This document shows, one piece after another, positions 1-64,000 of a stretch of DNA of 64,000 bases. The stretch is from Algibacter mikhailovii. GTDB taxonomy: Bacteria > Bacteroidota > Bacteroidia > Flavobacteriales > Flavobacteriaceae. Positions within the stretch are counted from its first letter, which is position 1. Each line of letters begins with the position of its first letter. The stretch is taken from NCBI RefSeq assembly GCF_014651495.1, contig NZ_BMWZ01000002.1, forward strand, positions 248,001-312,000. The letters are read 5' to 3'. A program made the translations under genes and the position numbers. A model generated the notes under the pieces. The model had not been told where the DNA came from. It worked only from the letters and a program-made list of their open reading frames with translations, and ran no database searches.

Positions 1-227
1 TAGATAAAATACATAAGCTATATCTTTAACAACTCATTGGTTTTATAAATAGTCTATGTATATCATCAAGCGATACAAGTAAAACACACCGCGTCTATTT
101 ATTAACCAATACCGCAATACAGTTAAAACCATTGTAATACCATAACGCGTAATTCGTCTCCCTAAAGACTTCTTAAAAAGTTTTAGTCTAAAACATGTTA
201 TTAAACTAATTAACTGATATAAGGAGT

Positions 228-1841
228 ATGGTGAAAATCCTTCAAAGAGTAACCCTAACAAGTAATTCAATTAAAATGAAAAGACACGATGAATGCCGTT
301 GTATATGTCCGCCTTCGCCACAACTTGAGGAGAAAATTAAAAGTACAAAACAGAAAATACTCGGGGAAGCTGGATTTGAAGATATTGATGATATCGATAT
401 TTTAGATATGAGTACATTTACTTTAATAATTAACAGACCCAAAAAAACGCGTGCTCATGATCATGTCATGTCTGCCTCAAGAGCCCCAGTAACAGGAACA
501 AAAAGAGCGTTAGTACTCTTGGTAGATTTCTCGGATAAATCGGCAGTGAAAAACCAAGCTCATTTTAACAACCTCTTGTTTTCCCAAAACACTTATTCAA
601 CGGGTAGTATGCGCGATTTTTATAAGGAAGCATCCTATGGAAAATTAGATGTTACTGGTGCCGTAAAAGGACAGAATGGCGTTACTCCAGGATGGTTTAG
701 AGCACCAAGAGCAAAATCTTATTACACGAATAATGATTTTGGCCATGGTTCTTACCCCCGAAATGCACAGAAGCTTGTTGAGGATGTTATTGATTTAGCA
801 GCCCCTCATGTTAATTTTAGTCCTTATGACAATGATGGCGATGGCTTTGTAGAAGCCTTGATTGTTATTTGTGCTGGATCTGGAGGTGAAGCTACTGGAA
901 ACAAATCAGATTTTTGGTCTCACAAATGGGGTATTTCTCCAAAAACTGTTAATGGGGTTAAAATAAACAAATATTTTATGGCTCCTGAAGATGGTAGAGT
1001 GGGCGTAATGGCTCATGAATTAGGACATTTACTTTGTGGCTTACCTGATCTTTATGACACAGATTACAGCTCAAAAGGCACAGGTAAATGGGACCTTATG
1101 GCCGGCGGAAGCTGGAATAATGGAGGGCATACACCAGCACATCCCTCAGCTTGGTGTAAGGTCAAATGCGGTTGGGTTACACCTACAACTGTTTTTAATG
1201 ACACAAAAAATATTACTTTAAAACCATACCATGTTAATCAAGATATCATAAAACTACCCATAGGGAATGCGAATAGTAAAGAATATTTCTTGCTTTCAAA
1301 CCGACAAAAGCATGGGTTTGATAAAAACATCCCTGGAGAAGGTATGATTATAGAACATATTGACGACCATAAAGGAAATAACACCAATGAAAATCATTAT
1401 TTAGTAGATATAGAGCAGGCAGATGGTCAAAGACACCTTAACACCAATACTAATAGCGGAGACGCAAATGACACTTTTCCTTCAGGAAGTAACAACGCTT
1501 TTACACAGACTTCAAACCCAAACAGTAAGACCTATGCAGGATCAGACTCAAAGGTGAAAGTGACCGCTATCGCTAAATCTGGCAGTAATATTACCGCTAC
1601 CGTCTCTAGTGGATCAGGAGGCACTTCATGGGTAACAAAAAAGGTAACACGAACATACGCCTCACCGCATTCCAAAAATGCTTGGGCTAATCTTCAATCT
1701 ATTGGATGGCGAAAAATTGAAGGAACTTCTATAGATGGTGTTACTAATCTTTTTGTTCTCTTAAATGAAGCTCGAGTTAAAAATAAAATGGTTACCGCTA
1801 GCATAGACAATAATTTTATAAAAATTGCTTATTTAAATTAG
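228..1841 (+). CDS. M6 family metalloprotease without signal peptide
   Basis: Zinc endopeptidase of the immune-inhibitor-A (M6) type, judged from sequence. Visible features are the HELGH zinc motif (residues 263-267), followed by GLPDLYD with D274 as the likely third ligand, a DNDGDG calcium-loop-like stretch near 201-206, and the conserved EHID and IEQADG segments near 375-415. The metal motif has one more residue between HELGH and LPD than the classical HExxHxxGLPD spacing. The last about 70 residues form a separate module that recurs as the next gene. There is no signal peptide, lipobox or T9SS sorting domain, which is unusual because M6 enzymes are normally secreted. Start is uncertain: AAGGAG lies only 1 nt before this ATG; GTG at 231 or ATG at 276 are alternatives. 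Family call is firm; substrate and location are unknown. Confidence 0.85.
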   Translation: MVKILQRVTLTSNSIKMKRHDECRCICPPSPQLEEKIKSTKQKILGEAGFEDIDDIDILDMSTFTLIINRPKKTRAHDHVMSASRAPVTGTKRALVLLVDFSDKSAVKNQAHFNNLLFSQNTYSTGSMRDFYKEASYGKLDVTGAVKGQNGVTPGWFRAPRAKSYYTNNDFGHGSYPRNAQKLVEDVIDLAAPHVNFSPYDNDGDGFVEALIVICAGSGGEATGNKSDFWSHKWGISPKTVNGVKINKYFMAPEDGRVGVMAHELGHLLCGLPDLYDTDYSSKGTGKWDLMAGGSWNNGGHTPAHPSAWCKVKCGWVTPTTVFNDTKNITLKPYHVNQDIIKLPIGNANSKEYFLLSNRQKHGFDKNIPGEGMIIEHIDDHKGNNTNENHYLVDIEQADGQRHLNTNTNSGDANDTFPSGSNNAFTQTSNPNSKTYAGSDSKVKVTAIAKSGSNITATVSSGSGGTSWVTKKVTRTYASPHSKNAWANLQSIGWRKIEGTSIDGVTNLFVLLNEARVKNKMVTASIDNNFIKIAYLN

Positions 1842-1903
1842 ACCAGTGTCAATTTCAGTAATAATAAAATCAAAAAATAATTAATCCTTTAAAAATATAT
1901 ATT

Positions 1904-2122
1904 ATGAATTTTTCTAATAAACAAGTTTTAAGAACTTATGCATCACCTCATTCAAAAAATGCCTGGGCAAATATTCAGAGTATTGGATGGAGAAAAGTAG
2001 GTCAATTAACTACTGATGGAGTTACTAATATGTTTGTAATGCTTAATGCTGCCAAGGCAAATAGCAAAACCGTTTCGGGGACTATAGATGCAAATAATCA
2101 AATTAGCCTATTATATCTTTAA
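1904..2122 (+). CDS. 72-residue protein, free copy of the protease C-terminal module
   Basis: I do not recognise a named family. The protein consists of one module that matches the last about 65 residues of the M6 protease 62 bp upstream: shared blocks are RTYASPHSKNAWAN, QSIGWRK, DGVTN and a closing YL, about 39 of 62 aligned positions identical by hand count. Synonymous codons differ throughout, so the duplication is not recent. The predicted character is a small mixed beta fold with conserved Trp and aromatic residues; there is no signal peptide or membrane segment. Same strand and short spacing suggest co-transcription with the protease. It could be a binding or targeting domain, an inhibitor, or a partner that docks on the protease; nothing in the sequence decides this. 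Confidence 0.75.
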   Translation: MNFSNKQVLRTYASPHSKNAWANIQSIGWRKVGQLTTDGVTNMFVMLNAAKANSKTVSGTIDANNQISLLYL

Positions 2123-2261
2123 GCCACAACAGGTTTTATAGGCATACAAATCATAAAGTCTATTCTTGATTATAGTAGACTATGACAAATCATGATTTTA
2201 TCACATAGGTATAACAAGCAACCTATAAAATCACAAACCATTAAATTAAAAAATTAAAAAT

Positions 2262-2639
2262 ATGATGACAATAAATTTTAATATGGGTAATGACAAAGCA
2301 TTTGAATCAACCATGGAGTCGTATGGCAGTTCACCTGCTCCCATATCCATAAACACCTCTTCCCATGAGGAAATTGAACACGGCGCTCCCTCGCCTGAAA
2401 ATTTTGAAGAAGAACTTCAAGATTCTCAAGGGGCTTCTGCGCCTAGGCCTGAGCACTTTGATGACGCTCCAAACTCCAGTGAAAGCTTAATGCCCTCTCC
2501 TGATTTGGAAGAAGAATCTATGGCTATTGAACATTCAGATCATATGATACCTGAACCTTCAGACATGGAAGAAGTTGCTCCGCCAACAACAACAAAAAAA
2601 ACAACAAAGAAGACAACTTCCAGATCTAAGGCTAAATAA
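2262..2639 (+). CDS. Acidic PxP-repeat protein with Lys/Thr-rich tail
   Basis: Unknown function. The 125-residue protein is strongly acidic and disordered-looking up to about residue 105, then ends in a basic tail of alternating KK and TT pairs (residues 109-125). Five PxP motifs occur at residues 25, 43, 61, 78 and 97, a spacing of 17-19, and four are followed by an acidic patch (for example PSPENFEEE and PRPEHFDD), so the body is a degenerate 18-residue repeat. No cysteine, signal peptide or membrane helix is present. ATG at 2262 is followed directly by a second ATG at 2265. It lies in the protease cluster and is followed by a strong terminator, suggesting it closes that transcription unit. 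Base composition and codon use are compatible with a real gene but homologues were not recognised. Confidence 0.6.
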   Translation: MMTINFNMGNDKAFESTMESYGSSPAPISINTSSHEEIEHGAPSPENFEEELQDSQGASAPRPEHFDDAPNSSESLMPSPDLEEESMAIEHSDHMIPEPSDMEEVAPPTTTKKTTKKTTSRSKAK

Positions 2640-2664
2640 AAATAGTTATCTTAACATTAAATTT

Positions 2665-2700
2665 TTAACCTGAACCTTGAGCCAAGGTTCAGGTTAATTT
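2665..2700 (+). terminator. Rho-independent terminator after the PxP-repeat gene
   Basis: Perfect 15-bp inverted repeat (arms 2665-2679 and 2683-2697) with a 3-nt loop, flanked by a T run on each side. It sits 25 bp after the stop of the acidic repeat gene and 8 bp before the next start codon, so it separates the 97-residue gene from the three genes before it. Confidence 0.8.
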
Positions 2701-2707
2701 ACTAAAT

Positions 2708-3001
2708 ATGCTGAATATGCAACTTGCACCAAACAAAACATCCATTGAAGCAACGGTAACCGCATTATCAAACAACCAAGAAGAGATTAGTGTTGTCATA
2801 ATAAAACTACCGCCTGAAAAACCTTTACCTGCCTTTCTACATCAAGGAAAAATGGTTAAGGCAAAAAACCTATCGCCTACCAATAATACAATAGAGTTAC
2901 AAATAGGCGATATTATAAACGCAGAAATAGAGGTTATGGGAGATCCTTTTACACAAACCTATTTACTTCATAATATTTCAAAAGCCAAGGACTCCCTTTG
3001 A
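2708..3001 (+). CDS. 97-residue hypothetical protein
   Basis: I do not recognise this protein. It lacks a signal peptide, membrane segment and cysteine. Alternating hydrophobic residues through most of its length (for example EISVVIIKL and TIELQIGDIINAEIEVMG) suggest a small beta-rich or OB-like fold. It begins 8 bp after a strong hairpin terminator, so it needs either its own promoter or read-through from the M6 protease cluster. ATG at 2708 is the first start; an in-frame ATG at 2717 is an alternative. It ends 41 bp before the convergent gamma-carbonic-anhydrase-like gene, with no clear terminator between them. Confidence 0.6.
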   Translation: MLNMQLAPNKTSIEATVTALSNNQEEISVVIIKLPPEKPLPAFLHQGKMVKAKNLSPTNNTIELQIGDIINAEIEVMGDPFTQTYLLHNISKAKDSL

Positions 3002-3042
3002 AAATTCTTCGCTAAAAACGTATTGAATAACAAATGCCTACA

Positions 3043-3558
3043 TTATTCCTTAAACCAGCTTGAATATTCTATATAATTATCTGCAATTCGATTAATTTCA
3101 CCCGAGATTAATTCTTTACTTATATCCTTTACTTTTTTTGCAGGGACACCGGCATAAATACTCCCAGATTCCACGAGGGTGTTTTGAGTAATTACGGCGC
3201 CAGCGGCAATAATACTATTACTTTCTACAACAGCGCCATCCATTATAATACTTCCCATACCCACTAAAACATTATCATGAATAGTACAACCATGAACTAA
3301 GGCATTATGTCCGATGGATACATTATTACCAATAGTTGTAGCAGATTTTTTATAAGTACCATGAATCACAGCACCGTCTTGTATGTTAACTTTATTTCCC
3401 ATTTTTATAAAATTAACATCTCCTCGAACTACAGCACTAAACCAAATACTACATTGGCTTCCTGTTGAGACATCCCCAACTATAGTGGCGTTCTCTGCTA
3501 TAAAACAATCTTCTCCAATTTGAGGTGATTTCCCTTTTACTGCTAATATTACTGGCAT
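3043..3558 (-). CDS. Gamma carbonic anhydrase family protein
   Basis: Left-handed beta-helix protein of the gamma-class carbonic anhydrase/YrdA/PaaY group. Hexapeptide repeats run through residues 10-140, and the three expected zinc-binding histidines are visible: H66 (in VIHG), H84 and H89 (in GHNALVHG). Length of 171 residues is normal for the family, which forms trimers with metal sites at subunit interfaces. Many members have no proven carbonic anhydrase activity, so the reaction is not certain. No signal peptide, hence cytoplasmic. It follows the response regulator gene with a 14-bp gap and probably shares its transcript. Confidence 0.9.
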   Translation of the reverse strand: MPVILAVKGKSPQIGEDCFIAENATIVGDVSTGSQCSIWFSAVVRGDVNFIKMGNKVNIQDGAVIHGTYKKSATTIGNNVSIGHNALVHGCTIHDNVLVGMGSIIMDGAVVESNSIIAAGAVITQNTLVESGSIYAGVPAKKVKDISKELISGEINRIADNYIEYSSWFKE

Positions 3559-3572
3559 AATTATTTCCTTTT

Positions 3573-4307
3573 TTATTTAAAATATGATAACAAATTTGAT
3601 TTTCTTGAGGCTGAAACTGAAATTTGTTTCCTATTGATTAACGTCACACTTCCCCCCTTGCCTTTTACATATTTCACTACTTTATCAATATTTACAAGAT
3701 AAGATTTATGTACCCTTACAAAACTAGTACCCTTGAGTACATCTTCAAAATATTTTAATGTTTTACTTACTACCTTTCTCTTGTCATTAATTAAATATAT
3801 TTCAGTATAGTTATCATCTGCCTTGCAATATAAAATATCTGAAGTGTCTAATACCTCAAAACCATCCAATTGAGGTATCGTTATTTTACCGGTGATTTTA
3901 TTCGTCTTTGGTATGACTACTTGATTTTCAAGTCTATCCTCCTTTAGTTTTAATTCTGTCACAAAATCCACCGCTTTAATTAGTTCGTCTATAGAAATGG
4001 GTTTCATTAGGTAATATGAAGCATGTGCATTTAAAGCATCGATAGCATAATGGTTATAGGCGGTAACAAAAATGGTTTCAAAATTTACATCGCCTACTTT
4101 TTCTAACAAATCAAAGGCATTACCATAAGGCATTTCAACATCTAAAAACACCAAATCCAAAGTATTATTCCTGATTAAAACTAGCGCATCATCAATATTA
4201 TCAGCTTCTCCTAAAACAGTCACATTAGGACAATACTTGTTGAGATAATTTTTTAAAATTTCTCGACTCGTTTCCTCATCTTCTACTATTATGGCCGTTA
4301 ATTTCAT
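3573..4307 (-). CDS. LytTR-family response regulator
   Basis: Two-domain transcriptional regulator of the LytR/AlgR type. The N-terminal receiver domain (about 1-125) has the acidic pocket near residues 10-12 (EDE) and the phospho-acceptor Asp in LVFLDVEMPY near residue 56, with the switch Thr in FVTAYNH and the Lys in YLMKPIS. The C-terminal LytTR DNA-binding domain (about 140-244) contains FVRVHKSYLVN and ends SRKSNLLSYF. Its start codon lies directly against the stop codon of the histidine kinase gene, so the two form a cognate pair. Target genes are not evident; the downstream carbonic anhydrase gene is in the same unit. Confidence 0.93.
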   Translation of the reverse strand: MKLTAIIVEDEETSREILKNYLNKYCPNVTVLGEADNIDDALVLIRNNTLDLVFLDVEMPYGNAFDLLEKVGDVNFETIFVTAYNHYAIDALNAHASYYLMKPISIDELIKAVDFVTELKLKEDRLENQVVIPKTNKITGKITIPQLDGFEVLDTSDILYCKADDNYTEIYLINDKRKVVSKTLKYFEDVLKGTSFVRVHKSYLVNIDKVVKYVKGKGGSVTLINRKQISVSASRKSNLLSYFK

Positions 4308-6491
4308 TTAATCTTTTTTTAGGGTTACAAGAACTTTCGTTCCTAAATCGTCTTCCTCTTGAAAATCACTAATTACGATATCAACTTTATCTTTATACAT
4401 TTCATTCAAAATGGACACTCGTTTTTTAATATTCCCCATGCCTTTAGAATTCTGTTTCTGCTGGTTTTCTGTTTTTAGTGCCTTTGATTTTTCTCGTCCA
4501 ATACCATTATCTGAAATAGCAATTTGTATTTCATCTTCTGCAATTCGTGTTAAGACTATTTCTAATAATCCTTTTGTTTTTTTATATCTGAGCCCATGCC
4601 AAACAGCATTCTCAATATAAGGTTGTAACAGCATAGGCGGAATAACAAACTCCTTAATTTTTATATTGTCATCAACCTGTATATTATAGTCAAACTTATC
4701 CTGAAATCTAAAATGTTCTAGTTTAGTATATAATTGTAATAACTCCATTTCTTTTTCTAAAGGAATGAAATCTTCTTCACTATTTTCTAAAACGGCACGC
4801 ATTAGCAAGGAAAAATCAGACAAGTATTTATTTGCTGTTCTTTCATCATTTAAAGCAATAAAACTATTTACAGAATTCAAGGCGTTAAAAATAAAATGGG
4901 GATTCATTTGACTTCGCAAACTTTTTAGCGCCAATAAATTATTAGCTAGGCGCTGCTGTTTTATGAATTTATACATTAAAACTCCAACCACTAACAAAAA
5001 TAGAACACCTCCAATAAGTGAATAAATAATTAGCTTTTGACGTTTTGACTGTTCTTGAGTTAACTGATATTTACTCTCAGACAATGCTCTATCAGCTTCC
5101 AAACTAGAAATTCGGTTTTGTTTGCTAACAATATTTTTACTAAACCTCGCTGCTTGCGAAATTTCTTGTTCTTTTAGAGCGTATAATGCATCAACAACCA
5201 GAACATAATCTTGATAAGCTAAAAGCGCTTTATCAAACTGGCCGGCGTCACGATAAACTTCTGATAATTTCCTAGTGGCATCTTTCTGAACTAACAAATC
5301 CTTCTTACTATCTGCCTCCTCAATACTTTTTTGCAAATAAGGAATAGCACTACCATAATCTTCCTGAAAGGCATAAGCACGCCCAATTTTATAATTTTGT
5401 TTTTGTGGTGTTAAACTACTTTCATTGGCAAAAACCGAATCTTGAGCAATATCTTCTAAGTCATTTAGAGCTTCCTTTCTTAACTCAATCTCATTAGAAA
5501 ACTCATTCATTTCGCCTTTAAAATCGGCTACTTTTATTTTTTCTTCAATTGCCCTTTTCTTATTTTGGCTATTAGCAAGTTGCATTGATTTACTAAAATA
5601 GGCATTGGCATTTTCAGGCTCCCCTTTTTCATTATATGATTGGGCTATTTTAGAATTTAAATCCGTAACCTTTATGGTGATCGCATTTTCCTGAGCAACT
5701 TGTAAGCCTTTTTTATAAGCACTTATAGCCTTCATATGTTCCTTTATCGAAAAGTAAACATCGCCCTGCCCTTCATAGAATTCAACCAACTGATGATTTG
5801 ATAGGCTATTTTTGTTTAAACTACTGTAGGTTTTTAAACTTTCTTGAAAATTCTGAATATTCTTGTAAGCTTCGGCAAGTTTAAACTTAACCGGAATACT
5901 ATTCCGGTTTTGAAGACTAATCCTATAATTGGATACAGCTAAATCATATTGCTTCCAATAACTATAAATATCACCTAAAACCTTGTAAGCATTCGCATTG
6001 TCCTCAATAGATTTACTGGTAGAAAGTGCATTGGCAATAAACTGAATACTTGTCTTGGCGTCTTTCTTTAAATAGTATTCTGCAGAATCAATGGCTGAAT
6101 TATAATCTTCATAATCCTGCGGACGGAAGCTTTGCCTAGCTTTTGAAGTTTCAAGATCTTCCTCATCATTAGGCTCTACCATTATTTTAATATCATCATT
6201 GTTTTTAACCGTGTAGAAAACGGTTTCAAAATCAATATGACGTATCGTAAGCTCATCACCTTTTTGGGCTTGTATTCTAAACTCACCTAATGCATTGGTG
6301 GTCGTGTATTCGCCTCCGGTAATTTGAATATTTACATTAGAAATAGGGGCTTTAGTATCACTTTCTATTACAGATCCTTTAATTGTGAGTATTGGTCCTT
6401 GACCTAATAAACCTTCACCATTCTGGGCCCATGACATGAAATTTATACATACTAAGAAAAAAAAACAAAAATATTTATTTGATAGCTGCAT
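4308..6491 (-). CDS. TPR-containing LytS-type sensor histidine kinase with N-terminal carboxypeptidase-regulatory-like domain
   Basis: Membrane sensor kinase partnered with the adjacent LytTR regulator. From this start: a signal peptide (1-22, ending SWAQ), a carboxypeptidase-regulatory-like beta domain (about 34-100), several TPR-like helical repeats (about 125-440), a coiled-coil stretch, one transmembrane helix (about 487-510), then a His_kinase domain with the phospho-acceptor in QMNPHFIFN (H532) and an HATPase domain with N box ENAVWHGL and G boxes DNGIGRE and KGMGN. I chose ATG 6491 because it gives a clean signal peptide; an upstream in-frame ATG at 6548 would add 19 residues ahead of it. 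The regulatory-like domain is more familiar at the N terminus of TonB-dependent receptors. Confidence 0.9.
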   Translation of the reverse strand: MQLSNKYFCFFFLVCINFMSWAQNGEGLLGQGPILTIKGSVIESDTKAPISNVNIQITGGEYTTTNALGEFRIQAQKGDELTIRHIDFETVFYTVKNNDDIKIMVEPNDEEDLETSKARQSFRPQDYEDYNSAIDSAEYYLKKDAKTSIQFIANALSTSKSIEDNANAYKVLGDIYSYWKQYDLAVSNYRISLQNRNSIPVKFKLAEAYKNIQNFQESLKTYSSLNKNSLSNHQLVEFYEGQGDVYFSIKEHMKAISAYKKGLQVAQENAITIKVTDLNSKIAQSYNEKGEPENANAYFSKSMQLANSQNKKRAIEEKIKVADFKGEMNEFSNEIELRKEALNDLEDIAQDSVFANESSLTPQKQNYKIGRAYAFQEDYGSAIPYLQKSIEEADSKKDLLVQKDATRKLSEVYRDAGQFDKALLAYQDYVLVVDALYALKEQEISQAARFSKNIVSKQNRISSLEADRALSESKYQLTQEQSKRQKLIIYSLIGGVLFLLVVGVLMYKFIKQQRLANNLLALKSLRSQMNPHFIFNALNSVNSFIALNDERTANKYLSDFSLLMRAVLENSEEDFIPLEKEMELLQLYTKLEHFRFQDKFDYNIQVDDNIKIKEFVIPPMLLQPYIENAVWHGLRYKKTKGLLEIVLTRIAEDEIQIAISDNGIGREKSKALKTENQQKQNSKGMGNIKKRVSILNEMYKDKVDIVISDFQEEDDLGTKVLVTLKKD

Positions 6492-6797
6492 CTCTTGTTT
6501 TAAGTAGGATAAACTTACGTACTTTACTTGGTATACTAAAATTGTCAATTAACAAAATACCTCGATACACTTGACAAAAATTCCGGTTCACAAATTCATA
6601 AGGCTTCTACACGCATTGAATAACCTGTATTACTCAAAGCACCTTTTCTCATAAGAAAGTTCGACTTGGTTTAAAGCAGAAAACCTAAAAAATAATAACA
6701 TATTGAAGTTCATAACGGATAAGTGAAAGCTAAAAAGGAACATTCAAAGGGAATTATAAACCACGAAGATTCCTTAAACCCCCTTCTTAGTATTTTA
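6492..6797. other. Intergenic region with no recognised element
   Basis: About 300 bp between the PorP/SprF gene and the kinase gene. I see no convincing ORF, tRNA, strong hairpin or consensus TAnnTTTG box. It should hold the 3' end of the PorP transcript unit's upstream neighbour, that is the kinase promoter lies here, but no clear match stands out. Confidence 0.4.
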
Positions 6798-7808
6798 TTA
6801 GTTCACTGCAGGACACTCGCAATCATAACGCTCTTTTCTACAGCTAAAATTATATCCTAGAGTAAGTTGATGAAAGCCACCATTAGTAAAAACTACGGAG
6901 TTTGTTTGATGCGTATAATTATATGCGAACATAAAATTATTATAATTTACACCTATTATAGGAGAGATTTGCTGCAACTTTTGACTATTAATTGTTCCAC
7001 TATTGGTTAAATATTCAGCACCATCTAAACTTTGTCTATAAGACAAGGCGCCCCATAATCTTCCAAAATCCATCTGCTTATAAGCTTTGGCATTAAAATC
7101 AAAAATGGCTTCCTGCGTGCCTTCTTTGTATTGAAATAAAACAGAAGGTTCAAAACTCCATGTACTACCATATTTATTAAACACATAACCCGTAGAAATC
7201 AGATAGCGTCTCAGGTTGCTTGTAATTTCAATATCATTATTAACCCCCGAGTTATTGAGTAAATTCTTAATAGTAGCATGGGCATAAAAATCAAGAAAAT
7301 GATATGAAAACCCTAGGTCTATATTAAAATTAGTTTCACTTTGCACGACACCACTAATAATTGGGTCTGCTACTGGTGCCCCATTCAAAAATGAAGTCTC
7401 ATCCAACTGATACTGTATGAAACCTGCACTTAACCCAAAAGACAACATATTTAAATCAACTTCACTTCGCGAAAACATCAAATGATGGGCATAGGTAGCA
7501 TAGGCCCCTGTTTGGGAGTGATATCCATTTTTATCAGTATAAACAATACCCCCTATTGCAGAAGGTGAATCTCCAATGCGTCCGTTAGCACTTAATGTGA
7601 GTAACTTTGGGGCATCATCTTGGCCAAACCATTGTTGTCTGGCTGTTAACCTTATTTTAGAACAGTTAGCAGCGCCAGCCATAGAAGGGTGAATTAAATA
7701 ATAATTATCGGTAAGATAATCTGTATATATAGGCAACCCTTCTTGAGCTAAACCAACATACCCAATAAGGTACACACACACATAACATAAAATATTTTTC
7801 AATTTCAT
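6798..7808 (-). CDS. PorP/SprF family type IX secretion system membrane protein
   Basis: Outer-membrane beta-barrel protein of the PorP/SprF family. It has a Sec signal peptide (about 1-21, ending GLAQ), the family hallmark near the start of the mature protein (YTDYLTDNYYLIHPSMAGA, residues about 28-46, then RQQW), and alternating strands to the C terminus. Family members interact with T9SS components or are needed for secretion of particular type B cargo encoded next to them. This copy stands alone, without an adhesin gene beside it, unlike the second copy at 43425-44387. It ends in a cysteine-containing tail (CRKERYDCECP), which is unusual for a barrel C terminus. Confidence 0.88.
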   Translation of the reverse strand: MKLKNILCYVCVYLIGYVGLAQEGLPIYTDYLTDNYYLIHPSMAGAANCSKIRLTARQQWFGQDDAPKLLTLSANGRIGDSPSAIGGIVYTDKNGYHSQTGAYATYAHHLMFSRSEVDLNMLSFGLSAGFIQYQLDETSFLNGAPVADPIISGVVQSETNFNIDLGFSYHFLDFYAHATIKNLLNNSGVNNDIEITSNLRRYLISTGYVFNKYGSTWSFEPSVLFQYKEGTQEAIFDFNAKAYKQMDFGRLWGALSYRQSLDGAEYLTNSGTINSQKLQQISPIIGVNYNNFMFAYNYTHQTNSVVFTNGGFHQLTLGYNFSCRKERYDCECPAVN

Positions 7809-7946
7809 AAGATTGGTTAAATTGGCCTTCTGGAGCTATTAACGTTTAATTTATTGAGATATTATCGTTAAATAAAAGGAGCTAAAGCTTTCTCCCCTCA
7901 TTTTCTTAAGTCTACAACAAAAACCAAATATAAAATTATCTTTTAG

Positions 7947-7954
7947 TACTTTTG
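7947..7954 (+). promoter_or_regulatory. Candidate -7 box (TAnnTTTG) for the nfu-type gene
   Basis: TACTTTTG matches the Bacteroidota -7 consensus TAnnTTTG and ends 16 bp before the ATG of the Nfu-type gene. No TTG is present 17-23 bp upstream, so this is only half of the expected signal. Confidence 0.4.
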
Positions 7955-7970
7955 TCAAAAAATAGCTAAA

Positions 7971-8873
7971 ATGAATAATTTCAAGGTTTCTGTGCAGGAA
8001 ACATCCAATACTTCTATAGTAAAGTTTGAAGTAAACCAGTTTATAACAAAGCATCAAAGTTTCGAATTTAATAATATAGATGAGGCTAAATCTTCACCTT
8101 TAGCTCAACAATTATTCTATTTACCTTTTGTTAAAAAAGTTTATATCTCAGGAAATTTTGTAGCCGTTGAACGCTATAACATAGTAGAATGGAGTGATGT
8201 CCAAGACGAAGTAGCAGAACAGATAGAAGCGTATTTAAACGAAGGAGGTATAGTGGTAGAAGATACGGCTGCGCCAAAAAAGGTGCCAGTAACGGTTTAT
8301 GCCGAAAGCACACCAAACCCATCAGTAATGAAGTTTGTATCTAATAAAAAAATAGTTACAACACTTTTTGAATTTACTTCTATTGATGACGCAAAATTAT
8401 CACCATTAGCGATAGAACTTTTTCACTTTCCTTTTGTTAAAAGCGTTTTTCTAGATGAAAACTATGTCTCTATCACAAAATATGACATGGCAGAATGGCA
8501 AGATATTACTATTGAAATTCGTGAATTCATTAAAAATTATATCGAACAGGGTAAAGAAGTTGTGTTAGCCAATGCTGCTGAAACCCTAAAAAAATCCTCA
8601 GAACAATTAGATAGTCATTTCGAAACCTTAGATGACACTTCTAAAGAAATAATAAATATACTTGAAGAATATGTGAAACCTGCTGTGGCAAGTGATGGCG
8701 GTAACATTCAGTTTATTTCTTATGATGCTAACACAAAAAATGTGAGTGTTATGCTTCAAGGGGCATGTAGTGGTTGCCCTTCTTCAACGTACACCCTAAA
8801 AAGTGGCATTGAAAATATGCTAAAAGAAATGTTACCGGGAAAAATAGAAATGGTAGAAGCCATAAACGGATAA
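7971..8873 (+). CDS. NifU/Nfu-family iron-sulfur assembly protein with duplicated N-terminal domain
   Basis: Fe-S cluster carrier. Two Nfu N-terminal-type domains lie in tandem (about 8-95 and 105-200); both share a core of the form F-I-D-A-K-S-PLA-LF-PFVK-V and end with a Y..xEW segment. The C-terminal NifU domain (about 220-300) carries the cluster-binding CxxC in GACSGCPSS (C266 and C269). The protein is cytoplasmic. About 300 residues with a doubled N domain is, as far as I recall, usual for Flavobacteriia but longer than the single-N Nfu proteins of other groups. A good terminator follows at 8897-8922, so it is probably a single-gene transcript. Confidence 0.92.
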   Translation: MNNFKVSVQETSNTSIVKFEVNQFITKHQSFEFNNIDEAKSSPLAQQLFYLPFVKKVYISGNFVAVERYNIVEWSDVQDEVAEQIEAYLNEGGIVVEDTAAPKKVPVTVYAESTPNPSVMKFVSNKKIVTTLFEFTSIDDAKLSPLAIELFHFPFVKSVFLDENYVSITKYDMAEWQDITIEIREFIKNYIEQGKEVVLANAAETLKKSSEQLDSHFETLDDTSKEIINILEEYVKPAVASDGGNIQFISYDANTKNVSVMLQGACSGCPSSTYTLKSGIENMLKEMLPGKIEMVEAING

Positions 8874-8896
8874 TAAAACAAATAAAAGTAAAACAG

Positions 8897-8922
8897 GCGT
8901 TCATCACATGAGCGCTTTTTTT
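8897..8922 (+). terminator. Rho-independent terminator after the nfu-type gene
   Basis: Hairpin with an 8-bp stem (8897-8904 with 8908-8915, one G-T pair), 3-nt loop, followed directly by seven T residues. It lies 24 bp past the stop codon of the Nfu-type gene. Confidence 0.8.
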
Positions 8923-8937
8923 ATGCTCAATTTTAGC

Positions 8938-8945
8938 TAACTTTG
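8938..8945 (+). promoter_or_regulatory. Candidate -7 box immediately before the DUF255 gene
   Basis: TAACTTTG matches TAnnTTTG and ends only 4 bp before the ATG at 8950. If used, transcription would start at or next to the start codon, giving a leaderless or nearly leaderless mRNA. The -33 position falls in the preceding terminator T run, so no TTG is seen. Confidence 0.4.
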
Positions 8946-8949
8946 AAAC

Positions 8950-11055
8950 ATGACATATCTCAAAATATTTATAGCAGTTCTTTTACTTACAGGTTGTAAA
9001 GGCAAGAATTCAGAGCCCATGGAACATCCATATACCAATAATTTAATAAATGAATCGAGCCCCTATTTATTGCAGCATGCACACAATCCAGTAAACTGGA
9101 ATCCATGGAATGAAAAAACACTTGATCAGGCCAAATCAGAAAAAAAGTTAATTCTCATTAGTGTTGGGTATGCCGCTTGCCACTGGTGTCATGTTATGGA
9201 ACATGAGAGTTTTGAAGACAGTTTAGTAGCACAAGTAATGAATAAGAATTTCATTAATATTAAAGTAGATCGCGAAGAACGGCCTGATGTAGATCAAGTT
9301 TATATGAGTGCAGTGCAACTGATGACTGGTAGTGGAGGTTGGCCAATGAATGTTATTGCTCTTCCTGATGGTAGACCTGTTTGGGGAGGAACCTATTTTG
9401 AAAAAGATCAATGGTTAAGTGCACTTGAACAAATCTCTAAGTTATATGAAGAAGATCCCAACAAACTTCTGGAATATGCTGATAAACTAGAACAAGGTAT
9501 AAAATCGCTTGGTGTAGTTGCCTTAAATAATGAAACCCCAAAATTTGAAAAAACCTTTATCGATAAGGCTTTAGAAAATTGGACAAATCAGTTTGATCAT
9601 GAACTCGGAGGCTTAAGTAATGTGCCCAAATTTATGATGCCCAATAACTATCATTTTTTATTGAGATATGCCTATCAAACTGATGACAAAATGCTCCAAG
9701 ATTACGTTAATTTAACACTAAAAAAAATGGCGTATGGTGGCATCTTTGATCAAATAGGTGGAGGATTTTCTAGATATTCGGTTGATGCGAAATGGCATGT
9801 TCCTCATTTTGAAAAAATGCTTTATGATAATGGTCAGTTAGTTAGTTTGTATGCTGATGCTTACCTCATCATGAAAGATGAATTATATAAAAATATTGTT
9901 ACCCAAACATTGGAATATGTTCAAAATGAAATGACCACTGAAAATGGTGCATTCTATTCTTCCTTAGACGCTGACAGCACTACTCAAGCTGGCGAACTAG
10001 AAGAAGGTGCCTTTTATATCTGGACGGAAGATGAGCTTAAATCTCTTCTAAAAGAAGATTTTGATCTCTTCTCCGATTACTATAATGTGAACAATTATGG
10101 CGCATGGGAGCATAATAATTATGTCTTGATTAGAAAAGAAGATGACGCATCCATAATAAAAAAACATCAAATAGACGCCAATACCCTATCATCAAAAATA
10201 GAAAACTGGAAAACAGTACTCCTTAAAGAACGTAACAAAAGGGCTAAACCTAGATTAGATGATAAAACCCTGACGTCTTGGAATGCATTAATGCTTAAAG
10301 GTTATGTAGATGCCTATCGTGTTTTTGGCAATAAGGAATACCTAGATTCTGCTATAAAAAACGCAACGTTTATTATAGAAAACCAGCTGAGAGCAGATGG
10401 CGGCCTCAACCACACGTATAAAAACGGGGTTAGCAAAATCAATGGCTATCTGGAAGATTATGCCGCAACTATTGATGCCTTTATTGCCCTTTATGAAAAC
10501 ACCTTAAATGAACAATGGCTAAATAAGGCTAAGGAGTTAAGCGATTATAGTTTTAATCATTATTTTGACAAGTCGAGTAGTATGTTCTTTTTTACATCCA
10601 ATGAAGACGAATCCTTAGTAGCTAGAAGCACAGAATACCGAGATAATGTTATACCAGCTAGCAACTCCATCATGGCTAAAAATCTATTTAAGTTATCCCA
10701 CTTTTTTGACAATACCCATTATGCACAAACTGCTATAACCATGCTTAACAACGTTAAACCCGAAATGCAAGAGTATCCCTCTGGCTACTCTAATTGGTTT
10801 GATTTAATGTTGAATTACACCCAACCTTATTATGAAGTGGCCATAGTTGGTAAAGAGGCTAAGGATAAAATTAACGACTTAAACAAAACTTATATCCCAA
10901 ATAAATTGATTGTAGGTAGCGTTTCAGAAAACAATATGCCTTTATTGAAAAATAGATATAATCCTGAAAAAACGCTAATATATGTGTGCGTAAACAAGGC
11001 CTGCAAACTACCTGTGTCAGATATTAATGAGGCTATAAAACTTTTAAAAGAATGA
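8950..11055 (+). CDS. Thioredoxin-domain lipoprotein (DUF255, YyaL/SPATA20 type)
   Basis: Homologue of the DUF255/YyaL family: an N-terminal thioredoxin-like domain followed by an alpha/alpha six-barrel resembling glycosidases or epimerases. Visible signs are a short lipoprotein signal with lipobox LLTGC (C16), the family motif [14 protein letters not shown] (about 37-50), the redox-like motif CHWC (77-80) in [23 protein letters not shown], and SGGWPMNV. The 701-residue length is normal for the family. The lipobox means it is membrane anchored, which is noteworthy because many family members are cytosolic. Biochemical role is not established. Its stop overlaps the start of the DUF1304 gene by 4 bp. 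Confidence 0.9.
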
Positions 11056-11405
11056 GTGTTTTAACTATCATATTAATTTGTATAGTAGCCCTAGAGCATA
11101 TCTATTTTCTGATTTTAGAAATGTTTTTATGGACTACGCCAAAGGGCATTAAAGCCTTTGGTTTAAAATCAAAACAGTTTGCAGAAGACACAAAAGTATT
11201 GGCCGCCAATCAAGGACTATATAACGGTTTTTTAGCTCTTGGTCTAATATTTTCTGTCATAGAAAAAGATTTAAGATATGCCGTTTTTTTTCTATTTTGT
11301 GTGACTATCGCCGGCATTTTTGGTGCTTACTCAACAAAGCAAATTAAATTATTCTACATTCAAGCGATTCCCGCAATATTGGCCTTAGTGAGCTGCATAT
11401 TATAA
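11052..11405 (+). CDS. DUF1304 integral membrane protein
   Basis: Small membrane protein with about four predicted helices (roughly residues 3-24, 50-70, 76-95, 98-116). Recognised from the DUF1304 pattern: [13 protein letters not shown] near residues 14-26, [11 protein letters not shown] near 54-64 and GIFGAYS near 85-91. Function is unknown. The ATG overlaps the stop of the upstream DUF255 gene (ATGA), indicating translational coupling and a shared transcript. Confidence 0.85.
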
Positions 11406-11485
11406 AAAACAATGATAATTCACTTTAAGTTAAAAAAAAACATTAAATAGTTTTAATTTTACATATCTAATAAATTAAAAAAAAT

Positions 11486-12310
11486 ATGGATTTAGAAAAC
11501 ATTGACACATCAAAATGGGCTGACTTAGCCTTAGATTATGGCGTAGAATACGGACTTAAAATTCTTGCAGCTGCCGCCATATGGATTATTGGTTCTTGGA
11601 TTATCAAAAAATTACTAAAAGGCACTAAAAATTTTATGTCTAAAAGTAGTTATGAGGAAAGTCTTCAGAAGTTTTTATTAAACTTATTAAACTGGGTTTT
11701 AAAAATTGTATTAATTGTTATTGTTCTTGGAACAGTTGGCATTGAAACCACTTCATTTGCTGCATTAATTGCTGCTGCAGGTTTAGCCATTGGTTTAGCA
11801 TTACAAGGTTCTTTAGGTAATTTTGCCGGGGGAGTTTTGATTATGATTTTTAAGCCATTTAAACTTGGTGATTTAATTGAAGCTCAAGGTGAAATTGGTG
11901 TTGTAAAAGAAATTGAAATATTCACTACCAAACTTACGGGCTTATCAAATAAAGAAATTATTATTCCTAATGGTTCATTATCCAACGGAAATATAGTTAA
12001 TTATAGTACAGAAGGTACGCGTCGTGTAGACCTTACCATTGGAGTAAGCTATGAGGCAGATATCAAGAAAACTAAAGAGATATTAATGGAAGTCCTTACC
12101 TCTGACCCGAAGGTTCTAAAAGACCCAGCACCCTCTGTAAATGTTTCAGAGCTTGCTGATAGCTCTGTGAATTTTGCAGTAAGACCTTGGAGTACTACCG
12201 CAGATTACTGGGATGTTTATTTTGGTATAACAGAAAAGGCTAAAATAGCTTTAGATAAAGCTGGTATAGAAATTCCTTTCCCACAGGTAGTAGTTCACAA
12301 AAACAGCTAA
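11486..12310 (+). CDS. Small-conductance mechanosensitive channel (MscS family)
   Basis: Inner-membrane osmotic-release channel. Three N-terminal helices are predicted (about 20-42, 63-85, 88-118); the third contains the pore motif with small residues, GLAIGLALQGSLGNFAGG, followed by the beta domain segment FKPFKLGD and the conserved IPNG. The 274-residue length fits the minimal MscS type. The gene converges with tsaB and their ends overlap by 4 bp (12307-12310): the TAA of this gene and the TAG of tsaB share bases. A perfect 15-bp hairpin 51 bp past the stop, inside tsaB, is the only visible terminator candidate. Confidence 0.93.
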   Translation: MDLENIDTSKWADLALDYGVEYGLKILAAAAIWIIGSWIIKKLLKGTKNFMSKSSYEESLQKFLLNLLNWVLKIVLIVIVLGTVGIETTSFAALIAAAGLAIGLALQGSLGNFAGGVLIMIFKPFKLGDLIEAQGEIGVVKEIEIFTTKLTGLSNKEIIIPNGSLSNGNIVNYSTEGTRRVDLTIGVSYEADIKKTKEILMEVLTSDPKVLKDPAPSVNVSELADSSVNFAVRPWSTTADYWDVYFGITEKAKIALDKAGIEIPFPQVVVHKNS

Positions 12311-12987
12311 GATTTAGGCTTGGGTTTTAGTGCTACAAAATCTTTTAAATAATAAGGTTCAAAATAAGCAACATCCTCGATGTTGCTTATTTTATATTTA
12401 TTAAAGGCTAATAAACTCATTTCTTTAGCTGAAGGCAATCTATCCTCGATAAAGGCGGCATTTGGGTGTTGAATTAGTGTTTTTGTTTTTTCTACACCAT
12501 TACCAATAAAATAGACCTTACCTTTTTCAAGGTACTCAGCAAATGAAGAAGCTTCTAAAATCTCTGCTTGCGTTTCCCTTATTTGCCTATAATTGGTGTC
12601 AAAAATTGCGGAATACACCTCCATGCGTCTAGCATCAAGCATGGCAACTATATACCCGTCTTGCAATTCAACTTGATACGCCAAGGCCATTAAGGTAGAT
12701 ACAGAGATTAAAGGTTTATCAAGAGCGAAGGACAAACCTTTCGCTGAAGAAACCCCTATACGCAAACCGGTGTAAGACCCTGGCCCTTTACTAACAGCAA
12801 TGGCAGATAAATCAGTGGCACTTATATGGGCTTCTTTTAAAACCGATTCAATATAAACATGTAATCTTTCTGCATGAGAATAACTCCTATCGTTATCTTC
12901 TTTCAAAGCAATGGTTTTGCCGTTTTTGGAAAGCGCTACAGAACAATTGGTAGTCGCTGTTTCAATATTAAGTATATATGTACTCAA
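12307..12987 (-). CDS. tsaB: tRNA threonylcarbamoyladenosine biosynthesis protein TsaB
   Basis: Non-catalytic dimerisation subunit of the complex (TsaB-TsaD-TsaE) that makes t6A at position 37 of ANN-decoding tRNAs. It starts with the ASKHA-type phosphate loop LNIETATTNCSVAL, followed by the family segment SKGPGSYTGLRIGVSSAKGL split across residues about 66-85 and VAMLDARRMEVYSA near 114-127. The 226-residue length is usual. It is the last gene of the export operon, 1 bp after the TolC gene, so its expression may depend on that promoter. Cytoplasmic. Ends overlap convergent mscS. Confidence 0.95.
   Translation of the reverse strand: MSTYILNIETATTNCSVALSKNGKTIALKEDNDRSYSHAERLHVYIESVLKEAHISATDLSAIAVSKGPGSYTGLRIGVSSAKGLSFALDKPLISVSTLMALAYQVELQDGYIVAMLDARRMEVYSAIFDTNYRQIRETQAEILEASSFAEYLEKGKVYFIGNGVEKTKTLIQHPNAAFIEDRLPSAKEMSLLAFNKYKISNIEDVAYFEPYYLKDFVALKPKPKS
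12361..12393 (+). terminator. Perfect hairpin inside the tsaB 3' end, likely mscS terminator
   Basis: A 15-bp perfect stem (12361-12375 with 12379-12393) and 3-nt loop, with four T residues forming the end of the second arm and an AT-rich tail on the plus strand. It lies 51 bp after the mscS stop but within the last about 30 codons of convergent tsaB, where it encodes the stretch KISNIEDVAYF. The minus-strand side has no T run, so it should act on mscS transcripts only. Confidence 0.55.
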
Positions 12988-12988
12988 A

Positions 12989-14377
12989 TTAATTGATTAA
13001 AGGTTTGCCCAGGTAAAAGTCTAAAACTTTTGTCTTAAACACAAAATTATATTTAGAATTGATAAGATTAGATTCTGCATTAATTAAACGATTTCTCACT
13101 TGCTCAAATTCAAAGGCATTCATAACACCCAAGTTATAACTTTCCTCTGCATTTTTAAAAGCCTCTTTTTGGGCTTCTAAAGAAACCTTAGAAGCTTCAA
13201 ATTGATTAAAAGCTGCTTTAGCATCTGCATAGGCCTGCTCAATATTTGTTCTTAAATCCTGTTTCTCCTGTTCCAGAGCATAGGCAATACGTTCATTATT
13301 GATTCTAGCTCTATTTACATTAGCCTTTGTCTGTAATCTATTAAATATAGGAACACTCAAATTAAACCCAAAATTATACCCTAGATTATCACTTAATTGT
13401 TTCCCAAATCCATTGGGTATAAAAATAATGTTTGGTGGATTATCTGGATCGATAATAGGCCTTACATCATCCTGTCCTTGCTGATGTTGGTAAGAAGTAA
13501 ACATCCCTGCTCCAAAACTAAGTGTTGGATAGTAGGCACTTTTTGCAATATCAACACCTAATTCAGAGTCTTCAATATTCAATTCGGCTTGCCTAATTTC
13601 TGGTCTGCTGGTAAGCGCGTAGTCATAAATATCATCAGCGCTTTTATGTTCCAACAATACAGCTGGTAATTGCATTTCCATATCTTCAACATCAAATCCT
13701 CGATGAGAAATTTGTAGCAATTGAGCCAAGCTTAATAAGGCCAAATCTACATTGTTTCTAACATTAGTTAATTGCTCTTGATCACTTGCCAATTGTGCCT
13801 GAACATCAAATAAATCTGCTTTCGGCCGCACCCCAGAGGCCACCAATTCTTTAATTTGCTCTAGACGTTTTTGAGTCACAAGAATTTGCTCATTGGCTAC
13901 TTTTAAGTTTTCTTTATTGAGAAGAACACTCAAATATTGATTCACTACATTAAGTGAAATATTATCTTTCAAAATTGCCAATTGTAACTTACTAGATTCA
14001 ATACCAAGCTTAGCTTGCTTATAAGTACTTGTATTTTGAAAACCATTAAAAAGTATAACTCCCGTATTCAATCCAAAAGTATTCCCGCGAGCATCTGTAG
14101 AAATTCGACGTTGATCCTGATCAATAAATGACCCAAAATTATAACTCTGTGTAGCCGATCCCGCTAAATTTGGCATGAAATTACCCTTAGCTGTAATTAA
14201 GTTTTCATCAGCTGTACTAACGTCGAGCGTGGTTTGTTTCACTCTAATATTGTTCTCCAATGTATAATCTACACATTCTTTTAAAGACCAAACCTTAGTT
14301 TCCTGACCTAAAGCAGAAAGTGATATTAAGGCCACAAAAAGTAAGCCCACTAAATTATGCTTCTTCATCTTCTTCAT
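12989..14377 (-). CDS. TolC-family outer membrane efflux protein
   Basis: Outer-membrane channel of the TolC type, 462 residues, with signal peptide (ending SALGQ) and two OEP repeats of long amphipathic helices (about 30-220 and 250-455). The opening WSLKECVDYTLENNIRVKQ pattern is typical of Bacteroidota members. It follows the adaptor gene with a 23-bp overlap (14355-14377); an in-frame ATG three codons downstream (14368) would shorten this. Together with the adaptor, two permeases and ATPase it forms a tripartite ABC export machine. Substrate cannot be read from sequence. Confidence 0.92.
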   Translation of the reverse strand: MKKMKKHNLVGLLFVALISLSALGQETKVWSLKECVDYTLENNIRVKQTTLDVSTADENLITAKGNFMPNLAGSATQSYNFGSFIDQDQRRISTDARGNTFGLNTGVILFNGFQNTSTYKQAKLGIESSKLQLAILKDNISLNVVNQYLSVLLNKENLKVANEQILVTQKRLEQIKELVASGVRPKADLFDVQAQLASDQEQLTNVRNNVDLALLSLAQLLQISHRGFDVEDMEMQLPAVLLEHKSADDIYDYALTSRPEIRQAELNIEDSELGVDIAKSAYYPTLSFGAGMFTSYQHQQGQDDVRPIIDPDNPPNIIFIPNGFGKQLSDNLGYNFGFNLSVPIFNRLQTKANVNRARINNERIAYALEQEKQDLRTNIEQAYADAKAAFNQFEASKVSLEAQKEAFKNAEESYNLGVMNAFEFEQVRNRLINAESNLINSKYNFVFKTKVLDFYLGKPLIN

Positions 14378-15473
14378 TATCTTTTGATGCCTTATTCCAA
14401 ATCTTTATTTTATCACCTTCCTTAATACCATCAAGAATTTCAATATTGATACCGTCTGAAAGTCCAAGTTCAACATCACGCTTCTTAAACTTATTATCCT
14501 CCTGCATGATTTCAACAAAAGGCTTTTCTGTTATTCTATTGTATTGAAGAAGCGCTTCTCTAATGGCTAGTACGCTATCTTTGGCTTCTAAATCAATTTC
14601 CGCATTTGCGCTATACCCCGCCCTTATGTTAGCTATAGAATCAATAGTCACATCTGCTTTAATGGTGAATTGTACCGCGCCGTTCTCCTCGATACCCTTT
14701 GGTGCTACAAATGTTAATGTAGCTGGAAATTCTTTATCTTGTATAGCTCCTAAAATCACTTTTATTTCCTTGCCTTCACTCACTTTACCCACTTCGGCTT
14801 CATCCAGTTTTCCTTCAAAAATCATAAAACTCATATTAGCAATTGTGGCTATAGTTGTACCTGCATTAAAGTTATTACTCTGTATGACTTGGTCTCCTTC
14901 CCGCACAGGAATTTCAAGTATTGTACCTGATATTTGAGCAATGATATTGGTGTTTGCAGAACTGCCTCCAGAGATAGATCCCATTTTTATAATCTGATAA
15001 TCATTCTGTGTTTGAGTCAATGATTCTTTTGCCTGAAAATAAGACAGTTCACTGTTTTCAAAATCTTGCTTAGATATCACCCCTTTATCGTAAAGTGCTT
15101 TATTTCTATTGTATAATGTTTTTGCATTTTCAAATGATAATTTGGCTGTTGCAATTCTACTCTTAGCACTTACAAGATTTTGCTCATTTGGAACCACCCG
15201 AATATTAGCAATTAAATCTCCCTTTTTTACCACATCCCCTTCTTCAACTAAAATCTTATCTACAATTCCCGAAATTTGAGGTTTAAGTTCAATCTCTTCT
15301 TCAGGGTTTAATTTGCCAGTTGCAACGGCTTTAGTATTTATAGAGGTATAAAACGGTTCTTCTACCTTATAATCCACAATACTCTTAGAATTAGCGTCCT
15401 TAAAATACTTCAACACAAAAGCAAGCAGTACAATTACTACTAGGACTAAAATAATTTTTACTGTTTTATTCAT
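14355..15473 (-). CDS. Periplasmic adaptor (HlyD/MacA-type membrane fusion protein)
   Basis: Adaptor that bridges the ABC permeases and the TolC-type channel. One N-terminal anchoring helix (about 5-24), then a split biotinyl-lipoyl domain (first half LKPQISGIVDKILVEEGD, second half IAQISGTILEIPVREGD), a coiled-coil hairpin between them (about 110-160), a beta-barrel domain and membrane-proximal domain to about 340, and an acidic/charged tail. The length of 372 is normal for MacA-like proteins. It lies 14 bp after the permease gene and overlaps the TolC gene. Confidence 0.92.
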   Translation of the reverse strand: MNKTVKIILVLVVIVLLAFVLKYFKDANSKSIVDYKVEEPFYTSINTKAVATGKLNPEEEIELKPQISGIVDKILVEEGDVVKKGDLIANIRVVPNEQNLVSAKSRIATAKLSFENAKTLYNRNKALYDKGVISKQDFENSELSYFQAKESLTQTQNDYQIIKMGSISGGSSANTNIIAQISGTILEIPVREGDQVIQSNNFNAGTTIATIANMSFMIFEGKLDEAEVGKVSEGKEIKVILGAIQDKEFPATLTFVAPKGIEENGAVQFTIKADVTIDSIANIRAGYSANAEIDLEAKDSVLAIREALLQYNRITEKPFVEIMQEDNKFKKRDVELGLSDGINIEILDGIKEGDKIKIWNKASKDNEEDEEA

Positions 15474-15487
15474 TTTATTTTGATTAT

Positions 15488-16732
15488 TTATTCTTCTCTT
15501 AATGCCTCAATAGGTTTTACACTTGTTGCCTTAAAGGCAGGTATTAAACCTATTAATGTTCCTAAAATTATTAGAATTATCATGGCTAAAAACACGACAC
15601 CAATGGAAACAGAAGCGTTTACTATTGCCGCATCCTCTCCTTGACCAAAAAAATGATCTAGGGCAATTAAAATCCATCCTCCGGAAATAACACCAAATAA
15701 TCCCGCTAACAAGGTTAAAAAAACAGCCTCAACAACAATTTGCCTTTTAATCTCAAAGGGGGTTGCTCCCAAGGCACGCCTTAAACCAATTTCTTTGGTA
15801 CGTTCTTTAACCGTTATGAGTAAAATATTCCCAATTGCAAAAACTCCAGCTATTAATGTTGCAATACCAACAAACCAGGTTAAAAATTGCATGCCTTTTA
15901 AAAAGCCAGTTACCTTTCCAATTTCCTTGCCCGCATTAGCACTTGCTAATGCCCGGGTATCTTTAGGATGAATGTCGTTCAGATTTTTTAATAATAATTT
16001 AGTATCCTCCTCTATTTGCACAATATCATAATCTAGTTCCCCGGTTATCATTAACCACCCTATACGATCTCCCGTATTGTAAACTTGTCTAAACGTTGAA
16101 AACGGTATATGCACATCTGTTGATGGCCCTAAGTTTAAATTTCCACGTTCAAACATGCCAATAACTTTGAAATTGATATCATCAATCACAATATATTTAC
16201 CTATAACTTCTTCATTCTTTTCAAATAATTGTTCATAAGTCCCATCAGAAATAACAGCGACTTTTCTATGATTATCGATATCATTCTGATTTATAAAGCG
16301 GCCATGAATTAATTTTTTCTTTTGTAAATCATCCAACAAGGGATAATCTCCTGCCGTTCGAAAACTACCAGAAAGAAAATTTCGTTTAATCATTTTTGTT
16401 TGCTGAATTCTTGGGAGCACAAACTCAACACCTTCTACATTTTCTTCTATTTTTTTTGCGTCAGACAAAGACAAGTTTACACGTCTCCCTTCTTGAAACC
16501 CTTTAAATGGCATTCCTGTACTTTGTCCCCAAACAAATACACTATTCGTAGCAAAATCACCAAACAATCTGTTAAAGGCATTCTCTATACCTCTTGCTGA
16601 GCCCAACAATCCAATAAGTAATAAAATACCCCACCACACACCAACCATAGTTAGTATGGATCTTAGCTTATTTTTACTTAAGCTATCAAAAACTTCTTGC
16701 CACGTATCTCTATCTAATAAAAATTTTAGCAT
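15488..16732 (-). CDS. ABC transporter permease, MacB/FtsX type (second permease)
   Basis: Membrane subunit with the MacB topology: one N-terminal helix (about 22-42), a large periplasmic domain (about 45-275), and three C-terminal helices in the FtsX domain (about 285-308, 335-365, 375-400) including the segment VKERTKEIGLRRALGATP. It lacks an ATPase domain, unlike E. coli MacB, where ATPase and permease are fused. It is paired with the similar preceding gene; the two stop/start sites are 2 bp apart. Sequence divergence between the two permeases suggests a heteromeric transporter. Confidence 0.92.
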   Translation of the reverse strand: MLKFLLDRDTWQEVFDSLSKNKLRSILTMVGVWWGILLLIGLLGSARGIENAFNRLFGDFATNSVFVWGQSTGMPFKGFQEGRRVNLSLSDAKKIEENVEGVEFVLPRIQQTKMIKRNFLSGSFRTAGDYPLLDDLQKKKLIHGRFINQNDIDNHRKVAVISDGTYEQLFEKNEEVIGKYIVIDDINFKVIGMFERGNLNLGPSTDVHIPFSTFRQVYNTGDRIGWLMITGELDYDIVQIEEDTKLLLKNLNDIHPKDTRALASANAGKEIGKVTGFLKGMQFLTWFVGIATLIAGVFAIGNILLITVKERTKEIGLRRALGATPFEIKRQIVVEAVFLTLLAGLFGVISGGWILIALDHFFGQGEDAAIVNASVSIGVVFLAMIILIILGTLIGLIPAFKATSVKPIEALREE

Positions 16733-16734
16733 AA

Positions 16735-17964
16735 TTAATCGTTTCGTAAAGCTATAATTGGTTTTATTCTAGATGCCTTTTTAGCCGGTAAATATCCTGC
16801 TAAGGTTCCCGCTATAATCAATGTTAGGGTAGCACCAATGACTAAACTATTGTCTACTCCAGGATCTTTAATAAAATATTCTTTCAAACTGGGCCCCACG
16901 GCTTCCAAAACCCCAACCCCTATTAGCAGTCCAAAATATCCTGCAATAGCTGTAATGATGATAGATTCAATTAAAATAATGGACACAATAGATCTTGGAG
17001 ATGCGCCCAAAGCTTTTCTAATTCCTATTTCTTTGGTCCGTTCTTTCACTATAAAAATCATGATATTGCTTATTCCAACAATACCAGCAATTAAAGTTCC
17101 GAAGCCAATAACGAGGATAATAATGGTTAAACTAGAGGTCATCACATCCACTTGCTTCGTACCTTGGGCCATATTAAAAATTCGAATAGCCCTTTGATCA
17201 CTTCGAGCAACATCAAATCTATCCTTTAAACTTTTTTTAATCGAATTCCCAAATGACAAAGCTTGATCTGAATTCATTTCAGGGTTATAAGTCAAATGCA
17301 TTAAATCAACATAGTCATTATTCCCATAAACCGACTGCATTGTGGATATGGGCATATAAATAACATTTTCCTCATTATCCCCCTCATCATCTGTAAAAAC
17401 ACCTACAACTTTATACGGGATACCACTTAGATTAATGTATTTACCAATAGGATTTGTTTTGGAGAACAATTCATTTTCAACGGCGCGACCAATAACCACG
17501 ACCTTAATTTTATTCTCAACATCATTTTGATTGATATAACGTCCATCTTTAATAACATTATTTTCAATAAACATGTACTCAGGATAAACCCCTCTTAATT
17601 GATAATTGTTTTTCTCTCCTCTAAATGATGCATTTACACTTTTATTTACTTTAGAAGTAAAGTACTGCACTTTATCGCCATACTTATCTAATAAAAAATC
17701 TCGGTCTTCATTTTTAAACTGAATTTTACGCCCTGCTTGAAGCCCATTATGTGCTTCTGATGTCCTACCCGAATATATAACAATGGAATTATTGGCATCT
17801 GTACCAAAAGCCTCTTCAAAAGTGTTTTCTAAGCCATTAGCAATTCCAAAAAGAATAGTAAATAATAAAATAGCGAAAGTCACTGTAAACCCGGAGAGCA
17901 AACTTCGCGTTCTGTTCTTATTAATACTTTGAAATATTTCGCGCCAAAGGTCTAAATCAAACAT
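16735..17964 (-). CDS. ABC transporter permease, MacB/FtsX type (first permease)
   Basis: Same MacB-like layout as its neighbour: N-terminal helix (about 25-45), periplasmic MacB domain, and three C-terminal helices with VKERTKEIGIRKALGASP. I chose the ATG at 17964 because it aligns with the start of the second permease (M-x-D-W-x-E-xF pattern) and reduces overlap with the ATPase gene to 8 bp; an in-frame ATG at 17976 would add four residues. Together with the ATPase, adaptor and TolC genes it makes a complete export operon. Confidence 0.92.
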   Translation of the reverse strand: MFDLDLWREIFQSINKNRTRSLLSGFTVTFAILLFTILFGIANGLENTFEEAFGTDANNSIVIYSGRTSEAHNGLQAGRKIQFKNEDRDFLLDKYGDKVQYFTSKVNKSVNASFRGEKNNYQLRGVYPEYMFIENNVIKDGRYINQNDVENKIKVVVIGRAVENELFSKTNPIGKYINLSGIPYKVVGVFTDDEGDNEENVIYMPISTMQSVYGNNDYVDLMHLTYNPEMNSDQALSFGNSIKKSLKDRFDVARSDQRAIRIFNMAQGTKQVDVMTSSLTIIILVIGFGTLIAGIVGISNIMIFIVKERTKEIGIRKALGASPRSIVSIILIESIIITAIAGYFGLLIGVGVLEAVGPSLKEYFIKDPGVDNSLVIGATLTLIIAGTLAGYLPAKKASRIKPIIALRND

Positions 17965-18658
17965 ATTGCAAGGCACTTACTTGATTCACTTTCTTATCCT
18001 CCATGATTACACCATCTCTTAAACGCACAATACGCTTACACATATTTGCAATATCCTCTTCATGCGTTACCATTAAAATGGTCTTACCTTCGTTATTCAA
18101 TTGCTGTATGAACGCCATAATATCATAGGACGTTTTTGTATCCAGTGCGCCTGTAGGCTCATCTGCAAGCAATAATTTAGGATTTGCAGCCAATGCTCTT
18201 GCTATCGCTACACGCTGCTTTTGACCGCCGGATAACTCCTTAGGCAGATGCTTAGCCCAATTGGCCAAACCGACTTTTTCAAGATGAAACAATGCCTTTT
18301 CTTGACGAGCCTTACGTTTCATACCTTGATAATACAAAGGCAATGCTACATTTTCAAGGGCATTTTTGTAGTTAATTAAATTAAAGGATTGAAAAATAAA
18401 GCCTAAAAATTTATTGCGATAAACAGCGGCTTTCTTTTCTGTCAGGTTTTTAATAGGCAACCCATCAAGGATGTAATCTCCAGAATCTGCCTCATCTAAC
18501 ATGCCTATAATATTGAGTAAAGTCGATTTACCTGAACCTGAAGATCCCATTATTGCAACCATCTCGCCTTCCTCAACTTCGAGATTAATACCCTTTAAAA
18601 CATGTAAACTGGAATCACCTATTGCATAGGATTTTTGGAGCTGATGAATCTTTAACAT
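17957..18658 (-). CDS. ABC transporter ATP-binding protein (LolD/MacB type)
   Basis: Cytoplasmic ATPase for the two adjacent permeases. Walker A GSSGSGKST (about 37-45), Q-loop FQSFNL near 90, signature LSGGQKQRVAIARAL (about 142-156), Walker B LLLADEPTGALD and the switch His in VTHEED. The 233-residue length matches LolD-like subunits. First gene of a six-gene unit that runs to tsaB. No consensus TAnnTTTG box was found in the 90 bp upstream. Confidence 0.95.
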   Translation of the reverse strand: MLKIHQLQKSYAIGDSSLHVLKGINLEVEEGEMVAIMGSSGSGKSTLLNIIGMLDEADSGDYILDGLPIKNLTEKKAAVYRNKFLGFIFQSFNLINYKNALENVALPLYYQGMKRKARQEKALFHLEKVGLANWAKHLPKELSGGQKQRVAIARALAANPKLLLADEPTGALDTKTSYDIMAFIQQLNNEGKTILMVTHEEDIANMCKRIVRLRDGVIMEDKKVNQVSALQYV

Positions 18659-18747
18659 GACTTTGAATCAATTATTAGAGCTAATTACTTGTTAGTAAGA
18701 CTAGCGATACAAAGAAATGTTACAAAATATACTTAAAAAAGTATTTA

Positions 18748-18966
18748 TTATTTATTTAACGAATTGTACTTCCGATAGATAAAATAGCCCAACCCTCCAA
18801 CAAGTAAATAGGGGATAGCCATTAAGTACACAATACCATCATTAATCCCTTCTGCAGCAGTTTGCCCCTCTTCACTTTCCAAAACGGCACGACACATCGC
18901 ACATTGCGCATTTGTCTCAAGAAGCACGAACAAGAAAAGAATTAAGAAGCAAATTTTCTGTTTCAT
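18748..18966 (-). CDS. Small membrane protein with CxxC motif
   Basis: Unnamed 72-residue protein: signal peptide (about 1-20, ending ETNAQ), then CAMC immediately at the mature N terminus, a short loop and one transmembrane helix (about 42-63) with a positive cytoplasmic end. The CxxC directly after the cleavage site and its position behind SCO and DUF420 genes suggest a redox or copper role in cytochrome oxidase assembly; this is inference from context. I chose ATG 18966, 1 bp after the upstream stop; ATG 18975 would overlap the DUF420 gene and precede the signal peptide by three residues. Confidence 0.7.
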   Translation of the reverse strand: MKQKICFLILFLFVLLETNAQCAMCRAVLESEEGQTAAEGINDGIVYLMAIPYLLVGGLGYFIYRKYNSLNK

Positions 18967-18967
18967 T

Positions 18968-19504
18968 TTACACATAATAAGGTGAAATCATAATATAGAC
19001 AATCACTCCGGTGACTGCAACATATAACCAAAGTGGAAATGTAACACGGGCTATTTTTTTATGTCTTTCAATATTATTTGTGATGGCTCTTACGTAAGTG
19101 ATTAACACAAACGGAATAACGGTAATAGACATGACTATATGGGTCAATAAGATAAAATAATAAAAATATTTAACTGCACCATCCCCACCAAATTTAGTAG
19201 AATCACTAGTCATATGGTAGGCTACATACATTCCTAAAAAAATAACCGATAAAACAATAGCAAACGTCATAAGGCGCTTATGGAGTTTTACTTTTTTATT
19301 TTGGATGGCTATAAAAGCAAGTACCAAAACAAGCGCGGTCAAAGCATTTATTGAGGCATAAATTGGAGGTAAAAATGTTAATGGCTCAACATTTGGTATT
19401 TTCACGCCGAACAGAATGGCCACTACCACAGGTATTAGTATTGATAAAACAACAATTAACTTATTGTATTTTTTTTCGTTTAAAATGTCTTCTGAACTAC
19501 TCAT
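18968..19504 (-). CDS. DUF420 membrane protein (CtaM/YozB-like)
   Basis: Integral membrane protein with about five helices (roughly residues 14-32, 46-66, 79-98, 115-140, 155-176). It carries the DUF420 hallmarks, histidines within helices: HKRLM near residue 74, MYVAYHMTSD near 92-101 and LLTHIVMS near 119-126. Gram-positive relatives (CtaM/YozB) are required for active heme-copper oxidase; an assembly role is therefore likely here. Overlaps the SCO gene by 8 bp, so translation is coupled. Confidence 0.85.
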   Translation of the reverse strand: MSSSEDILNEKKYNKLIVVLSILIPVVVAILFGVKIPNVEPLTFLPPIYASINALTALVLVLAFIAIQNKKVKLHKRLMTFAIVLSVIFLGMYVAYHMTSDSTKFGGDGAVKYFYYFILLTHIVMSITVIPFVLITYVRAITNNIERHKKIARVTFPLWLYVAVTGVIVYIMISPYYV

Positions 19505-20240
19505 TAAGTAACTTTTTAATATCCTGTTTTAAATCGCTTATTTCTTCTTCCACACCATCTTCATCAACTTGTTCTTCTTCTGAAACTATCCCTCTGTAAT
19601 AAATTATGGGATTACCAAAATTATCCCTTCTTGAACGTAAAAACCCATTCTTATCTATTAATGCAAAATTGCCTGAATGTTCAAAACCTCCAGCAGCATC
19701 TGCTTCCTCTGCCGAATATAGATTAAAACCTTCATTTGATAATTTATAAATGGCTTCTTTATCTCCGGTCATTAAATGCCAATTAGGATTGGTTATACCA
19801 TATTGTTCGGCATAGGCTTTAAGCACTTCCTGATTATCATAATCTGGATTTATAGAAAATGAGGCCACGCCAAAATCTTCAAACCCCTTAAAAGCCTCCT
19901 GTATTTGTATGAGGTTTTTATTCATCCTTGGGCAAATTGTTGGGCAGGTTGTAAAAAAGAATTCAACAACATAAACCTTCCCTTCATAGTCCTTATTAGT
20001 AATGGTTTTACCATCTTGATTTTTAAAAGCAAACGCCGGCACTTTTTTGGGTTCGCCGTTAATTTCAATAAAGGACAAATCTGAAATAGCCGTCTTACTT
20101 TTATTAGTGAAATCACTACGACTTTCGTTTCTTATAACATCTCCACTAGTAATTCTATCTATAATTCTTGGAACAAAAATAATCCCAAAAACCAAAATAA
20201 TAAAAGCTATGCCTATATATGAGTAATTCGATTTTTTCAT
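19497..20240 (-). CDS. SCO1/SenC family copper chaperone
   Basis: Membrane-anchored thioredoxin-fold protein that delivers copper to the CuA site of cytochrome oxidase subunit II. N-terminal anchor (about 8-25); the copper ligands are visible as CPTICP (CxxxC, near residues 103-107) and the downstream histidine in FEHSGNFALID. The C terminus after about residue 220 is an acidic extension beyond the usual SCO fold. Sits between a cysteine-less SCO-like gene (4-bp gap) and the DUF420 gene (8-bp overlap) in a cox accessory cluster. Confidence 0.93.
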   Translation of the reverse strand: MKKSNYSYIGIAFIILVFGIIFVPRIIDRITSGDVIRNESRSDFTNKSKTAISDLSFIEINGEPKKVPAFAFKNQDGKTITNKDYEGKVYVVEFFFTTCPTICPRMNKNLIQIQEAFKGFEDFGVASFSINPDYDNQEVLKAYAEQYGITNPNWHLMTGDKEAIYKLSNEGFNLYSAEEADAAGGFEHSGNFALIDKNGFLRSRRDNFGNPIIYYRGIVSEEEQVDEDGVEEEISDLKQDIKKLLNE

Positions 20241-20244
20241 CCAA

Positions 20245-20964
20245 TTAATTTTTATCCTTACCTAACAAATCATCAGCCCTCCTAGTATCAGAATTGAATT
20301 CGCCCTTTCTTTTCTGTCTATATTCAGTAAATAAAATACGTAAATCATCACTCATCTTATTCTTTATTTCAGAAACCTCAATACAATCATACCCGCTTAA
20401 GCCATAAGCTTTCTCTTCTTTTTCAATTTCTCGATCAGTTCTATCATCTAATCGACCTCTTTGATTTAAATCTTTATCGACAATGTAGACATTATCTGTA
20501 GACAGATCAGAAGCCAGATCCTCTTTAGAATTCAAACTAAAATAAAGGCGCTTAATATCTGATGGTTTACCAAAAACAAAATGCCAAAATCTTAAATCTT
20601 CATAGGAACTTATTTCTGACTTTAACAACTTTACATCGCCTTCGGTCCCTTCTGGCATAACCACAACAATTTGAAAGCGTTTAAACCCCTTAAATTTATC
20701 ATAAACCAACTCCTTTAAATTAAGTGCAGTTGTTGTTTTATTCATAGGGTTTTCACCTAAAAAACTAAGGACCGTAATATGGTCTTTTAAAACAATGTCT
20801 TCATTAGAATCTGCATGGAATGCATCTAAATCTAATACAGATTCATTTACAATATCTAATGGTGTATAATTGTGAGTTGCTGGATACAAAAACAATAAAA
20901 ATGTAACAGGCAGAAAGAATAAAATTCCTAAAATCACATACCGACTTACTTTCTTATAATTCAT
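20245..20964 (-). CDS. Membrane-anchored SCO-like protein lacking the copper ligands
   Basis: No named family recognised. One N-terminal helix (about 9-28) and a soluble domain whose order of elements follows the neighbouring SCO protein: a hydrophobic strand (ITVLSFLG), a helix with KELVYDKFKGF resembling IQEAFKGF in SCO, a strand (FQIVVVMP), FWHFVFGKPSDIKRLY against NWHLMTGDKEAIYKL, and VYIVDKDLNQRGR against FALIDKNGFLRSR. The position of CPTIC holds GENPMNK, and only one cysteine is present near the C terminus, so copper binding of the SCO type is excluded. Ends in a charged tail. A pseudo-SCO assembly factor is my inference. Confidence 0.65.
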   Translation of the reverse strand: MNYKKVSRYVILGILFFLPVTFLLFLYPATHNYTPLDIVNESVLDLDAFHADSNEDIVLKDHITVLSFLGENPMNKTTTALNLKELVYDKFKGFKRFQIVVVMPEGTEGDVKLLKSEISSYEDLRFWHFVFGKPSDIKRLYFSLNSKEDLASDLSTDNVYIVDKDLNQRGRLDDRTDREIEKEEKAYGLSGYDCIEVSEIKNKMSDDLRILFTEYRQKRKGEFNSDTRRADDLLGKDKN

Positions 20965-21002
20965 TGAATAATAACATTCTTATTGCGAAATAAAACTGTG
21001 CA

Positions 21003-21033
21003 AAAATAAAAAAAGGCGGTTTAAAAACCGCCT
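21003..21033 (-). terminator. Terminator after cytochrome oxidase subunit IV gene
   Basis: Stem of 9 bp (21014-21022 with 21025-21033) rich in GC, followed on the minus strand by a long T-rich tail. It lies 28 bp past the subunit IV stop and before the SCO-like gene, so it should attenuate transcription between the structural cox genes and the assembly genes. Confidence 0.75.
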
Positions 21034-21061
21034 CAATATCTCAATTTAACTAATTATTTAA

Positions 21062-21442
21062 TTAAAAGTCTCTTTTAATATATCCTTCATCATATACTCT
21101 AAACACATAACCACCTTCTTGTAACAAGATAAATATTAAATATAGTATTAAGAAGATTCCTGTCCACACCACCATACGTCTTAATCCTTTTGTCTCATCA
21201 CGCATGTGCATGAAATCCCATGTGATGTAATATGCTTTTACTATTGTTAATATGATAAATATCCAGTTTAGAGCTTTCATCCCTAAAACTTTAACCATTA
21301 AAGATTCAGGCTTTATAATACCCAATACAACTTCTATTACTGTTACAATAGTTAAGAAAATTAAAACACCCCAAATTTTTTGTGTATTGGATTTGAATTT
21401 TAATAATCCTCTAAATATTTCTAATTTATGTTCGTGTGCCAT
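21062..21442 (-). CDS. Cytochrome c oxidase subunit IV family protein
   Basis: Small accessory subunit of the heme-copper oxidase. Three transmembrane helices (about 22-41, 52-72, 85-105) and the conserved YYITWDFMHMRDE segment near residues 66-78 place it in the prokaryotic COX4 family. 126 residues is normal. It follows the long subunit III gene by 57 bp and is followed by a terminator. Function in the complex is structural; it binds no cofactor. Confidence 0.88.
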   Translation of the reverse strand: MAHEHKLEIFRGLLKFKSNTQKIWGVLIFLTIVTVIEVVLGIIKPESLMVKVLGMKALNWIFIILTIVKAYYITWDFMHMRDETKGLRRMVVWTGIFLILYLIFILLQEGGYVFRVYDEGYIKRDF

Positions 21443-21499
21443 TTTAATATTTGTTTAGATTTCCTTTTTCAGGAAATGAATATATATATACTTATATAA

Positions 21500-22483
21500 T
21501 TAAACTAGGTAGAAGAATGTAAATACAAATACCCATACTAAATCTACAAAGTGCCAGTATAACCCAACTTTTTCAACCATCTCATAACTTCCACGACGCT
21601 CATAAGTTCCTAATATAACGTTGAAGAAAATGATGATATTAATTACAACTCCCGAAAACACGTGAAAACCGTGAAACCCTGTAATAAAGAAAAAGAAATC
21701 AGCAAATAAAGGAGAACCATATTCATTAACATGAAGATTTGCACCTTCTACAACTAATTTACCGTTATTTTTAATCTGCTCTAAAGATTCGGCCCGAGAC
21801 AAAACAGTTTTCTCACCATTCTCAGTTAATGTTTGTGTTCTCACCAATATATTTTCATGAGCTTCTAGGCCATGTAATACTTCATCAACAGAATACGTTG
21901 GCAATGTCCCTTCAGAAACAAACCACAAACCATTCTTATCTTCATGCTGTGCACGCGCGGCATGATCATCAGACGTTACAAAATCTTTTAACGCTACACG
22001 ATGACCATCAGTATCTACAAACTGTAAAATGTTACCACCTTTAGTTTGTACTGCGCCATAATCACCTTTAATAAATGTATTCCACTCCCAAGCTTGAGAT
22101 CCCACAAAAATTAAACCACCTAAAATAGTAAGAAACATATAGATAGTCACTTTTGACTTATTTAAATGATGACCTGCATCTACGGCTAATACCATAGTAA
22201 CAGAAGACATAATAAGTACAAAGGTCATAAAAGCCACATAGTACATTGGTGCATCTACACCGTGTAAAAATGGAAAGTGCGTAAACACTTCATCGGCAAT
22301 TGGCCATGCATCAATAAATTTGAATCTTGAAAACCCGTAGGCTGCTAGAAAACCTGAAAATGTTAAGGCATCCGAAACGATGAAAAACCACATCATCATT
22401 TTACCATAACTTGCTTGTAAAGGCTGATTACCTCCGTCCCAAGTTTTAGTTTCTGTTTCAGCATTTACAACTGTAGTACTCAT
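21500..22483 (-). CDS. Cytochrome c oxidase subunit III with a large soluble insertion
   Basis: Heme-copper oxidase subunit III. Opening helices (KMMMWFFIVSDALTFSGFLAAY), a second helix near 78-100 and a third near 112-130 ending in SQAWEWNTF are typical; the last two helices include GFHGFHVFSG and the closing WHFVDLVWVFVFTFFYL. Between them (about residues 135-250) lies a hydrophilic insertion of over 100 residues, absent from the 193-residue subunit III encoded next door. The two subunit III genes lie in one unit downstream of ctaB. 327 residues is long for the family. Confidence 0.9.
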   Translation of the reverse strand: MSTTVVNAETETKTWDGGNQPLQASYGKMMMWFFIVSDALTFSGFLAAYGFSRFKFIDAWPIADEVFTHFPFLHGVDAPMYYVAFMTFVLIMSSVTMVLAVDAGHHLNKSKVTIYMFLTILGGLIFVGSQAWEWNTFIKGDYGAVQTKGGNILQFVDTDGHRVALKDFVTSDDHAARAQHEDKNGLWFVSEGTLPTYSVDEVLHGLEAHENILVRTQTLTENGEKTVLSRAESLEQIKNNGKLVVEGANLHVNEYGSPLFADFFFFITGFHGFHVFSGVVINIIIFFNVILGTYERRGSYEMVEKVGLYWHFVDLVWVFVFTFFYLV

Positions 22484-22633
22484 ATATAATGGTTGTTATT
22501 TAAAAGTTGCACAAAAATAATCATTTTATTTATCTGACGAAATATACACCTGTAAATTTTAACCTATGATAAATGTCAGTTTCACTGTATTTTATAAGGT
22601 AAACTCCTCATAATTACATTTGGATAATTGATA

Positions 22634-23215
22634 TTATCTCACAAAATATAAAAACAGGAAGAGGTAAACCCAAAGTATATCAATAAAATGCCAAAAAGTT
22701 GCTGCCAATTCAAACCCTAACATGTTTGTTGCCGTATACTTCTGTTTAAAATGATTATAAATTACAACTAAAAGACAAATAAGCCCAACTACAACATGGA
22801 GAACATGAACAACGGCAATTAAATAGATATAAGACATCGTCACATTACTAGTGGGTCCAGTAAAGTTATAGCCTAAATTGATTATTTGTTGAAAGCCCGC
22901 AAATTGATTATAAATAAAAACCAACCCTAAAATAAAAGTCAATATCAACCAGAGTGTCGTGGCCTTATAATTTGAAGCTTTCAGCGCCTTTTTTGCCAGT
23001 AAAAAACTTATACTACTAATAACAATAACTACCGTGCTTATGATAAACGCGTTTGGCAACTGAAAATCCTTTAACCAATCAGGCCTTGAACTACTCACTA
23101 CAAAAGCACTAGTCCAACCTGCAAAAGACATCACTAAAGAAATAATACCAAACCAAAGCATCATTTTTTTTGCTCTGCCGTTTTTTTCTTCCTTTGTTCC
23201 TTGAGTTAAATCCAT
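22634..23215 (-). CDS. Cytochrome c oxidase subunit III (short form)
   Basis: Compact heme-copper oxidase subunit III, 193 residues with five transmembrane helices. Hallmarks are MMLWFGIISLVMSFAGWTSA, the VHVLHVVVGL histidines in the fourth helix, and the closing ATFWHFIDILWVYLFLFLY. It follows ctaB with 2 bp between stop and start and precedes the longer subunit III gene by 150 bp. Two subunit III paralogues of different length in a row suggest both belong to the same complex or that they serve alternative assemblies. Confidence 0.9.
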   Translation of the reverse strand: MDLTQGTKEEKNGRAKKMMLWFGIISLVMSFAGWTSAFVVSSSRPDWLKDFQLPNAFIISTVVIVISSISFLLAKKALKASNYKATTLWLILTFILGLVFIYNQFAGFQQIINLGYNFTGPTSNVTMSYIYLIAVVHVLHVVVGLICLLVVIYNHFKQKYTATNMLGFELAATFWHFIDILWVYLFLFLYFVR

Positions 23216-23217
23216 GA

Positions 23218-24111
23218 TTATCTTATAAATTTATCTATAACGTACACTATCTGTACCAATGTTATATACGAAACGCTAACAAGCATCAATTGCCGAGCAG
23301 CCTTTTCAGTCATTACTTTAAACAGTCTTATTGCATAATGCAACATACCCAAGCCCAGCACAAAAACAACGCCTGCAGCAATAATAGATAACTGTAATTT
23401 TCCTGTAAATCCAAAAACTGGGATAATAGACACGATCAATGTCCAAATGGAATACATAATAATTTGTACTGCAGTACCTCTATCTTGTTTCCCTGTAGGC
23501 AGCATAAAAAAACCACCTTTTTTATAATCGTCAAATAAAAACCAACCAATAGCCCAAAAATGAGGGAATTGCCAGAAAAACTGTAAAGCAAATAATGTCC
23601 CCGGTTCGATTCCAAAATCATTCGTGGCAGCCACCCAACCCAACATAAAAGGAATAGCCCCCGGAATAGCACCAACAAAAACAGCAAGAGGCGTCTTTGT
23701 TTTTAAAGGTGTATAGGCACAAGTGTATAAGAATATTGAGATAGCACCAAACATAGCCGTTTGCTTATTGATGGTGTACAAAATTATAATGCCTAGTAGC
23801 GTAAAAACCGATGCAATAATAAAAGCAGTATTGACAGACATACGCCCTGAAGGAATTGGTCTATTTCTAGTTCTACTCATTAAAGCATCTAAATCTTTTT
23901 CAATAATTTGATTAAATGCATTTGAAGCACCTACCATAAAATACCCCCCTAAGGCTAAAAGGGCCAAAACTTTAAAATCAATAACATCCACACCCAATAA
24001 ATAACCTGCAAGTGATGAAAACACAACACTTAAAGATAAGCGCATTTTAGTGATTTCCTTAAAATCTGAAATCACAGAAGGTGTTGCTAATGAAGAATTT
24101 GCGTTACTCAA
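23218..24111 (-). CDS. ctaB: Protoheme IX farnesyltransferase (heme O synthase)
   Basis: Inner-membrane UbiA-family prenyltransferase that farnesylates heme B to heme O for the oxidase. About nine helices; the first Asp-rich site is NQIIEKDLDALMSRTRNRPIP (N and D residues near 66-86), and the second is WFLFDDYKKGGF near 191-202, with YTPLKT in between. The start is TTG at 24111: AAGGA ends 9 nt upstream and a stop codon lies five codons earlier, so no ATG is available before residue 23. A strong promoter sits at 24148-24177, making this the first gene of the cox accessory operon. Confidence 0.95.
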   Translation of the reverse strand: MSNANSSLATPSVISDFKEITKMRLSLSVVFSSLAGYLLGVDVIDFKVLALLALGGYFMVGASNAFNQIIEKDLDALMSRTRNRPIPSGRMSVNTAFIIASVFTLLGIIILYTINKQTAMFGAISIFLYTCAYTPLKTKTPLAVFVGAIPGAIPFMLGWVAATNDFGIEPGTLFALQFFWQFPHFWAIGWFLFDDYKKGGFFMLPTGKQDRGTAVQIIMYSIWTLIVSIIPVFGFTGKLQLSIIAAGVVFVLGLGMLHYAIRLFKVMTEKAARQLMLVSVSYITLVQIVYVIDKFIR

Positions 24112-24147
24112 TGTTGTTTTTCCTTAAAGGCTTTTATATTGCGAGTG

Positions 24148-24177
24148 CAAAGATACTCTATAAAAGCATTTTAGCAA
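24148..24177 (-). promoter_or_regulatory. Promoter of the ctaB-cox operon
   Basis: Minus-strand TTG (24175-24177), 19-bp spacer, then TATCTTTG (24148-24155), an exact match to the Bacteroidota housekeeping pattern TTG-N19-TAnnTTTG. The leader to the ctaB TTG start would be about 30 nt. Confidence 0.75.
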
Positions 24178-24220
24178 TACGATTAAAGCAAAAAACTAAC
24201 ATCAAAGAAAAACCTGATTA

Positions 24221-26320
24221 TTAAAAATCAAAATACCAATTAAAGAGGTCATTTCTAACGCCAAAACTTATCCAGGTCGTACTGTTTTTAAAGGTCGTTG
24301 CTGTATTTGCTTCCGGATTAAAATCCCGATACGTGAAATCAGCAAAAATCTTCAAATTAGACGCCGGATTTACCAAATAACCAGCCTGTAGGTTTCCATT
24401 GAAAATATTGGTAGTAATACCTTGACCTACCTTAACTCCAGTATCATAGGGTCTATCATTATAATCTCTATAAATATCTCCTCCGTAGCTATAATTATCA
24501 GTACCGTCATTAAAGTCAAAGCCTTTAACCCCGTATATTAATTTTGCATTGGCATACCAGCGTTTATAATTATAACGACCAATTAAAATGGTCTCATGAA
24601 AATTTCCACCCCAAGAATGTGCTTTAGACTCATTAGCGTGTGCGTAATTTAACACAATGGTATTATGCGAATAAGTATATGGTCGTATTCTATTATATTC
24701 TAACTGAATCATGAGATTATCCACTTTAAAAGCATTGAAATACTTAACACCAAGCTGGTAAGCAAATTTATTCTTCCAACTTTGTTCTCCAGCCTTTACA
24801 TCACTTAAAGAGAATTCATCCAAAACAAATTGCCCATATAAATTAATGTTGTCATTCCATTTGTACTTGGCCGTAGCTCCTAGAATAGCATTTCCTGATC
24901 CTTGTCCGTTTTGAAACTCAACAGCCCTGTAAAAAATTATGGGATTTAAATAGCTGATATCAAAACCTCTATTATTTGAGTTTTCCCAAATAACAGTTTC
25001 AAATAAACCAATATTTACACGCTTTGAGACATTCCAACTCAAATAGTGATTCGCCATATATTTTGTTAGAAAGGCTTTGTCTTGTTCCACTTCTGGTCTA
25101 ACATCTTTTAACCACATCCAGGTATTGGTATATTTTATTTTCCAGAATTTGGTATTTATTTTAAAAAAAGGATGCGGACTCGCTATATCACTTAATACTA
25201 ATGACCTATAGCCATCACCGATAAATGTTTTGCCTTGACCAAATTGAAAATTAAAATATTTTGAAGGGGTAAAAGACAAATAAGCCTCAGCTACAGGATA
25301 ATCATAAGCATCGGTTTTAAATCGCTTACCAATACCCCGTCCAGGAACAATTGCTGGATCTGGTCCAAATCCTTTTAAACTTTCGGCATATCGATTAACA
25401 TAATCTGCAAAGCGCCCTTGACTTTCTAAAAAAGTAGTGTAAAAGTTAAAGCTTTTTCCCAGACCACCTTGCACCACAATTCCTCTGGTATTATTAAACG
25501 TGCTATTAAAATCTGCATCAGTATCCTTACCCACTTGTAAATCAAAAATGGGATCGATTGTAAACCAATAATCCTTTCCTTGTAATTCAACTAAATGCTC
25601 ATTCCATAACTTCCTTCCTCCCCATGATTTTTTTTCTTTATGAAGCGCCTTTTTTTCAGCATTAAAATCATAATATTGAGACACCTCTGCATAGGAAAAA
25701 GGTTTAGAGCCAGTATGACTATTTGCGCCCACCACATTCATAGCCCTTCCAAATCTATCATATTCACTATGAACAAAAGGTATATTCAACTGACTGGTAT
25801 ATTCCTTATTTTCAAAAAGTCTTCTATCTGCAATAACACTATCAAATTCTCTTGCCGCCTGCTCTTCTAATTTGGTTTTCTTATTAACCTCAGCCAAATC
25901 TTGTGTGCTAACAGATTGATTTACCAATGGAATTTTTATGGGTATAGAATACTGTTTAAATGTTTTTCTAGAATTGTAAGTCGCTGGCTTTACCTTTGGC
26001 ATTTCAGCAAAAACTCGAATGGCTTCTTGCTTCAATTCTGGATAAATGGCATCGGCATAAATAACTCTAAACTGCCCTAAAGTATCCACTTCAAAAAGCA
26101 CGATAACTTCGCCATTATAATTTTCATCATAAACACGCTTAGGGACTTTAAAGTTTGTATATATAAAATCAAACACACTTTTATCAAAACAAGCTTGTAA
26201 TGAATCTATGGCCACCTTTTCACAGTTACTAAAAACGGGTGGTTTTTCATGCAGATATTTATCCTGCGCGAAAGCATTGTATTGAAAAACAAGTAGGAAG
26301 AACACAATGAATTGCTTCAT
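24221..26320 (-). CDS. RemB-like gliding-associated outer membrane protein with N-terminal TonB-C-like domain
   Basis: 699-residue secreted protein: signal peptide (about 1-18, ending NAFAQ), an N-terminal domain (about 28-135), then a long beta-barrel-like region to an aromatic C terminus (DLFNWYFDF). The overall length and barrel sequence resemble Flavobacterium RemB, a protein needed for normal gliding-cell spreading; I recognise this from memory, so symbol is not assigned. The N-terminal domain follows the TonB C-terminal pattern seen in the two genes just upstream: a CEK near the start, a second Cys, NGEVIVLFEVDTLG, then EAIRVFAEMPKVKP and IPIKIPL. It might reach for or mimic TonB-type contacts in the periplasm. 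Confidence 0.65.
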   Translation of the reverse strand: MKQFIVFFLLVFQYNAFAQDKYLHEKPPVFSNCEKVAIDSLQACFDKSVFDFIYTNFKVPKRVYDENYNGEVIVLFEVDTLGQFRVIYADAIYPELKQEAIRVFAEMPKVKPATYNSRKTFKQYSIPIKIPLVNQSVSTQDLAEVNKKTKLEEQAAREFDSVIADRRLFENKEYTSQLNIPFVHSEYDRFGRAMNVVGANSHTGSKPFSYAEVSQYYDFNAEKKALHKEKKSWGGRKLWNEHLVELQGKDYWFTIDPIFDLQVGKDTDADFNSTFNNTRGIVVQGGLGKSFNFYTTFLESQGRFADYVNRYAESLKGFGPDPAIVPGRGIGKRFKTDAYDYPVAEAYLSFTPSKYFNFQFGQGKTFIGDGYRSLVLSDIASPHPFFKINTKFWKIKYTNTWMWLKDVRPEVEQDKAFLTKYMANHYLSWNVSKRVNIGLFETVIWENSNNRGFDISYLNPIIFYRAVEFQNGQGSGNAILGATAKYKWNDNINLYGQFVLDEFSLSDVKAGEQSWKNKFAYQLGVKYFNAFKVDNLMIQLEYNRIRPYTYSHNTIVLNYAHANESKAHSWGGNFHETILIGRYNYKRWYANAKLIYGVKGFDFNDGTDNYSYGGDIYRDYNDRPYDTGVKVGQGITTNIFNGNLQAGYLVNPASNLKIFADFTYRDFNPEANTATTFKNSTTWISFGVRNDLFNWYFDF

Positions 26321-26443
26321 GTTATAGGCTTAGATTTGATTTTGGGACGCAAGATACCATATTTTTTAGAATCCGAATTCAAACCCACCTCTTTGATATT
26401 AATTAATATATAGGAGCACCTCATTCATACCATCAAGAAAACA

Positions 26444-26475
26444 AAAATCGCTATCATAAAGCTAATAGCGATTTT
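26444..26475 (-). terminator. Terminator after the first TonB-like gene
   Basis: 11-bp perfect stem (26444-26454 with 26465-26475) and 10-nt loop, 34 bp past the stop of the TonB-like gene at 26510. The A/T ends of the arms supply the U tract on the minus strand. Confidence 0.65.
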
Positions 26476-26509
26476 AGAAAATTCTAAATATACGATTCAA
26501 AAGGTCCTA

Positions 26510-27298
26510 TTATTGTACCTGAAAAATAATTGGTAAATTATAGATTACACCAACATTTCTATCCCTCTGTTTCCCAGGCGTCATTTCAGGTATATAATGA
26601 ATTACCCGAATGGCTTCCTCATCTAGTTTGGGATGTGGCGATCTTGTCTTAATATCTGTGACTTTTCCTGTTTTATCAATTTTAAACTGTACATCAATTT
26701 TCTGTTTACCAGTTAAACCATAATTATTTGCAATATCACTGCCTTCAAATTTTTTCTGTATGAGTTTTGCTATTTTCTTTGACATACATTGCTTTCTAGC
26801 CGTATTATCTTTAGCTTTTTCACACCCTGGATAAACGGGTACTATTTCAACTCTATGAATTGGGATATTAACATCCTCATCTGGAGCACTAGGCAGGTCA
26901 GGAAGTGCATCTGGATGCAAAGGTGTTTCCTCTATTACAGGCTCAGAATCTTGCATTATTGGTAGCTGTTCTTCAGCATCATCAGGGATGACTTCAAACT
27001 GAATAGATTTTTTGACTTTTTTTTGTGGTTTAACAGTCTCTTTTGATGGCATTTTTTCCTTGAGAAGAGGAATATGAACTACATAGGCTGGCTCTATCTC
27101 TAAAGGAGGAGCGACCTCAGGGACGTCCGTCTGAAACTTCATTTCTAACAAACCAAATGTAGCCAGCAAACACACTATCAAGCCCACTTGAAAATAAAGG
27201 GTCGAGTTTTTTTGTAAATTTGCTTCATGCTTTTGTGTTTTTTTCACGACGTGCTCATTTTGCCGAATGAGGTCGTGAGTTTTCTTTTGATTACTCAT
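26510..27298 (-). CDS. Energy transducer TonB (paralogue without poly-proline)
   Basis: TonB-type protein that couples the inner-membrane ExbBD motor to outer-membrane receptors. One N-terminal helix (about 33-52 from this start), a linker moderately rich in Pro, Lys and acidic residues, and a TonB C-terminal domain (about 165-262) with CEKAKDNTARKQCMSKKI, KIDVQFKIDKTGKVTD, HPKLDEEAIRVI and closing LPIIFQVQ. ATG 27298 is chosen because the MSNQKK start precedes the cytoplasmic tail; an in-frame ATG at 27349 would place codons in the preceding terminator region. Unlike the next gene it lacks a long proline run, and its cytoplasmic tail of about 30 residues is longer. Confidence 0.88.
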   Translation of the reverse strand: MSNQKKTHDLIRQNEHVVKKTQKHEANLQKNSTLYFQVGLIVCLLATFGLLEMKFQTDVPEVAPPLEIEPAYVVHIPLLKEKMPSKETVKPQKKVKKSIQFEVIPDDAEEQLPIMQDSEPVIEETPLHPDALPDLPSAPDEDVNIPIHRVEIVPVYPGCEKAKDNTARKQCMSKKIAKLIQKKFEGSDIANNYGLTGKQKIDVQFKIDKTGKVTDIKTRSPHPKLDEEAIRVIHYIPEMTPGKQRDRNVGVIYNLPIIFQVQ

Positions 27299-27348
27299 AA
27301 TAATAGATTTAATGTTAATATTATGGTAAAAACACAATAAGCATACCA

Positions 27349-27384
27349 AAAAAGAAATCCCGTTACATTACTGTAACGGGATTT
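27349..27384 (-). terminator. Terminator between the two TonB genes
   Basis: 13-bp perfect stem (27355-27367 with 27372-27384), 4-nt loop, followed on the minus strand by a T run. It lies 50 bp past the stop of the TonB gene at 27434 and shows that the two TonB paralogues are probably separate transcripts. Confidence 0.85.
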
Positions 27385-27433
27385 TATTTTTGATCCTTAG
27401 TCTAAACTAAGATATCTTATGTCTCGATCCTAT

Positions 27434-28153
27434 TTAATCTTGAACTTGGAAAATAATTGGTAAAGAATATGGCACGTTTACCGGCTTTCCTCTTTGTTTA
27501 CCCGGCTTCATTTTTGGCAACAATCCAATAACGCGGGCTGCTTCTTTTTCTAATCCTGGATGTGGTGCTCTTGCACGAATACCAGTAATAGAACCTGTTT
27601 TGTCAATTTTAAATATTACGTTAATACGCTGTCTTCCAGACAAACCTAAATCACTAGCTAACTCCGTATTAAATTTCTTATTTACAAACTGTGATATCTT
27701 TTTAGACATACAGTTTCTTTTATCTGTATTGCTTCCTTTTTCACAACCTGGGAAAATTGGCACATTTTCAATAACTGAGAAAGGAACATCAATATCTTCT
27801 TCCACTTCTTCCACTTCTACTTCTTCCACCTCAACGATTTCAGTTTCCTGATCAACCTCTGTAGACTCGATTACCGTTTCTTCAATCTCTACCTCATCTT
27901 CAACAACCTCAATAACTTCAGGTGCTGCTGGTGGTGGCGGTGGTGGCGGTGGTGTTTGTATTTGTTCAGTTAATGGAATATCCTCTTCTAACTCTTCCTC
28001 CATATTAACCATACCTATGTCAATATCTGATTTATCGTATGTTTTGAAGTTTATAGCGTAATTGGTTAGGAATAGCATAAGCGCTAAACCAATGGCAAAG
28101 AAAAGTGAACTGTTACGTCCAACATTTGCTTTAGGATTTTTTTTAGGTTCCAT
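27434..28153 (-). CDS. Energy transducer TonB (poly-proline type)
   Basis: TonB protein with the textbook layout: N-terminal helix (about 17-34), an eight-proline run near 66-73, a linker of repeated Val/Glu pairs (about 77-120), and a C-terminal domain (about 125-239) with CEKGSNTDKRNCMSKKI, RINVIFKIDKTGSITGI, HPGLEKEAARVI and LPIIFQVQ. The acid-rich linker is unusual, since TonB linkers commonly combine Pro with Glu and Lys. Upstream, AATCTTTG at 28170-28177 on the minus strand is one base away from a -7 consensus, with TTG 22 bp further up. VanZ lies upstream at 28215. Confidence 0.92.
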   Translation of the reverse strand: MEPKKNPKANVGRNSSLFFAIGLALMLFLTNYAINFKTYDKSDIDIGMVNMEEELEEDIPLTEQIQTPPPPPPPPAAPEVIEVVEDEVEIEETVIESTEVDQETEIVEVEEVEVEEVEEDIDVPFSVIENVPIFPGCEKGSNTDKRNCMSKKISQFVNKKFNTELASDLGLSGRQRINVIFKIDKTGSITGIRARAPHPGLEKEAARVIGLLPKMKPGKQRGKPVNVPYSLPIIFQVQD

Positions 28154-28214
28154 AATTTAATTCGTTTATCAAAGATTGCTAAAATAACTATTTATTTATC
28201 AAAAAAACAAGTGT

Positions 28215-28592
28215 TCAAGTGTTTTTAACGCTGAAACTATTTTTAAAAAACAATATTAATGATGCAAGCATAACTCCAAGGGTATTTGCTAAAATATCAT
28301 AAACATCTAATTCTCTATAATCGGTCATCGTATGCTGTAATACCTCAATAATTATACCAAATAGTATTGCAAAAATTATAACAGAAACAAAAGCTGATTT
28401 TTTTCGCACATTAAGGGTCCATGCGCATACTGCAAACCAAAACAAAGTTAGTAAAGCGTATGCTAAGCAGTGAAAAATTTTATCGGCAAACGAAATACCT
28501 CCATCAGGGAGATTATTCAGTCGTACTAAACTTAATGTTGCTAATACTATTGTATAACCTATAGCACTAATCAGTATAAGTTTTTTAAGCAC
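28215..28592 (-). CDS. VanZ family membrane protein
   Basis: Small membrane protein with four helices (about 5-22, 34-55, 63-82, 98-115). VanZ-like marks are DKIFHCLAYALLT in the second helix region and LQHTMTDYRELDVYDILANTLG between helices 3 and 4. No function is established outside teicoplanin resistance in enterococci; most members in this phylum are uncharacterised. The start codon is GTG at 28592, overlapping the end of gcvH by 8 bp, so the two are translationally coupled. Confidence 0.85.
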   Translation of the reverse strand: MLKKLILISAIGYTIVLATLSLVRLNNLPDGGISFADKIFHCLAYALLTLFWFAVCAWTLNVRKKSAFVSVIIFAILFGIIIEVLQHTMTDYRELDVYDILANTLGVMLASLILFFKNSFSVKNT

Positions 28593-28965
28593 CTATTAGG
28601 GTTTTATAATCTTCATCAGACATTAACCCATCAATTTGAGATAAATCTGAACATTTAATCTTAATCATCCAACCTGCGTTATACGGGTCTGAATTTACAC
28701 TTTCAGGTTCATCCTCCAAAGCTTCATTAAATTCAATAATTTCACCAGATAAAGGCAAGAACAAATCAGAAACCGTTTTAACCGCTTCTACAGATCCAAA
28801 AATCTCATCTGCTTCCAATGTTTCATCAAGTGTTTCCACCTCTACATATACAATATCACCCAATTCGCTTTGCGCAAAATCAGTTATACCCACTGTAGCA
28901 ATATCACCATCTATCTTAACCCATTCGTGGTCTTTTGTATACTTTAATTCTGAAGGAATATTCAT
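28585..28965 (-). CDS. gcvH: Glycine cleavage system H protein
   Basis: Lipoyl carrier of the glycine cleavage complex, shuttling the methylamine intermediate between the P, T and L proteins. The 126-residue length and motifs IPSELKYTKDHEWVK, GDIVYVEVE, and the lipoylation region FGSVEAVKTVSDLFLPLSG with the lysine in VKTVSD are standard. ATG 28965 gives the normal length; the upstream in-frame ATG at 29010 lies inside the predicted promoter and cannot be on the transcript. The other gcv genes are not in this window. A promoter lies directly upstream. Confidence 0.96.
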   Translation of the reverse strand: MNIPSELKYTKDHEWVKIDGDIATVGITDFAQSELGDIVYVEVETLDETLEADEIFGSVEAVKTVSDLFLPLSGEIIEFNEALEDEPESVNSDPYNAGWMIKIKCSDLSQIDGLMSDEDYKTLIGA

Positions 28966-28993
28966 TTCGTTATTTTTAAAAGTGTTAATTACA

Positions 28994-29023
28994 CAAATGT
29001 ATTTATTCAAAACATAAATTCAA
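28994..29023 (-). promoter_or_regulatory. Promoter of gcvH
   Basis: Minus-strand TTG (29021-29023), 19-bp spacer and TACATTTG (28994-29001), an exact TTG-N19-TAnnTTTG match. The leader to ATG 28965 would be about 20-25 nt. It shows gcvH-vanZ is transcribed separately from sprA. Confidence 0.75.
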
Positions 29024-29155
29024 AAACAAACCCTACAATTAACATCAAGTCTTTTAAAAAAAGCTATCCACTTCGCACTCCTTAATACCTATAGGATTAT
29101 TAGAACCAGCTTGAAGAAAAATATGTTTATAAAGTTATAATTTCTGTTACCTCAA

Positions 29156-32100
29156 TTAATTTCCGAAATTATAGCGTATTGTAAATCCAGATCTTAGTGT
29201 TGTTTGAGGGAAAGCCGTTGAAATAGCATAATCTGAAAACGTGTAATCTAGATAAAAAATACCGGTTAAATTTCTGCTGAAAGCATAATCGGCTGAGTAT
29301 TTAAGCCCCCAAATGGTCTGTCCAGATGTTATTTGGTTGTTATCTAAATCTAAATATCTTATTATCGTTTTATTATCTCTAACCGAAACATCTGCTTTCA
29401 TATTCAAATCACTTATTATACGCTTTGAAGGCCCAGCCAATTTTGAGCGTATTCTAAGATCTTTAATTCTATACCCCAATCCTACAATATATTCATTCCC
29501 TTTAACTTCGGTCATTAAATTATTATCAAAACTTAACGACATCAATCTATCCTTCTTAATTTCAGCAAGCACTCTAACAGAGTTTTTCATTTCGAAATCA
29601 ATGCGTACTAATGGACTGAACATTTCCGTTAAATTGACATTAGTATACAATAGTTCATTTTTATAATTACCCGATTGATCTTTTGCCGCATCACTTTGTT
29701 GATCATATGGTAAACCCGGAATAGGGTATTCTTGATCGTCGGGGTTCAAATTCAAATTTAAATTAGTTGTAAACTGATTAATGGTATACACAGAACGATA
29801 ACCATGTGTTAATGAAAACCGTCTAAAATTCTTTTTAAACCAACCAATTTTCATCAAACCTGTATACTTCAAATCCCAGTTAGGAATAGCAACATCTCTA
29901 AATGCTCTAGTCGTAATTTTATCAGCACTTTTACCTTGGTAGGCTGCCAAAAATGAAGGTAATAGTACTTTTTGGTTGTTTTTACCAAACCCTAATGGAT
30001 ACCCTTCTTCATCTCTATCAAAATTATCATTTCCGTAAAAATCTCTTGCCAATCGATTGGCTATAGTCAATCGATTTGATCTAAAATCTTCAAAAGCCTG
30101 AGAATTGACTTCATCACTTTTTTGAAATGCCGTTGATATTAAAAGTGTTGAGATATTAAAATTACCAAAAGTATTTGGCGTCAGCGATTGATATTGGAGG
30201 TTATCTTCTGGGCCATCTACAATATAGTTTTCTGCATAATTTTCAAGATACGATCTATTGGCCACCACATCAATTTTTAAATCACGCGTAGGCTGCAAAC
30301 TAGCAGACATATCTAATTGCTTAGTATTGGTAGTTGTATATTGTTGATTAAATTCTGGAAATCTTGTTAACCAACCTCGTCTTGCTGCTTCAAACCTCAC
30401 ATCCCTTTGACCTCCAAATGTAAATCCTAAAGATGGCTTCAGCGTTCCAATAAAACCAGGTGTTTGCTGATATCCCGGTAAAAATGTTCCACTATTCTCG
30501 GAATAGTTGACTTGTACTCTTTTAATGGACGTTAGAATATCAATACCTACATTTAAAATCTTTGATCCTGCTTGACTTTTTGGCTTAGCATCTGATGATT
30601 CGGCTGGATCCACACCTGTTCTCGCATTACTTCTTGCTCTACTAATAGGCTTTTTGGTTAAACCGATGTATCTATACAATCGATTCATATCCAAAGAGGT
30701 GTTTAAATTATGAACATTAGAGTTTTGAATAGTATTACCCAAGTCATAACGCCTGCCATCCAATTCAATATCACCGTATAAATCAGACCCTTTTTGCCAT
30801 AAAAAGGTACCCGTATATTGATAGGTAGCATCAATAAAACTAAATGTTGGTATTTTGTTAAGTGGTATTTGATAGGTTAACCCAAAATTTTGTGTTTGTC
30901 TATTAGGATCTCCAAAATCCATCAAACCATCCCAAATATCTAAGGTTTGATCTTGCTCTCCGGCTATCAAGTCATTATCCACAAAATAATTTCTAACAAT
31001 ATTACTATTTGCCGCAGTGAAGTTAATTTGTAATGACTTTGTTAAATTATAATTAATGGCATACTGGAAATCAAAAGTATAATTTCTTCTAAACAATTCT
31101 TCTATGGCAATATTTTCCCCAGTTAAATCAACTTCTCTAAACTTTTGTCTATTGAATTGTCTATTTAAGTCTGTATTTATTGTAAAACTTGCCGGCATCA
31201 AATTAAGATTGAAATCCTTTAATATTTTCCAATATCTATTCATAAATATAGAATCGTTCTTGGCAAAGGGTTCCACCTCAACAGGATTAAAATTATGAGC
31301 ATAATTGGCGCCTAGGCGTAATCTTTTATCTTCGGAGTTTTCAATTTCAAAATCTCGATGTTCCACCTTGTTATAGGAGTAATTTAGCGTAAAATTCTCT
31401 ACATCATAAAAACGCGGTTTCTTATCGGTCGTTCTAATTTTTCTAACACCTATAAAATTGATACTTTGCCTTTTTGTATAATCCTCTGATTGCTCTTTGA
31501 CCGCATCTTTTTCAGCTTGTGTATCGGCTGCTTCAATTCTTGAATCTAAAGTCAAATCCTTATAAAACTGATCATATTTGGGCGTAATAAGCTCTTCGCC
31601 TTGCCCGTAGTTAAATGGTAATTGTACACCCCATTTTTTAGGTAGTAACTGTCCAATATTTACATTAGTCACCACATTATATTGCTGCACATCTTCTAAT
31701 GCTCTCTGACTAGGGCCTTGTTCTAACGAACCAAAACCAGAAGTGCTTTGGCTCCCGGTAGCACTAATATTAGCAAAATCAGCAATATTAGTATCCATAC
31801 TTACCACAGCTGCCCAACCACCTTCATTATCCAATTCAGATAAGCGTAATTCGTTAAACCAAACCTCAGCACAAAGCTCTTTTCCGGTAGTTGCATTTTT
31901 AACCCCCATCATAAGGCTTCTTACATCGCCATAATTAGGATTACCTTTTATGGCAACACGATGCTGTCCTGCAACATAGCCTGAGAAAGGATCTGTAACT
32001 TTTATCACTTCACCATTTATAACATCATAAAAGGTAGGATCATCATTACCTAATGACATATCTGATATGCCTTCAGCCTTAATTTTTCCTAATATTTCTA

Positions 32101-35100
32101 TTGGTAAGTTGATTTCATTTTCCACTGGCCAAAGACCTTCTCTAGATGTAGAAGTTGACACCTGTAAAGGCAATTCTATTTGATAAAAGTTATCTACCAA
32201 GTCATTACCAATACGTATAAATCCAACTAAATCATCATCATTTAGATTACCAGACACTTTATCTTGATCTTCCGCGTGCATAAACATACGCATACGTTTA
32301 TATTGACGCATGTCAAGGCTAATATTCTTATAAACACCTCTTGAATCTCTTGGTTCTAAATCACAAACCTTAACCACTAAAGATTGCTCATTCTGACGTA
32401 CCACCGTATTATTGTTAAACAAGCGTTCAGGTTCTATACCAGGTGGACTTTGATATCTTCCTTCATTTTCTAAAGTACCAATAACACCCACTGCAAACTC
32501 GACAGTATCATCAAAAGGAGGCGCTTGATTATCTAAAGGCGCTGTAAAACGTCTCCAATCACTTCTTACTAAATCTAATGTTCCAAACCTAAACACTGTT
32601 GGCTCCACAAAATCTTTAACATACATTCTAGTGAATCGAACCGATCTCAAATCTGAAATTCCACCTACAGCCTTGGCATGATCTCCTTGTACAGGAACCC
32701 TAAATTGATACCATCTTACATTTAACTGATCGCCATTAGGTACTTCACGTGGTCTTTCCTTATAGTCTCTTAAAAATTGTTTAAGTGGGTTACTATCAGG
32801 CATGTTTTCAAAATCAGCAACACTTGTAGGTAGGTTTTGCCTATTTACATCCAATTCATACTCATAATAGCTATCAATAGTATTCATGGTATTATCTCGA
32901 TTCAAATCCTCTACATCTGGCTGGGTGTTAGCCCCTCTATCTGTATTTGAAAATGAATCCGGTGTATTACCTTCTACGCCATTGTACTTTCTATAACGTT
33001 CAAAAATCCCACCATCAGTATTTAAAAAGTACGTGTAATTATCATTTGCTGGATCTTCACCAAAGTTGGCGCCAAAAACAGTAGCTTCATCTGCATCATT
33101 ATAACCATCATAACCAACATCTTGATTGGTACGTTCTTCTCCAGTGGTATCAAAAGCATATATTAATGATTGGTTTTGCGGTGTTACAGTCCCCCAAACT
33201 GTTGGTTGCAGTAAAGAAATATCACCATCTTTTGGCAAACCATTTTCATAGAGCTTTTTGCCATCTTTAATAACATCTTCTGAAATATTACCAAGATTAA
33301 ATACTAGCTTCCCGCCAGGGTTATTAGGATTGTCTTGAAATGGATCCTGCAACCAAAAATCTATATACTCAACATTTTGCTGTTCAAAATCTGTTGATGT
33401 TAATTGCCTAGTAATACCCGCCCAACTATCTTGAGGGTTATTAATTACACCACTCGCCGTTGCTGGGTCAAAATTATAAGGCCCACGTTCATCTGGATAA
33501 TAGGCCAAATCTAAGGTAAACAACACTGAGTTTTGTCCCTGTACTAAATCTCTATTCGGAAATAATTCATTAATAAAAACACGGCTATTATATAAACCAG
33601 AAAGATCTTCATCTGTTATACCATCCGGACGCTGACTACTATAAAATATAGGGTCAATGGAGTACCAGTTTAACATCGCTCTCTGGAAACCATTCTGAAT
33701 ACCATTTTCATCCTCATTAGGATTGCTCTGAACATTTAAATCCAAAGGTCTACTTGACAAAAACCAAGATTGCTGCGATTTTAAATCAATACCATTTTGC
33801 GAACCTTCAAAATCATCAATATAGGATGTTGCTTCTCCATTTAAATCGGTTCCTTTAGGAGCTCCTGGCGCTAAGTAAGCAAATTCACCTCGAATAGATA
33901 AATTAGATTCTACATCTGTATCAATATTTGGCAATTTATTGGCTAACCTTGTTAAAAATGGCACTTTTGTAGCATAATTACCATTCACGCCAAAAATAGA
34001 GTTGTTTATAGATTCTGTTCCATAATTGGCTTTTTGAGTCACTGGTCTTTCATTAAGATTTAAGAACGTGGCCCCCAATAAAAAGTTGTCATTAAATTTA
34101 TGCTCCACATTTAACCCTGTGAATCGTCTAGTCTGTTGTCCAAAAACAGCATTGTTTTCGGTAGACACTTCAATGGGTGTATTTGATGCCTTTAAAGCGG
34201 CATCTAGAATTTGCACACGACCCAACTGGTAATTAACGGTATAATCAATACCCTCAACTAAAACACGCCCTCCGGCAGTAACTCTAACGGACCCCCTAGG
34301 CACATTAAACGAGCCTATAGGAATACCGTCACCCCCACTAGCCTTGTAGCGTCCTTTTAATTTAAATTTATTCTTTTCAACTGCATCTAATGCTGCTGTT
34401 TTAGTACTCTTATAAAGTACATCATATACATACTTTGCCTGATCATCATTATATGAAAGTTCATCATCATAATCTCCTCCCCCTAACACATTAAATAAAT
34501 ATTCCCCAAAAGGTTCAGCACTGGTGAATACTATCTTTCCATTTTGAGGAATCACCGTAATCCCAGGAACAAAATCAAAAAAACCATCCCCTCTAGTTTG
34601 TGGGTCATTATTGTAATTCAATTTATCTAAATTGAATACTCTTAATAATGGGGTATTTTGAATCAAATCTTTTTCATCTGTATTTGGTCCCACAGGATTC
34701 CCATTAATATCCAGAGGAAAACTATCACCATTTACAGGTCTTATAAAGTTTAACGGTGAAGCTTCATTATAAAACACATTAAGCTTAAAATCTTCTTGAG
34801 ACAAATTATAAGCACCTGTATCATAGATATTCTTCATCATTAAATCCCAAACAGGTAAATCAACATCAGTAACGCTACTCTTAAGCATTTTCAATATTAA
34901 ATTGGAATTGACAACTGAAATAACATCGCCATCTGGATTTGTTTCAACATCTGTGGCATCAACCCCGTCATTTGCAAATTCACCCACTTGATACACTTTA
35001 CCCCCTAAAGTATATTGAAAGGCAACCGCCAGTAGCTCATCATTATTTAACCTTTGGTTTAATGAGATATAACCTAATTCCGTATTCAAGGTATATTCCT

Positions 35101-36391
35101 GTCCAACGCCAAGTTTTCTTGCGTTTTCCATTTTCCCATAATCAAAACCTTCATTAACATTCGGAACCAAAATACCTGCTTGAACCGTAGAAATATCTCT
35201 AACTGCCTCTGTTAATTGAGAATCAGCATTCCCAATAATAGTAGGATCATAAGCGTTATTAGCGTTGTTTGGTAACTCTGTTGCCCCAGGCAAAACATTT
35301 ACCGCAGAACCCAATTTATCTCGCTCACCTAAATCTTGTAAAGCGACAATATTTCTTACATTTTCTGTTCTATTATTTCTATTTGTAACCCAAACCTCTA
35401 ATCGCGTAATCTGCAAACCTCTGTTATTTATAAACGGATAGTTTTTTAAAGACTCATCATAAGTATCTCTAAAGTATTGGGCTAAGAAAAAGTGCCTATT
35501 TTCATCATATTCTCTAATAAAAAAATCAAATTCTTCAACTGTTCCCCCGCCTTGAGCAACAACCGTATTTGACTGTGATTTCTGCTCAGAAAAAACCCCT
35601 GTCACGGTGGTTTTACCAAATTGAAGTTGGGCTTTTACACCAAATAGACTTTGAGCTCCTGTAATTAAAGAGCTATTTAATGGCATACTTACGTTACCTA
35701 CCTCAATTTTCTGTACAATATCATCTTCTGTTGGTGTATATTCTAACTTAATAAGGTTTTGAAAATCAAAAGTGGATTGCGTATCATAATTCGCATTAAT
35801 CTGAAGTCTTGTTCCAACCTTACCAACTAAACTAAGACTGATACGTTGATCAAAATCAAAAGTAAAATTTGTTCTATTTCTGGGAGAAAATGCTGGATTA
35901 TCCTGTTTTGAGTACAAAACGCCTAAATCCATTTCAACAGATCCTTGTGGTATCACCTCAATAGTATTACCACCAAAAATAGATTCAAATAAACCGGATT
36001 TCACATAAAACTCAGGCAATAAATTTTTTCTTGCATCTTCAGCCCCTTCTTTTTTTCCATCAAAAGCATCTATTTTTTCTTTATAATAAAGCCTTTGATT
36101 CTCTTGTGCCACTAACGCATAATATTCCTTGGGGGATAAAATAACAGGATAATTAATGTTAAAACCACCTATGGATTCTGTATAAATATATCGATCTGTA
36201 ATAGGGTCATACCTGTATTTTGACTCTATACTGTTTGGGTTTGGTGTTTTTAACCTTCCTAAATTATAACCTGTCCTAACCGAATCTTGCGGCGTTTGTT
36301 GCGACCAAGATGCTATAGAATAACAAAAAACGAAAACGATTAGCGCTATTCGTGTAATTGCTATTTTAGATTTAAGGTTAGTTAAGTTCAA
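29156..36391 (-). CDS. sprA: T9SS outer membrane translocon SprA/Sov
   Basis: Giant outer-membrane barrel that forms the protein-conducting channel of the type IX secretion system, needed for gliding and secretion of CTD-bearing proteins. The 2411-residue length matches SprA (about 2400 in Flavobacterium). Signal peptide about 1-30 (ending SWSQ), then the family opening YRYDPITDRYIYTE and long stretches of alternating beta strands, ending with a short strand TIRYNFGN. The start codon is TTG at 36391, 6 bp after the ruvA stop; no ATG is available before the signal peptide and no Shine-Dalgarno is visible. Order ruvA-sprA-gcvH is the arrangement I recall from other Flavobacteriia. Confidence 0.95.
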   Translation of the reverse strand: MNLTNLKSKIAITRIALIVFVFCYSIASWSQQTPQDSVRTGYNLGRLKTPNPNSIESKYRYDPITDRYIYTESIGGFNINYPVILSPKEYYALVAQENQRLYYKEKIDAFDGKKEGAEDARKNLLPEFYVKSGLFESIFGGNTIEVIPQGSVEMDLGVLYSKQDNPAFSPRNRTNFTFDFDQRISLSLVGKVGTRLQINANYDTQSTFDFQNLIKLEYTPTEDDIVQKIEVGNVSMPLNSSLITGAQSLFGVKAQLQFGKTTVTGVFSEQKSQSNTVVAQGGGTVEEFDFFIREYDENRHFFLAQYFRDTYDESLKNYPFINNRGLQITRLEVWVTNRNNRTENVRNIVALQDLGERDKLGSAVNVLPGATELPNNANNAYDPTIIGNADSQLTEAVRDISTVQAGILVPNVNEGFDYGKMENARKLGVGQEYTLNTELGYISLNQRLNNDELLAVAFQYTLGGKVYQVGEFANDGVDATDVETNPDGDVISVVNSNLILKMLKSSVTDVDLPVWDLMMKNIYDTGAYNLSQEDFKLNVFYNEASPLNFIRPVNGDSFPLDINGNPVGPNTDEKDLIQNTPLLRVFNLDKLNYNNDPQTRGDGFFDFVPGITVIPQNGKIVFTSAEPFGEYLFNVLGGGDYDDELSYNDDQAKYVYDVLYKSTKTAALDAVEKNKFKLKGRYKASGGDGIPIGSFNVPRGSVRVTAGGRVLVEGIDYTVNYQLGRVQILDAALKASNTPIEVSTENNAVFGQQTRRFTGLNVEHKFNDNFLLGATFLNLNERPVTQKANYGTESINNSIFGVNGNYATKVPFLTRLANKLPNIDTDVESNLSIRGEFAYLAPGAPKGTDLNGEATSYIDDFEGSQNGIDLKSQQSWFLSSRPLDLNVQSNPNEDENGIQNGFQRAMLNWYSIDPIFYSSQRPDGITDEDLSGLYNSRVFINELFPNRDLVQGQNSVLFTLDLAYYPDERGPYNFDPATASGVINNPQDSWAGITRQLTSTDFEQQNVEYIDFWLQDPFQDNPNNPGGKLVFNLGNISEDVIKDGKKLYENGLPKDGDISLLQPTVWGTVTPQNQSLIYAFDTTGEERTNQDVGYDGYNDADEATVFGANFGEDPANDNYTYFLNTDGGIFERYRKYNGVEGNTPDSFSNTDRGANTQPDVEDLNRDNTMNTIDSYYEYELDVNRQNLPTSVADFENMPDSNPLKQFLRDYKERPREVPNGDQLNVRWYQFRVPVQGDHAKAVGGISDLRSVRFTRMYVKDFVEPTVFRFGTLDLVRSDWRRFTAPLDNQAPPFDDTVEFAVGVIGTLENEGRYQSPPGIEPERLFNNNTVVRQNEQSLVVKVCDLEPRDSRGVYKNISLDMRQYKRMRMFMHAEDQDKVSGNLNDDDLVGFIRIGNDLVDNFYQIELPLQVSTSTSREGLWPVENEINLPIEILGKIKAEGISDMSLGNDDPTFYDVINGEVIKVTDPFSGYVAGQHRVAIKGNPNYGDVRSLMMGVKNATTGKELCAEVWFNELRLSELDNEGGWAAVVSMDTNIADFANISATGSQSTSGFGSLEQGPSQRALEDVQQYNVVTNVNIGQLLPKKWGVQLPFNYGQGEELITPKYDQFYKDLTLDSRIEAADTQAEKDAVKEQSEDYTKRQSINFIGVRKIRTTDKKPRFYDVENFTLNYSYNKVEHRDFEIENSEDKRLRLGANYAHNFNPVEVEPFAKNDSIFMNRYWKILKDFNLNLMPASFTINTDLNRQFNRQKFREVDLTGENIAIEELFRRNYTFDFQYAINYNLTKSLQINFTAANSNIVRNYFVDNDLIAGEQDQTLDIWDGLMDFGDPNRQTQNFGLTYQIPLNKIPTFSFIDATYQYTGTFLWQKGSDLYGDIELDGRRYDLGNTIQNSNVHNLNTSLDMNRLYRYIGLTKKPISRARSNARTGVDPAESSDAKPKSQAGSKILNVGIDILTSIKRVQVNYSENSGTFLPGYQQTPGFIGTLKPSLGFTFGGQRDVRFEAARRGWLTRFPEFNQQYTTTNTKQLDMSASLQPTRDLKIDVVANRSYLENYAENYIVDGPEDNLQYQSLTPNTFGNFNISTLLISTAFQKSDEVNSQAFEDFRSNRLTIANRLARDFYGNDNFDRDEEGYPLGFGKNNQKVLLPSFLAAYQGKSADKITTRAFRDVAIPNWDLKYTGLMKIGWFKKNFRRFSLTHGYRSVYTINQFTTNLNLNLNPDDQEYPIPGLPYDQQSDAAKDQSGNYKNELLYTNVNLTEMFSPLVRIDFEMKNSVRVLAEIKKDRLMSLSFDNNLMTEVKGNEYIVGLGYRIKDLRIRSKLAGPSKRIISDLNMKADVSVRDNKTIIRYLDLDNNQITSGQTIWGLKYSADYAFSRNLTGIFYLDYTFSDYAISTAFPQTTLRSGFTIRYNFGN

Positions 36392-36397
36392 AATATA

Positions 36398-36979
36398 TTA
36401 TAAATTTTTTAAAGCCTGCTTTATGATGGTTTCAACATCAGCATCTGGCTGCGCTATCATAATCTTATCCACAACTCGTTCAGCTTGTTTTTTAACAAAA
36501 CCAAGAACTTCTAAAGCAGATAACGCTTCATCTTTATTGGTATTGCCTTGAGAAACCGAAACTTCATCAAGATCATAGATCTTCAAGATTTTATCTTTCA
36601 AATCAATAATAACACGTTGTGCCGTTTTAGCACCAATACCCTTTATAGATTGTATTAAAGCGACATCACTTGAGGCTATCCCTTCTCTAACTTGTTTTGG
36701 TGTTAATGATGATAACATGGTACGCGCAATACTAGCACCTATTCCACTAACCGATATGAGCAATCTAAAAATTTCACGTTCTGCTACAGATGCAAACCCA
36801 TACAACGTATGAGAATCCTCCTTTACTTGCAAGTGCGTATATAATTTTAAGTGTTCACCATCTGGTATTTGAGAAAATGTATGTAGCGAAATATGGAGCA
36901 TATACCCCACACCATTACAATCAATCACAACATGAGTGGGATTCTTTTCAGTAAGTTTTCCTTGAATGTGCGTTATCAT
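36398..36979 (-). CDS. ruvA: Holliday junction branch migration protein RuvA
   Basis: DNA-junction-binding subunit of the RuvAB motor. 193 residues with an N-terminal OB fold (about 1-62, MITHIQGKLTEKNPTHVVID), two helix-hairpin-helix motifs (LISVSGIGASIARTML near 79-94 and IQSIKGIGAKTAQRVI near 110-125) and a C-terminal RuvB-contacting domain (about 145-193). It is placed between maeB (gap 55 bp) and sprA (gap 6 bp), while its partner ruvB is about 3.4 kb upstream on the same strand. Confidence 0.96.
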   Translation of the reverse strand: MITHIQGKLTEKNPTHVVIDCNGVGYMLHISLHTFSQIPDGEHLKLYTHLQVKEDSHTLYGFASVAEREIFRLLISVSGIGASIARTMLSSLTPKQVREGIASSDVALIQSIKGIGAKTAQRVIIDLKDKILKIYDLDEVSVSQGNTNKDEALSALEVLGFVKKQAERVVDKIMIAQPDADVETIIKQALKNL

Positions 36980-37034
36980 GAATAGTTATTGGTTAACCGC
37001 CCAAATGTAATAAAATTATTTACAATCCATTCAC

Positions 37035-39329
37035 TTACTTTTCAGCATTTTCCAAGTCAGTCTTTTCTTTGTATTGCGCATCTATTACGGCTATTGCCGT
37101 CATATTAACTATTTCATCTACACTAGCACCTAATTGTAAAATATGCACCGGTTTTTTCATCCCCAACATGATTGGTCCAATGGAGTCTGCTTCATGTAAT
37201 TCTTTCAATAATTTATAGGTAATATTTGCCGAATCTAAATTTGGAAAAATTAAAGAGTTAACCTTCTTACCAACCAATTTAGAGAATGGGAACCTTTCAC
37301 GTAACATCTCATCATTAAGGGCAAAATCAGTTTGTAACTCACCATCTACAAGTAAATCTGGATAATGACGATGTAAATACGCCACTGCTTCCCTAATTTT
37401 GGATGCGCGGTCATTATCTGAAGAACCAAAATTTGAATAAGATACCATCGCCATTACAGGAGTCATACCGAACATTTTGATTACCTGAGAGGTCATTTGT
37501 GCTATTTTCGCCAAGGTTTTAGAATCAGGATCTACATTTATAGAGGTATCACTTAAAAACATAGGACCTCGCTTGGTCATCATAATGTTTGTTGTTGCTG
37601 CTCTACTTACGCCATCAGCCAAACCTATAAGTTCTAACATAGGTTTTAATACAGTAGGATAATTATTTGAATATCCTGATATCAATCCATCGGCATCGCC
37701 TTGATTAACCATCATAGCAGCAAAATAATTTCTTTCTCGCATTAAGCGCTGCGCCGCATAATAGGTTACACCACGTCTTTTACGTTGCTGCCAATACACT
37801 TCAGCGTATCTATTTTTACAATCATTTTCCTCTTCTGTTTTAGGATCTCTTATTTCTATATCGGCATCAAAATCTATTTCAGCCATAAGTGCTTCAATAG
37901 TCTCTTTTCTTCCTAACAGAATGGGTATGGCAATTCCCTCTTCATATACAATTTGAGCTGCTTTTAACACATCCAATTGATCGGCTTCTGCAAAAACAAT
38001 ACGTTTAGGGTGAAGTTTAGCTCTATTCAACAACAACCTTACCAACTTATTATCAGAACCTAAACGTTCAAGCAACGTGTCTTTATATTTTTCCCAATCA
38101 AGAATTTGTTTTTTAGCAACGCCACTATCAATAGCCGCTTTTGCCACGGCCGGAGGCACTTCTGCTATTAAACGTGGATCAAAAGGCTTTGGAATTATAT
38201 AATCTCTTCCAAAGGTTAAACGTGTTTCACCATAAGCCACATTAACCTGCTCAGGAACTGGCTCTTTGGCCAATTTAGCCAGCGCCTTTACCGCTGCCAT
38301 CTTCATTGCTTCATTAATTTTAGTCGCGCGAACATCTAAAGCGCCTCTAAAAATAAAAGGAAAACCAAGTACATTATTTACTTGGTTTGGATGGTCACTT
38401 CTACCAGTGGCCATAATAATATCCTTACGGGTTGCTATGGCGATATCGTATTTAATCTCAGGATCTGGGTTAGCCATGGCAAAAACAATGGGGTTCTTAG
38501 CCATAGCCAGCAACATTTCAGGTGATACAATATTAGCCATAGATAGGCCAATAAAAACATCGGCATCTTTCATGGCCTCATCCAGCGTATCTATTTTTCT
38601 ATGCGTTGCAAATTCTGCTTTTTCTTTAGTAAGATTCTCTCTATCATCTCTAATAACACCTTTACTATCTAGCATTACCATGTTTTCTCGCTTAGCGCCA
38701 CAGGCTTGATATAAACGCGAACATGAAATAGCGGCAGCTCCTGCTCCACTTATTACTATTTTAACTTCATCTATTTTTTTATCTGAGATTTCCACAGCAT
38801 TTAATAACGCTGCGGCTGATATTATCGCTGTTCCGTGCTGATCATCATGCATGACCGGAATATCCAACTCTTCTTTTAAGCGTCTTTCAATTTCAAAAGC
38901 TTCAGGGGCCTTAATATCTTCAAGATTTATGCCGCCAAACGTAGGCGCAATCTTTTTTACGGTCTCGATAAACTCTTCAACATTTTCGGTATCAACCTCA
39001 ATATCAAAAACATCTATATCAGCAAATATTTTAAACAACAATCCTTTACCTTCCATCACAGGCTTGGAAGCTTCAGGTCCTATATTTCCTAATCCTAAAA
39101 CAGCTGTACCGTTTGAAATTACCGCAACAAGATTCCCTTTGGCCGTATATTTATAAACCGATTCAGTATCTTTTTCTATCTCTAAACAAGGTACCGCAAC
39201 ACCTGGAGAATATGCTAATGATAAATCTCTCTGACTTGCATATTTTTTAGTTGGAACAACTTTTATTTTACCGGGAGTTGGTTTTGCATGATAAATAAGG
39301 GCCTCTCTTCGTTTACTTTGTTCGCTCAT
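37035..39329 (-). CDS. maeB: NADP-dependent malic enzyme with phosphotransacetylase-like C-terminal domain
   Basis: Converts malate to pyruvate and CO2 with NADPH formation. Residues about 1-430 are the malic enzyme part: YSPGVAVPCLEI, DQHGTAIISAAALLNA, the NAD(P)-binding VISGAGAAAISCSRLY; residues about 430-764 match phosphotransacetylase, which in MaeB is regulatory. The 764-residue length is typical. No signal peptide. A minus-strand TATATTTG at 39352-39359 is a plausible -7 element with a leader of about 20 nt. Followed by ruvA and sprA, all on one strand with short gaps. Confidence 0.94.
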   Translation of the reverse strand: MSEQSKRREALIYHAKPTPGKIKVVPTKKYASQRDLSLAYSPGVAVPCLEIEKDTESVYKYTAKGNLVAVISNGTAVLGLGNIGPEASKPVMEGKGLLFKIFADIDVFDIEVDTENVEEFIETVKKIAPTFGGINLEDIKAPEAFEIERRLKEELDIPVMHDDQHGTAIISAAALLNAVEISDKKIDEVKIVISGAGAAAISCSRLYQACGAKRENMVMLDSKGVIRDDRENLTKEKAEFATHRKIDTLDEAMKDADVFIGLSMANIVSPEMLLAMAKNPIVFAMANPDPEIKYDIAIATRKDIIMATGRSDHPNQVNNVLGFPFIFRGALDVRATKINEAMKMAAVKALAKLAKEPVPEQVNVAYGETRLTFGRDYIIPKPFDPRLIAEVPPAVAKAAIDSGVAKKQILDWEKYKDTLLERLGSDNKLVRLLLNRAKLHPKRIVFAEADQLDVLKAAQIVYEEGIAIPILLGRKETIEALMAEIDFDADIEIRDPKTEEENDCKNRYAEVYWQQRKRRGVTYYAAQRLMRERNYFAAMMVNQGDADGLISGYSNNYPTVLKPMLELIGLADGVSRAATTNIMMTKRGPMFLSDTSINVDPDSKTLAKIAQMTSQVIKMFGMTPVMAMVSYSNFGSSDNDRASKIREAVAYLHRHYPDLLVDGELQTDFALNDEMLRERFPFSKLVGKKVNSLIFPNLDSANITYKLLKELHEADSIGPIMLGMKKPVHILQLGASVDEIVNMTAIAVIDAQYKEKTDLENAEK

Positions 39330-39351
39330 ATGGAATATAATTTGAAACTAA

Positions 39352-39359
39352 CAAATATA
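39352..39359 (-). promoter_or_regulatory. Candidate -7 box for maeB
   Basis: TATATTTG on the minus strand fits TAnnTTTG and ends about 23 bp before the maeB ATG. No TTG at the right distance upstream, so confidence is moderate. Confidence 0.4.
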
Positions 39360-39380
39360 AGAATCCTAACAAGGAAACGC

Positions 39381-40307
39381 TTATTCTTTTAAAAAATTGA
39401 TGTTTCTTTTTAAACCTGTATACTTGGTTCTTTTTACTGCTGATTTTTTAAATACGGCAAGAAAGGTTTCTTCAGTAATTTCCTCCCAATCTTTCTTTGT
39501 CATCGATAAAAGTTCTGGATGCGGATTAAATAATGGCTCATTATGCGCTTTTGAGAATCGGTTCCATGGGCACACATCTTGACACACATCACAACCAAAC
39601 ATCCAATCGTCAAATTTCCCTTTAAATTCTGATGGGATATTTTCCTTAAGTTCAATGGTAAAATATGAAATACATTTACTGCCATCTACCACATAAGGTT
39701 CTGTGATTGCTTCCGTAGGACAGGCATCAATACATGCGGTGCACGTCCCACAATGATCAGTCACTGCTGAATCATATTCCAAGTCTAAATCAATGATAAG
39801 CTCAGCAATAAAATAAAAGGACCCCACTTGCTGGGTTATTAAATTACTATGTTTTCCAATCCATCCTAAACCAGATTTTGCCGCCCATGCTTTATCTAAA
39901 ACAGGAGCTGAATCAACAAAGGCTCTACCATGTACCTCACCAATTTCTTCATTAATAAAGTGCAATAGCGATTTGAGCTTGTCTTTTATAACAAAATGAT
40001 AATCGGTTCCGTAGGCGTATTTTGACAGTTTAAAACTATCTTGATTTTGTGTTTCTGATGGATAGTAATTGAGTAATAGCGAAATCACGCTTTTAGAATC
40101 GTCAACCAATTTTGTTGGATCAAGGCGTTTATCAAAATGATTTTCCATATACCTCATTTCGCCATGCATATTTTTATTTAGCCATTTTTCTAATCGAGGC
40201 GCCTCTTCTTCTAAAAATTGAGCTTTACTAATACCACAAGATAAAAAACCGAGGCGCTTTGCTTCGGTTTTTATTAATTGTGAATATTTAAATTTGTTTT
40301 CAATCAT
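39381..40307 (-). CDS. queG: Epoxyqueuosine reductase
   Basis: Last step of queuosine synthesis in tRNA: reduction of epoxyqueuosine by a cobalamin and two [4Fe-4S] clusters. 308 residues with the QueG N-terminal cobalamin-binding part ([11 protein letters not shown], then [12 protein letters not shown]), [22 protein letters not shown] split near 130-155, and the cluster ligands [16 protein letters not shown] (about 186-201) and [11 protein letters not shown] (about 239-249). Cytoplasmic. It follows ruvB by 32 bp and is probably co-transcribed with it. Confidence 0.95.
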
Positions 40308-40339
40308 TAGAAAAACGGCTAAATAAAACCTTACAGTAT

Positions 40340-41362
40340 TTAAAACAACCCACCTTGAACAGACCCTTTAATTCTCCCTAAATGTTTATAAGCCTGCTCT
40401 GTTACCTCACGCCCTCTTGGCGTACGCATGATAAAACCCTGTTGAATTAAAAAGGGTTCATAAACCTCTTCGATAGTTTCTGGACTTTCACTAACAGCCG
40501 TTGCAATAGTAGTAATACCAACGGGACCTCCCTTAAATTTATCTATGATGGTTGACAAAATTTTATTATCCATTTCATCCAATCCATGTGCATCTACATT
40601 TAAAGCTTCCAAAGCATATTTTGCAATTTTAATATCAATACTGCCGTTTCCCTTAATTTGAGCAAAATCTCTAACACGTCTTAGCAGTGCATTTGCAATT
40701 CTAGGTGTACCTCTGCTTCTGCCTGCGATTTCTATGGCAGCCTCCATGGATATTGGAACGTCTAAAATTGTAGCACTACGCTGAATGATTGTAGTTAGTA
40801 AATCTGTTTTATAATATTGAAGCCTACTCTGTATACCAAAGCGAGCACGCATTGGAGATGTTAATAATCCCGAACGTGTTGTTGCCCCAACCAGCGTAAA
40901 TGGATTTAAATTGATTTGAACCGTCCTTGCATTAGGCCCAGTTTCAATCATGATATCAATTTTATAATCTTCCATGGCAGAATACAAATACTCTTCTACT
41001 ATTGGACTCAAACGATGAATCTCATCAATAAAAAGCACATCGCGCTCATCAAGATTAGTCAGCAAGCCTGCCAAATCACCCGGTTTATCTAATACTGGTC
41101 CAGAGGTGACTTTTATTCCAACACTTAATTCATTTGCCAAAATATGGGCAAGCGTTGTTTTTCCAAGCCCTGGAGGCCCATGAAATAAGGTATGATCTAA
41201 AGCCTCAGTTCTTAGATTGGCTGCTTGAACAAATATTTGTAGATTTTCTAAAACCTGATCCTGACCTGTAAAATCATCAAAAGAAAGGGGTCTTAACTTT
41301 TTTTCAACGTCAACCTCTTCTGGAGAAAAATTATCATTTGTTGGATCTAGATTTTCATTCAT
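40340..41362 (-). CDS. ruvB: Holliday junction branch migration helicase RuvB
   Basis: AAA+ motor that drives branch migration with RuvA. Walker [10 protein letters not shown] (about 64-72), Walker [11 protein letters not shown] (about 109-118), sensor 1 [18 protein letters not shown] (about 155-172, including the arginine finger region), and a C-terminal winged helix ([17 protein letters not shown]). 340 residues is normal. First gene of a ruvB-queG pair; a minus-strand TATATTTG at 41453-41460 may be its -7 element, which would leave a leader of about 85 nt. Confidence 0.97.
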
Positions 41363-41459
41363 ATTACCATCCCGACAAAACCGGAATTATATTTATTTAT
41401 TGCCTCAGTTCTCATGAAAGTGTATTCCAATAATTTCTGAAATGACACTAAGCAAATAT

Positions 41460-41494
41460 AAACAAAAAGCCTTTCCTATATAGGAAAGGCTTTT
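41460..41494 (-). terminator. Terminator after the OmpA-type gene
   Basis: Perfect palindrome 41465-41494 (14-bp stem, 2-nt nominal loop) with T-rich sequence continuing on the minus strand. It closes the adhesin-PorP-OmpA unit 26 bp after its last stop codon, and separates it from ruvB. Confidence 0.85.
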
Positions 41495-41519
41495 AAATTA
41501 GAATAATTAGGTGTCTTAA

Positions 41520-43403
41520 TTAATTTAAAATAGTGAACTCACAACGTCTATTCACATTATACTCTGATTCAGAACACATATTCTCTTTTACGCAGTTATT
41601 AAGTGGTTGCATTTCGCCATAACCAACACTACTTAGACGGCTTCTTTCTATGCCTTGACTTACCAAGTATTCCATGGTAGACGAAGCTCTCATTTTAGAT
41701 AATTCTAAATTAAACTCAGCTCGACCTCGCGCATCAGTATGCGCCGACACTTCAACCTCCATATAAGGATATTTTTTCATCAAATCTACCAGTACATTTA
41801 AAGTGTTAGCAGCCCCTTCGTTTATTTTAGCACTACTAAAATTAAAATATATCTTATCCAATTTAACTTGTACTACTCCCTTTTTGTTTTCTTGAATACG
41901 CTCTTCAGCCGTTGTATAGGCCTGTAAAGCCAACTTGATATTTTGTTGCACCTTACCTTCTTTATCTGTTGAGAATTCAATATCTTCAGGAATATATGCC
42001 TTTTTTGTACCTCTAAACTTATACTTCTTATTAGGTTCAATTTTAAACATATAATAAGCATCATCACCTACAACCATTTCTGCTATAGATTCTCCGGATT
42101 CATCAAATAATTCTACTTTAGCGCCTACTAACAATTCATCGCTAATTTTATCCTGAATCACACCCTCTACAAGGTATTTAGACAAATCATTTCTTACCCT
42201 TTCAAAAGCAAATATCCTGTCAGAGCCCGTTCTATTCGAAGATACATTTCCTTTATTTTCCTTTTCCAAAACTGCGAATGAAAAATCATCTAAACCACTA
42301 TTAATAGTACCTCCTAAATTTACTGGAGTGTCAAAATCACCATTAATACTATTACTTCTAAACACATCTAGACCGCCATAGCCCTGTTGTCCGTCTGATG
42401 AAAAATACAGCACATCGTACGCACTTATAAATGGGAACTGCTCCCTATTCTCAGTATTTATTAAATGGCCTAAATTCTCAGGTTCGCCAAATGTACCATC
42501 ATCATTAATAGCCACTTTATATATATCAAACCCGCCTAAAGACCCTGGCATATCACTTGAAAAATATAATGTTTTCTCATCCTTGCTTAATGTTGGATGC
42601 ACTGTACTATATAAATCTGATGTAAATGGGAGGGCTTCAATATTAGTCCAATCGCCCTCAATGAATTCAGCCCTATAGAGTTTAACTTGAGCAATTTTAT
42701 CCTGACCTGTTTTTTTTCTTTTTTTACCTGTTCTATTAAAATACATAGTCATACCATCTTTGGTAAAAACGGCACTACTCTCGTGCATTTTTGTATTAAT
42801 AGATTTTGGTAAAGGGACTATTTCTTTCAACACAGTATCATTCACAATACTAGCAGTATACAAATCTAAATACGGTAAATTATTCCAAACGTATGCTGAT
42901 GCATCTGTATTCCTTGATGAAGAAAAAACTACTTTATCATTGAAATAGGACATCCCAAAATCACCAATAGGATTTTGAGTGTTTATCTCCTTTAATTTAA
43001 AATTATGCGGGGTACTCTTTTCAATAGATGCTAAAGAGTCAGATGTATTAAAGGTTTTATTGTAATGCCTGCTTAAATATTTATCAGCCTCTTCATAAGC
43101 ACCTACGCCCTTTAGAGCTTGTGCAAATCGAAAATCACAGTCCTTATTTAATGAATCGCCATATTTTAAATAAAGTTCTCGATACGTTTTAGACGCCTTT
43201 TCAAAATTAGAATTATAATAATAACTGTCTCCCAAATTTTTGAGTACTTCTTGAGTATGCTCATTGGCCTCATAAACTTGAGCAGCCTCATAGTAGGCCT
43301 TCATATCAAAAAGTTTATTGGCGCGTTTGAGGGTGTTACTCTGAGCAAATATTAATCCCCCAAATAATAAAAGGCTTGCAAGTATGTATCTATTTTTTTT
43401 CAT
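41520..43403 (-). CDS. OmpA-family protein with PD40 repeats (T9SS adhesin unit)
   Basis: Outer-membrane-associated, peptidoglycan-binding protein of the kind found next to PorP/SprF genes. Signal peptide (1-20), a TPR-like helical N-terminal part (about 25-110), WD40/PD40-type beta-propeller strands (LSKDEKTLYFSSDMPGS, YDVLYFSSDGQQGYGG), a carboxypeptidase-regulatory-like domain (about 400-470), and a C-terminal OmpA domain (about 505-627) with HTDARGRAEFNLELSKMRA and RRCEFTI. ATG 43403 gives a clean signal peptide and has AGGAAAG just upstream; ATG 43421 would add six residues. The architecture resembles the PorE/SprE-associated proteins of T9SS. Confidence 0.9.
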   Translation of the reverse strand: MKKNRYILASLLLFGGLIFAQSNTLKRANKLFDMKAYYEAAQVYEANEHTQEVLKNLGDSYYYNSNFEKASKTYRELYLKYGDSLNKDCDFRFAQALKGVGAYEEADKYLSRHYNKTFNTSDSLASIEKSTPHNFKLKEINTQNPIGDFGMSYFNDKVVFSSSRNTDASAYVWNNLPYLDLYTASIVNDTVLKEIVPLPKSINTKMHESSAVFTKDGMTMYFNRTGKKRKKTGQDKIAQVKLYRAEFIEGDWTNIEALPFTSDLYSTVHPTLSKDEKTLYFSSDMPGSLGGFDIYKVAINDDGTFGEPENLGHLINTENREQFPFISAYDVLYFSSDGQQGYGGLDVFRSNSINGDFDTPVNLGGTINSGLDDFSFAVLEKENKGNVSSNRTGSDRIFAFERVRNDLSKYLVEGVIQDKISDELLVGAKVELFDESGESIAEMVVGDDAYYMFKIEPNKKYKFRGTKKAYIPEDIEFSTDKEGKVQQNIKLALQAYTTAEERIQENKKGVVQVKLDKIYFNFSSAKINEGAANTLNVLVDLMKKYPYMEVEVSAHTDARGRAEFNLELSKMRASSTMEYLVSQGIERSRLSSVGYGEMQPLNNCVKENMCSESEYNVNRRCEFTILN

Positions 43404-43424
43404 GCTTTCCTGTTTATTCAATGC

Positions 43425-44387
43425 TTAGAAAAATCTTGGCGAACGGTCATAACCGCCCTTTAATCCTAAAAGGTCAATATCCCATAAAATAAATATTTCA
43501 TGTGATCCTGAATTAAAATCACCTAAGTTAGATGTTGTATAATCATAGGCATACCCAATTCTCATTGCAGGGGTCACCCTAAAATTCACCAAGGCACTAA
43601 CAGCATCATCCAACCTATAGGCTAAACCAGCTTCAACCTTTTCATTAAATAGCACATTTGCCGTAATATCTAAAGATAGCGGTGCTCCTGTAACCGCCTT
43701 AGTCATAAAGGCAGGTTTAAATTTTAAATTTGGATTGATATCAAAGACATACCCTCCGGTAAAGAAATAATGTACATTTTCTGTTCCAGTAGCGCTTATA
43801 CCATTTTCTGTTTCCAAGTGTTTTCTGGATAATATATTGGGAGCTGAAAATCCTAAATAGAAATTATCTTTGAAGAAGAAAGCACCAAAGCCTAAATTAG
43901 GAAATGTTTGACCGATATTCTCATTAAAAGCCACATCAAGTCCATTATTGACATTACCGGATTGTAATATGAAACCATCAAAATTTGCGTTATAAAAGCT
44001 GACACCAGCCTTAGCTCCAAAAGACAATTTACTATCTACCCCTACTGGAATAACATAAGCAAAATCAGCAAAAATATTGGTTTCATTAACAACATCACCA
44101 ATATTATCATTGGTAAATGATAACCCTGCTTCAGTTCTATTACTTAAAGGTGTATGCGCAAAGAAACTAGCGGTTCTTGGAGCGCCTTCCATACCAACCC
44201 ACTGCGTTCTATACATACCACCTATGTTGAGAATATCTAATTCTCCAGTAGCATAAGCCGGATTAATTACGCTCATATTATACATATATTGCGTAAACTG
44301 CGGATCCTGCTGTGCCAAACTAATCATAGACACAAGCATTAGGCCTATACCAGCAATAATTCTTATATATATATTTAACTGTTTCAT
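43425..44387 (-). CDS. PorP/SprF family protein paired with the adhesin
   Basis: Outer-membrane barrel, 320 residues, signal peptide ending SLAQ and family motif PQFTQYMYNMSVINPAYAG near 28-46 followed by GMYRTQWVGMEGAP. In F. johnsoniae, SprF is required for surface delivery of the type B cargo SprB encoded upstream, and several paralogues sit next to similar cargo. Here the gene follows the 1555-residue type B CTD protein by 26 bp, so it is probably the dedicated partner for that cargo. The OmpA-type gene follows after a short gap. Confidence 0.92.
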   Translation of the reverse strand: MKQLNIYIRIIAGIGLMLVSMISLAQQDPQFTQYMYNMSVINPAYATGELDILNIGGMYRTQWVGMEGAPRTASFFAHTPLSNRTEAGLSFTNDNIGDVVNETNIFADFAYVIPVGVDSKLSFGAKAGVSFYNANFDGFILQSGNVNNGLDVAFNENIGQTFPNLGFGAFFFKDNFYLGFSAPNILSRKHLETENGISATGTENVHYFFTGGYVFDINPNLKFKPAFMTKAVTGAPLSLDITANVLFNEKVEAGLAYRLDDAVSALVNFRVTPAMRIGYAYDYTTSNLGDFNSGSHEIFILWDIDLLGLKGGYDRSPRFF

Positions 44388-44413
44388 TTCTTTTGTTTTC
44401 TCCTTAGTCCGAA

Positions 44414-47400
44414 TTATCTACTTAAATATATACGACCTTGTTCTGGCGGATTTTCGCCGTCTTGATAGTCAAATATGTAGAAGTATACGCCAACTGGTAA
44501 ATCGCCTTTAGCTACCCCACTAGATTGATTTGATGTACCATCGAACCTAGGCGTATTTGCACCTCCCTTATAAACCATATTCCCATATCGGTTATAAATT
44601 TCCATATTAAAGTTTGGATATAATACGCCTAAGAAATCAACATCTAGTGTATCATTAATGCCATCTCCATTTGGAGAAAAACCATCAGGAATCTCTAATT
44701 CTCCACAAGCTGTAAGATCTGGAGTAACCGATAATCTAATACTACTTTCACAACGGGTTGTTGTATTGATTAATGCGGCATAATAGGTCCCCTCACTCAA
44801 TACAGACCAATTGTCATAGGCAGTTCCTCCCGTTTCTGAATCATACCATATAATATTGGAGGCCTCTGAAATATATTCAACAATATTTAAAGACAAATCA
44901 TTTATTGTTGGCTCGTCATTTATACAATAATCAGCATTAGAATCAATAATTGTAGGTGTAGAAGTATCATAAAGCGTAACACTTATTTGAACTGCAGCGG
45001 AGGATTCACATCCTGTACTATTGGTCTGGGTAGCAAAATAATCTGCATTATCAATAAGATAATCTGTACTTAATAATAGTTTTGTTAGTAAAGCGTCTTC
45101 ATACCAGTTAACCGTACCAATAGATTCAATACTACTTTCAAGATCAGAAACGGTTGGCCTATTACTTAAACAAAACTCGGGATTAGGATCTATTACAACT
45201 ACCGATGGGCTATCATTAACAGTTACGGTAACTTCTGCACTATCTTCTAGAACGCATGGTGCTGAAGATTTTACCGTGTATTTATAAATGCCTTGGACAT
45301 CCACGGCAGGATCAAAGACACCTGTTCCACTTGCGAGTTCCGGCAACCATTCACCACCTGTTTGGGCTGTAGACCCCAACAAATCAAATAAATCAAGGGT
45401 ATCATCGCCTTGGCAAATAGCAACTGAATTACCTGTACCTGCATCCGGTGCTTGAGAAACAGTAACAATAACATCACTGGAAAAAACACCACATGAATTG
45501 GTTAAGGTATATGTATACGTACCTTCTGCATCCAGCAAAGGATCAAAAAGACCGGTACCACTCGTTAAAGCTGGAGACCAAGTCCCGCCAAAATCTGCCG
45601 GTTCAATTAGTGAAAATAAATCTGTTGTTCCATTATCACTGCAAATATTCAAAGTATTACTAGTTCCTGCATTCAAAGGAGCTTCAACATTCAATGTAAT
45701 AGTAACTTGAGCATCAATACATGGCGATATCCCAGCCACAATATAGGTGAACTGATAGCTGCCAGGCACTACACCAGTAGCATCAAAACTGTTTCCTACT
45801 AAGGAACCAACACCATCATCATTTTGCCATGTTCCTCCTGTATCCTGCGTTCCATCTAAGGCATTGAACAAATCAACGCTATTGTCAGAATCACATACTG
45901 CAAGGGGCAGGGCATTACCTGGGATTGGTGATTGATTAATGTTAGCCACTACGGCTGTTCTTAATGCAGACTCACATCCTGTAACGGCATCAGTTTGTGA
46001 TGCATAATACGTTTGTTTATCAATTAAAATCGTAGTATTATCCAAAAGGTTTCCTCCGGTCAATGCATCATACCATTTTACGGAAACACCTGTTACAACA
46101 AGGTCTATAATGGCTGCATTATCACAAAAGTCTTGAACGGCCTCAGCTGCTGGTGGTAATATTTCGTTAATATTAATACTGACCGTAACTGGTTCATCAA
46201 TACAACTTCCAATAGGATCTAGCGTATAAGTAAAGTTAGAAGTACCGATAGGTAAGTTATCTAACATCACACTACTCCCCGATAATGTTCCGGTTGCATT
46301 ATCATCACTCCAAGTACCCGTTAAATTAGCTCCTGAAAGTAAATCGAAAAGATTAAAGGTTTGACTTGGCGTTAAATCTACCTTACAAAATTCTGCCGGT
46401 GGATTAGCCGTACCTGATTCTAGGGCTTCAGCAATAGTAACCACCACTGTAGCACTACCTTCGCAGCCTTGAGCATCGCTTATAGTATAGGTATAATTAT
46501 AAAAGCCAACAGCAAGATTGGTTAAATCAATTTGGCTTCCAGATAAAACACCAGAGGTACTATCATCACTCCAAACTCCACCTAAATCTGCACCGTCTAG
46601 TTGCATAAATAAATCAAAAGGTGAATTAGCTGCTAAATCATTCTCACAAAAAGTAACGTCACTGGGAATACCTGTATTTGGGAGCGGATTTATAATAATT
46701 TGAACAGTCACCAATTCATCAGTACACGTCCCTATTGGTGCAACTTCGTAAGTATAATTATACACACCTTCTGTAAAACCAATTAAATCAATGGGATTAT
46801 TTGTTACTGCTCCTGAATTATCTGTTCCGCTATACCATGTTCCTGTTTGATCAGCTCCAGTTAATAAACTAAACAAATCAAAATTAGTAGGGGCTGATTC
46901 CTCGCAAAATTCAACAGCTTGAGTTGCTATCCCTGATTCTGGGGCATTTTCTACTGAAACAACCACTGTAGAGCTGCTAACACAACCATTAAGGGCAGTA
47001 ATGGTGTAGGTGTAATTATAAAAACCTACCGCAAGATTGGTTAAATCCACTTGACTTCCTGTTAATGCACCAGTAGCATTATCATCTGACCACACACCGC
47101 CTGGATCTGCACCGGTAAGACGTGTAAATAAATCTAAAGGTGAATTGGATCCCAATTCATTCTCGCAATACGTTGCTCCACTTGGCGTCCCTGAGTTAGG
47201 TGGTAAGTTAATTACTATTTGTACGGTCACTAACTCATCTGTACAAGTACCAATAGCTGCAACTTCATAGGTATAATTATATGTGCCATTTGCTAATAGA
47301 GATAAATCAATTTCATTTGATGTAGTTTCCCCCAAATTATCGGTTCCCACATACCAATTACCAATAAGATCTGCCCCCGTAAGAAGGTCAAATAAATTAT

Positions 47401-49081
47401 AATTTGTTGGCGCCAAACCTAAACAAAACACTGCTGGACTATTAGCAGCACCTGATTCTGGACCTTCTTCTACATTTATAGTTATGGTTTCTGTATCAAT
47501 ACAGTCGCCATCGCCTATGGTATAATTAAAAAGATATGGGCTGTTTAAAAAGGTAAAGCTAGAAATATCAAGACTATTAGATATGGTATTATTGTTGGCA
47601 TCACGCCAAACACCGTTATTATTGCTTTGTGAACCATCAAGAGCCATAAATAGATCAAATGGCGAATTATTTGCTAAATCATTCTCACAAAAACTCTGAT
47701 TAACTGCATTACCCGCATTGGGGTCGGTTAATATATCAACTTGTATTGTTGTTGTTTCCTCCAAACATATACTAGGCGAAATATTTTGAGTATATGAAAA
47801 ATAATAAGTGCCTGGTGTATATGAAGTCAAATCAATTGGCGAACTAATCATCATACCAGAACTTGAGTTACCCGCAGTCCATTGTCCATCAGGATCTGCA
47901 CCAGTTAACTGTGCATTCAAATCAAATGCCGTTGGTAAGCTTGCCTCACAAAATGTTATGGGTCCAGAATTCGTAGGTGTTCCAGAAGATAGGGGTTGTT
48001 CAATTTCTATGGTAACGGTAGAAATAAGATCGGGACAAGATCCATTGGCTAAAACCGTATAGCTAAACACATGACTCCCGGCTGTTAAACCAGAAATATT
48101 AACAGTTCCTAAATATCCGTTTGATGTTGTTTCTGGTCCTACCCAAGTTCCTGTAGCATCCTTTGGATCCCCCAATTCATCAAAAAGATTAAAACTAGTA
48201 ACAGGTAAGTTGTTTTCACAATAACTCAAACTACTAGAGATTCCAGACTCCTCCGTATTAATCTCCACAACAACCGCTACTGGGTTACTCGAGCAAAACA
48301 CCCCTTCAATCTGCATATAATAGGTATTGCCATCAACTAGGGCATCTGTAGGCAATAAGGCCGGAATTATTGGATCTCCATTACTATCTAAACTTTCATA
48401 CCAATTATAAAACAAATTAGTATTAGTATTCAAATCAGCAACTGTGGGATTAGAACCTGAACAAAATAATTGTTGTAGTTCCGGACTGGGATCAGAGGGC
48501 GTTGAAAAAACACCAATTTGACCACTTTCGATTTGACCCGTACAACCTCCGGAATCCGTTAATACCATATAGTATGTTTTGGCTTCAACAGGTATAACAT
48601 CACTAGGATTAACAGGAGTTGTTAGCTCCAAATCTCCATATATTTGAACGGTAACATCGGCTGGAATAAAAGGTTTTAAAACATCATCAATATAGCTTTG
48701 AAATGTTGCATTTTCCTTACTACAATATATACGATCTAATACCTGATCAATTCCATCAACAGTAAAATTAACAGTAACGGCAGATCTAGTACCACAATTT
48801 CCAGAAATATCTCCAACATAATAGGTACCTTCAGTAACTAATTCATTAGGGTTATAAGACGTACCACCTGTGGCTGCCGTATACCAAACAATACCATTGC
48901 CTCCATCAGTTACAAAACTGTTCAAATCTCTAAAACTATATCCAGCACCATCTAAACAAATATCAGGATTTGCGTTATTCACGGTAGGACATTGTGCGAA
49001 GACTTTATGGCTTGAACCAAAAAGCAAAAAAACAAATAGTACATTACAAAATACAAGACTTGACAAGAAGCTAGTTTTCAT
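44414..49081 (-). CDS. Large repeat adhesin with T9SS type B (gliding-associated) C-terminal domain
   Basis: 1555-residue cell-surface protein. Signal peptide (about 1-29, ending VFAQ); residues 30-276 hold WYxxATGG-type Ig-like modules; residues about 277-1290 hold at least eleven units of about 85-95 residues that start with xSG or xAG, contain a Cys, then DLF-x2-LxGAD-x2-GxW and end GxYNYTY; two further WY modules follow; the last about 95 residues are the gliding motility-associated CTD (IPDGFSPNGDGINDT, MEIYNRYGNMVYKG, PVGVYFYIF). Type B CTD cargo crosses the outer membrane through SprA. Function is probably adhesion; the ligand is unknown. First gene of a three-gene unit; no clear promoter was seen. 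Confidence 0.92.
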   Translation of the reverse strand: MKTSFLSSLVFCNVLFVFLLFGSSHKVFAQCPTVNNANPDICLDGAGYSFRDLNSFVTDGGNGIVWYTAATGGTSYNPNELVTEGTYYVGDISGNCGTRSAVTVNFTVDGIDQVLDRIYCSKENATFQSYIDDVLKPFIPADVTVQIYGDLELTTPVNPSDVIPVEAKTYYMVLTDSGGCTGQIESGQIGVFSTPSDPSPELQQLFCSGSNPTVADLNTNTNLFYNWYESLDSNGDPIIPALLPTDALVDGNTYYMQIEGVFCSSNPVAVVVEINTEESGISSSLSYCENNLPVTSFNLFDELGDPKDATGTWVGPETTSNGYLGTVNISGLTAGSHVFSYTVLANGSCPDLISTVTIEIEQPLSSGTPTNSGPITFCEASLPTAFDLNAQLTGADPDGQWTAGNSSSGMMISSPIDLTSYTPGTYYFSYTQNISPSICLEETTTIQVDILTDPNAGNAVNQSFCENDLANNSPFDLFMALDGSQSNNNGVWRDANNNTISNSLDISSFTFLNSPYLFNYTIGDGDCIDTETITINVEEGPESGAANSPAVFCLGLAPTNYNLFDLLTGADLIGNWYVGTDNLGETTSNEIDLSLLANGTYNYTYEVAAIGTCTDELVTVQIVINLPPNSGTPSGATYCENELGSNSPLDLFTRLTGADPGGVWSDDNATGALTGSQVDLTNLAVGFYNYTYTITALNGCVSSSTVVVSVENAPESGIATQAVEFCEESAPTNFDLFSLLTGADQTGTWYSGTDNSGAVTNNPIDLIGFTEGVYNYTYEVAPIGTCTDELVTVQIIINPLPNTGIPSDVTFCENDLAANSPFDLFMQLDGADLGGVWSDDSTSGVLSGSQIDLTNLAVGFYNYTYTISDAQGCEGSATVVVTIAEALESGTANPPAEFCKVDLTPSQTFNLFDLLSGANLTGTWSDDNATGTLSGSSVMLDNLPIGTSNFTYTLDPIGSCIDEPVTVSININEILPPAAEAVQDFCDNAAIIDLVVTGVSVKWYDALTGGNLLDNTTILIDKQTYYASQTDAVTGCESALRTAVVANINQSPIPGNALPLAVCDSDNSVDLFNALDGTQDTGGTWQNDDGVGSLVGNSFDATGVVPGSYQFTYIVAGISPCIDAQVTITLNVEAPLNAGTSNTLNICSDNGTTDLFSLIEPADFGGTWSPALTSGTGLFDPLLDAEGTYTYTLTNSCGVFSSDVIVTVSQAPDAGTGNSVAICQGDDTLDLFDLLGSTAQTGGEWLPELASGTGVFDPAVDVQGIYKYTVKSSAPCVLEDSAEVTVTVNDSPSVVVIDPNPEFCLSNRPTVSDLESSIESIGTVNWYEDALLTKLLLSTDYLIDNADYFATQTNSTGCESSAAVQISVTLYDTSTPTIIDSNADYCINDEPTINDLSLNIVEYISEASNIIWYDSETGGTAYDNWSVLSEGTYYAALINTTTRCESSIRLSVTPDLTACGELEIPDGFSPNGDGINDTLDVDFLGVLYPNFNMEIYNRYGNMVYKGGANTPRFDGTSNQSSGVAKGDLPVGVYFYIFDYQDGENPPEQGRIYLSR
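45213..48253 (-). repeat. Tandem Ig-like repeat array in the adhesin gene
   Basis: Coding repeats of about 255-285 bp, eleven recognisable units. Each unit has a Cys followed by DLF, GAD, G-x-W and a YNYTY-like strand, then a second Cys in SCxDE or GCxSS-like text. Units alternate between two subtypes (those opening ESG with GTWY and those opening NSG/NTG with GVWSDD), which suggests duplication of a two-unit block of about 540 bp. Confidence 0.75.
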
Positions 49082-49242
49082 AATTAAGGGTTTACAATCA
49101 TTTATAAATTAGGTCTAACTAGTATCCCCCATATTATTTTGGGACAATTTAATTACCTAGGCAATTTAACTGATTTTTTTGTATTTCATCGATTTTTATT
49201 GAAATATTTTCATTTAAACGAATATAAATGCATTTAAACGAT

Positions 49243-49270
49243 AAAAGCCCACCTAAAAAGGTGAGCTTTT
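49243..49270 (-). terminator. Terminator at the end of the ActABCDEF-coxII-coxI operon
   Basis: 12-position stem (49243-49254 with 49259-49270) that pairs fully on the minus strand if one G-U is allowed, 4-nt loop, ending in T residues. It lies 27 bp past the coxI stop. Confidence 0.75.
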
Positions 49271-49297
49271 AATATTTTAATAAATGTTATTTATTTT

Positions 49298-51091
49298 CTA
49301 GTGTTGAAGTTCTTCCTCACCATCCTTTAAAGGAACTGTTTGCGGCACAAAATCTACATCATGTCCCGGCTTACTATAATCATACGCCCAACGGTGTACA
49401 TGAGGAATCTCACCTGGCCAGTTACCATGAATGTGCTCTACAGGAGTTGTCCACTCCAAGGTTGTAGACCTCCATGGGTTTTGTACTGCTTTCTTTCCGT
49501 AGAAAATGCTGATAAAGAAATTATATAGGTATACGATTTGTACAACACCACCTATTAATGCAAAAATGGTTATTATGACATTAACATTAGCTAAATCGTC
49601 AAACAGAGGAAAATTAGAGTTTGTATAATATCTACGTGGTAACCCTGCCATTCCTATAAAGTGCATTGGGAAGAACACCCCGTATGCACAAACTGCAGTT
49701 AACCAAAAGTGGATATATCCTAAATTCTTGTTTAACATACGTCCAAACATTTTTGGGAACCAATGATAAATACCCGCGAACATACCATAAAGCGCAGATA
49801 TACCCATTACCAAGTGGAAATGCGCTACTACAAAGTAGGTATCATGTACATTAATATCTAGAGCACTATCTCCAAGAATAATTCCTGTTAATCCACCCGT
49901 AATAAAGGTAGAAACAAATCCAATTGAAAATAACATTGCCGGATTCATTTGCAGATTTCCTTTCCATAAGGTAGTAATCCAGTTAAAGGCTTTTACCGCA
50001 GATGGTATGGCAATTAATAAGGTTGTAAATGTAAATACCGATCCAAGGAAAGGATTCATTCCAGATATAAACATATGGTGTCCCCATACGATTGTAGAAA
50101 GAAATGCAATAGCGAGTATAGAAGCAATCATGGCACGATAACCAAAAATTGGTTTACGCGAGTTTGATGCCATTATTTCTGATACCAGACCCATTGCAGG
50201 TAAAATTACAATATATACCTCTGGGTGTCCCAAGAACCAAAATAAGTGCTCAAATAAAACTGGCGACCCACCTTGATAATGCAGTACTTCACCTTGAATA
50301 AATATATCTGATAAGAAGAATGATGTACCAAAACTTCTATCCATTATCAATAACAAAGCAGCCGATAATAACACAGGGAATGAAATAATACCAATTATTG
50401 CTGTCACAAAAAATGCCCAGATTGTTAGTGGTAATCTTGTCATTGACATACCCTTTGTACGTAAATTAATTACCGTAACCACATAGTTTAAAGATCCTAA
50501 TAAAGATGAAGCAATGAATATTGCCATAGAAACCAACCACAATGTCATACCCATACCAGAACCTCCTTGCGCCATAGGCAAGGCACTTAACGGTGGATAA
50601 ATAGTCCATCCTGCTGCTGCAGGGCCTGCCTCCACAAATAATGATATAATCATGATTACACTTGATAAAAAGAATAACCAATATGATACCATATTTAAGA
50701 AACCAGATGCCATATCACGAGCACCAATTTGCAACGGAATTAAAAGGTTACTAAATGTACCACTCAATCCAGCTGTCAACACGAAGAATACCATAATGGT
50801 ACCATGTATAGTAACCAATGCTAAATAGATATCAGCATCCATAACACCGTCTGGCGCCCATTTACCCAATAAAGCTTCAAATAATACATTAGGTTCTTCC
50901 GGCCATGCAATTTGCATACGGAACATCATAGACATTAATACACCTATAACCCCCATGATAGTACCAGTAACAAGGTACTGCTTGGCAATCATTTTATGGT
51001 CTTGACTAAATATATATTTAGTAACAAACGTTTCTTTATGATGATGTCCGTGGTCGTCGTCGTGACCGTGAGTATCTGCGTGTGCTGACAT
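49298..51091 (-). CDS. ctaD: Cytochrome c oxidase subunit I
   Basis: Catalytic heme-copper subunit that reduces O2 and pumps protons. Twelve helices expected in 597 residues; visible are the low-spin heme histidine in VTIHGTIMVFF, FWFLGHPEVYIVILPAMG with the A1-type glutamate and the CuB-His/Tyr pair, WGHHMF (CuB), and HDTYFVVAHFHLVMG (heme a3 and heme a ligands). Its N terminus (residues 3-20) is a His/Asp-rich run of nine histidines before the conserved SQDHKMIAKQY. No fused subunit III. Last gene of the complex III-oxidase operon, 26 bp after coxII. Confidence 0.96.
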   Translation of the reverse strand: MSAHADTHGHDDDHGHHHKETFVTKYIFSQDHKMIAKQYLVTGTIMGVIGVLMSMMFRMQIAWPEEPNVLFEALLGKWAPDGVMDADIYLALVTIHGTIMVFFVLTAGLSGTFSNLLIPLQIGARDMASGFLNMVSYWLFFLSSVIMIISLFVEAGPAAAGWTIYPPLSALPMAQGGSGMGMTLWLVSMAIFIASSLLGSLNYVVTVINLRTKGMSMTRLPLTIWAFFVTAIIGIISFPVLLSAALLLIMDRSFGTSFFLSDIFIQGEVLHYQGGSPVLFEHLFWFLGHPEVYIVILPAMGLVSEIMASNSRKPIFGYRAMIASILAIAFLSTIVWGHHMFISGMNPFLGSVFTFTTLLIAIPSAVKAFNWITTLWKGNLQMNPAMLFSIGFVSTFITGGLTGIILGDSALDINVHDTYFVVAHFHLVMGISALYGMFAGIYHWFPKMFGRMLNKNLGYIHFWLTAVCAYGVFFPMHFIGMAGLPRRYYTNSNFPLFDDLANVNVIITIFALIGGVVQIVYLYNFFISIFYGKKAVQNPWRSTTLEWTTPVEHIHGNWPGEIPHVHRWAYDYSKPGHDVDFVPQTVPLKDGEEELQH

Positions 51092-51117
51092 AATCTTATA
51101 TCGTTTTTATCTTTTTA

Positions 51118-52191
51118 TTAGTTAATTAGAGAATTCTTGAATTCTTTTTGCTCCTTAATCCAAGCATCATATTCTTCTTGAGTTTCAACAACAATCTTCA
51201 TTTGCATATTGTAGTGAGACTTACCACAAATTTTATTACATAATAATAAGTAATCAAATTCATAACGCTCTAAAGGCTCCTCACCTTTCGCCACTAAAGG
51301 CTTACTATTTTCAACTCTAATTTTATTGATTCTCGTCACCTTCTCTTGCATTTCCGGTGTTAAACGCATATCGGCTGTAGTTACAGTTGGCGTAAATCCA
51401 AATTGTGTTATCATACCTGGTACACAGTTCATTTGTGCTCTAAAATGCGGCATATAAGCTGAGTGCAATACATCCTGTGAACGCATTTTAAATAACACTG
51501 GTTTTCCAACAGGTAAATGAAGTTCAGTCGTTATGATATCATCTTGGGCATTAGGATCTGCTTCATCTAAACCAAGAATATTAGCACGATCAATATCAAT
51601 TAAACGCACATTGGCCTTTCCTAAAGTATTATCCGCACCAGCATATCTTGCTTTCCAGTTAAACTGCTGCGCGTATAATTCAACAACAAGAGGATCATCA
51701 CTTTCATCAACACCCATGATATTAATCCAAGTATTAAGACCATAGATAATTAATCCAGCTAAAACTATAACAGGAATAATAGTCCAAATAGCCTCTAACT
51801 TATTGTTATCTGCAAAGAATAAGGCCTTTTTACCTTTCTCTCCTTTATATTTAAATGCGAAATAGTGTAATAAAAATTGTGTTACCGTTTGCACAAAAAA
51901 GATGATAACCATGGAAATCACCATCAAGTTATCTACTGTAGGGCCATGCTCTGATGCCGAGTTTGACATTAAAGGTAAATCTCCCCATTTCACTAAACTT
52001 ACTATGGTTATGGCATAGATGAATCCTAGAAAGCCCATCATTAAATAACCATTCATGGTATTATCTTTATCCGTAGCAACACCTGACGTATCACTACCTC
52101 CTTTAGCCTGGGCTAAATCAAAAATCTTTACCATTTGCCAAATGGCAATTAAGATAAATACTAAAACTATAATTGTTAATAAAGCAGTCAT
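51118..52191 (-). CDS. ctaC: Cytochrome c oxidase subunit II with extra N-terminal helices
   Basis: CuA-bearing subunit that accepts electrons from cytochrome c. The CuA ligands are complete: DVLHSAYMPHF (His), then CNKICGKSHYNM (two Cys, His, Met). No cytochrome c domain is fused. Four membrane segments are predicted (about 2-20, 46-68, 89-112, 131-152), whereas the classic subunit II has two; there is no cleavable signal peptide. The CuA domain follows the fourth helix. It lies between actF (29 bp) and coxI (26 bp). Confidence 0.94.
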   Translation of the reverse strand: MTALLTIIVLVFILIAIWQMVKIFDLAQAKGGSDTSGVATDKDNTMNGYLMMGFLGFIYAITIVSLVKWGDLPLMSNSASEHGPTVDNLMVISMVIIFFVQTVTQFLLHYFAFKYKGEKGKKALFFADNNKLEAIWTIIPVIVLAGLIIYGLNTWINIMGVDESDDPLVVELYAQQFNWKARYAGADNTLGKANVRLIDIDRANILGLDEADPNAQDDIITTELHLPVGKPVLFKMRSQDVLHSAYMPHFRAQMNCVPGMITQFGFTPTVTTADMRLTPEMQEKVTRINKIRVENSKPLVAKGEEPLERYEFDYLLLCNKICGKSHYNMQMKIVVETQEEYDAWIKEQKEFKNSLIN

Positions 52192-52220
52192 TGGTATCGT
52201 TCGTCTTTATTTATATCTAA

Positions 52221-53588
52221 TTAATAATGAAAATCTTCGCTTTCTTTTCTAAAAGGGTATCCTTTTACTAGTAAAGGAGCTTTTGTTAGTGCTGTAAACA
52301 CAACAAATATGAATAATCCCGCGAAAAGTAATACTGAACTTATTTCTGGTAAACCTATAAACCATCTATCTCCAACAGTTGCAGGCATTATCATATTGAA
52401 TATATCAACATAATGACCAAATAGTATCACCAATCCTGCCATAACAACAAACCAAGGTATGCGCTTATAATCAGCATTCATTAGCATTAAAATTGGAAAT
52501 ACAAAGTTCATTACAACCATACCTAAGAAAGGCAATTTATAATCTTGAAAACGTGTTACAAAATAGGTTACCTCCTCTGGAATATTTGAATACCAGATCA
52601 GCATGAATTGCGAGAACCATAAATAGGTCCAGAAAATACTGAATGCAAACATAAATTTGGCTACATCGTGCAAATGATTCTCATTTACAAATTCTAAAAC
52701 GCCTTTTGATTTAAGGTAAATAGAAATTAAGGCTATTACCGTAATACCACTTACAAACATACTAGCAAATACGTACCATCCAAATAGTGTAGAAAACCAG
52801 TGCGGATCCACACTCATTATCCAATCCCAAGACATCATTGATTCTGTATAAATAAAGAATACTAAGAAGGCTGCAGAGATTCTAAAAGACTTTTTAAAAT
52901 TACTTTTATCTTCAGCAGTATCCTGAGCTATTGAAAACTTTCTTGAAAAATGGCGGTATAAACTCCAACCTGCAATAAAGATTAAACCTCTAAAAGCAAA
53001 ACCTCTAATATTTAACCATCCTGACTTCCCTTGGATTAGTTTATCATGGGCAACAACTTCAGGATCCATCCAAACAAATAAATTATAATGTCCAATTGTT
53101 CCTGATGCCACAGCTATAGCTAATACTATTAAAGCTCCTGGCAATAAATAAGCAGTAATGCCTTCCATTACCCTGAACAATACTGGAGACCATCCTGCTT
53201 GTGAAGCAATTTGAATTGCATAAAATGCCAATACACCTAATGCAATCATCATAAAGAAAAATGCGGCTACGTATAAAGCAGACCAAGGTCTGTTTGCTAT
53301 TTGATGTTGTACATGCTCAATATGCTTTGCATGTTCATCTACTTCAGCGTGCGCTGATTCACCATGGCTATCACCATGAGCATCTACAGCAGCATGAGTA
53401 CCGTGACTTGCCTCATCATGAGAAGCCTCTTCCGCATGTCCACCACCGTGATGTGATTCTTCTGCAAGTAGTTGTTCTACTTCCTCAAAAGATTTATGAG
53501 ATGTCATAAAACCAATTCCAACACCTACAGCTCCGAGAACCATTAGTATGATTGAAAATGTCTTTAATTTATTTGAAAATGTATACAT
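52221..53588 (-). CDS. actF: Alternative complex III subunit ActF with His-rich segment
   Basis: Quinol-oxidising membrane subunit of alternative complex III, related to ActC/NrfD. About ten helices: the first near residues 10-30, then a hydrophilic insert (about 34-100) holding 13-14 histidines in SHH, GGGH, ASHDE and similar units, then helices from about 102 to the C terminus. The His-rich insert is located between helix 1 and helix 2 and would face one side of the membrane; metal buffering is my inference. Order within the operon (after ActE, before coxII) is the typical one for Bacteroidota. Confidence 0.92.
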   Translation of the reverse strand: MYTFSNKLKTFSIILMVLGAVGVGIGFMTSHKSFEEVEQLLAEESHHGGGHAEEASHDEASHGTHAAVDAHGDSHGESAHAEVDEHAKHIEHVQHQIANRPWSALYVAAFFFMMIALGVLAFYAIQIASQAGWSPVLFRVMEGITAYLLPGALIVLAIAVASGTIGHYNLFVWMDPEVVAHDKLIQGKSGWLNIRGFAFRGLIFIAGWSLYRHFSRKFSIAQDTAEDKSNFKKSFRISAAFLVFFIYTESMMSWDWIMSVDPHWFSTLFGWYVFASMFVSGITVIALISIYLKSKGVLEFVNENHLHDVAKFMFAFSIFWTYLWFSQFMLIWYSNIPEEVTYFVTRFQDYKLPFLGMVVMNFVFPILMLMNADYKRIPWFVVMAGLVILFGHYVDIFNMIMPATVGDRWFIGLPEISSVLLFAGLFIFVVFTALTKAPLLVKGYPFRKESEDFHY

Positions 53589-53610
53589 ATCTATAATAAT
53601 CTTATCAATC

Positions 53611-54162
53611 TTACTTTTCTAAATCTGCTTTTAACTTTAATACATAAGAAACCACTTGCCAACGCTCTTCTTCATTCAATTGGTTTGCATATGATCCCAT
53701 GGCATTTTTACCGTAGTAAATGGTGTGATAAATACTTCCAGCGGTAATCGCTCTACCTGCATCATCATAACTAGGAATACCTAATATCTTTTCTCGTTTC
53801 ACTAAGTTTCCTTGTCCATTTCCTTTATTACCATGACAAATGCCACAATAAATGTCATACAATTCTTTACCTCTATTTAAATCAACCGCCATAGAATCTA
53901 AAGGGCTCTCTAAAGTTGTTTTAGCCAAGTCATAGCCTTCTGTAGAATTCTCTATATCAAATGGCACATAACCTCTTGCTATAGACCCTTGAGCAGGTAA
54001 CTGAGCCTCGATCCCATTAGGAAATTTAGCCTCGCCATACGTTTCATATCCAGCAGACTCATACATATTTGGCATGAATTGATAGTTAGGAGCTGTACTT
54101 TTATTACAAGATACGGCTACAAAAACTAATGCTATTACTACTATTTTAATTAAGCTTTTCAT
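53611..54162 (-). CDS. actE: Alternative complex III monoheme cytochrome c (ActE)
   Basis: Lipoprotein cytochrome: signal with lipobox VAVSC (Cys19), then a single heme c site CGICH near residue 107-111 in YDIYCGICHGNKGNGQGN, and a likely axial methionine in KNAMGSYANQL near 154. Electron exit from complex III to the oxidase may pass through it. 183 residues, consistent with ActE. It is 8 bp from the ActD gene and 22 bp from ActF. Confidence 0.93.
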   Translation of the reverse strand: MKSLIKIVVIALVFVAVSCNKSTAPNYQFMPNMYESAGYETYGEAKFPNGIEAQLPAQGSIARGYVPFDIENSTEGYDLAKTTLESPLDSMAVDLNRGKELYDIYCGICHGNKGNGQGNLVKREKILGIPSYDDAGRAITAGSIYHTIYYGKNAMGSYANQLNEEERWQVVSYVLKLKADLEK

Positions 54163-54170
54163 ATTATTTA

Positions 54171-54701
54171 TTAATGGGCTTTATCAACTAAATTAACTTC
54201 AACTGCTCCAGTTTCCTTAAGCAAACTCTCTAATTCATTTTCATTTCCATGAACCGCTATTTCCATTAAGAAATGATCATCTGTAGTTCTTGGATCTGGA
54301 TTTTCAGCATTTTTAAATGGCCACATTCTACTACGTAGGTAGAATGTTATTACCATTAAGTGCGCCGCAAAAAACACGGTGAGCTCAAACATAATAGGTA
54401 CAAAGGCTGGCATGTTTTCTATATAACTAAAACTTGGTTTACCACCAATATTTTGAGGCCAATCTTCAATCATAATGAAATTCATCATGACTATGGCAAC
54501 CGTTAATCCAATAAGCCCATAAATAAATGCAGTGATTGCAATACGTGTAGGCTCTAGTCCCATGGCTTTGTCTAGCCCGTGAACTGGAAAAGGTGTATAA
54601 ATTTCTTCAATATGATGCTTTTCTGCCTTTACCTTCTTAACGGCAGACATTAAGATATCATCATCTGTATAAATAGCGTGAATTACTTTTGAAGCTTCCA
54701 T
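54171..54701 (-). CDS. actD: Alternative complex III subunit ActD (DUF3341)
   Basis: Small membrane subunit with two helices (about 54-80 and 100-122) and a short soluble N-terminal domain with IHAIYTDDDILMSAVKKVK and the DUF3341 signature IEEIYTPFPVHGLDKAMGL (about 33-51). It binds no cofactor. 176 residues is normal. The gene is 9 bp from both neighbours, pointing to a tight operon. Confidence 0.94.
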   Translation of the reverse strand: MEASKVIHAIYTDDDILMSAVKKVKAEKHHIEEIYTPFPVHGLDKAMGLEPTRIAITAFIYGLIGLTVAIVMMNFIMIEDWPQNIGGKPSFSYIENMPAFVPIMFELTVFFAAHLMVITFYLRSRMWPFKNAENPDPRTTDDHFLMEIAVHGNENELESLLKETGAVEVNLVDKAH

Positions 54702-54710
54702 ATGCTACTT

Positions 54711-56162
54711 TTAGTTTTTTGTTTCTTTATTATTATCTCCTGAAGTTCTAGCATCTGCACCAGTACCAACTAAGCTATCTCCTGCTTCTCTAATCCTTTT
54801 GTAACGTTCTCCTGAAGATTTTAAAATCGTTTTAACCTCTGCCTGAGCAATTACTGGGAATGTTCTTGAGTACAATAAGAATAGTACAAAGAAAAACCCT
54901 ATTGTTCCAATAAAAATTCCAATATCAACAAATGTAGGCGAGAACATAGTCCATGATGATGGCAAGTAATCTCTGTGTAATGATGTTACGATAATTACAA
55001 AACGCTCGAACCACATTCCTATGTTTACAACAATTGAGATAAAGAAAGAGAACATAATTGACGTTCTAAGTTTCTTGAACCACATAAATTGTGGAGAGAA
55101 CACGTTACATGTCATCATTGCCCAATAAGCCCACCAGTAAGGTCCAGTTGCTCTGTTTAAGAAGGCATATTGCTCATACTCTACTCCAGAATACCATGCT
55201 ATAAACAACTCAGTTATATAAGCCACACCAACTATAGAACCAGTAATCATAATTACAATGTTCATTAGCTCAATGTGCTGTACTGTAATATAATCTTCAA
55301 GGTTACACACTTTTCTCATAATAATAAGAAGTGTATTCACCATAGCAAATCCAGAGAATACCGCTCCGGCAACGAAGTATGGTGGAAATATTGTTGTATG
55401 CCATCCTGGAATCACCGATGTTGCGAAGTCAAAGGATACAATGGTATGTACAGATAGTACTAAAGGTGTTGCTAAACCAGCAAGTACCAATGATACCTCT
55501 TCAAAACGTTGCCAATCTTTTGCTCTACCAGACCATCCAAAACTTAATAAAGCATATATTTTCTTTTGGAAAGGCTTAACGGCGCGATCTCTTAACATTG
55601 CAAAATCAGGTAATAAACCAGTCCACCAGAATACTAGTGATACCGATAAATATGTTGAAATTGCAAATACATCCCAAAGTAAAGGTGAGTTAAAGTTTAC
55701 CCATAATGAACCAAATTGGTTTGGAATTGGCAATACCCAATACCCTAACCACGGACGACCCATGTGGATAATTGGAAATAAACCTGCTTGCACTACAGAG
55801 AAAATGGTCATTGCTTCTGCAGAACGGTTAATTGCCATTCTCCATTTTTGACGGAATAATAAAAGTACTGCAGAAATAAGTGTTCCTGCGTGACCAATAC
55901 CTACCCACCAAACGAAGTTAGTAATATCCCAAGCCCAACCTACGGTCTTGTTTAAACCCCAAGTTCCAATACCTGTAGATATTGTGTATAAAATACATCC
56001 GATTCCCCAAAGGAAAGCCACTAGTGAGATACCAAAAACTATCCACCATTGTTTATTTGCTTTTCCTTCTACAGGTTTAGCCACGTCCACAGTAACGTCG
56101 TGGTATGATTTTTCGCCTGTAACTAAAGGTCTTCTAATAGGTGCTTCGTAATGAGACGCCAT
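54711..56162 (-). CDS. actC: Alternative complex III subunit ActC (NrfD family)
   Basis: Large hydrophobic quinol-interacting subunit with about ten helices in 483 residues. NrfD-family segments include FVWWVGIGHAGTLISAVLLLF split near 86-105 and VPNQFG-like PIPNQFGSLWVNF near 144-156, and WTMFSPTFVDIGIFIG near the last helices. A proton-translocating role is proposed for ActC and ActF. Neighbouring actB is 28 bp upstream; actD follows with a 9-bp gap. The charged C terminus ends in repeated Asn/Lys and Thr. Confidence 0.95.
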   Translation of the reverse strand: MASHYEAPIRRPLVTGEKSYHDVTVDVAKPVEGKANKQWWIVFGISLVAFLWGIGCILYTISTGIGTWGLNKTVGWAWDITNFVWWVGIGHAGTLISAVLLLFRQKWRMAINRSAEAMTIFSVVQAGLFPIIHMGRPWLGYWVLPIPNQFGSLWVNFNSPLLWDVFAISTYLSVSLVFWWTGLLPDFAMLRDRAVKPFQKKIYALLSFGWSGRAKDWQRFEEVSLVLAGLATPLVLSVHTIVSFDFATSVIPGWHTTIFPPYFVAGAVFSGFAMVNTLLIIMRKVCNLEDYITVQHIELMNIVIMITGSIVGVAYITELFIAWYSGVEYEQYAFLNRATGPYWWAYWAMMTCNVFSPQFMWFKKLRTSIMFSFFISIVVNIGMWFERFVIIVTSLHRDYLPSSWTMFSPTFVDIGIFIGTIGFFFVLFLLYSRTFPVIAQAEVKTILKSSGERYKRIREAGDSLVGTGADARTSGDNNKETKN

Positions 56163-56190
56163 AATTATATAATTGATTCTTTAATTAGAT

Positions 56191-59100
56191 TTATGCTTCT
56201 GTTGTATTTCTCACTTTTGTTTGGTACTGCACATTAGGCTTTGTTCCAACGTGTTCCAATAAGTGATACATACGATTATCTTCTAAAAGTTTTGCAACTT
56301 TACTTTCTTTATCATTGATATCTCCAAAACTCATTGCACCGTTGCTACAAGCTGCAGAACATGCTGTTTGGAATTCACCATCCTTAATTTGACGACCATC
56401 ACGTTTTGCATCAAGAATTGTTTTTTGTGTCATTTGAATACACATAGAACATTTCTCCATAACTCCACGAGAACGCACAACCACATCAGGATTTAATACC
56501 ATACGACCTAAATCATCATTCATATGATAATCAAACTCGTCATTACCATTGTAAAGGAACCAGTTGAAACGACGTACTTTATAAGGACAGTTGTTAGCAC
56601 AATATCTTGTACCTACACAACGGTTATACGCCATATGGTTTTGACCTTGACGACCATGAGATGTTGCAGCAACAGGGCATACAGTTTCACAAGGTGCATG
56701 GTTACAATGTTGACACATTACAGGTTGAAACGCTACTTGAGGATTCTCAGAAGCATTTTCCATTTCACCAAATTCACTTAATGAACTTCCTAAGCCTGAA
56801 ATGTTATCTTTTTTCTCATTATCACCTTCAAATGATTCTTCAGATGAGTAATATCTATCTATACGCAACCAGTGCATATCACGGCTACGACGTACTTCAG
56901 TTTTACCTACAACAGGCACATTGTTTTCAGCATGACATGCAATAACACAAGCACCACAACCAGTACACGCATTTAAATCGACAGAAAGGTTAAAATGATG
57001 TCCTATTGAACGATCAAATTCATCCCACAAATCAACATCTGGTGAAGTTACTGGAGTTTCTTCATGATTTAGAGAAACAACAGGTACTGCATTCCAATGC
57101 TTTTTATCCTTGGTATTGAAGATCTCTAAAGTCGTTTCTTTAATGATATCTCCACGCCCCATTAATGTATTATGAAGCTGCACTGAAGCAAATTCATGCT
57201 CTCCAGCTGCAGGCTCAATAGTTACATTTTGAACCGTATTAAAATTTTGGTATAATGCATAAGCATTAACACCTGTTTGCATTTCTTCTTTTAGTCCTGC
57301 AGTTCTTCCATAACCAAAAGCCAATCCAACAGAACCTTTAGCCTGTCCTGGCTGAATCATAACTGGTGCAGTTACAGTAACACCATTTACCGTCACATTT
57401 GCATAACTTCCGTTTAATGCACCGTTAGCGACATGCGTATTGGTTAAGCCCATTTCTGCAGCGTCAGCCTTTGAAACGGTCAAGTAATTATCCCAAGATG
57501 TTCTTGTAATTGGATCTGGAAACTCTTGTAACCATGGGTTGTTGGCTTGTTGACCATCTCCCATACCTACTTTAGTATATAAACTTAATTCTAAGCCTTG
57601 TGATTTAGCAGATGACGCTAGAGCTTGAGCGGCATTTCCACCTCCAATGCTTCCTCCAACTACAGCAGAATCACCGTTACCATTATTTACAGTAGAGGTT
57701 GTAGTGATATATTCATCCTTATCTTCCTCCTTTAAATTCAAATCTACAGCAACATCATGAATAACGCCTCCTGCCCACGTTCTATCTTTCTTTCCTTTTA
57801 ATGTCTTGGAAGTAACTTCGTGCGTGTTATTTGAATTTCCATTTCCACTTTTAAATGCCGCAGAAACAAATGAGCCGTCATGCAAAGCTTGATTATATGA
57901 AGTTCCCTCAAGAATATCTTCATTCCAAATTAACTTGATATAATCACTGTAAGATTGATCATTATTAGTCCATGCTAATAACGCGTCCTGAAATTGCTTT
58001 GTATCAAACAAAGGACGAATAGCTGGTTGTATTAAACCATAATGTCCTGTTTTAATTTCAACATCACCCCATGACTCTAAGTAGTGCGGTGCTGCCGCAA
58101 TATATTGCGCTTGAGTAGAAGTCTCATCTTCTTTCATAGAAAACGCTACTGACAATTGCGTTTTCTTTAAACCTTCAGCAAAATCAGATTCATTTGCTAA
58201 AGTATATAGCGGATTTACACCACTCATAATGATTGCCCCAACTTTACCTGCATTCATATCTGCAACTAATTGAGAAACATCACTATCAATACCTTGACGT
58301 GTTTTTAAAGCAACTTTACTATTAAAAGCTTTACTTGCTAAGTACTCATTAAGCTCTAAAACCACAGTTTGAGCATTAACATCTTGAATACCTGTAACTA
58401 CAACACCTTTACTACCAGCTTTCTTCAATTGCGACGCTGCACTTTTTACAGCTGCCTCAACAGATTCTGGTAAACCACTAACAGAAACGTTAGCCCCTGT
58501 TACCAAGCTATATAATTTCGCTAAAGCTAATTTCTGTTGTGATGGTGTTAATGGTACACGTTTATCAGCATTTGCACCAGTTAAAGACATATTAGACTCA
58601 AACTGTACGTGACGAGACATTTTTCCATGATCAGGAACTCTATTCTTAGAATATCCTGAATCAAATCCTCCACCTTGCCAATCGCCTAAGAAATCAGCAC
58701 CAACAGAAACAATAGTCATAGCTTCCGAAAAATCGTAAGAAGCTAAACCTTTTTGACCGTACTTATTTTGAAAAGCCTCAATAGCAGCAGACTCAGAAAT
58801 AGCATCATAAACGACATGGTTTACATTACCGTATTCTTCTTTGAAATCTGCAATCAAGTTAGAAGTTGAAGGACTAGCATACGTCTGTGTTAATAAAACA
58901 ATAGACTTATCAGACCCTTTTAAGCTATTTAAAACTTTCGTTGTTTCGGCATTAAAATCGCTCCATGAAATTGAAGAACCGTCTTTTTTGGGCCCTTGAA
59001 CTCTCAAGCTATCATACAAACCTAAAACTGAAGCATTAACTCTAGCATTAGCGCTTCCGTTCGTACTAGCTAAGTTGTTATTTTCAATTTTAATTGGACG

Positions 59101-59448
59101 ACCTTCACGCGTTTTTACTAAAACACTCGCAAAATCAAAACCATCCGCAATTGTTGTTGCATAGTAGTTGGCAACACCTGGAATGATCTCAGTTGGCTGC
59201 ACTACGTAAGGAATTGATTTTTTAACAGGTCCTTCACAAGCTGCTAAAGAAGCTGCCGCTGTACTAAACCCTACATATTTTAAGAAATCGCGACGCGTTG
59301 TAGCAGTATTCTCTAATGTTTCTTTATCACCTAAAAACTCATCAGTTGGAATTTCTGTTACAAACTCGTTTTGTTTTAGCGTCTCAACAATAGAGCTGTT
59401 TTCGTTTAGCTCCTCAACACTTTTCCAGTATTTCTTGTTTGATGACAT
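56191..59448 (-). CDS. actB: Alternative complex III subunit ActB (fused molybdopterin-like and Fe-S parts)
   Basis: 1085-residue subunit. An internal Tat-like motif RRDFLKYVGFS near residues 53-63, with a Cys just after (AACEG), is the variant signal seen in this family. Residues about 80-730 resemble molybdopterin oxidoreductases but the Mo-binding part is degenerate, as in characterised ActB proteins. Residues about 790-1000 hold four cluster motifs: CTGCGACVIAC, CQHCNHAPCETVC, CVGTRYCANNC and CSMC with CSAAC. The known complex carries one [3Fe-4S] and three [4Fe-4S] clusters. Sits second in the operon after actA (51 bp). Confidence 0.95.
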   Translation of the reverse strand: MSSNKKYWKSVEELNENSSIVETLKQNEFVTEIPTDEFLGDKETLENTATTRRDFLKYVGFSTAAASLAACEGPVKKSIPYVVQPTEIIPGVANYYATTIADGFDFASVLVKTREGRPIKIENNNLASTNGSANARVNASVLGLYDSLRVQGPKKDGSSISWSDFNAETTKVLNSLKGSDKSIVLLTQTYASPSTSNLIADFKEEYGNVNHVVYDAISESAAIEAFQNKYGQKGLASYDFSEAMTIVSVGADFLGDWQGGGFDSGYSKNRVPDHGKMSRHVQFESNMSLTGANADKRVPLTPSQQKLALAKLYSLVTGANVSVSGLPESVEAAVKSAASQLKKAGSKGVVVTGIQDVNAQTVVLELNEYLASKAFNSKVALKTRQGIDSDVSQLVADMNAGKVGAIIMSGVNPLYTLANESDFAEGLKKTQLSVAFSMKEDETSTQAQYIAAAPHYLESWGDVEIKTGHYGLIQPAIRPLFDTKQFQDALLAWTNNDQSYSDYIKLIWNEDILEGTSYNQALHDGSFVSAAFKSGNGNSNNTHEVTSKTLKGKKDRTWAGGVIHDVAVDLNLKEEDKDEYITTTSTVNNGNGDSAVVGGSIGGGNAAQALASSAKSQGLELSLYTKVGMGDGQQANNPWLQEFPDPITRTSWDNYLTVSKADAAEMGLTNTHVANGALNGSYANVTVNGVTVTAPVMIQPGQAKGSVGLAFGYGRTAGLKEEMQTGVNAYALYQNFNTVQNVTIEPAAGEHEFASVQLHNTLMGRGDIIKETTLEIFNTKDKKHWNAVPVVSLNHEETPVTSPDVDLWDEFDRSIGHHFNLSVDLNACTGCGACVIACHAENNVPVVGKTEVRRSRDMHWLRIDRYYSSEESFEGDNEKKDNISGLGSSLSEFGEMENASENPQVAFQPVMCQHCNHAPCETVCPVAATSHGRQGQNHMAYNRCVGTRYCANNCPYKVRRFNWFLYNGNDEFDYHMNDDLGRMVLNPDVVVRSRGVMEKCSMCIQMTQKTILDAKRDGRQIKDGEFQTACSAACSNGAMSFGDINDKESKVAKLLEDNRMYHLLEHVGTKPNVQYQTKVRNTTEA

Positions 59449-59499
59449 ATTATATAATTGAATTACTTCTTAATTAATTTTTTGTTTCACTTAAGAAAC

Positions 59500-60789
59500 C
59501 TAGTAGTGACATTTACCACATTCTAGACCACCCATTTGAGCAGCTGTTAAATTATCAACACCATACTTCTTAGATAATTCTTCGTGAATTTTCTCGTAGT
59601 AAGCATTGTCCTTAACATCAACATTTGTTTCTCTATGACAATTAATACACCAACCCATAGTTAAAGGCGCATGCTGGTACATAATTTCCATTTCTTCAAC
59701 TGGACCGTGACATGTTTGACATTCAACACCTGCAACAGTAACGTGTTGTGAGTGATTGAAATAAGCAAAATCAGGCAAATTGTGAATGCGCACCCATTTC
59801 ACTGGTTGAGAATCTCCTGTATATTTTTGATCAGCATCATCCCATCCTGCAGCTGCATATAACTTCTTAATCTCACCATCATAGAACTCCTTAGAATACT
59901 CAGCAGACGTTTCTCCGTTGTATTCGTAAATTGACTTATGACAGTTCATACAAATATTTAAAGACGGAATACCTGAGGTCTTACTAACCCGTGCTGAAGA
60001 GTGACAATATTTACAATCTATACCATTATCACCTGCATGTATTTTGTGTGAGAAATGAATAGGCTGAACAGGTTGATACCCTTGATCAACTCCTATTTGA
60101 GATAAATAACCATAAACAAAATACGCACTAGACAGTAAAAAGAAAATAGCAACAACAATCATTAAAAATTGATTTTGCACAAATGCTTTCCAAAGTGGTT
60201 TTCTCCCCGTCTCAAGTTCTAATTCAATATTCTGAGCCACAGCAAATCGACGCAAGGTCTTATTTACTAAATACAAGCCAGCAGCTAAAAGAATAAAAAG
60301 AATGGCTAGAGCTCCTAAAATAAGCTCATTAGAAATCCCTCCTGATGATTGAACAGCTTGCACACCCGCAGCAGCAGCCGGAGCAGCCGGTGCTTTCTTT
60401 TCTTCAGCGGTATAGGCTAAAACATTATTTAAATCCTCATCTGAAAGTTGCGGAAAAGCCGTCATAGCAGCACCCCCATACTCGTTGTACACTTTATTGG
60501 CGTAAGCGTCACCAGACTTGATTAAACCTGCACTATTACGAATCCATGCATAAATCCATTCTCTATCTAAACCTTGATCATCAGATAAACGAGTTTCTAC
60601 ATTTCGTAATGCAGGACCTGTCATCTTTTTATCTAACTGATGACACGCTGCACAATTGGCATTAAATAAAGATTTTCCTTTGACTGGATCACCTTCCTGT
60701 GCAGAAAGTGAACTTGTAAACGCTAATAATAGAATTAAGCCTAAACGAAGAAAGTTTTTGCTTAATTTTCGGTGAATCACCTTTCTCAT
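59500..60789 (-). CDS. actA: Alternative complex III multiheme cytochrome c ActA with fused monoheme domain
   Basis: 429 residues: signal peptide (about 1-30, ending LSAQ), an N-terminal cytochrome c domain with CAACH (46-50) and a likely axial Met, an Ala/Pro-rich linker, one transmembrane helix (about 155-172) with a second near 200-222, then a pentaheme region (about 250-429) with CKYCH, CMNCH, CQTCH, CINCH and CGKCH. Six heme sites in all. The well-studied ActA of Rhodothermus is pentaheme only, so the extra domain is a fusion relative to it. First gene of the operon; the leader is about 85 nt if the candidate promoter at 60874 is used. Confidence 0.94.
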   Translation of the reverse strand: MRKVIHRKLSKNFLRLGLILLLAFTSSLSAQEGDPVKGKSLFNANCAACHQLDKKMTGPALRNVETRLSDDQGLDREWIYAWIRNSAGLIKSGDAYANKVYNEYGGAAMTAFPQLSDEDLNNVLAYTAEEKKAPAAPAAAAGVQAVQSSGGISNELILGALAILFILLAAGLYLVNKTLRRFAVAQNIELELETGRKPLWKAFVQNQFLMIVVAIFFLLSSAYFVYGYLSQIGVDQGYQPVQPIHFSHKIHAGDNGIDCKYCHSSARVSKTSGIPSLNICMNCHKSIYEYNGETSAEYSKEFYDGEIKKLYAAAGWDDADQKYTGDSQPVKWVRIHNLPDFAYFNHSQHVTVAGVECQTCHGPVEEMEIMYQHAPLTMGWCINCHRETNVDVKDNAYYEKIHEELSKKYGVDNLTAAQMGGLECGKCHY

Positions 60790-60873
60790 ATTTTTGGTTA
60801 AATTAACTTCTTAACTTTGGTATGACTTTTGTCATCTCTAAGATGAAAAAAAATACGGTTATAAAATCTCAGG

Positions 60874-60881
60874 CAAAAGTA
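60874..60881 (-). promoter_or_regulatory. Candidate -7 box of the ActA operon
   Basis: Minus-strand TACTTTTG fits TAnnTTTG; the -33 position 19 bp further up reads TTC rather than TTG. It is the best match in the 216-bp region between actA and the divergent SPOR gene. Confidence 0.4.
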
Positions 60882-60979
60882 ATATTTAAAGTCGATTCCC
60901 GAAATACTAAAGAAACGTTAATACATAATTTAGAGGGATTCTAAATAATAAAATCACCATGAAATAAGTTTAATACTTT

Positions 60980-60987
60980 TACATTTG
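60980..60987 (+). promoter_or_regulatory. Candidate -7 box of the SPOR-domain gene
   Basis: TACATTTG on the plus strand matches TAnnTTTG and ends 18 bp before the ATG at 61006. No TTG is visible at the -33 position. Confidence 0.4.
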
Positions 60988-61005
60988 CATAAATACTATT
61001 AAAAT

Positions 61006-61404
61006 ATGACATCAACTTCATTTCAACCAGCATTATTTGTCGTTTTATGTTTTGCCTTAGCAACAACGTATGGTTTTGCTCAGCAAGGCCATATTAGCAT
61101 AAATCAAGACCATAAAATAAGCACCCTACTCGAGACTAAAAAAGAAATGAATAAAAATGAATACGACCCCGATCGTTATAAAATTCAAATTTATTCTGGC
61201 GGACGTTCGGAAGCCTTAGAATCCAAAAAAGAGTTCACCGAAATCTTTGCAGATAAGGAGGCTTCAATACAATATGAAACGCCTAATTTTAAAATTTGGA
61301 CTGGTAATTTCAGGACCCGATTAGAAGCGGACCGGGCTTTGAAAATTATCAAAAAAGAGTTCCCTACTGCCTTTATTTTTAAGCCAAAAAAAGAAAAATT
61401 ATAG
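61006..61404 (+). CDS. SPOR-domain protein, secreted
   Basis: 132-residue protein with signal peptide (about 1-26, ending GFAQQ) and a C-terminal SPOR-like domain (about 58-127): YKIQIYSGGR, EAxxxKKEF, YETPNFKIWTGNFRTRLEADRAL and KEFPTAFIF. SPOR domains bind denuded peptidoglycan strands. The protein is minimal, with no membrane anchor, so it should be free in the periplasm. It is divergent from actA and convergent with the T9SS cargo gene, with a shared bidirectional terminator downstream. Confidence 0.88.
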   Translation: MTSTSFQPALFVVLCFALATTYGFAQQGHISINQDHKISTLLETKKEMNKNEYDPDRYKIQIYSGGRSEALESKKEFTEIFADKEASIQYETPNFKIWTGNFRTRLEADRALKIIKKEFPTAFIFKPKKEKL

Positions 61405-61417
61405 TAAGGCATGAATT

Positions 61418-61447
61418 AAAAAAGCAATCTAATTAGATTGCTTTTTT
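61418..61447. terminator. Bidirectional terminator between SPOR and T9SS cargo genes
   Basis: Perfect inverted repeat (13-bp stem, arms 61418-61430 and 61435-61447, 4-nt loop) flanked by A and T runs, in the 88-bp gap between two convergent stop codons. Serves both strands. Confidence 0.85.
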
Positions 61448-61492
61448 AATTTTTAGACGGTTCAATTGAAGATTTGCCTATTACTTTACAGA

Positions 61493-62182
61493 TTAATTTA
61501 TCACAATCTTTTTTGTCACAGCCATGCTCTCAGAATTTATTTTCAGAAAGTACAAGCCACTTGACAAGGTAGACACATCAATAGATGAAGAAACAACATC
61601 GACACCTAAAACCAAGTACCCTCTAACATCATAAATAGCAATAGCATCTAGCGCTAAATCAGTATCAATATAAAGCAGTTCACTAACAGGATTAGGATAA
61701 ATCCCAAGCCCATTCATGAGTGCTTGCTTAGAAACACTCAAGGCGGTTTCTTGCACATTTCCTGTTAATAAAGTATTACTCGTCGTTAAATTTCCTCCAG
61801 CCTGCTCTAAAGTAAGGAGATCTGTATTCACCTCCCAAATACCTAAATTTAGTCCAGGTGGATTTGGCTTTGAGGCTTCTTTATTAATAAATATGACGTA
61901 TGGCGAAATAAAACTTCCATTTCCATCGTCTGCCAACATTTCCCATTGTCTATCTGTATTATTCCAACTAATTTTTAGTTCACAAATACCTATACCGCTA
62001 CATGGTTGATTACCATCAATAGGAGCGGTGGTATAACTATGTCGTCCAGTATCATCTATAGCTTCAAAACTAAAAACAAAACTTTGGTCATCAAACAAAG
62101 GGTGAGCCCCGTTGAATGTAATTTGACCATAACTTAGCACAACCATACCAAGTATTATTATCGCTTGTATAAAGGTTTTCAT
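61493..62182 (-). CDS. T9SS type A sorting domain protein
   Basis: 229-residue secreted protein: signal peptide (about 1-19, ending SYGQ), a unique domain (about 20-145) with two cysteines in PCSGIGICELKISWN that may form a disulfide, and a C-terminal type A sorting domain (about 160-229): GIYPNPVSELLYI, IAIYDVRGYLV, TLSSGLYFLKI and the closing KKIVIN. The unique domain is not recognised. Its gene lies 11 bp after a gene for a secreted tail-collar-domain protein and is probably co-transcribed with it. Confidence 0.88.
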   Translation of the reverse strand: MKTFIQAIIILGMVVLSYGQITFNGAHPLFDDQSFVFSFEAIDDTGRHSYTTAPIDGNQPCSGIGICELKISWNNTDRQWEMLADDGNGSFISPYVIFINKEASKPNPPGLNLGIWEVNTDLLTLEQAGGNLTTSNTLLTGNVQETALSVSKQALMNGLGIYPNPVSELLYIDTDLALDAIAIYDVRGYLVLGVDVVSSSIDVSTLSSGLYFLKINSESMAVTKKIVIN

Positions 62183-62193
62183 AATTGCACAGA

Positions 62194-62787
62194 TTAGGAT
62201 CTTGATGGAAAAACTCCAACTAGTGCGATAATATAATTAACCGTTCCATAGGGTTGTACTATATTCATAGGTTGACTTCCTCCTGTATTACCTGTTCCTC
62301 CTGATTTCATAGTTGTATTAGGCGTTTCTGTAGAATATTCTTTATCTAAGACCTTTGTTCCTCCAGGTACTGCATTTGTAGGATCAGAAGTATTACCATC
62401 TTCAGAAACTGCTGGAGCAGCGTAAGGATGGGAATGTACTGGCATATTAGCTACGGTTATAGTAGTTGTTTCAAATCCACCCTTTTGGCCTAAACGATAA
62501 GTTGATAAACCCGGACCGTTTCCTGAATGTACCGGCACTCTTCCTCTTAAGTCAGGCAAAGCAAATGTAGTCCGTCCATCGCCACCATATGTTGTACCAA
62601 GAATGGAGAACAAAGCTTGATTTTGGCTTATAGGTAAGAGCTGTCCATTACAAAATGCCCAACCTCTTGGCGCAAAATTACCCCCAAACATTTTAATTTC
62701 GCCTATAAACCCCTCCTGTTGTGCCATAGAACGATTTGCTAGACCTAGACATAGTAACAGTCCTAAAATGGTAATTGTTTTTTTCAT
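62194..62787 (-). CDS. Secreted phage-tail-collar-domain protein (MdpB-like)
   Basis: 197 residues with signal peptide (about 1-22, ending SMAQ) and a tail collar domain: GEIKMFGGNFAPRGWAFCNG, QALFSILGTTYGGDGRTTFALPDLRGRVPVH, then a Gly-rich C-terminal part ending in PYGTVNYIIALVGVFPS. The family, often annotated as phage tail protein or microcystin-dependent protein, is common outside phages. The signal peptide and absence of any phage gene nearby argue against a prophage remnant. It is transcribed just ahead of the T9SS type A cargo gene; a joint surface role is inference. Confidence 0.85.
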   Translation of the reverse strand: MKKTITILGLLLCLGLANRSMAQQEGFIGEIKMFGGNFAPRGWAFCNGQLLPISQNQALFSILGTTYGGDGRTTFALPDLRGRVPVHSGNGPGLSTYRLGQKGGFETTTITVANMPVHSHPYAAPAVSEDGNTSDPTNAVPGGTKVLDKEYSTETPNTTMKSGGTGNTGGSQPMNIVQPYGTVNYIIALVGVFPSRS

Positions 62788-62858
62788 GATTATTCATTTT
62801 TTGTTAAGAAATTGATTAATAGCTATTTAACCACAAGGAAGGTACATTAAAATTTTCA

Positions 62859-62889
62859 CAAAAAAAACACCTATTTTCAAAACAGGTGT
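62859..62889 (-). terminator. Terminator after infB
   Basis: Stem of at least 6 GC-containing pairs (62867-62872 with 62884-62889) followed on the minus strand by an eight-residue T run. Located about 50 bp past the infB stop. Confidence 0.8.
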
Positions 62890-62936
62890 CTTTCCAAATC
62901 ATATTCACAAAAGTGAATTAGTATGTTATAAGCGCT

Positions 62937-64000
62937 TTATTTAAGCTTTTTCTTAACTTCCACTTCATGGAATGCCTCAATAATATCGCCTTCTTTAATA
63001 TCATTATAATTCTTAATCTGCATACCACAGTCATACCCCTTAGTTACCTCCTTGGCATCATCTTTAAATCGTTTTAACGATGCCAATTCTCCTGTAAAGA
63101 CAACAACACCATCACGAATTAAACGAATGCCTGAATTTCTAAGAATCTTACCATTAGTTACCATACATCCAGCAATAGTTCCAACTTTAGAGACTTTAAA
63201 CATTTCTCTAATTTCAGCAGTACCTGTAATCTCCTCTTTAACCTCTGGAGACAACATACCTTCCATAGCATCTTTAAGATCGTTTATGGCGTCATAGATA
63301 ATTGAATATGTTCTAATATCAATTTCTTCTTTATCAGCAATCATGCGCGCATTTCCTACAGGTCTAACATTAAACCCAACGATAATTGCATCAGATGCCG
63401 AAGCTAATAACACATCACTTTCAGTAATAGCACCTACACCTTTATGTAGAATGTTCACTTGAATTTCTTCAGTAGATAACTTCTGGAATGAATCCGTTAA
63501 TGCTTCAACTGAACCATCCACATCACCTTTAAGAATAATATTCAACTCTTGGAAATCCCCAAGTGCAATACGACGTCCAATTTCATCAAGCGTAATATGT
63601 CGTTGTGTTCTAACCGATTGCTCACGTTGCAATTGCGCTCGTTTGGAGGCAATCTGTTTTGCTTCACGCTCATCTTCAAACACATTAAACTTATCACCTG
63701 CTTGTGGCGCACCATCTAAACCTAATACAGATACCGGTGTTGAAGGCCCTGCCGCTTCAATATCATTACCCCGCTCATCATGCATGGCTTTAACCTTTCC
63801 ACTGTTTTTACCTGCCAAAATATAGTCACCAACGCGTAAGGTACCAGCCTGAACTAATACTGTAGACACATATCCACGTCCTTTATCTAAAAAGGCTTCC
63901 ACAACGGTTCCTACCGCCGGCTTATCTGGGTTTGCAGTCAGCTCTAATAACTCAGCTTCAAGCAATACTTTCTCTAATAATTCTTTTACTCCTGTTCCTA
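62937..64000 (-). CDS. infB: Translation initiation factor IF-2, C-terminal part (5' truncated by window edge)
   Basis: Reading frame stays open to the right edge of the window; the visible part is about 354 residues with a preceding [20 protein letters not shown] stretch that joins the G domain to domain 2. What remains covers domains 2-4 (fMet-tRNA binding at the end), including [26 protein letters not shown] split near residue 40 and [16 protein letters not shown] and [18 protein letters not shown]. The C terminus VEVKKKLK is complete. The G domain and N-terminal part must lie past 64000. IF-2 brings initiator tRNA to the 30S subunit. Confidence 0.97.

What the first reader, a model, noticed from the sequence alone, without database searches (positions are those of the whole stretch)
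228..2639. Compact unfamiliar cluster: M6 protease, free-standing copy of its own C-terminal module, and an acidic repeat protein
Three same-strand genes closed by a strong terminator. The protease has no signal peptide, no lipobox and no T9SS domain although M6 enzymes normally act outside the cell. Its last 70 residues are repeated as a separate 72-residue gene 62 bp away (RTYASPHSKNAWAN and QSIGWRK shared). The third gene encodes a repeat protein with a basic tail. A protease plus its detached module plus a repetitive acidic protein could be an enzyme-inhibitor-substrate or enzyme-scaffold-substrate set. The unit is the most accessory-looking part of the window. Function is inference.
Basis: partly seen in the sequence, partly recalled or inferred. 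Interest (0 to 1): 0.78.

Follow-up and report, generated by a model that had tools for sequence, protein, structure and literature searches.

The report
Module-tagged protease cassette with predicted inhibitor

Summary
The M6 protease, its 67-residue C-terminal module, the free 72-residue copy and the acidic repeat protein are all present. A fourth gene, 2708-3001, belongs to the set but was left out as lying beyond the hairpin. The module matched nothing convincing in Pfam, NCBIfam, PHROGs, PADLOC or PDB, yet 37 further genomes encode it, always at least twice. It forms the extreme C-terminus of M6, astacin, papain, matrixin and one subtilase-type protease, all without a signal peptide, with a free copy usually adjacent (median gap 23 bp). 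Each main protease class travels with its own small partner family: papain with chagasin (a known papain inhibitor) 13/14, astacin 11/11, M6 12/13, matrixin 4/4, and none without its class. The window's fourth gene is the M6 partner, hence a predicted M6 inhibitor. AlphaFold gives the module a confident OB fold resembling ring-forming B subunits and CipA. Best reading: unexported proteases, kept in check by dedicated inhibitors and assembled through a shared module. The inhibitor-substrate idea for genes 2 and 3 is not supported; enzyme-scaffold fits. A contractile-injection link is suggestive: the cassette abuts an eCIS in Marinobacter, but many carriers have no detected tube gene.

The parts
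276..1841 (+). M6 metalloprotease with C-terminal module (ORF open from 228; likely start ATG 276)
   Evidence: Pfam PF05547 E 5e-25 and TIGR03296 E 9e-73; start inferred from relatives beginning near C-x-x-PPSP; no signal peptide
309..338 (+). N-terminal PPSPQLEEKI motif preceded by Cys-x-Cys-x-Cys, conserved in M6 relatives; resembles the repeat of the acidic protein; possible cysteine switch
   Evidence: role is inference
1014..1028 (+). HELGH zinc-binding and catalytic motif, intact
   Evidence: sequence
1635..1838 (+). C-terminal module copy (b3-a-b2 OB fold) at the extreme C-terminus of the protease
1904..2122 (+). free-standing 72-aa module
   Evidence: AlphaFold2 pLDDT 94; fold search
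2262..2639 (+). acidic, low-complexity protein (125 aa) with five P-x-P repeats and a basic KKTTKKTTSRSKAK tail; candidate multivalent scaffold
   Evidence: counterparts in many other cassettes
2665..2697 (+). 15-bp hairpin between genes 3 and 4, weak U-tract; attenuator or terminator
2708..3001 (+). 97-aa M6-matched partner (family g3), predicted OB barrel, predicted M6 inhibitor
   Evidence: found in 12 of 13 M6 cassettes and in none of 23 without M6; AlphaFold2 pLDDT 83.5

Best explanation
The window holds one instance of a mobile, phylogenetically wide cassette that makes an unexported protease complex. (1) A protease of the M6 family, made without a signal peptide, carries a C-terminal OB-fold module. 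(2) The free 72-aa module co-assembles with the protease's module, most likely as a small ring or similar oligomer in which free copies fill the seats not taken by protease-linked copies. (3) The acidic P-x-P-repeat protein is a multivalent tether or scaffold for that assembly, since similar short P-x-P motifs also occur at the N-terminus of the M6 proteases and of some papain-type ones. (4) The fourth gene, 2708-3001, encodes a dedicated inhibitor of the M6 catalytic domain that protects the producer until the complex is released or delivered. Shown by computation: the gene set, its recurrence, the class-matched partners, the lack of signal peptides, the module's predicted fold. Inferred: inhibition, oligomerisation, tethering, and release by lysis or by a contractile injection system.
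For: Module-bearing proteases fall into M6, M12A, C1A, M10A and S8. All 37 further genomes have at least two module copies, nearly always adjacent, median gap 23 bp, with 73 of 82 modules ending 0-1 residue before the stop codon. Partner matching: C1A with I42 13/14 versus 0/22 loci without C1A (P 6e-9), M12A with g2 11/11 versus 0/25 (2e-9), M6 with g3 12/13 versus 0/23 (1e-8), M10 with g7 4/4 versus 0/32 (2e-5); loci with both M6 and astacin carry both partners. I42 chagasin is confirmed by Pfam (E about 1e-21) and is a known papain-family inhibitor (PMC2607524). Partners are kept even where encoded on the opposite strand (L095, L111, L113, L116, L127). Free and fused modules form old, largely separate lineages (10 label changes versus 26 shuffled). 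Module fold. Block absent between the same neighbours in G001 and G007.
Against: No complex was modelled or measured. The g3 profile hits nothing in Pfam or the PDB by sequence, and its fold match is a generic OB barrel. Ring formation rests on fold analogy only: Foldseek E is 0.018 or worse and OB is a superfold. One S8 cassette, one divergent M6 cassette (L115) and one papain cassette at a locus edge (L080) lack a recognised partner. Partner HMMs were partly built from the same loci. Disorder of the acidic protein is judged from composition, not from a predictor. An acidic protein was not found automatically in every cassette.
Confidence: 0.62

Rival explanations
1. The cassette makes effector proteases of a contractile injection system: module, free module and PxP protein are loading or adaptor parts, and the small partner is the immunity protein.
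For: In Marinobacter sp. X15-166B the module, an acidic ORF and the M6 protease lie between a sigma-54 activator and eCIS sheath, gp19-like tube, Pvc16 and eCIS_core genes. In G102 a gp19-like tube gene is in the papain cassette. Tube genes are enriched: 6 of 9 gammaproteobacterial carriers versus 18 of 184 of their class, P 1e-4; 4 of 7 without the index case and duplicate, P 4e-3. Protease families that normally act outside the cell, made without signal peptides, fit cargo.
Against: 20 of 37 carrier genomes show no tube hit (some are incomplete MAGs); most cassettes are far from the CIS; Bacteroidota have tubes in about 25% of genomes anyway. The window's own genome has only an isolated tube pair and a broken remnant.
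Confidence: 0.3
2. Intracellular storage or crystal-like inclusion of latent proteases, released at lysis as a shared weapon or scavenging enzyme; the module is a CipA-like self-assembling subunit.
For: CipA (7xhs) is among the best fold matches and is a b3-a-b2 OB protein that tetramerises and forms crystals inside Photorhabdus cells (PMC9530169).
Against: Fold analogy only; no sequence relation in the PDB search.
Confidence: 0.25
3. Anti-phage or programmed-death protease unlocked from its inhibitor by an infection cue.
For: Patchy distribution; block present in one genome and absent from the same site in relatives; caspase-family genes next to the Deinococcus plasmid cassette.
Against: No PADLOC hit; no sensor or NTPase recurs next to the cassettes.
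Confidence: 0.12
4. One reading: the free module inhibits the protease and the acidic protein is its substrate.
For: Adjacency and sequence identity of the module.
Against: The same module accompanies metallo-, cysteine and serine proteases; a separate class-matched inhibitor candidate exists in almost every locus, a proven inhibitor family in the papain case.
Confidence: 0.05

Closest known systems
KLIKK proteases and potempins of Tannerella forsythia (PMC4404884, PMC7296668)
   Same: Proteases of different catalytic types share one C-terminal domain, and each is encoded next to a small inhibitor specific for it
   Different: KLIKK proteases are secreted by T9SS and potempins are lipoproteins; here there is no signal peptide and no T9SS domain, the module has an OB fold, a free copy and a PxP-repeat protein are added, and carriers span many phyla including an archaeon
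Chagasin (I42) paired with C1A papain-like proteases
   Same: The papain-class cassettes carry genuine I42 genes
   Different: Here the pair is embedded in a module cassette; the other classes use unrelated partner families
AB5-type B subunits and CipA (OB fold)
   Same: Predicted b3-a-b2 topology, Foldseek prob about 1.0, TM 0.65-0.78
   Different: No sequence similarity, 72 aa, no signal peptide, fused to proteases; fold-level resemblance only
Extracellular contractile injection system (eCIS) effectors
   Same: Cassette adjacent to an eCIS in Marinobacter, tube gene in the G102 cassette
   Different: Many carriers have no CIS tube; no known eCIS packaging signal was tested

Membership tests
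Peptidase family M6 | M6 catalytic domain above curated cut-off with HExxH | tested here: met
   PF05547 88.7 bits (cut-off 22), TIGR03296 245.6 (cut-off 110.8); HELGH at 1014-1028
KLIKK/potempin system | Shared C-terminal domain across protease classes | tested here: met
   five classes share the module
KLIKK/potempin system | Signal peptide and secretion by T9SS with the shared C-terminal domain | tested here: not met
   no N-terminal hydrophobic segment; no T9SS domain in the Pfam/NCBIfam scans
KLIKK/potempin system | Adjacent inhibitor proven to inhibit its protease | not testable with these tools
   class matching shown, inhibition not measured
I42 chagasin (papain-class cassettes only) | I42 profile above cut-off | tested here: met
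   77.0 and 75.6 bits, cut-off 27.2
AB5 B subunit / CipA | OB fold with central helix | tested here: met
   AlphaFold2 pLDDT 94, E E E H E E; Foldseek, E not below 0.018
AB5 B subunit / CipA | Sequence relationship | tested here: not met
   profile finds no PDB chain at E <= 1
AB5 B subunit / CipA | Ring oligomer | not testable with these tools
   no multi-chain prediction available
eCIS effector | Encoded in or next to a CIS locus | tested here: inconclusive
   true in Marinobacter; a tube gene in the G102 cassette; not true in most
Known anti-phage defence system | PADLOC model match | tested here: not met
   no hits

The most novel reading that the evidence does not exclude
A general, unnamed protease-assembly platform: a small ring-forming OB subunit that recruits unrelated proteases by carrying one fused copy per enzyme, tethered by a PxP-repeat protein and held off by class-specific inhibitors (including three undescribed metalloprotease-inhibitor families), used as releasable or CIS-delivered cargo.
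Probability: 0.3. Interest if true: 0.92.

Novelty: new variant of a known kind. Interest (0 to 1): 0.78.

Why it matters
It would give dedicated bacterial inhibitors for M6, astacin and matrixin proteases, a general way to tag unrelated proteases with one assembly module, and an immediate functional handle on an uncharacterised family found from Bacteroidota to an archaeon. The chagasin-papain pairs act as an internal control that makes the inhibitor prediction for the other three partner families directly testable.

Tried and rejected
Pfam, NCBIfam, PHROGs, PADLOC and PDB sequence searches for the module: nothing convincing (the weak Phage_TTP_12 hit at E 0.07 and single-member PHROG hits at E 0.004 or worse were not pursued). 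IMG/VR and phage records: no relative, so no sign of a phage gene set. CIS co-occurrence in Bacteroidota was first taken as a link, then discounted because 25% of the phylum's sampled genomes have the tube gene. Free module as inhibitor: rejected because it is shared by metallo-, cysteine and serine proteases. g3 fold search: OB barrels with complement C345C/netrin-type domains among the hits, too generic to claim a TIMP-like inhibitor. BFVD search of the module: no meaningful match. T9SS-dependent M6 model NF052323: far below cut-off (59.6 of 600). Literature searches found no description of the cassette, within an open-access library only.

Full report
What is there. The three ORFs are as described. 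The protease matches the M6 catalytic domain and keeps HELGH. Its last 67 residues and the 72-aa ORF are 62% identical (E 3e-23). The third ORF is acidic (pI 4.45) with five P-x-P repeats against 1.1 in shuffles and a Lys/Arg-rich tail. The hairpin after it is strong (-21.6 kcal/mol, z -5.9) but lacks a good U-tract, and a 97-aa ORF follows at 2708-3001.

It is an accessory block. In a congener (G001) and another family member (G007) the flanking genes, a glutamate racemase-like gene and a hexapeptide-repeat protein, lie side by side; in this genome the cassette and a 230-aa regulator-like gene sit between them. Gain here is the simplest reading; loss in both relatives is not excluded. Among 149 relatives only G102 also had the module, and 3 of 395 genomes of the phylum, this one included, have a match, one of them weak.

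The module is a widespread, unnamed family. A pattern scan of about 85,000 species genomes followed by profile search gave 35 carrier genomes beside G102 and G354; a Deinococcus plasmid adds another. Carriers include Pseudomonadota, Actinomycetota, Chloroflexota, Acidobacteriota, Cyanobacteriota and the archaeon Methanoculleus. Every one of the 37 genomes has at least two copies: one or two fused to the C-terminus of a protease and one free, median gap 23 bp. 73 of 82 module copies end within one residue of the stop codon. The proteases are M6, astacin, papain, matrixin and one subtilase, none with an N-terminal signal-like segment. Free and fused copies are old, largely separate lineages.

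Class-matched partners. Scanning 36 cassettes with profiles of the small neighbours gave papain with I42 chagasin 13/14, astacin with g2 11/11, M6 with g3 12/13, matrixin with g7 4/4, and no partner in any cassette lacking its class. Seven cassettes or genomes with both M6 and astacin have both partners; in most of these a single free module serves both enzymes. Chagasins are established papain-family inhibitors (PMC2607524), so the other three families are predicted inhibitors by position. The window's 2708-3001 is a g3 member. g2 shows remote similarity to YscW (E 9e-9 for one member) and to PDB 5wec (E 3e-7); g3 and g7 match nothing by sequence.

Structures. The module is predicted with high confidence (pLDDT 94) as strands 1-3, a helix, strands 4-5. 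The closest solved folds are B subunits of the enterotoxin type and CipA (TM 0.65-0.78, prob about 1.0, E 0.018 or worse). In CipA this fold tetramerises around the helix and strands 1 and 5 (PMC9530169). This is analogy of fold, not membership. The g3 protein is predicted as a five-stranded OB barrel (pLDDT 83.5) with generic OB matches.

Acidic protein. Many cassettes have a counterpart with repeated P-x-P motifs, usually acidic and often with a basic tail. In papain cassettes the free module itself carries a low-complexity N-terminal tail. The M6 proteases start with a PPSP-[EDQ]-L motif, and some papain-class proteases carry P-x-P-[DE] near their N-terminus; whether the module binds this motif is untested.

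Contractile injection. In Marinobacter sp. X15-166B the cassette lies between a sigma-54 activator and eCIS sheath, tube, Pvc16 and eCIS_core genes. In G102 a tube gene lies in the same gene run. Among gammaproteobacterial carriers the tube is enriched (6/9 versus 18/184, P 1e-4), but 20 of 37 carriers show none, so CIS delivery is unlikely to be the general mechanism.

Comparison with the known. The nearest described arrangement is the KLIKK/potempin set of Tannerella (PMC4404884, PMC7296668): different protease classes, one shared C-terminal domain, one specific inhibitor each. The present set works like it in outline but fails its secretion features, and adds a free module and a repeat protein. 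It is therefore not filed as a member.

Verdict.

Noticed in passing
G000:C1:395094-395896 (L013:9022-9926): Two adjacent CIS-type tube genes with no sheath or baseplate genes recognised nearby
   Followed up: partly
G000:C6:353243-353581 (L014 about 9243-9581, VgrG-like ORF at 10494-12287): Tube-gene fragments with stop codons beside VgrG-like, PAAR-like and a 1019-aa ORF: probable CIS remnant
   Followed up: no
L118:8014-8385 and L119:9578-9946: g3 homologues of Psychromonas and Vibrio have a hydrophobic N-terminal extension ending VSA-APN, possibly a signal peptide, unlike the window copy
   Followed up: no
L021:13061-20042: Two caspase-family genes follow the papain cassette on a Deinococcus aetherius plasmid
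   Followed up: no
L006:17763-18577 (G102): CIS-type tube gene and an unknown 128-aa ORF in the papain cassette, with no sheath nearby
   Followed up: partly
L007:537-1385 (G102): Second papain-like gene without a module just upstream of the tagged one
   Followed up: no
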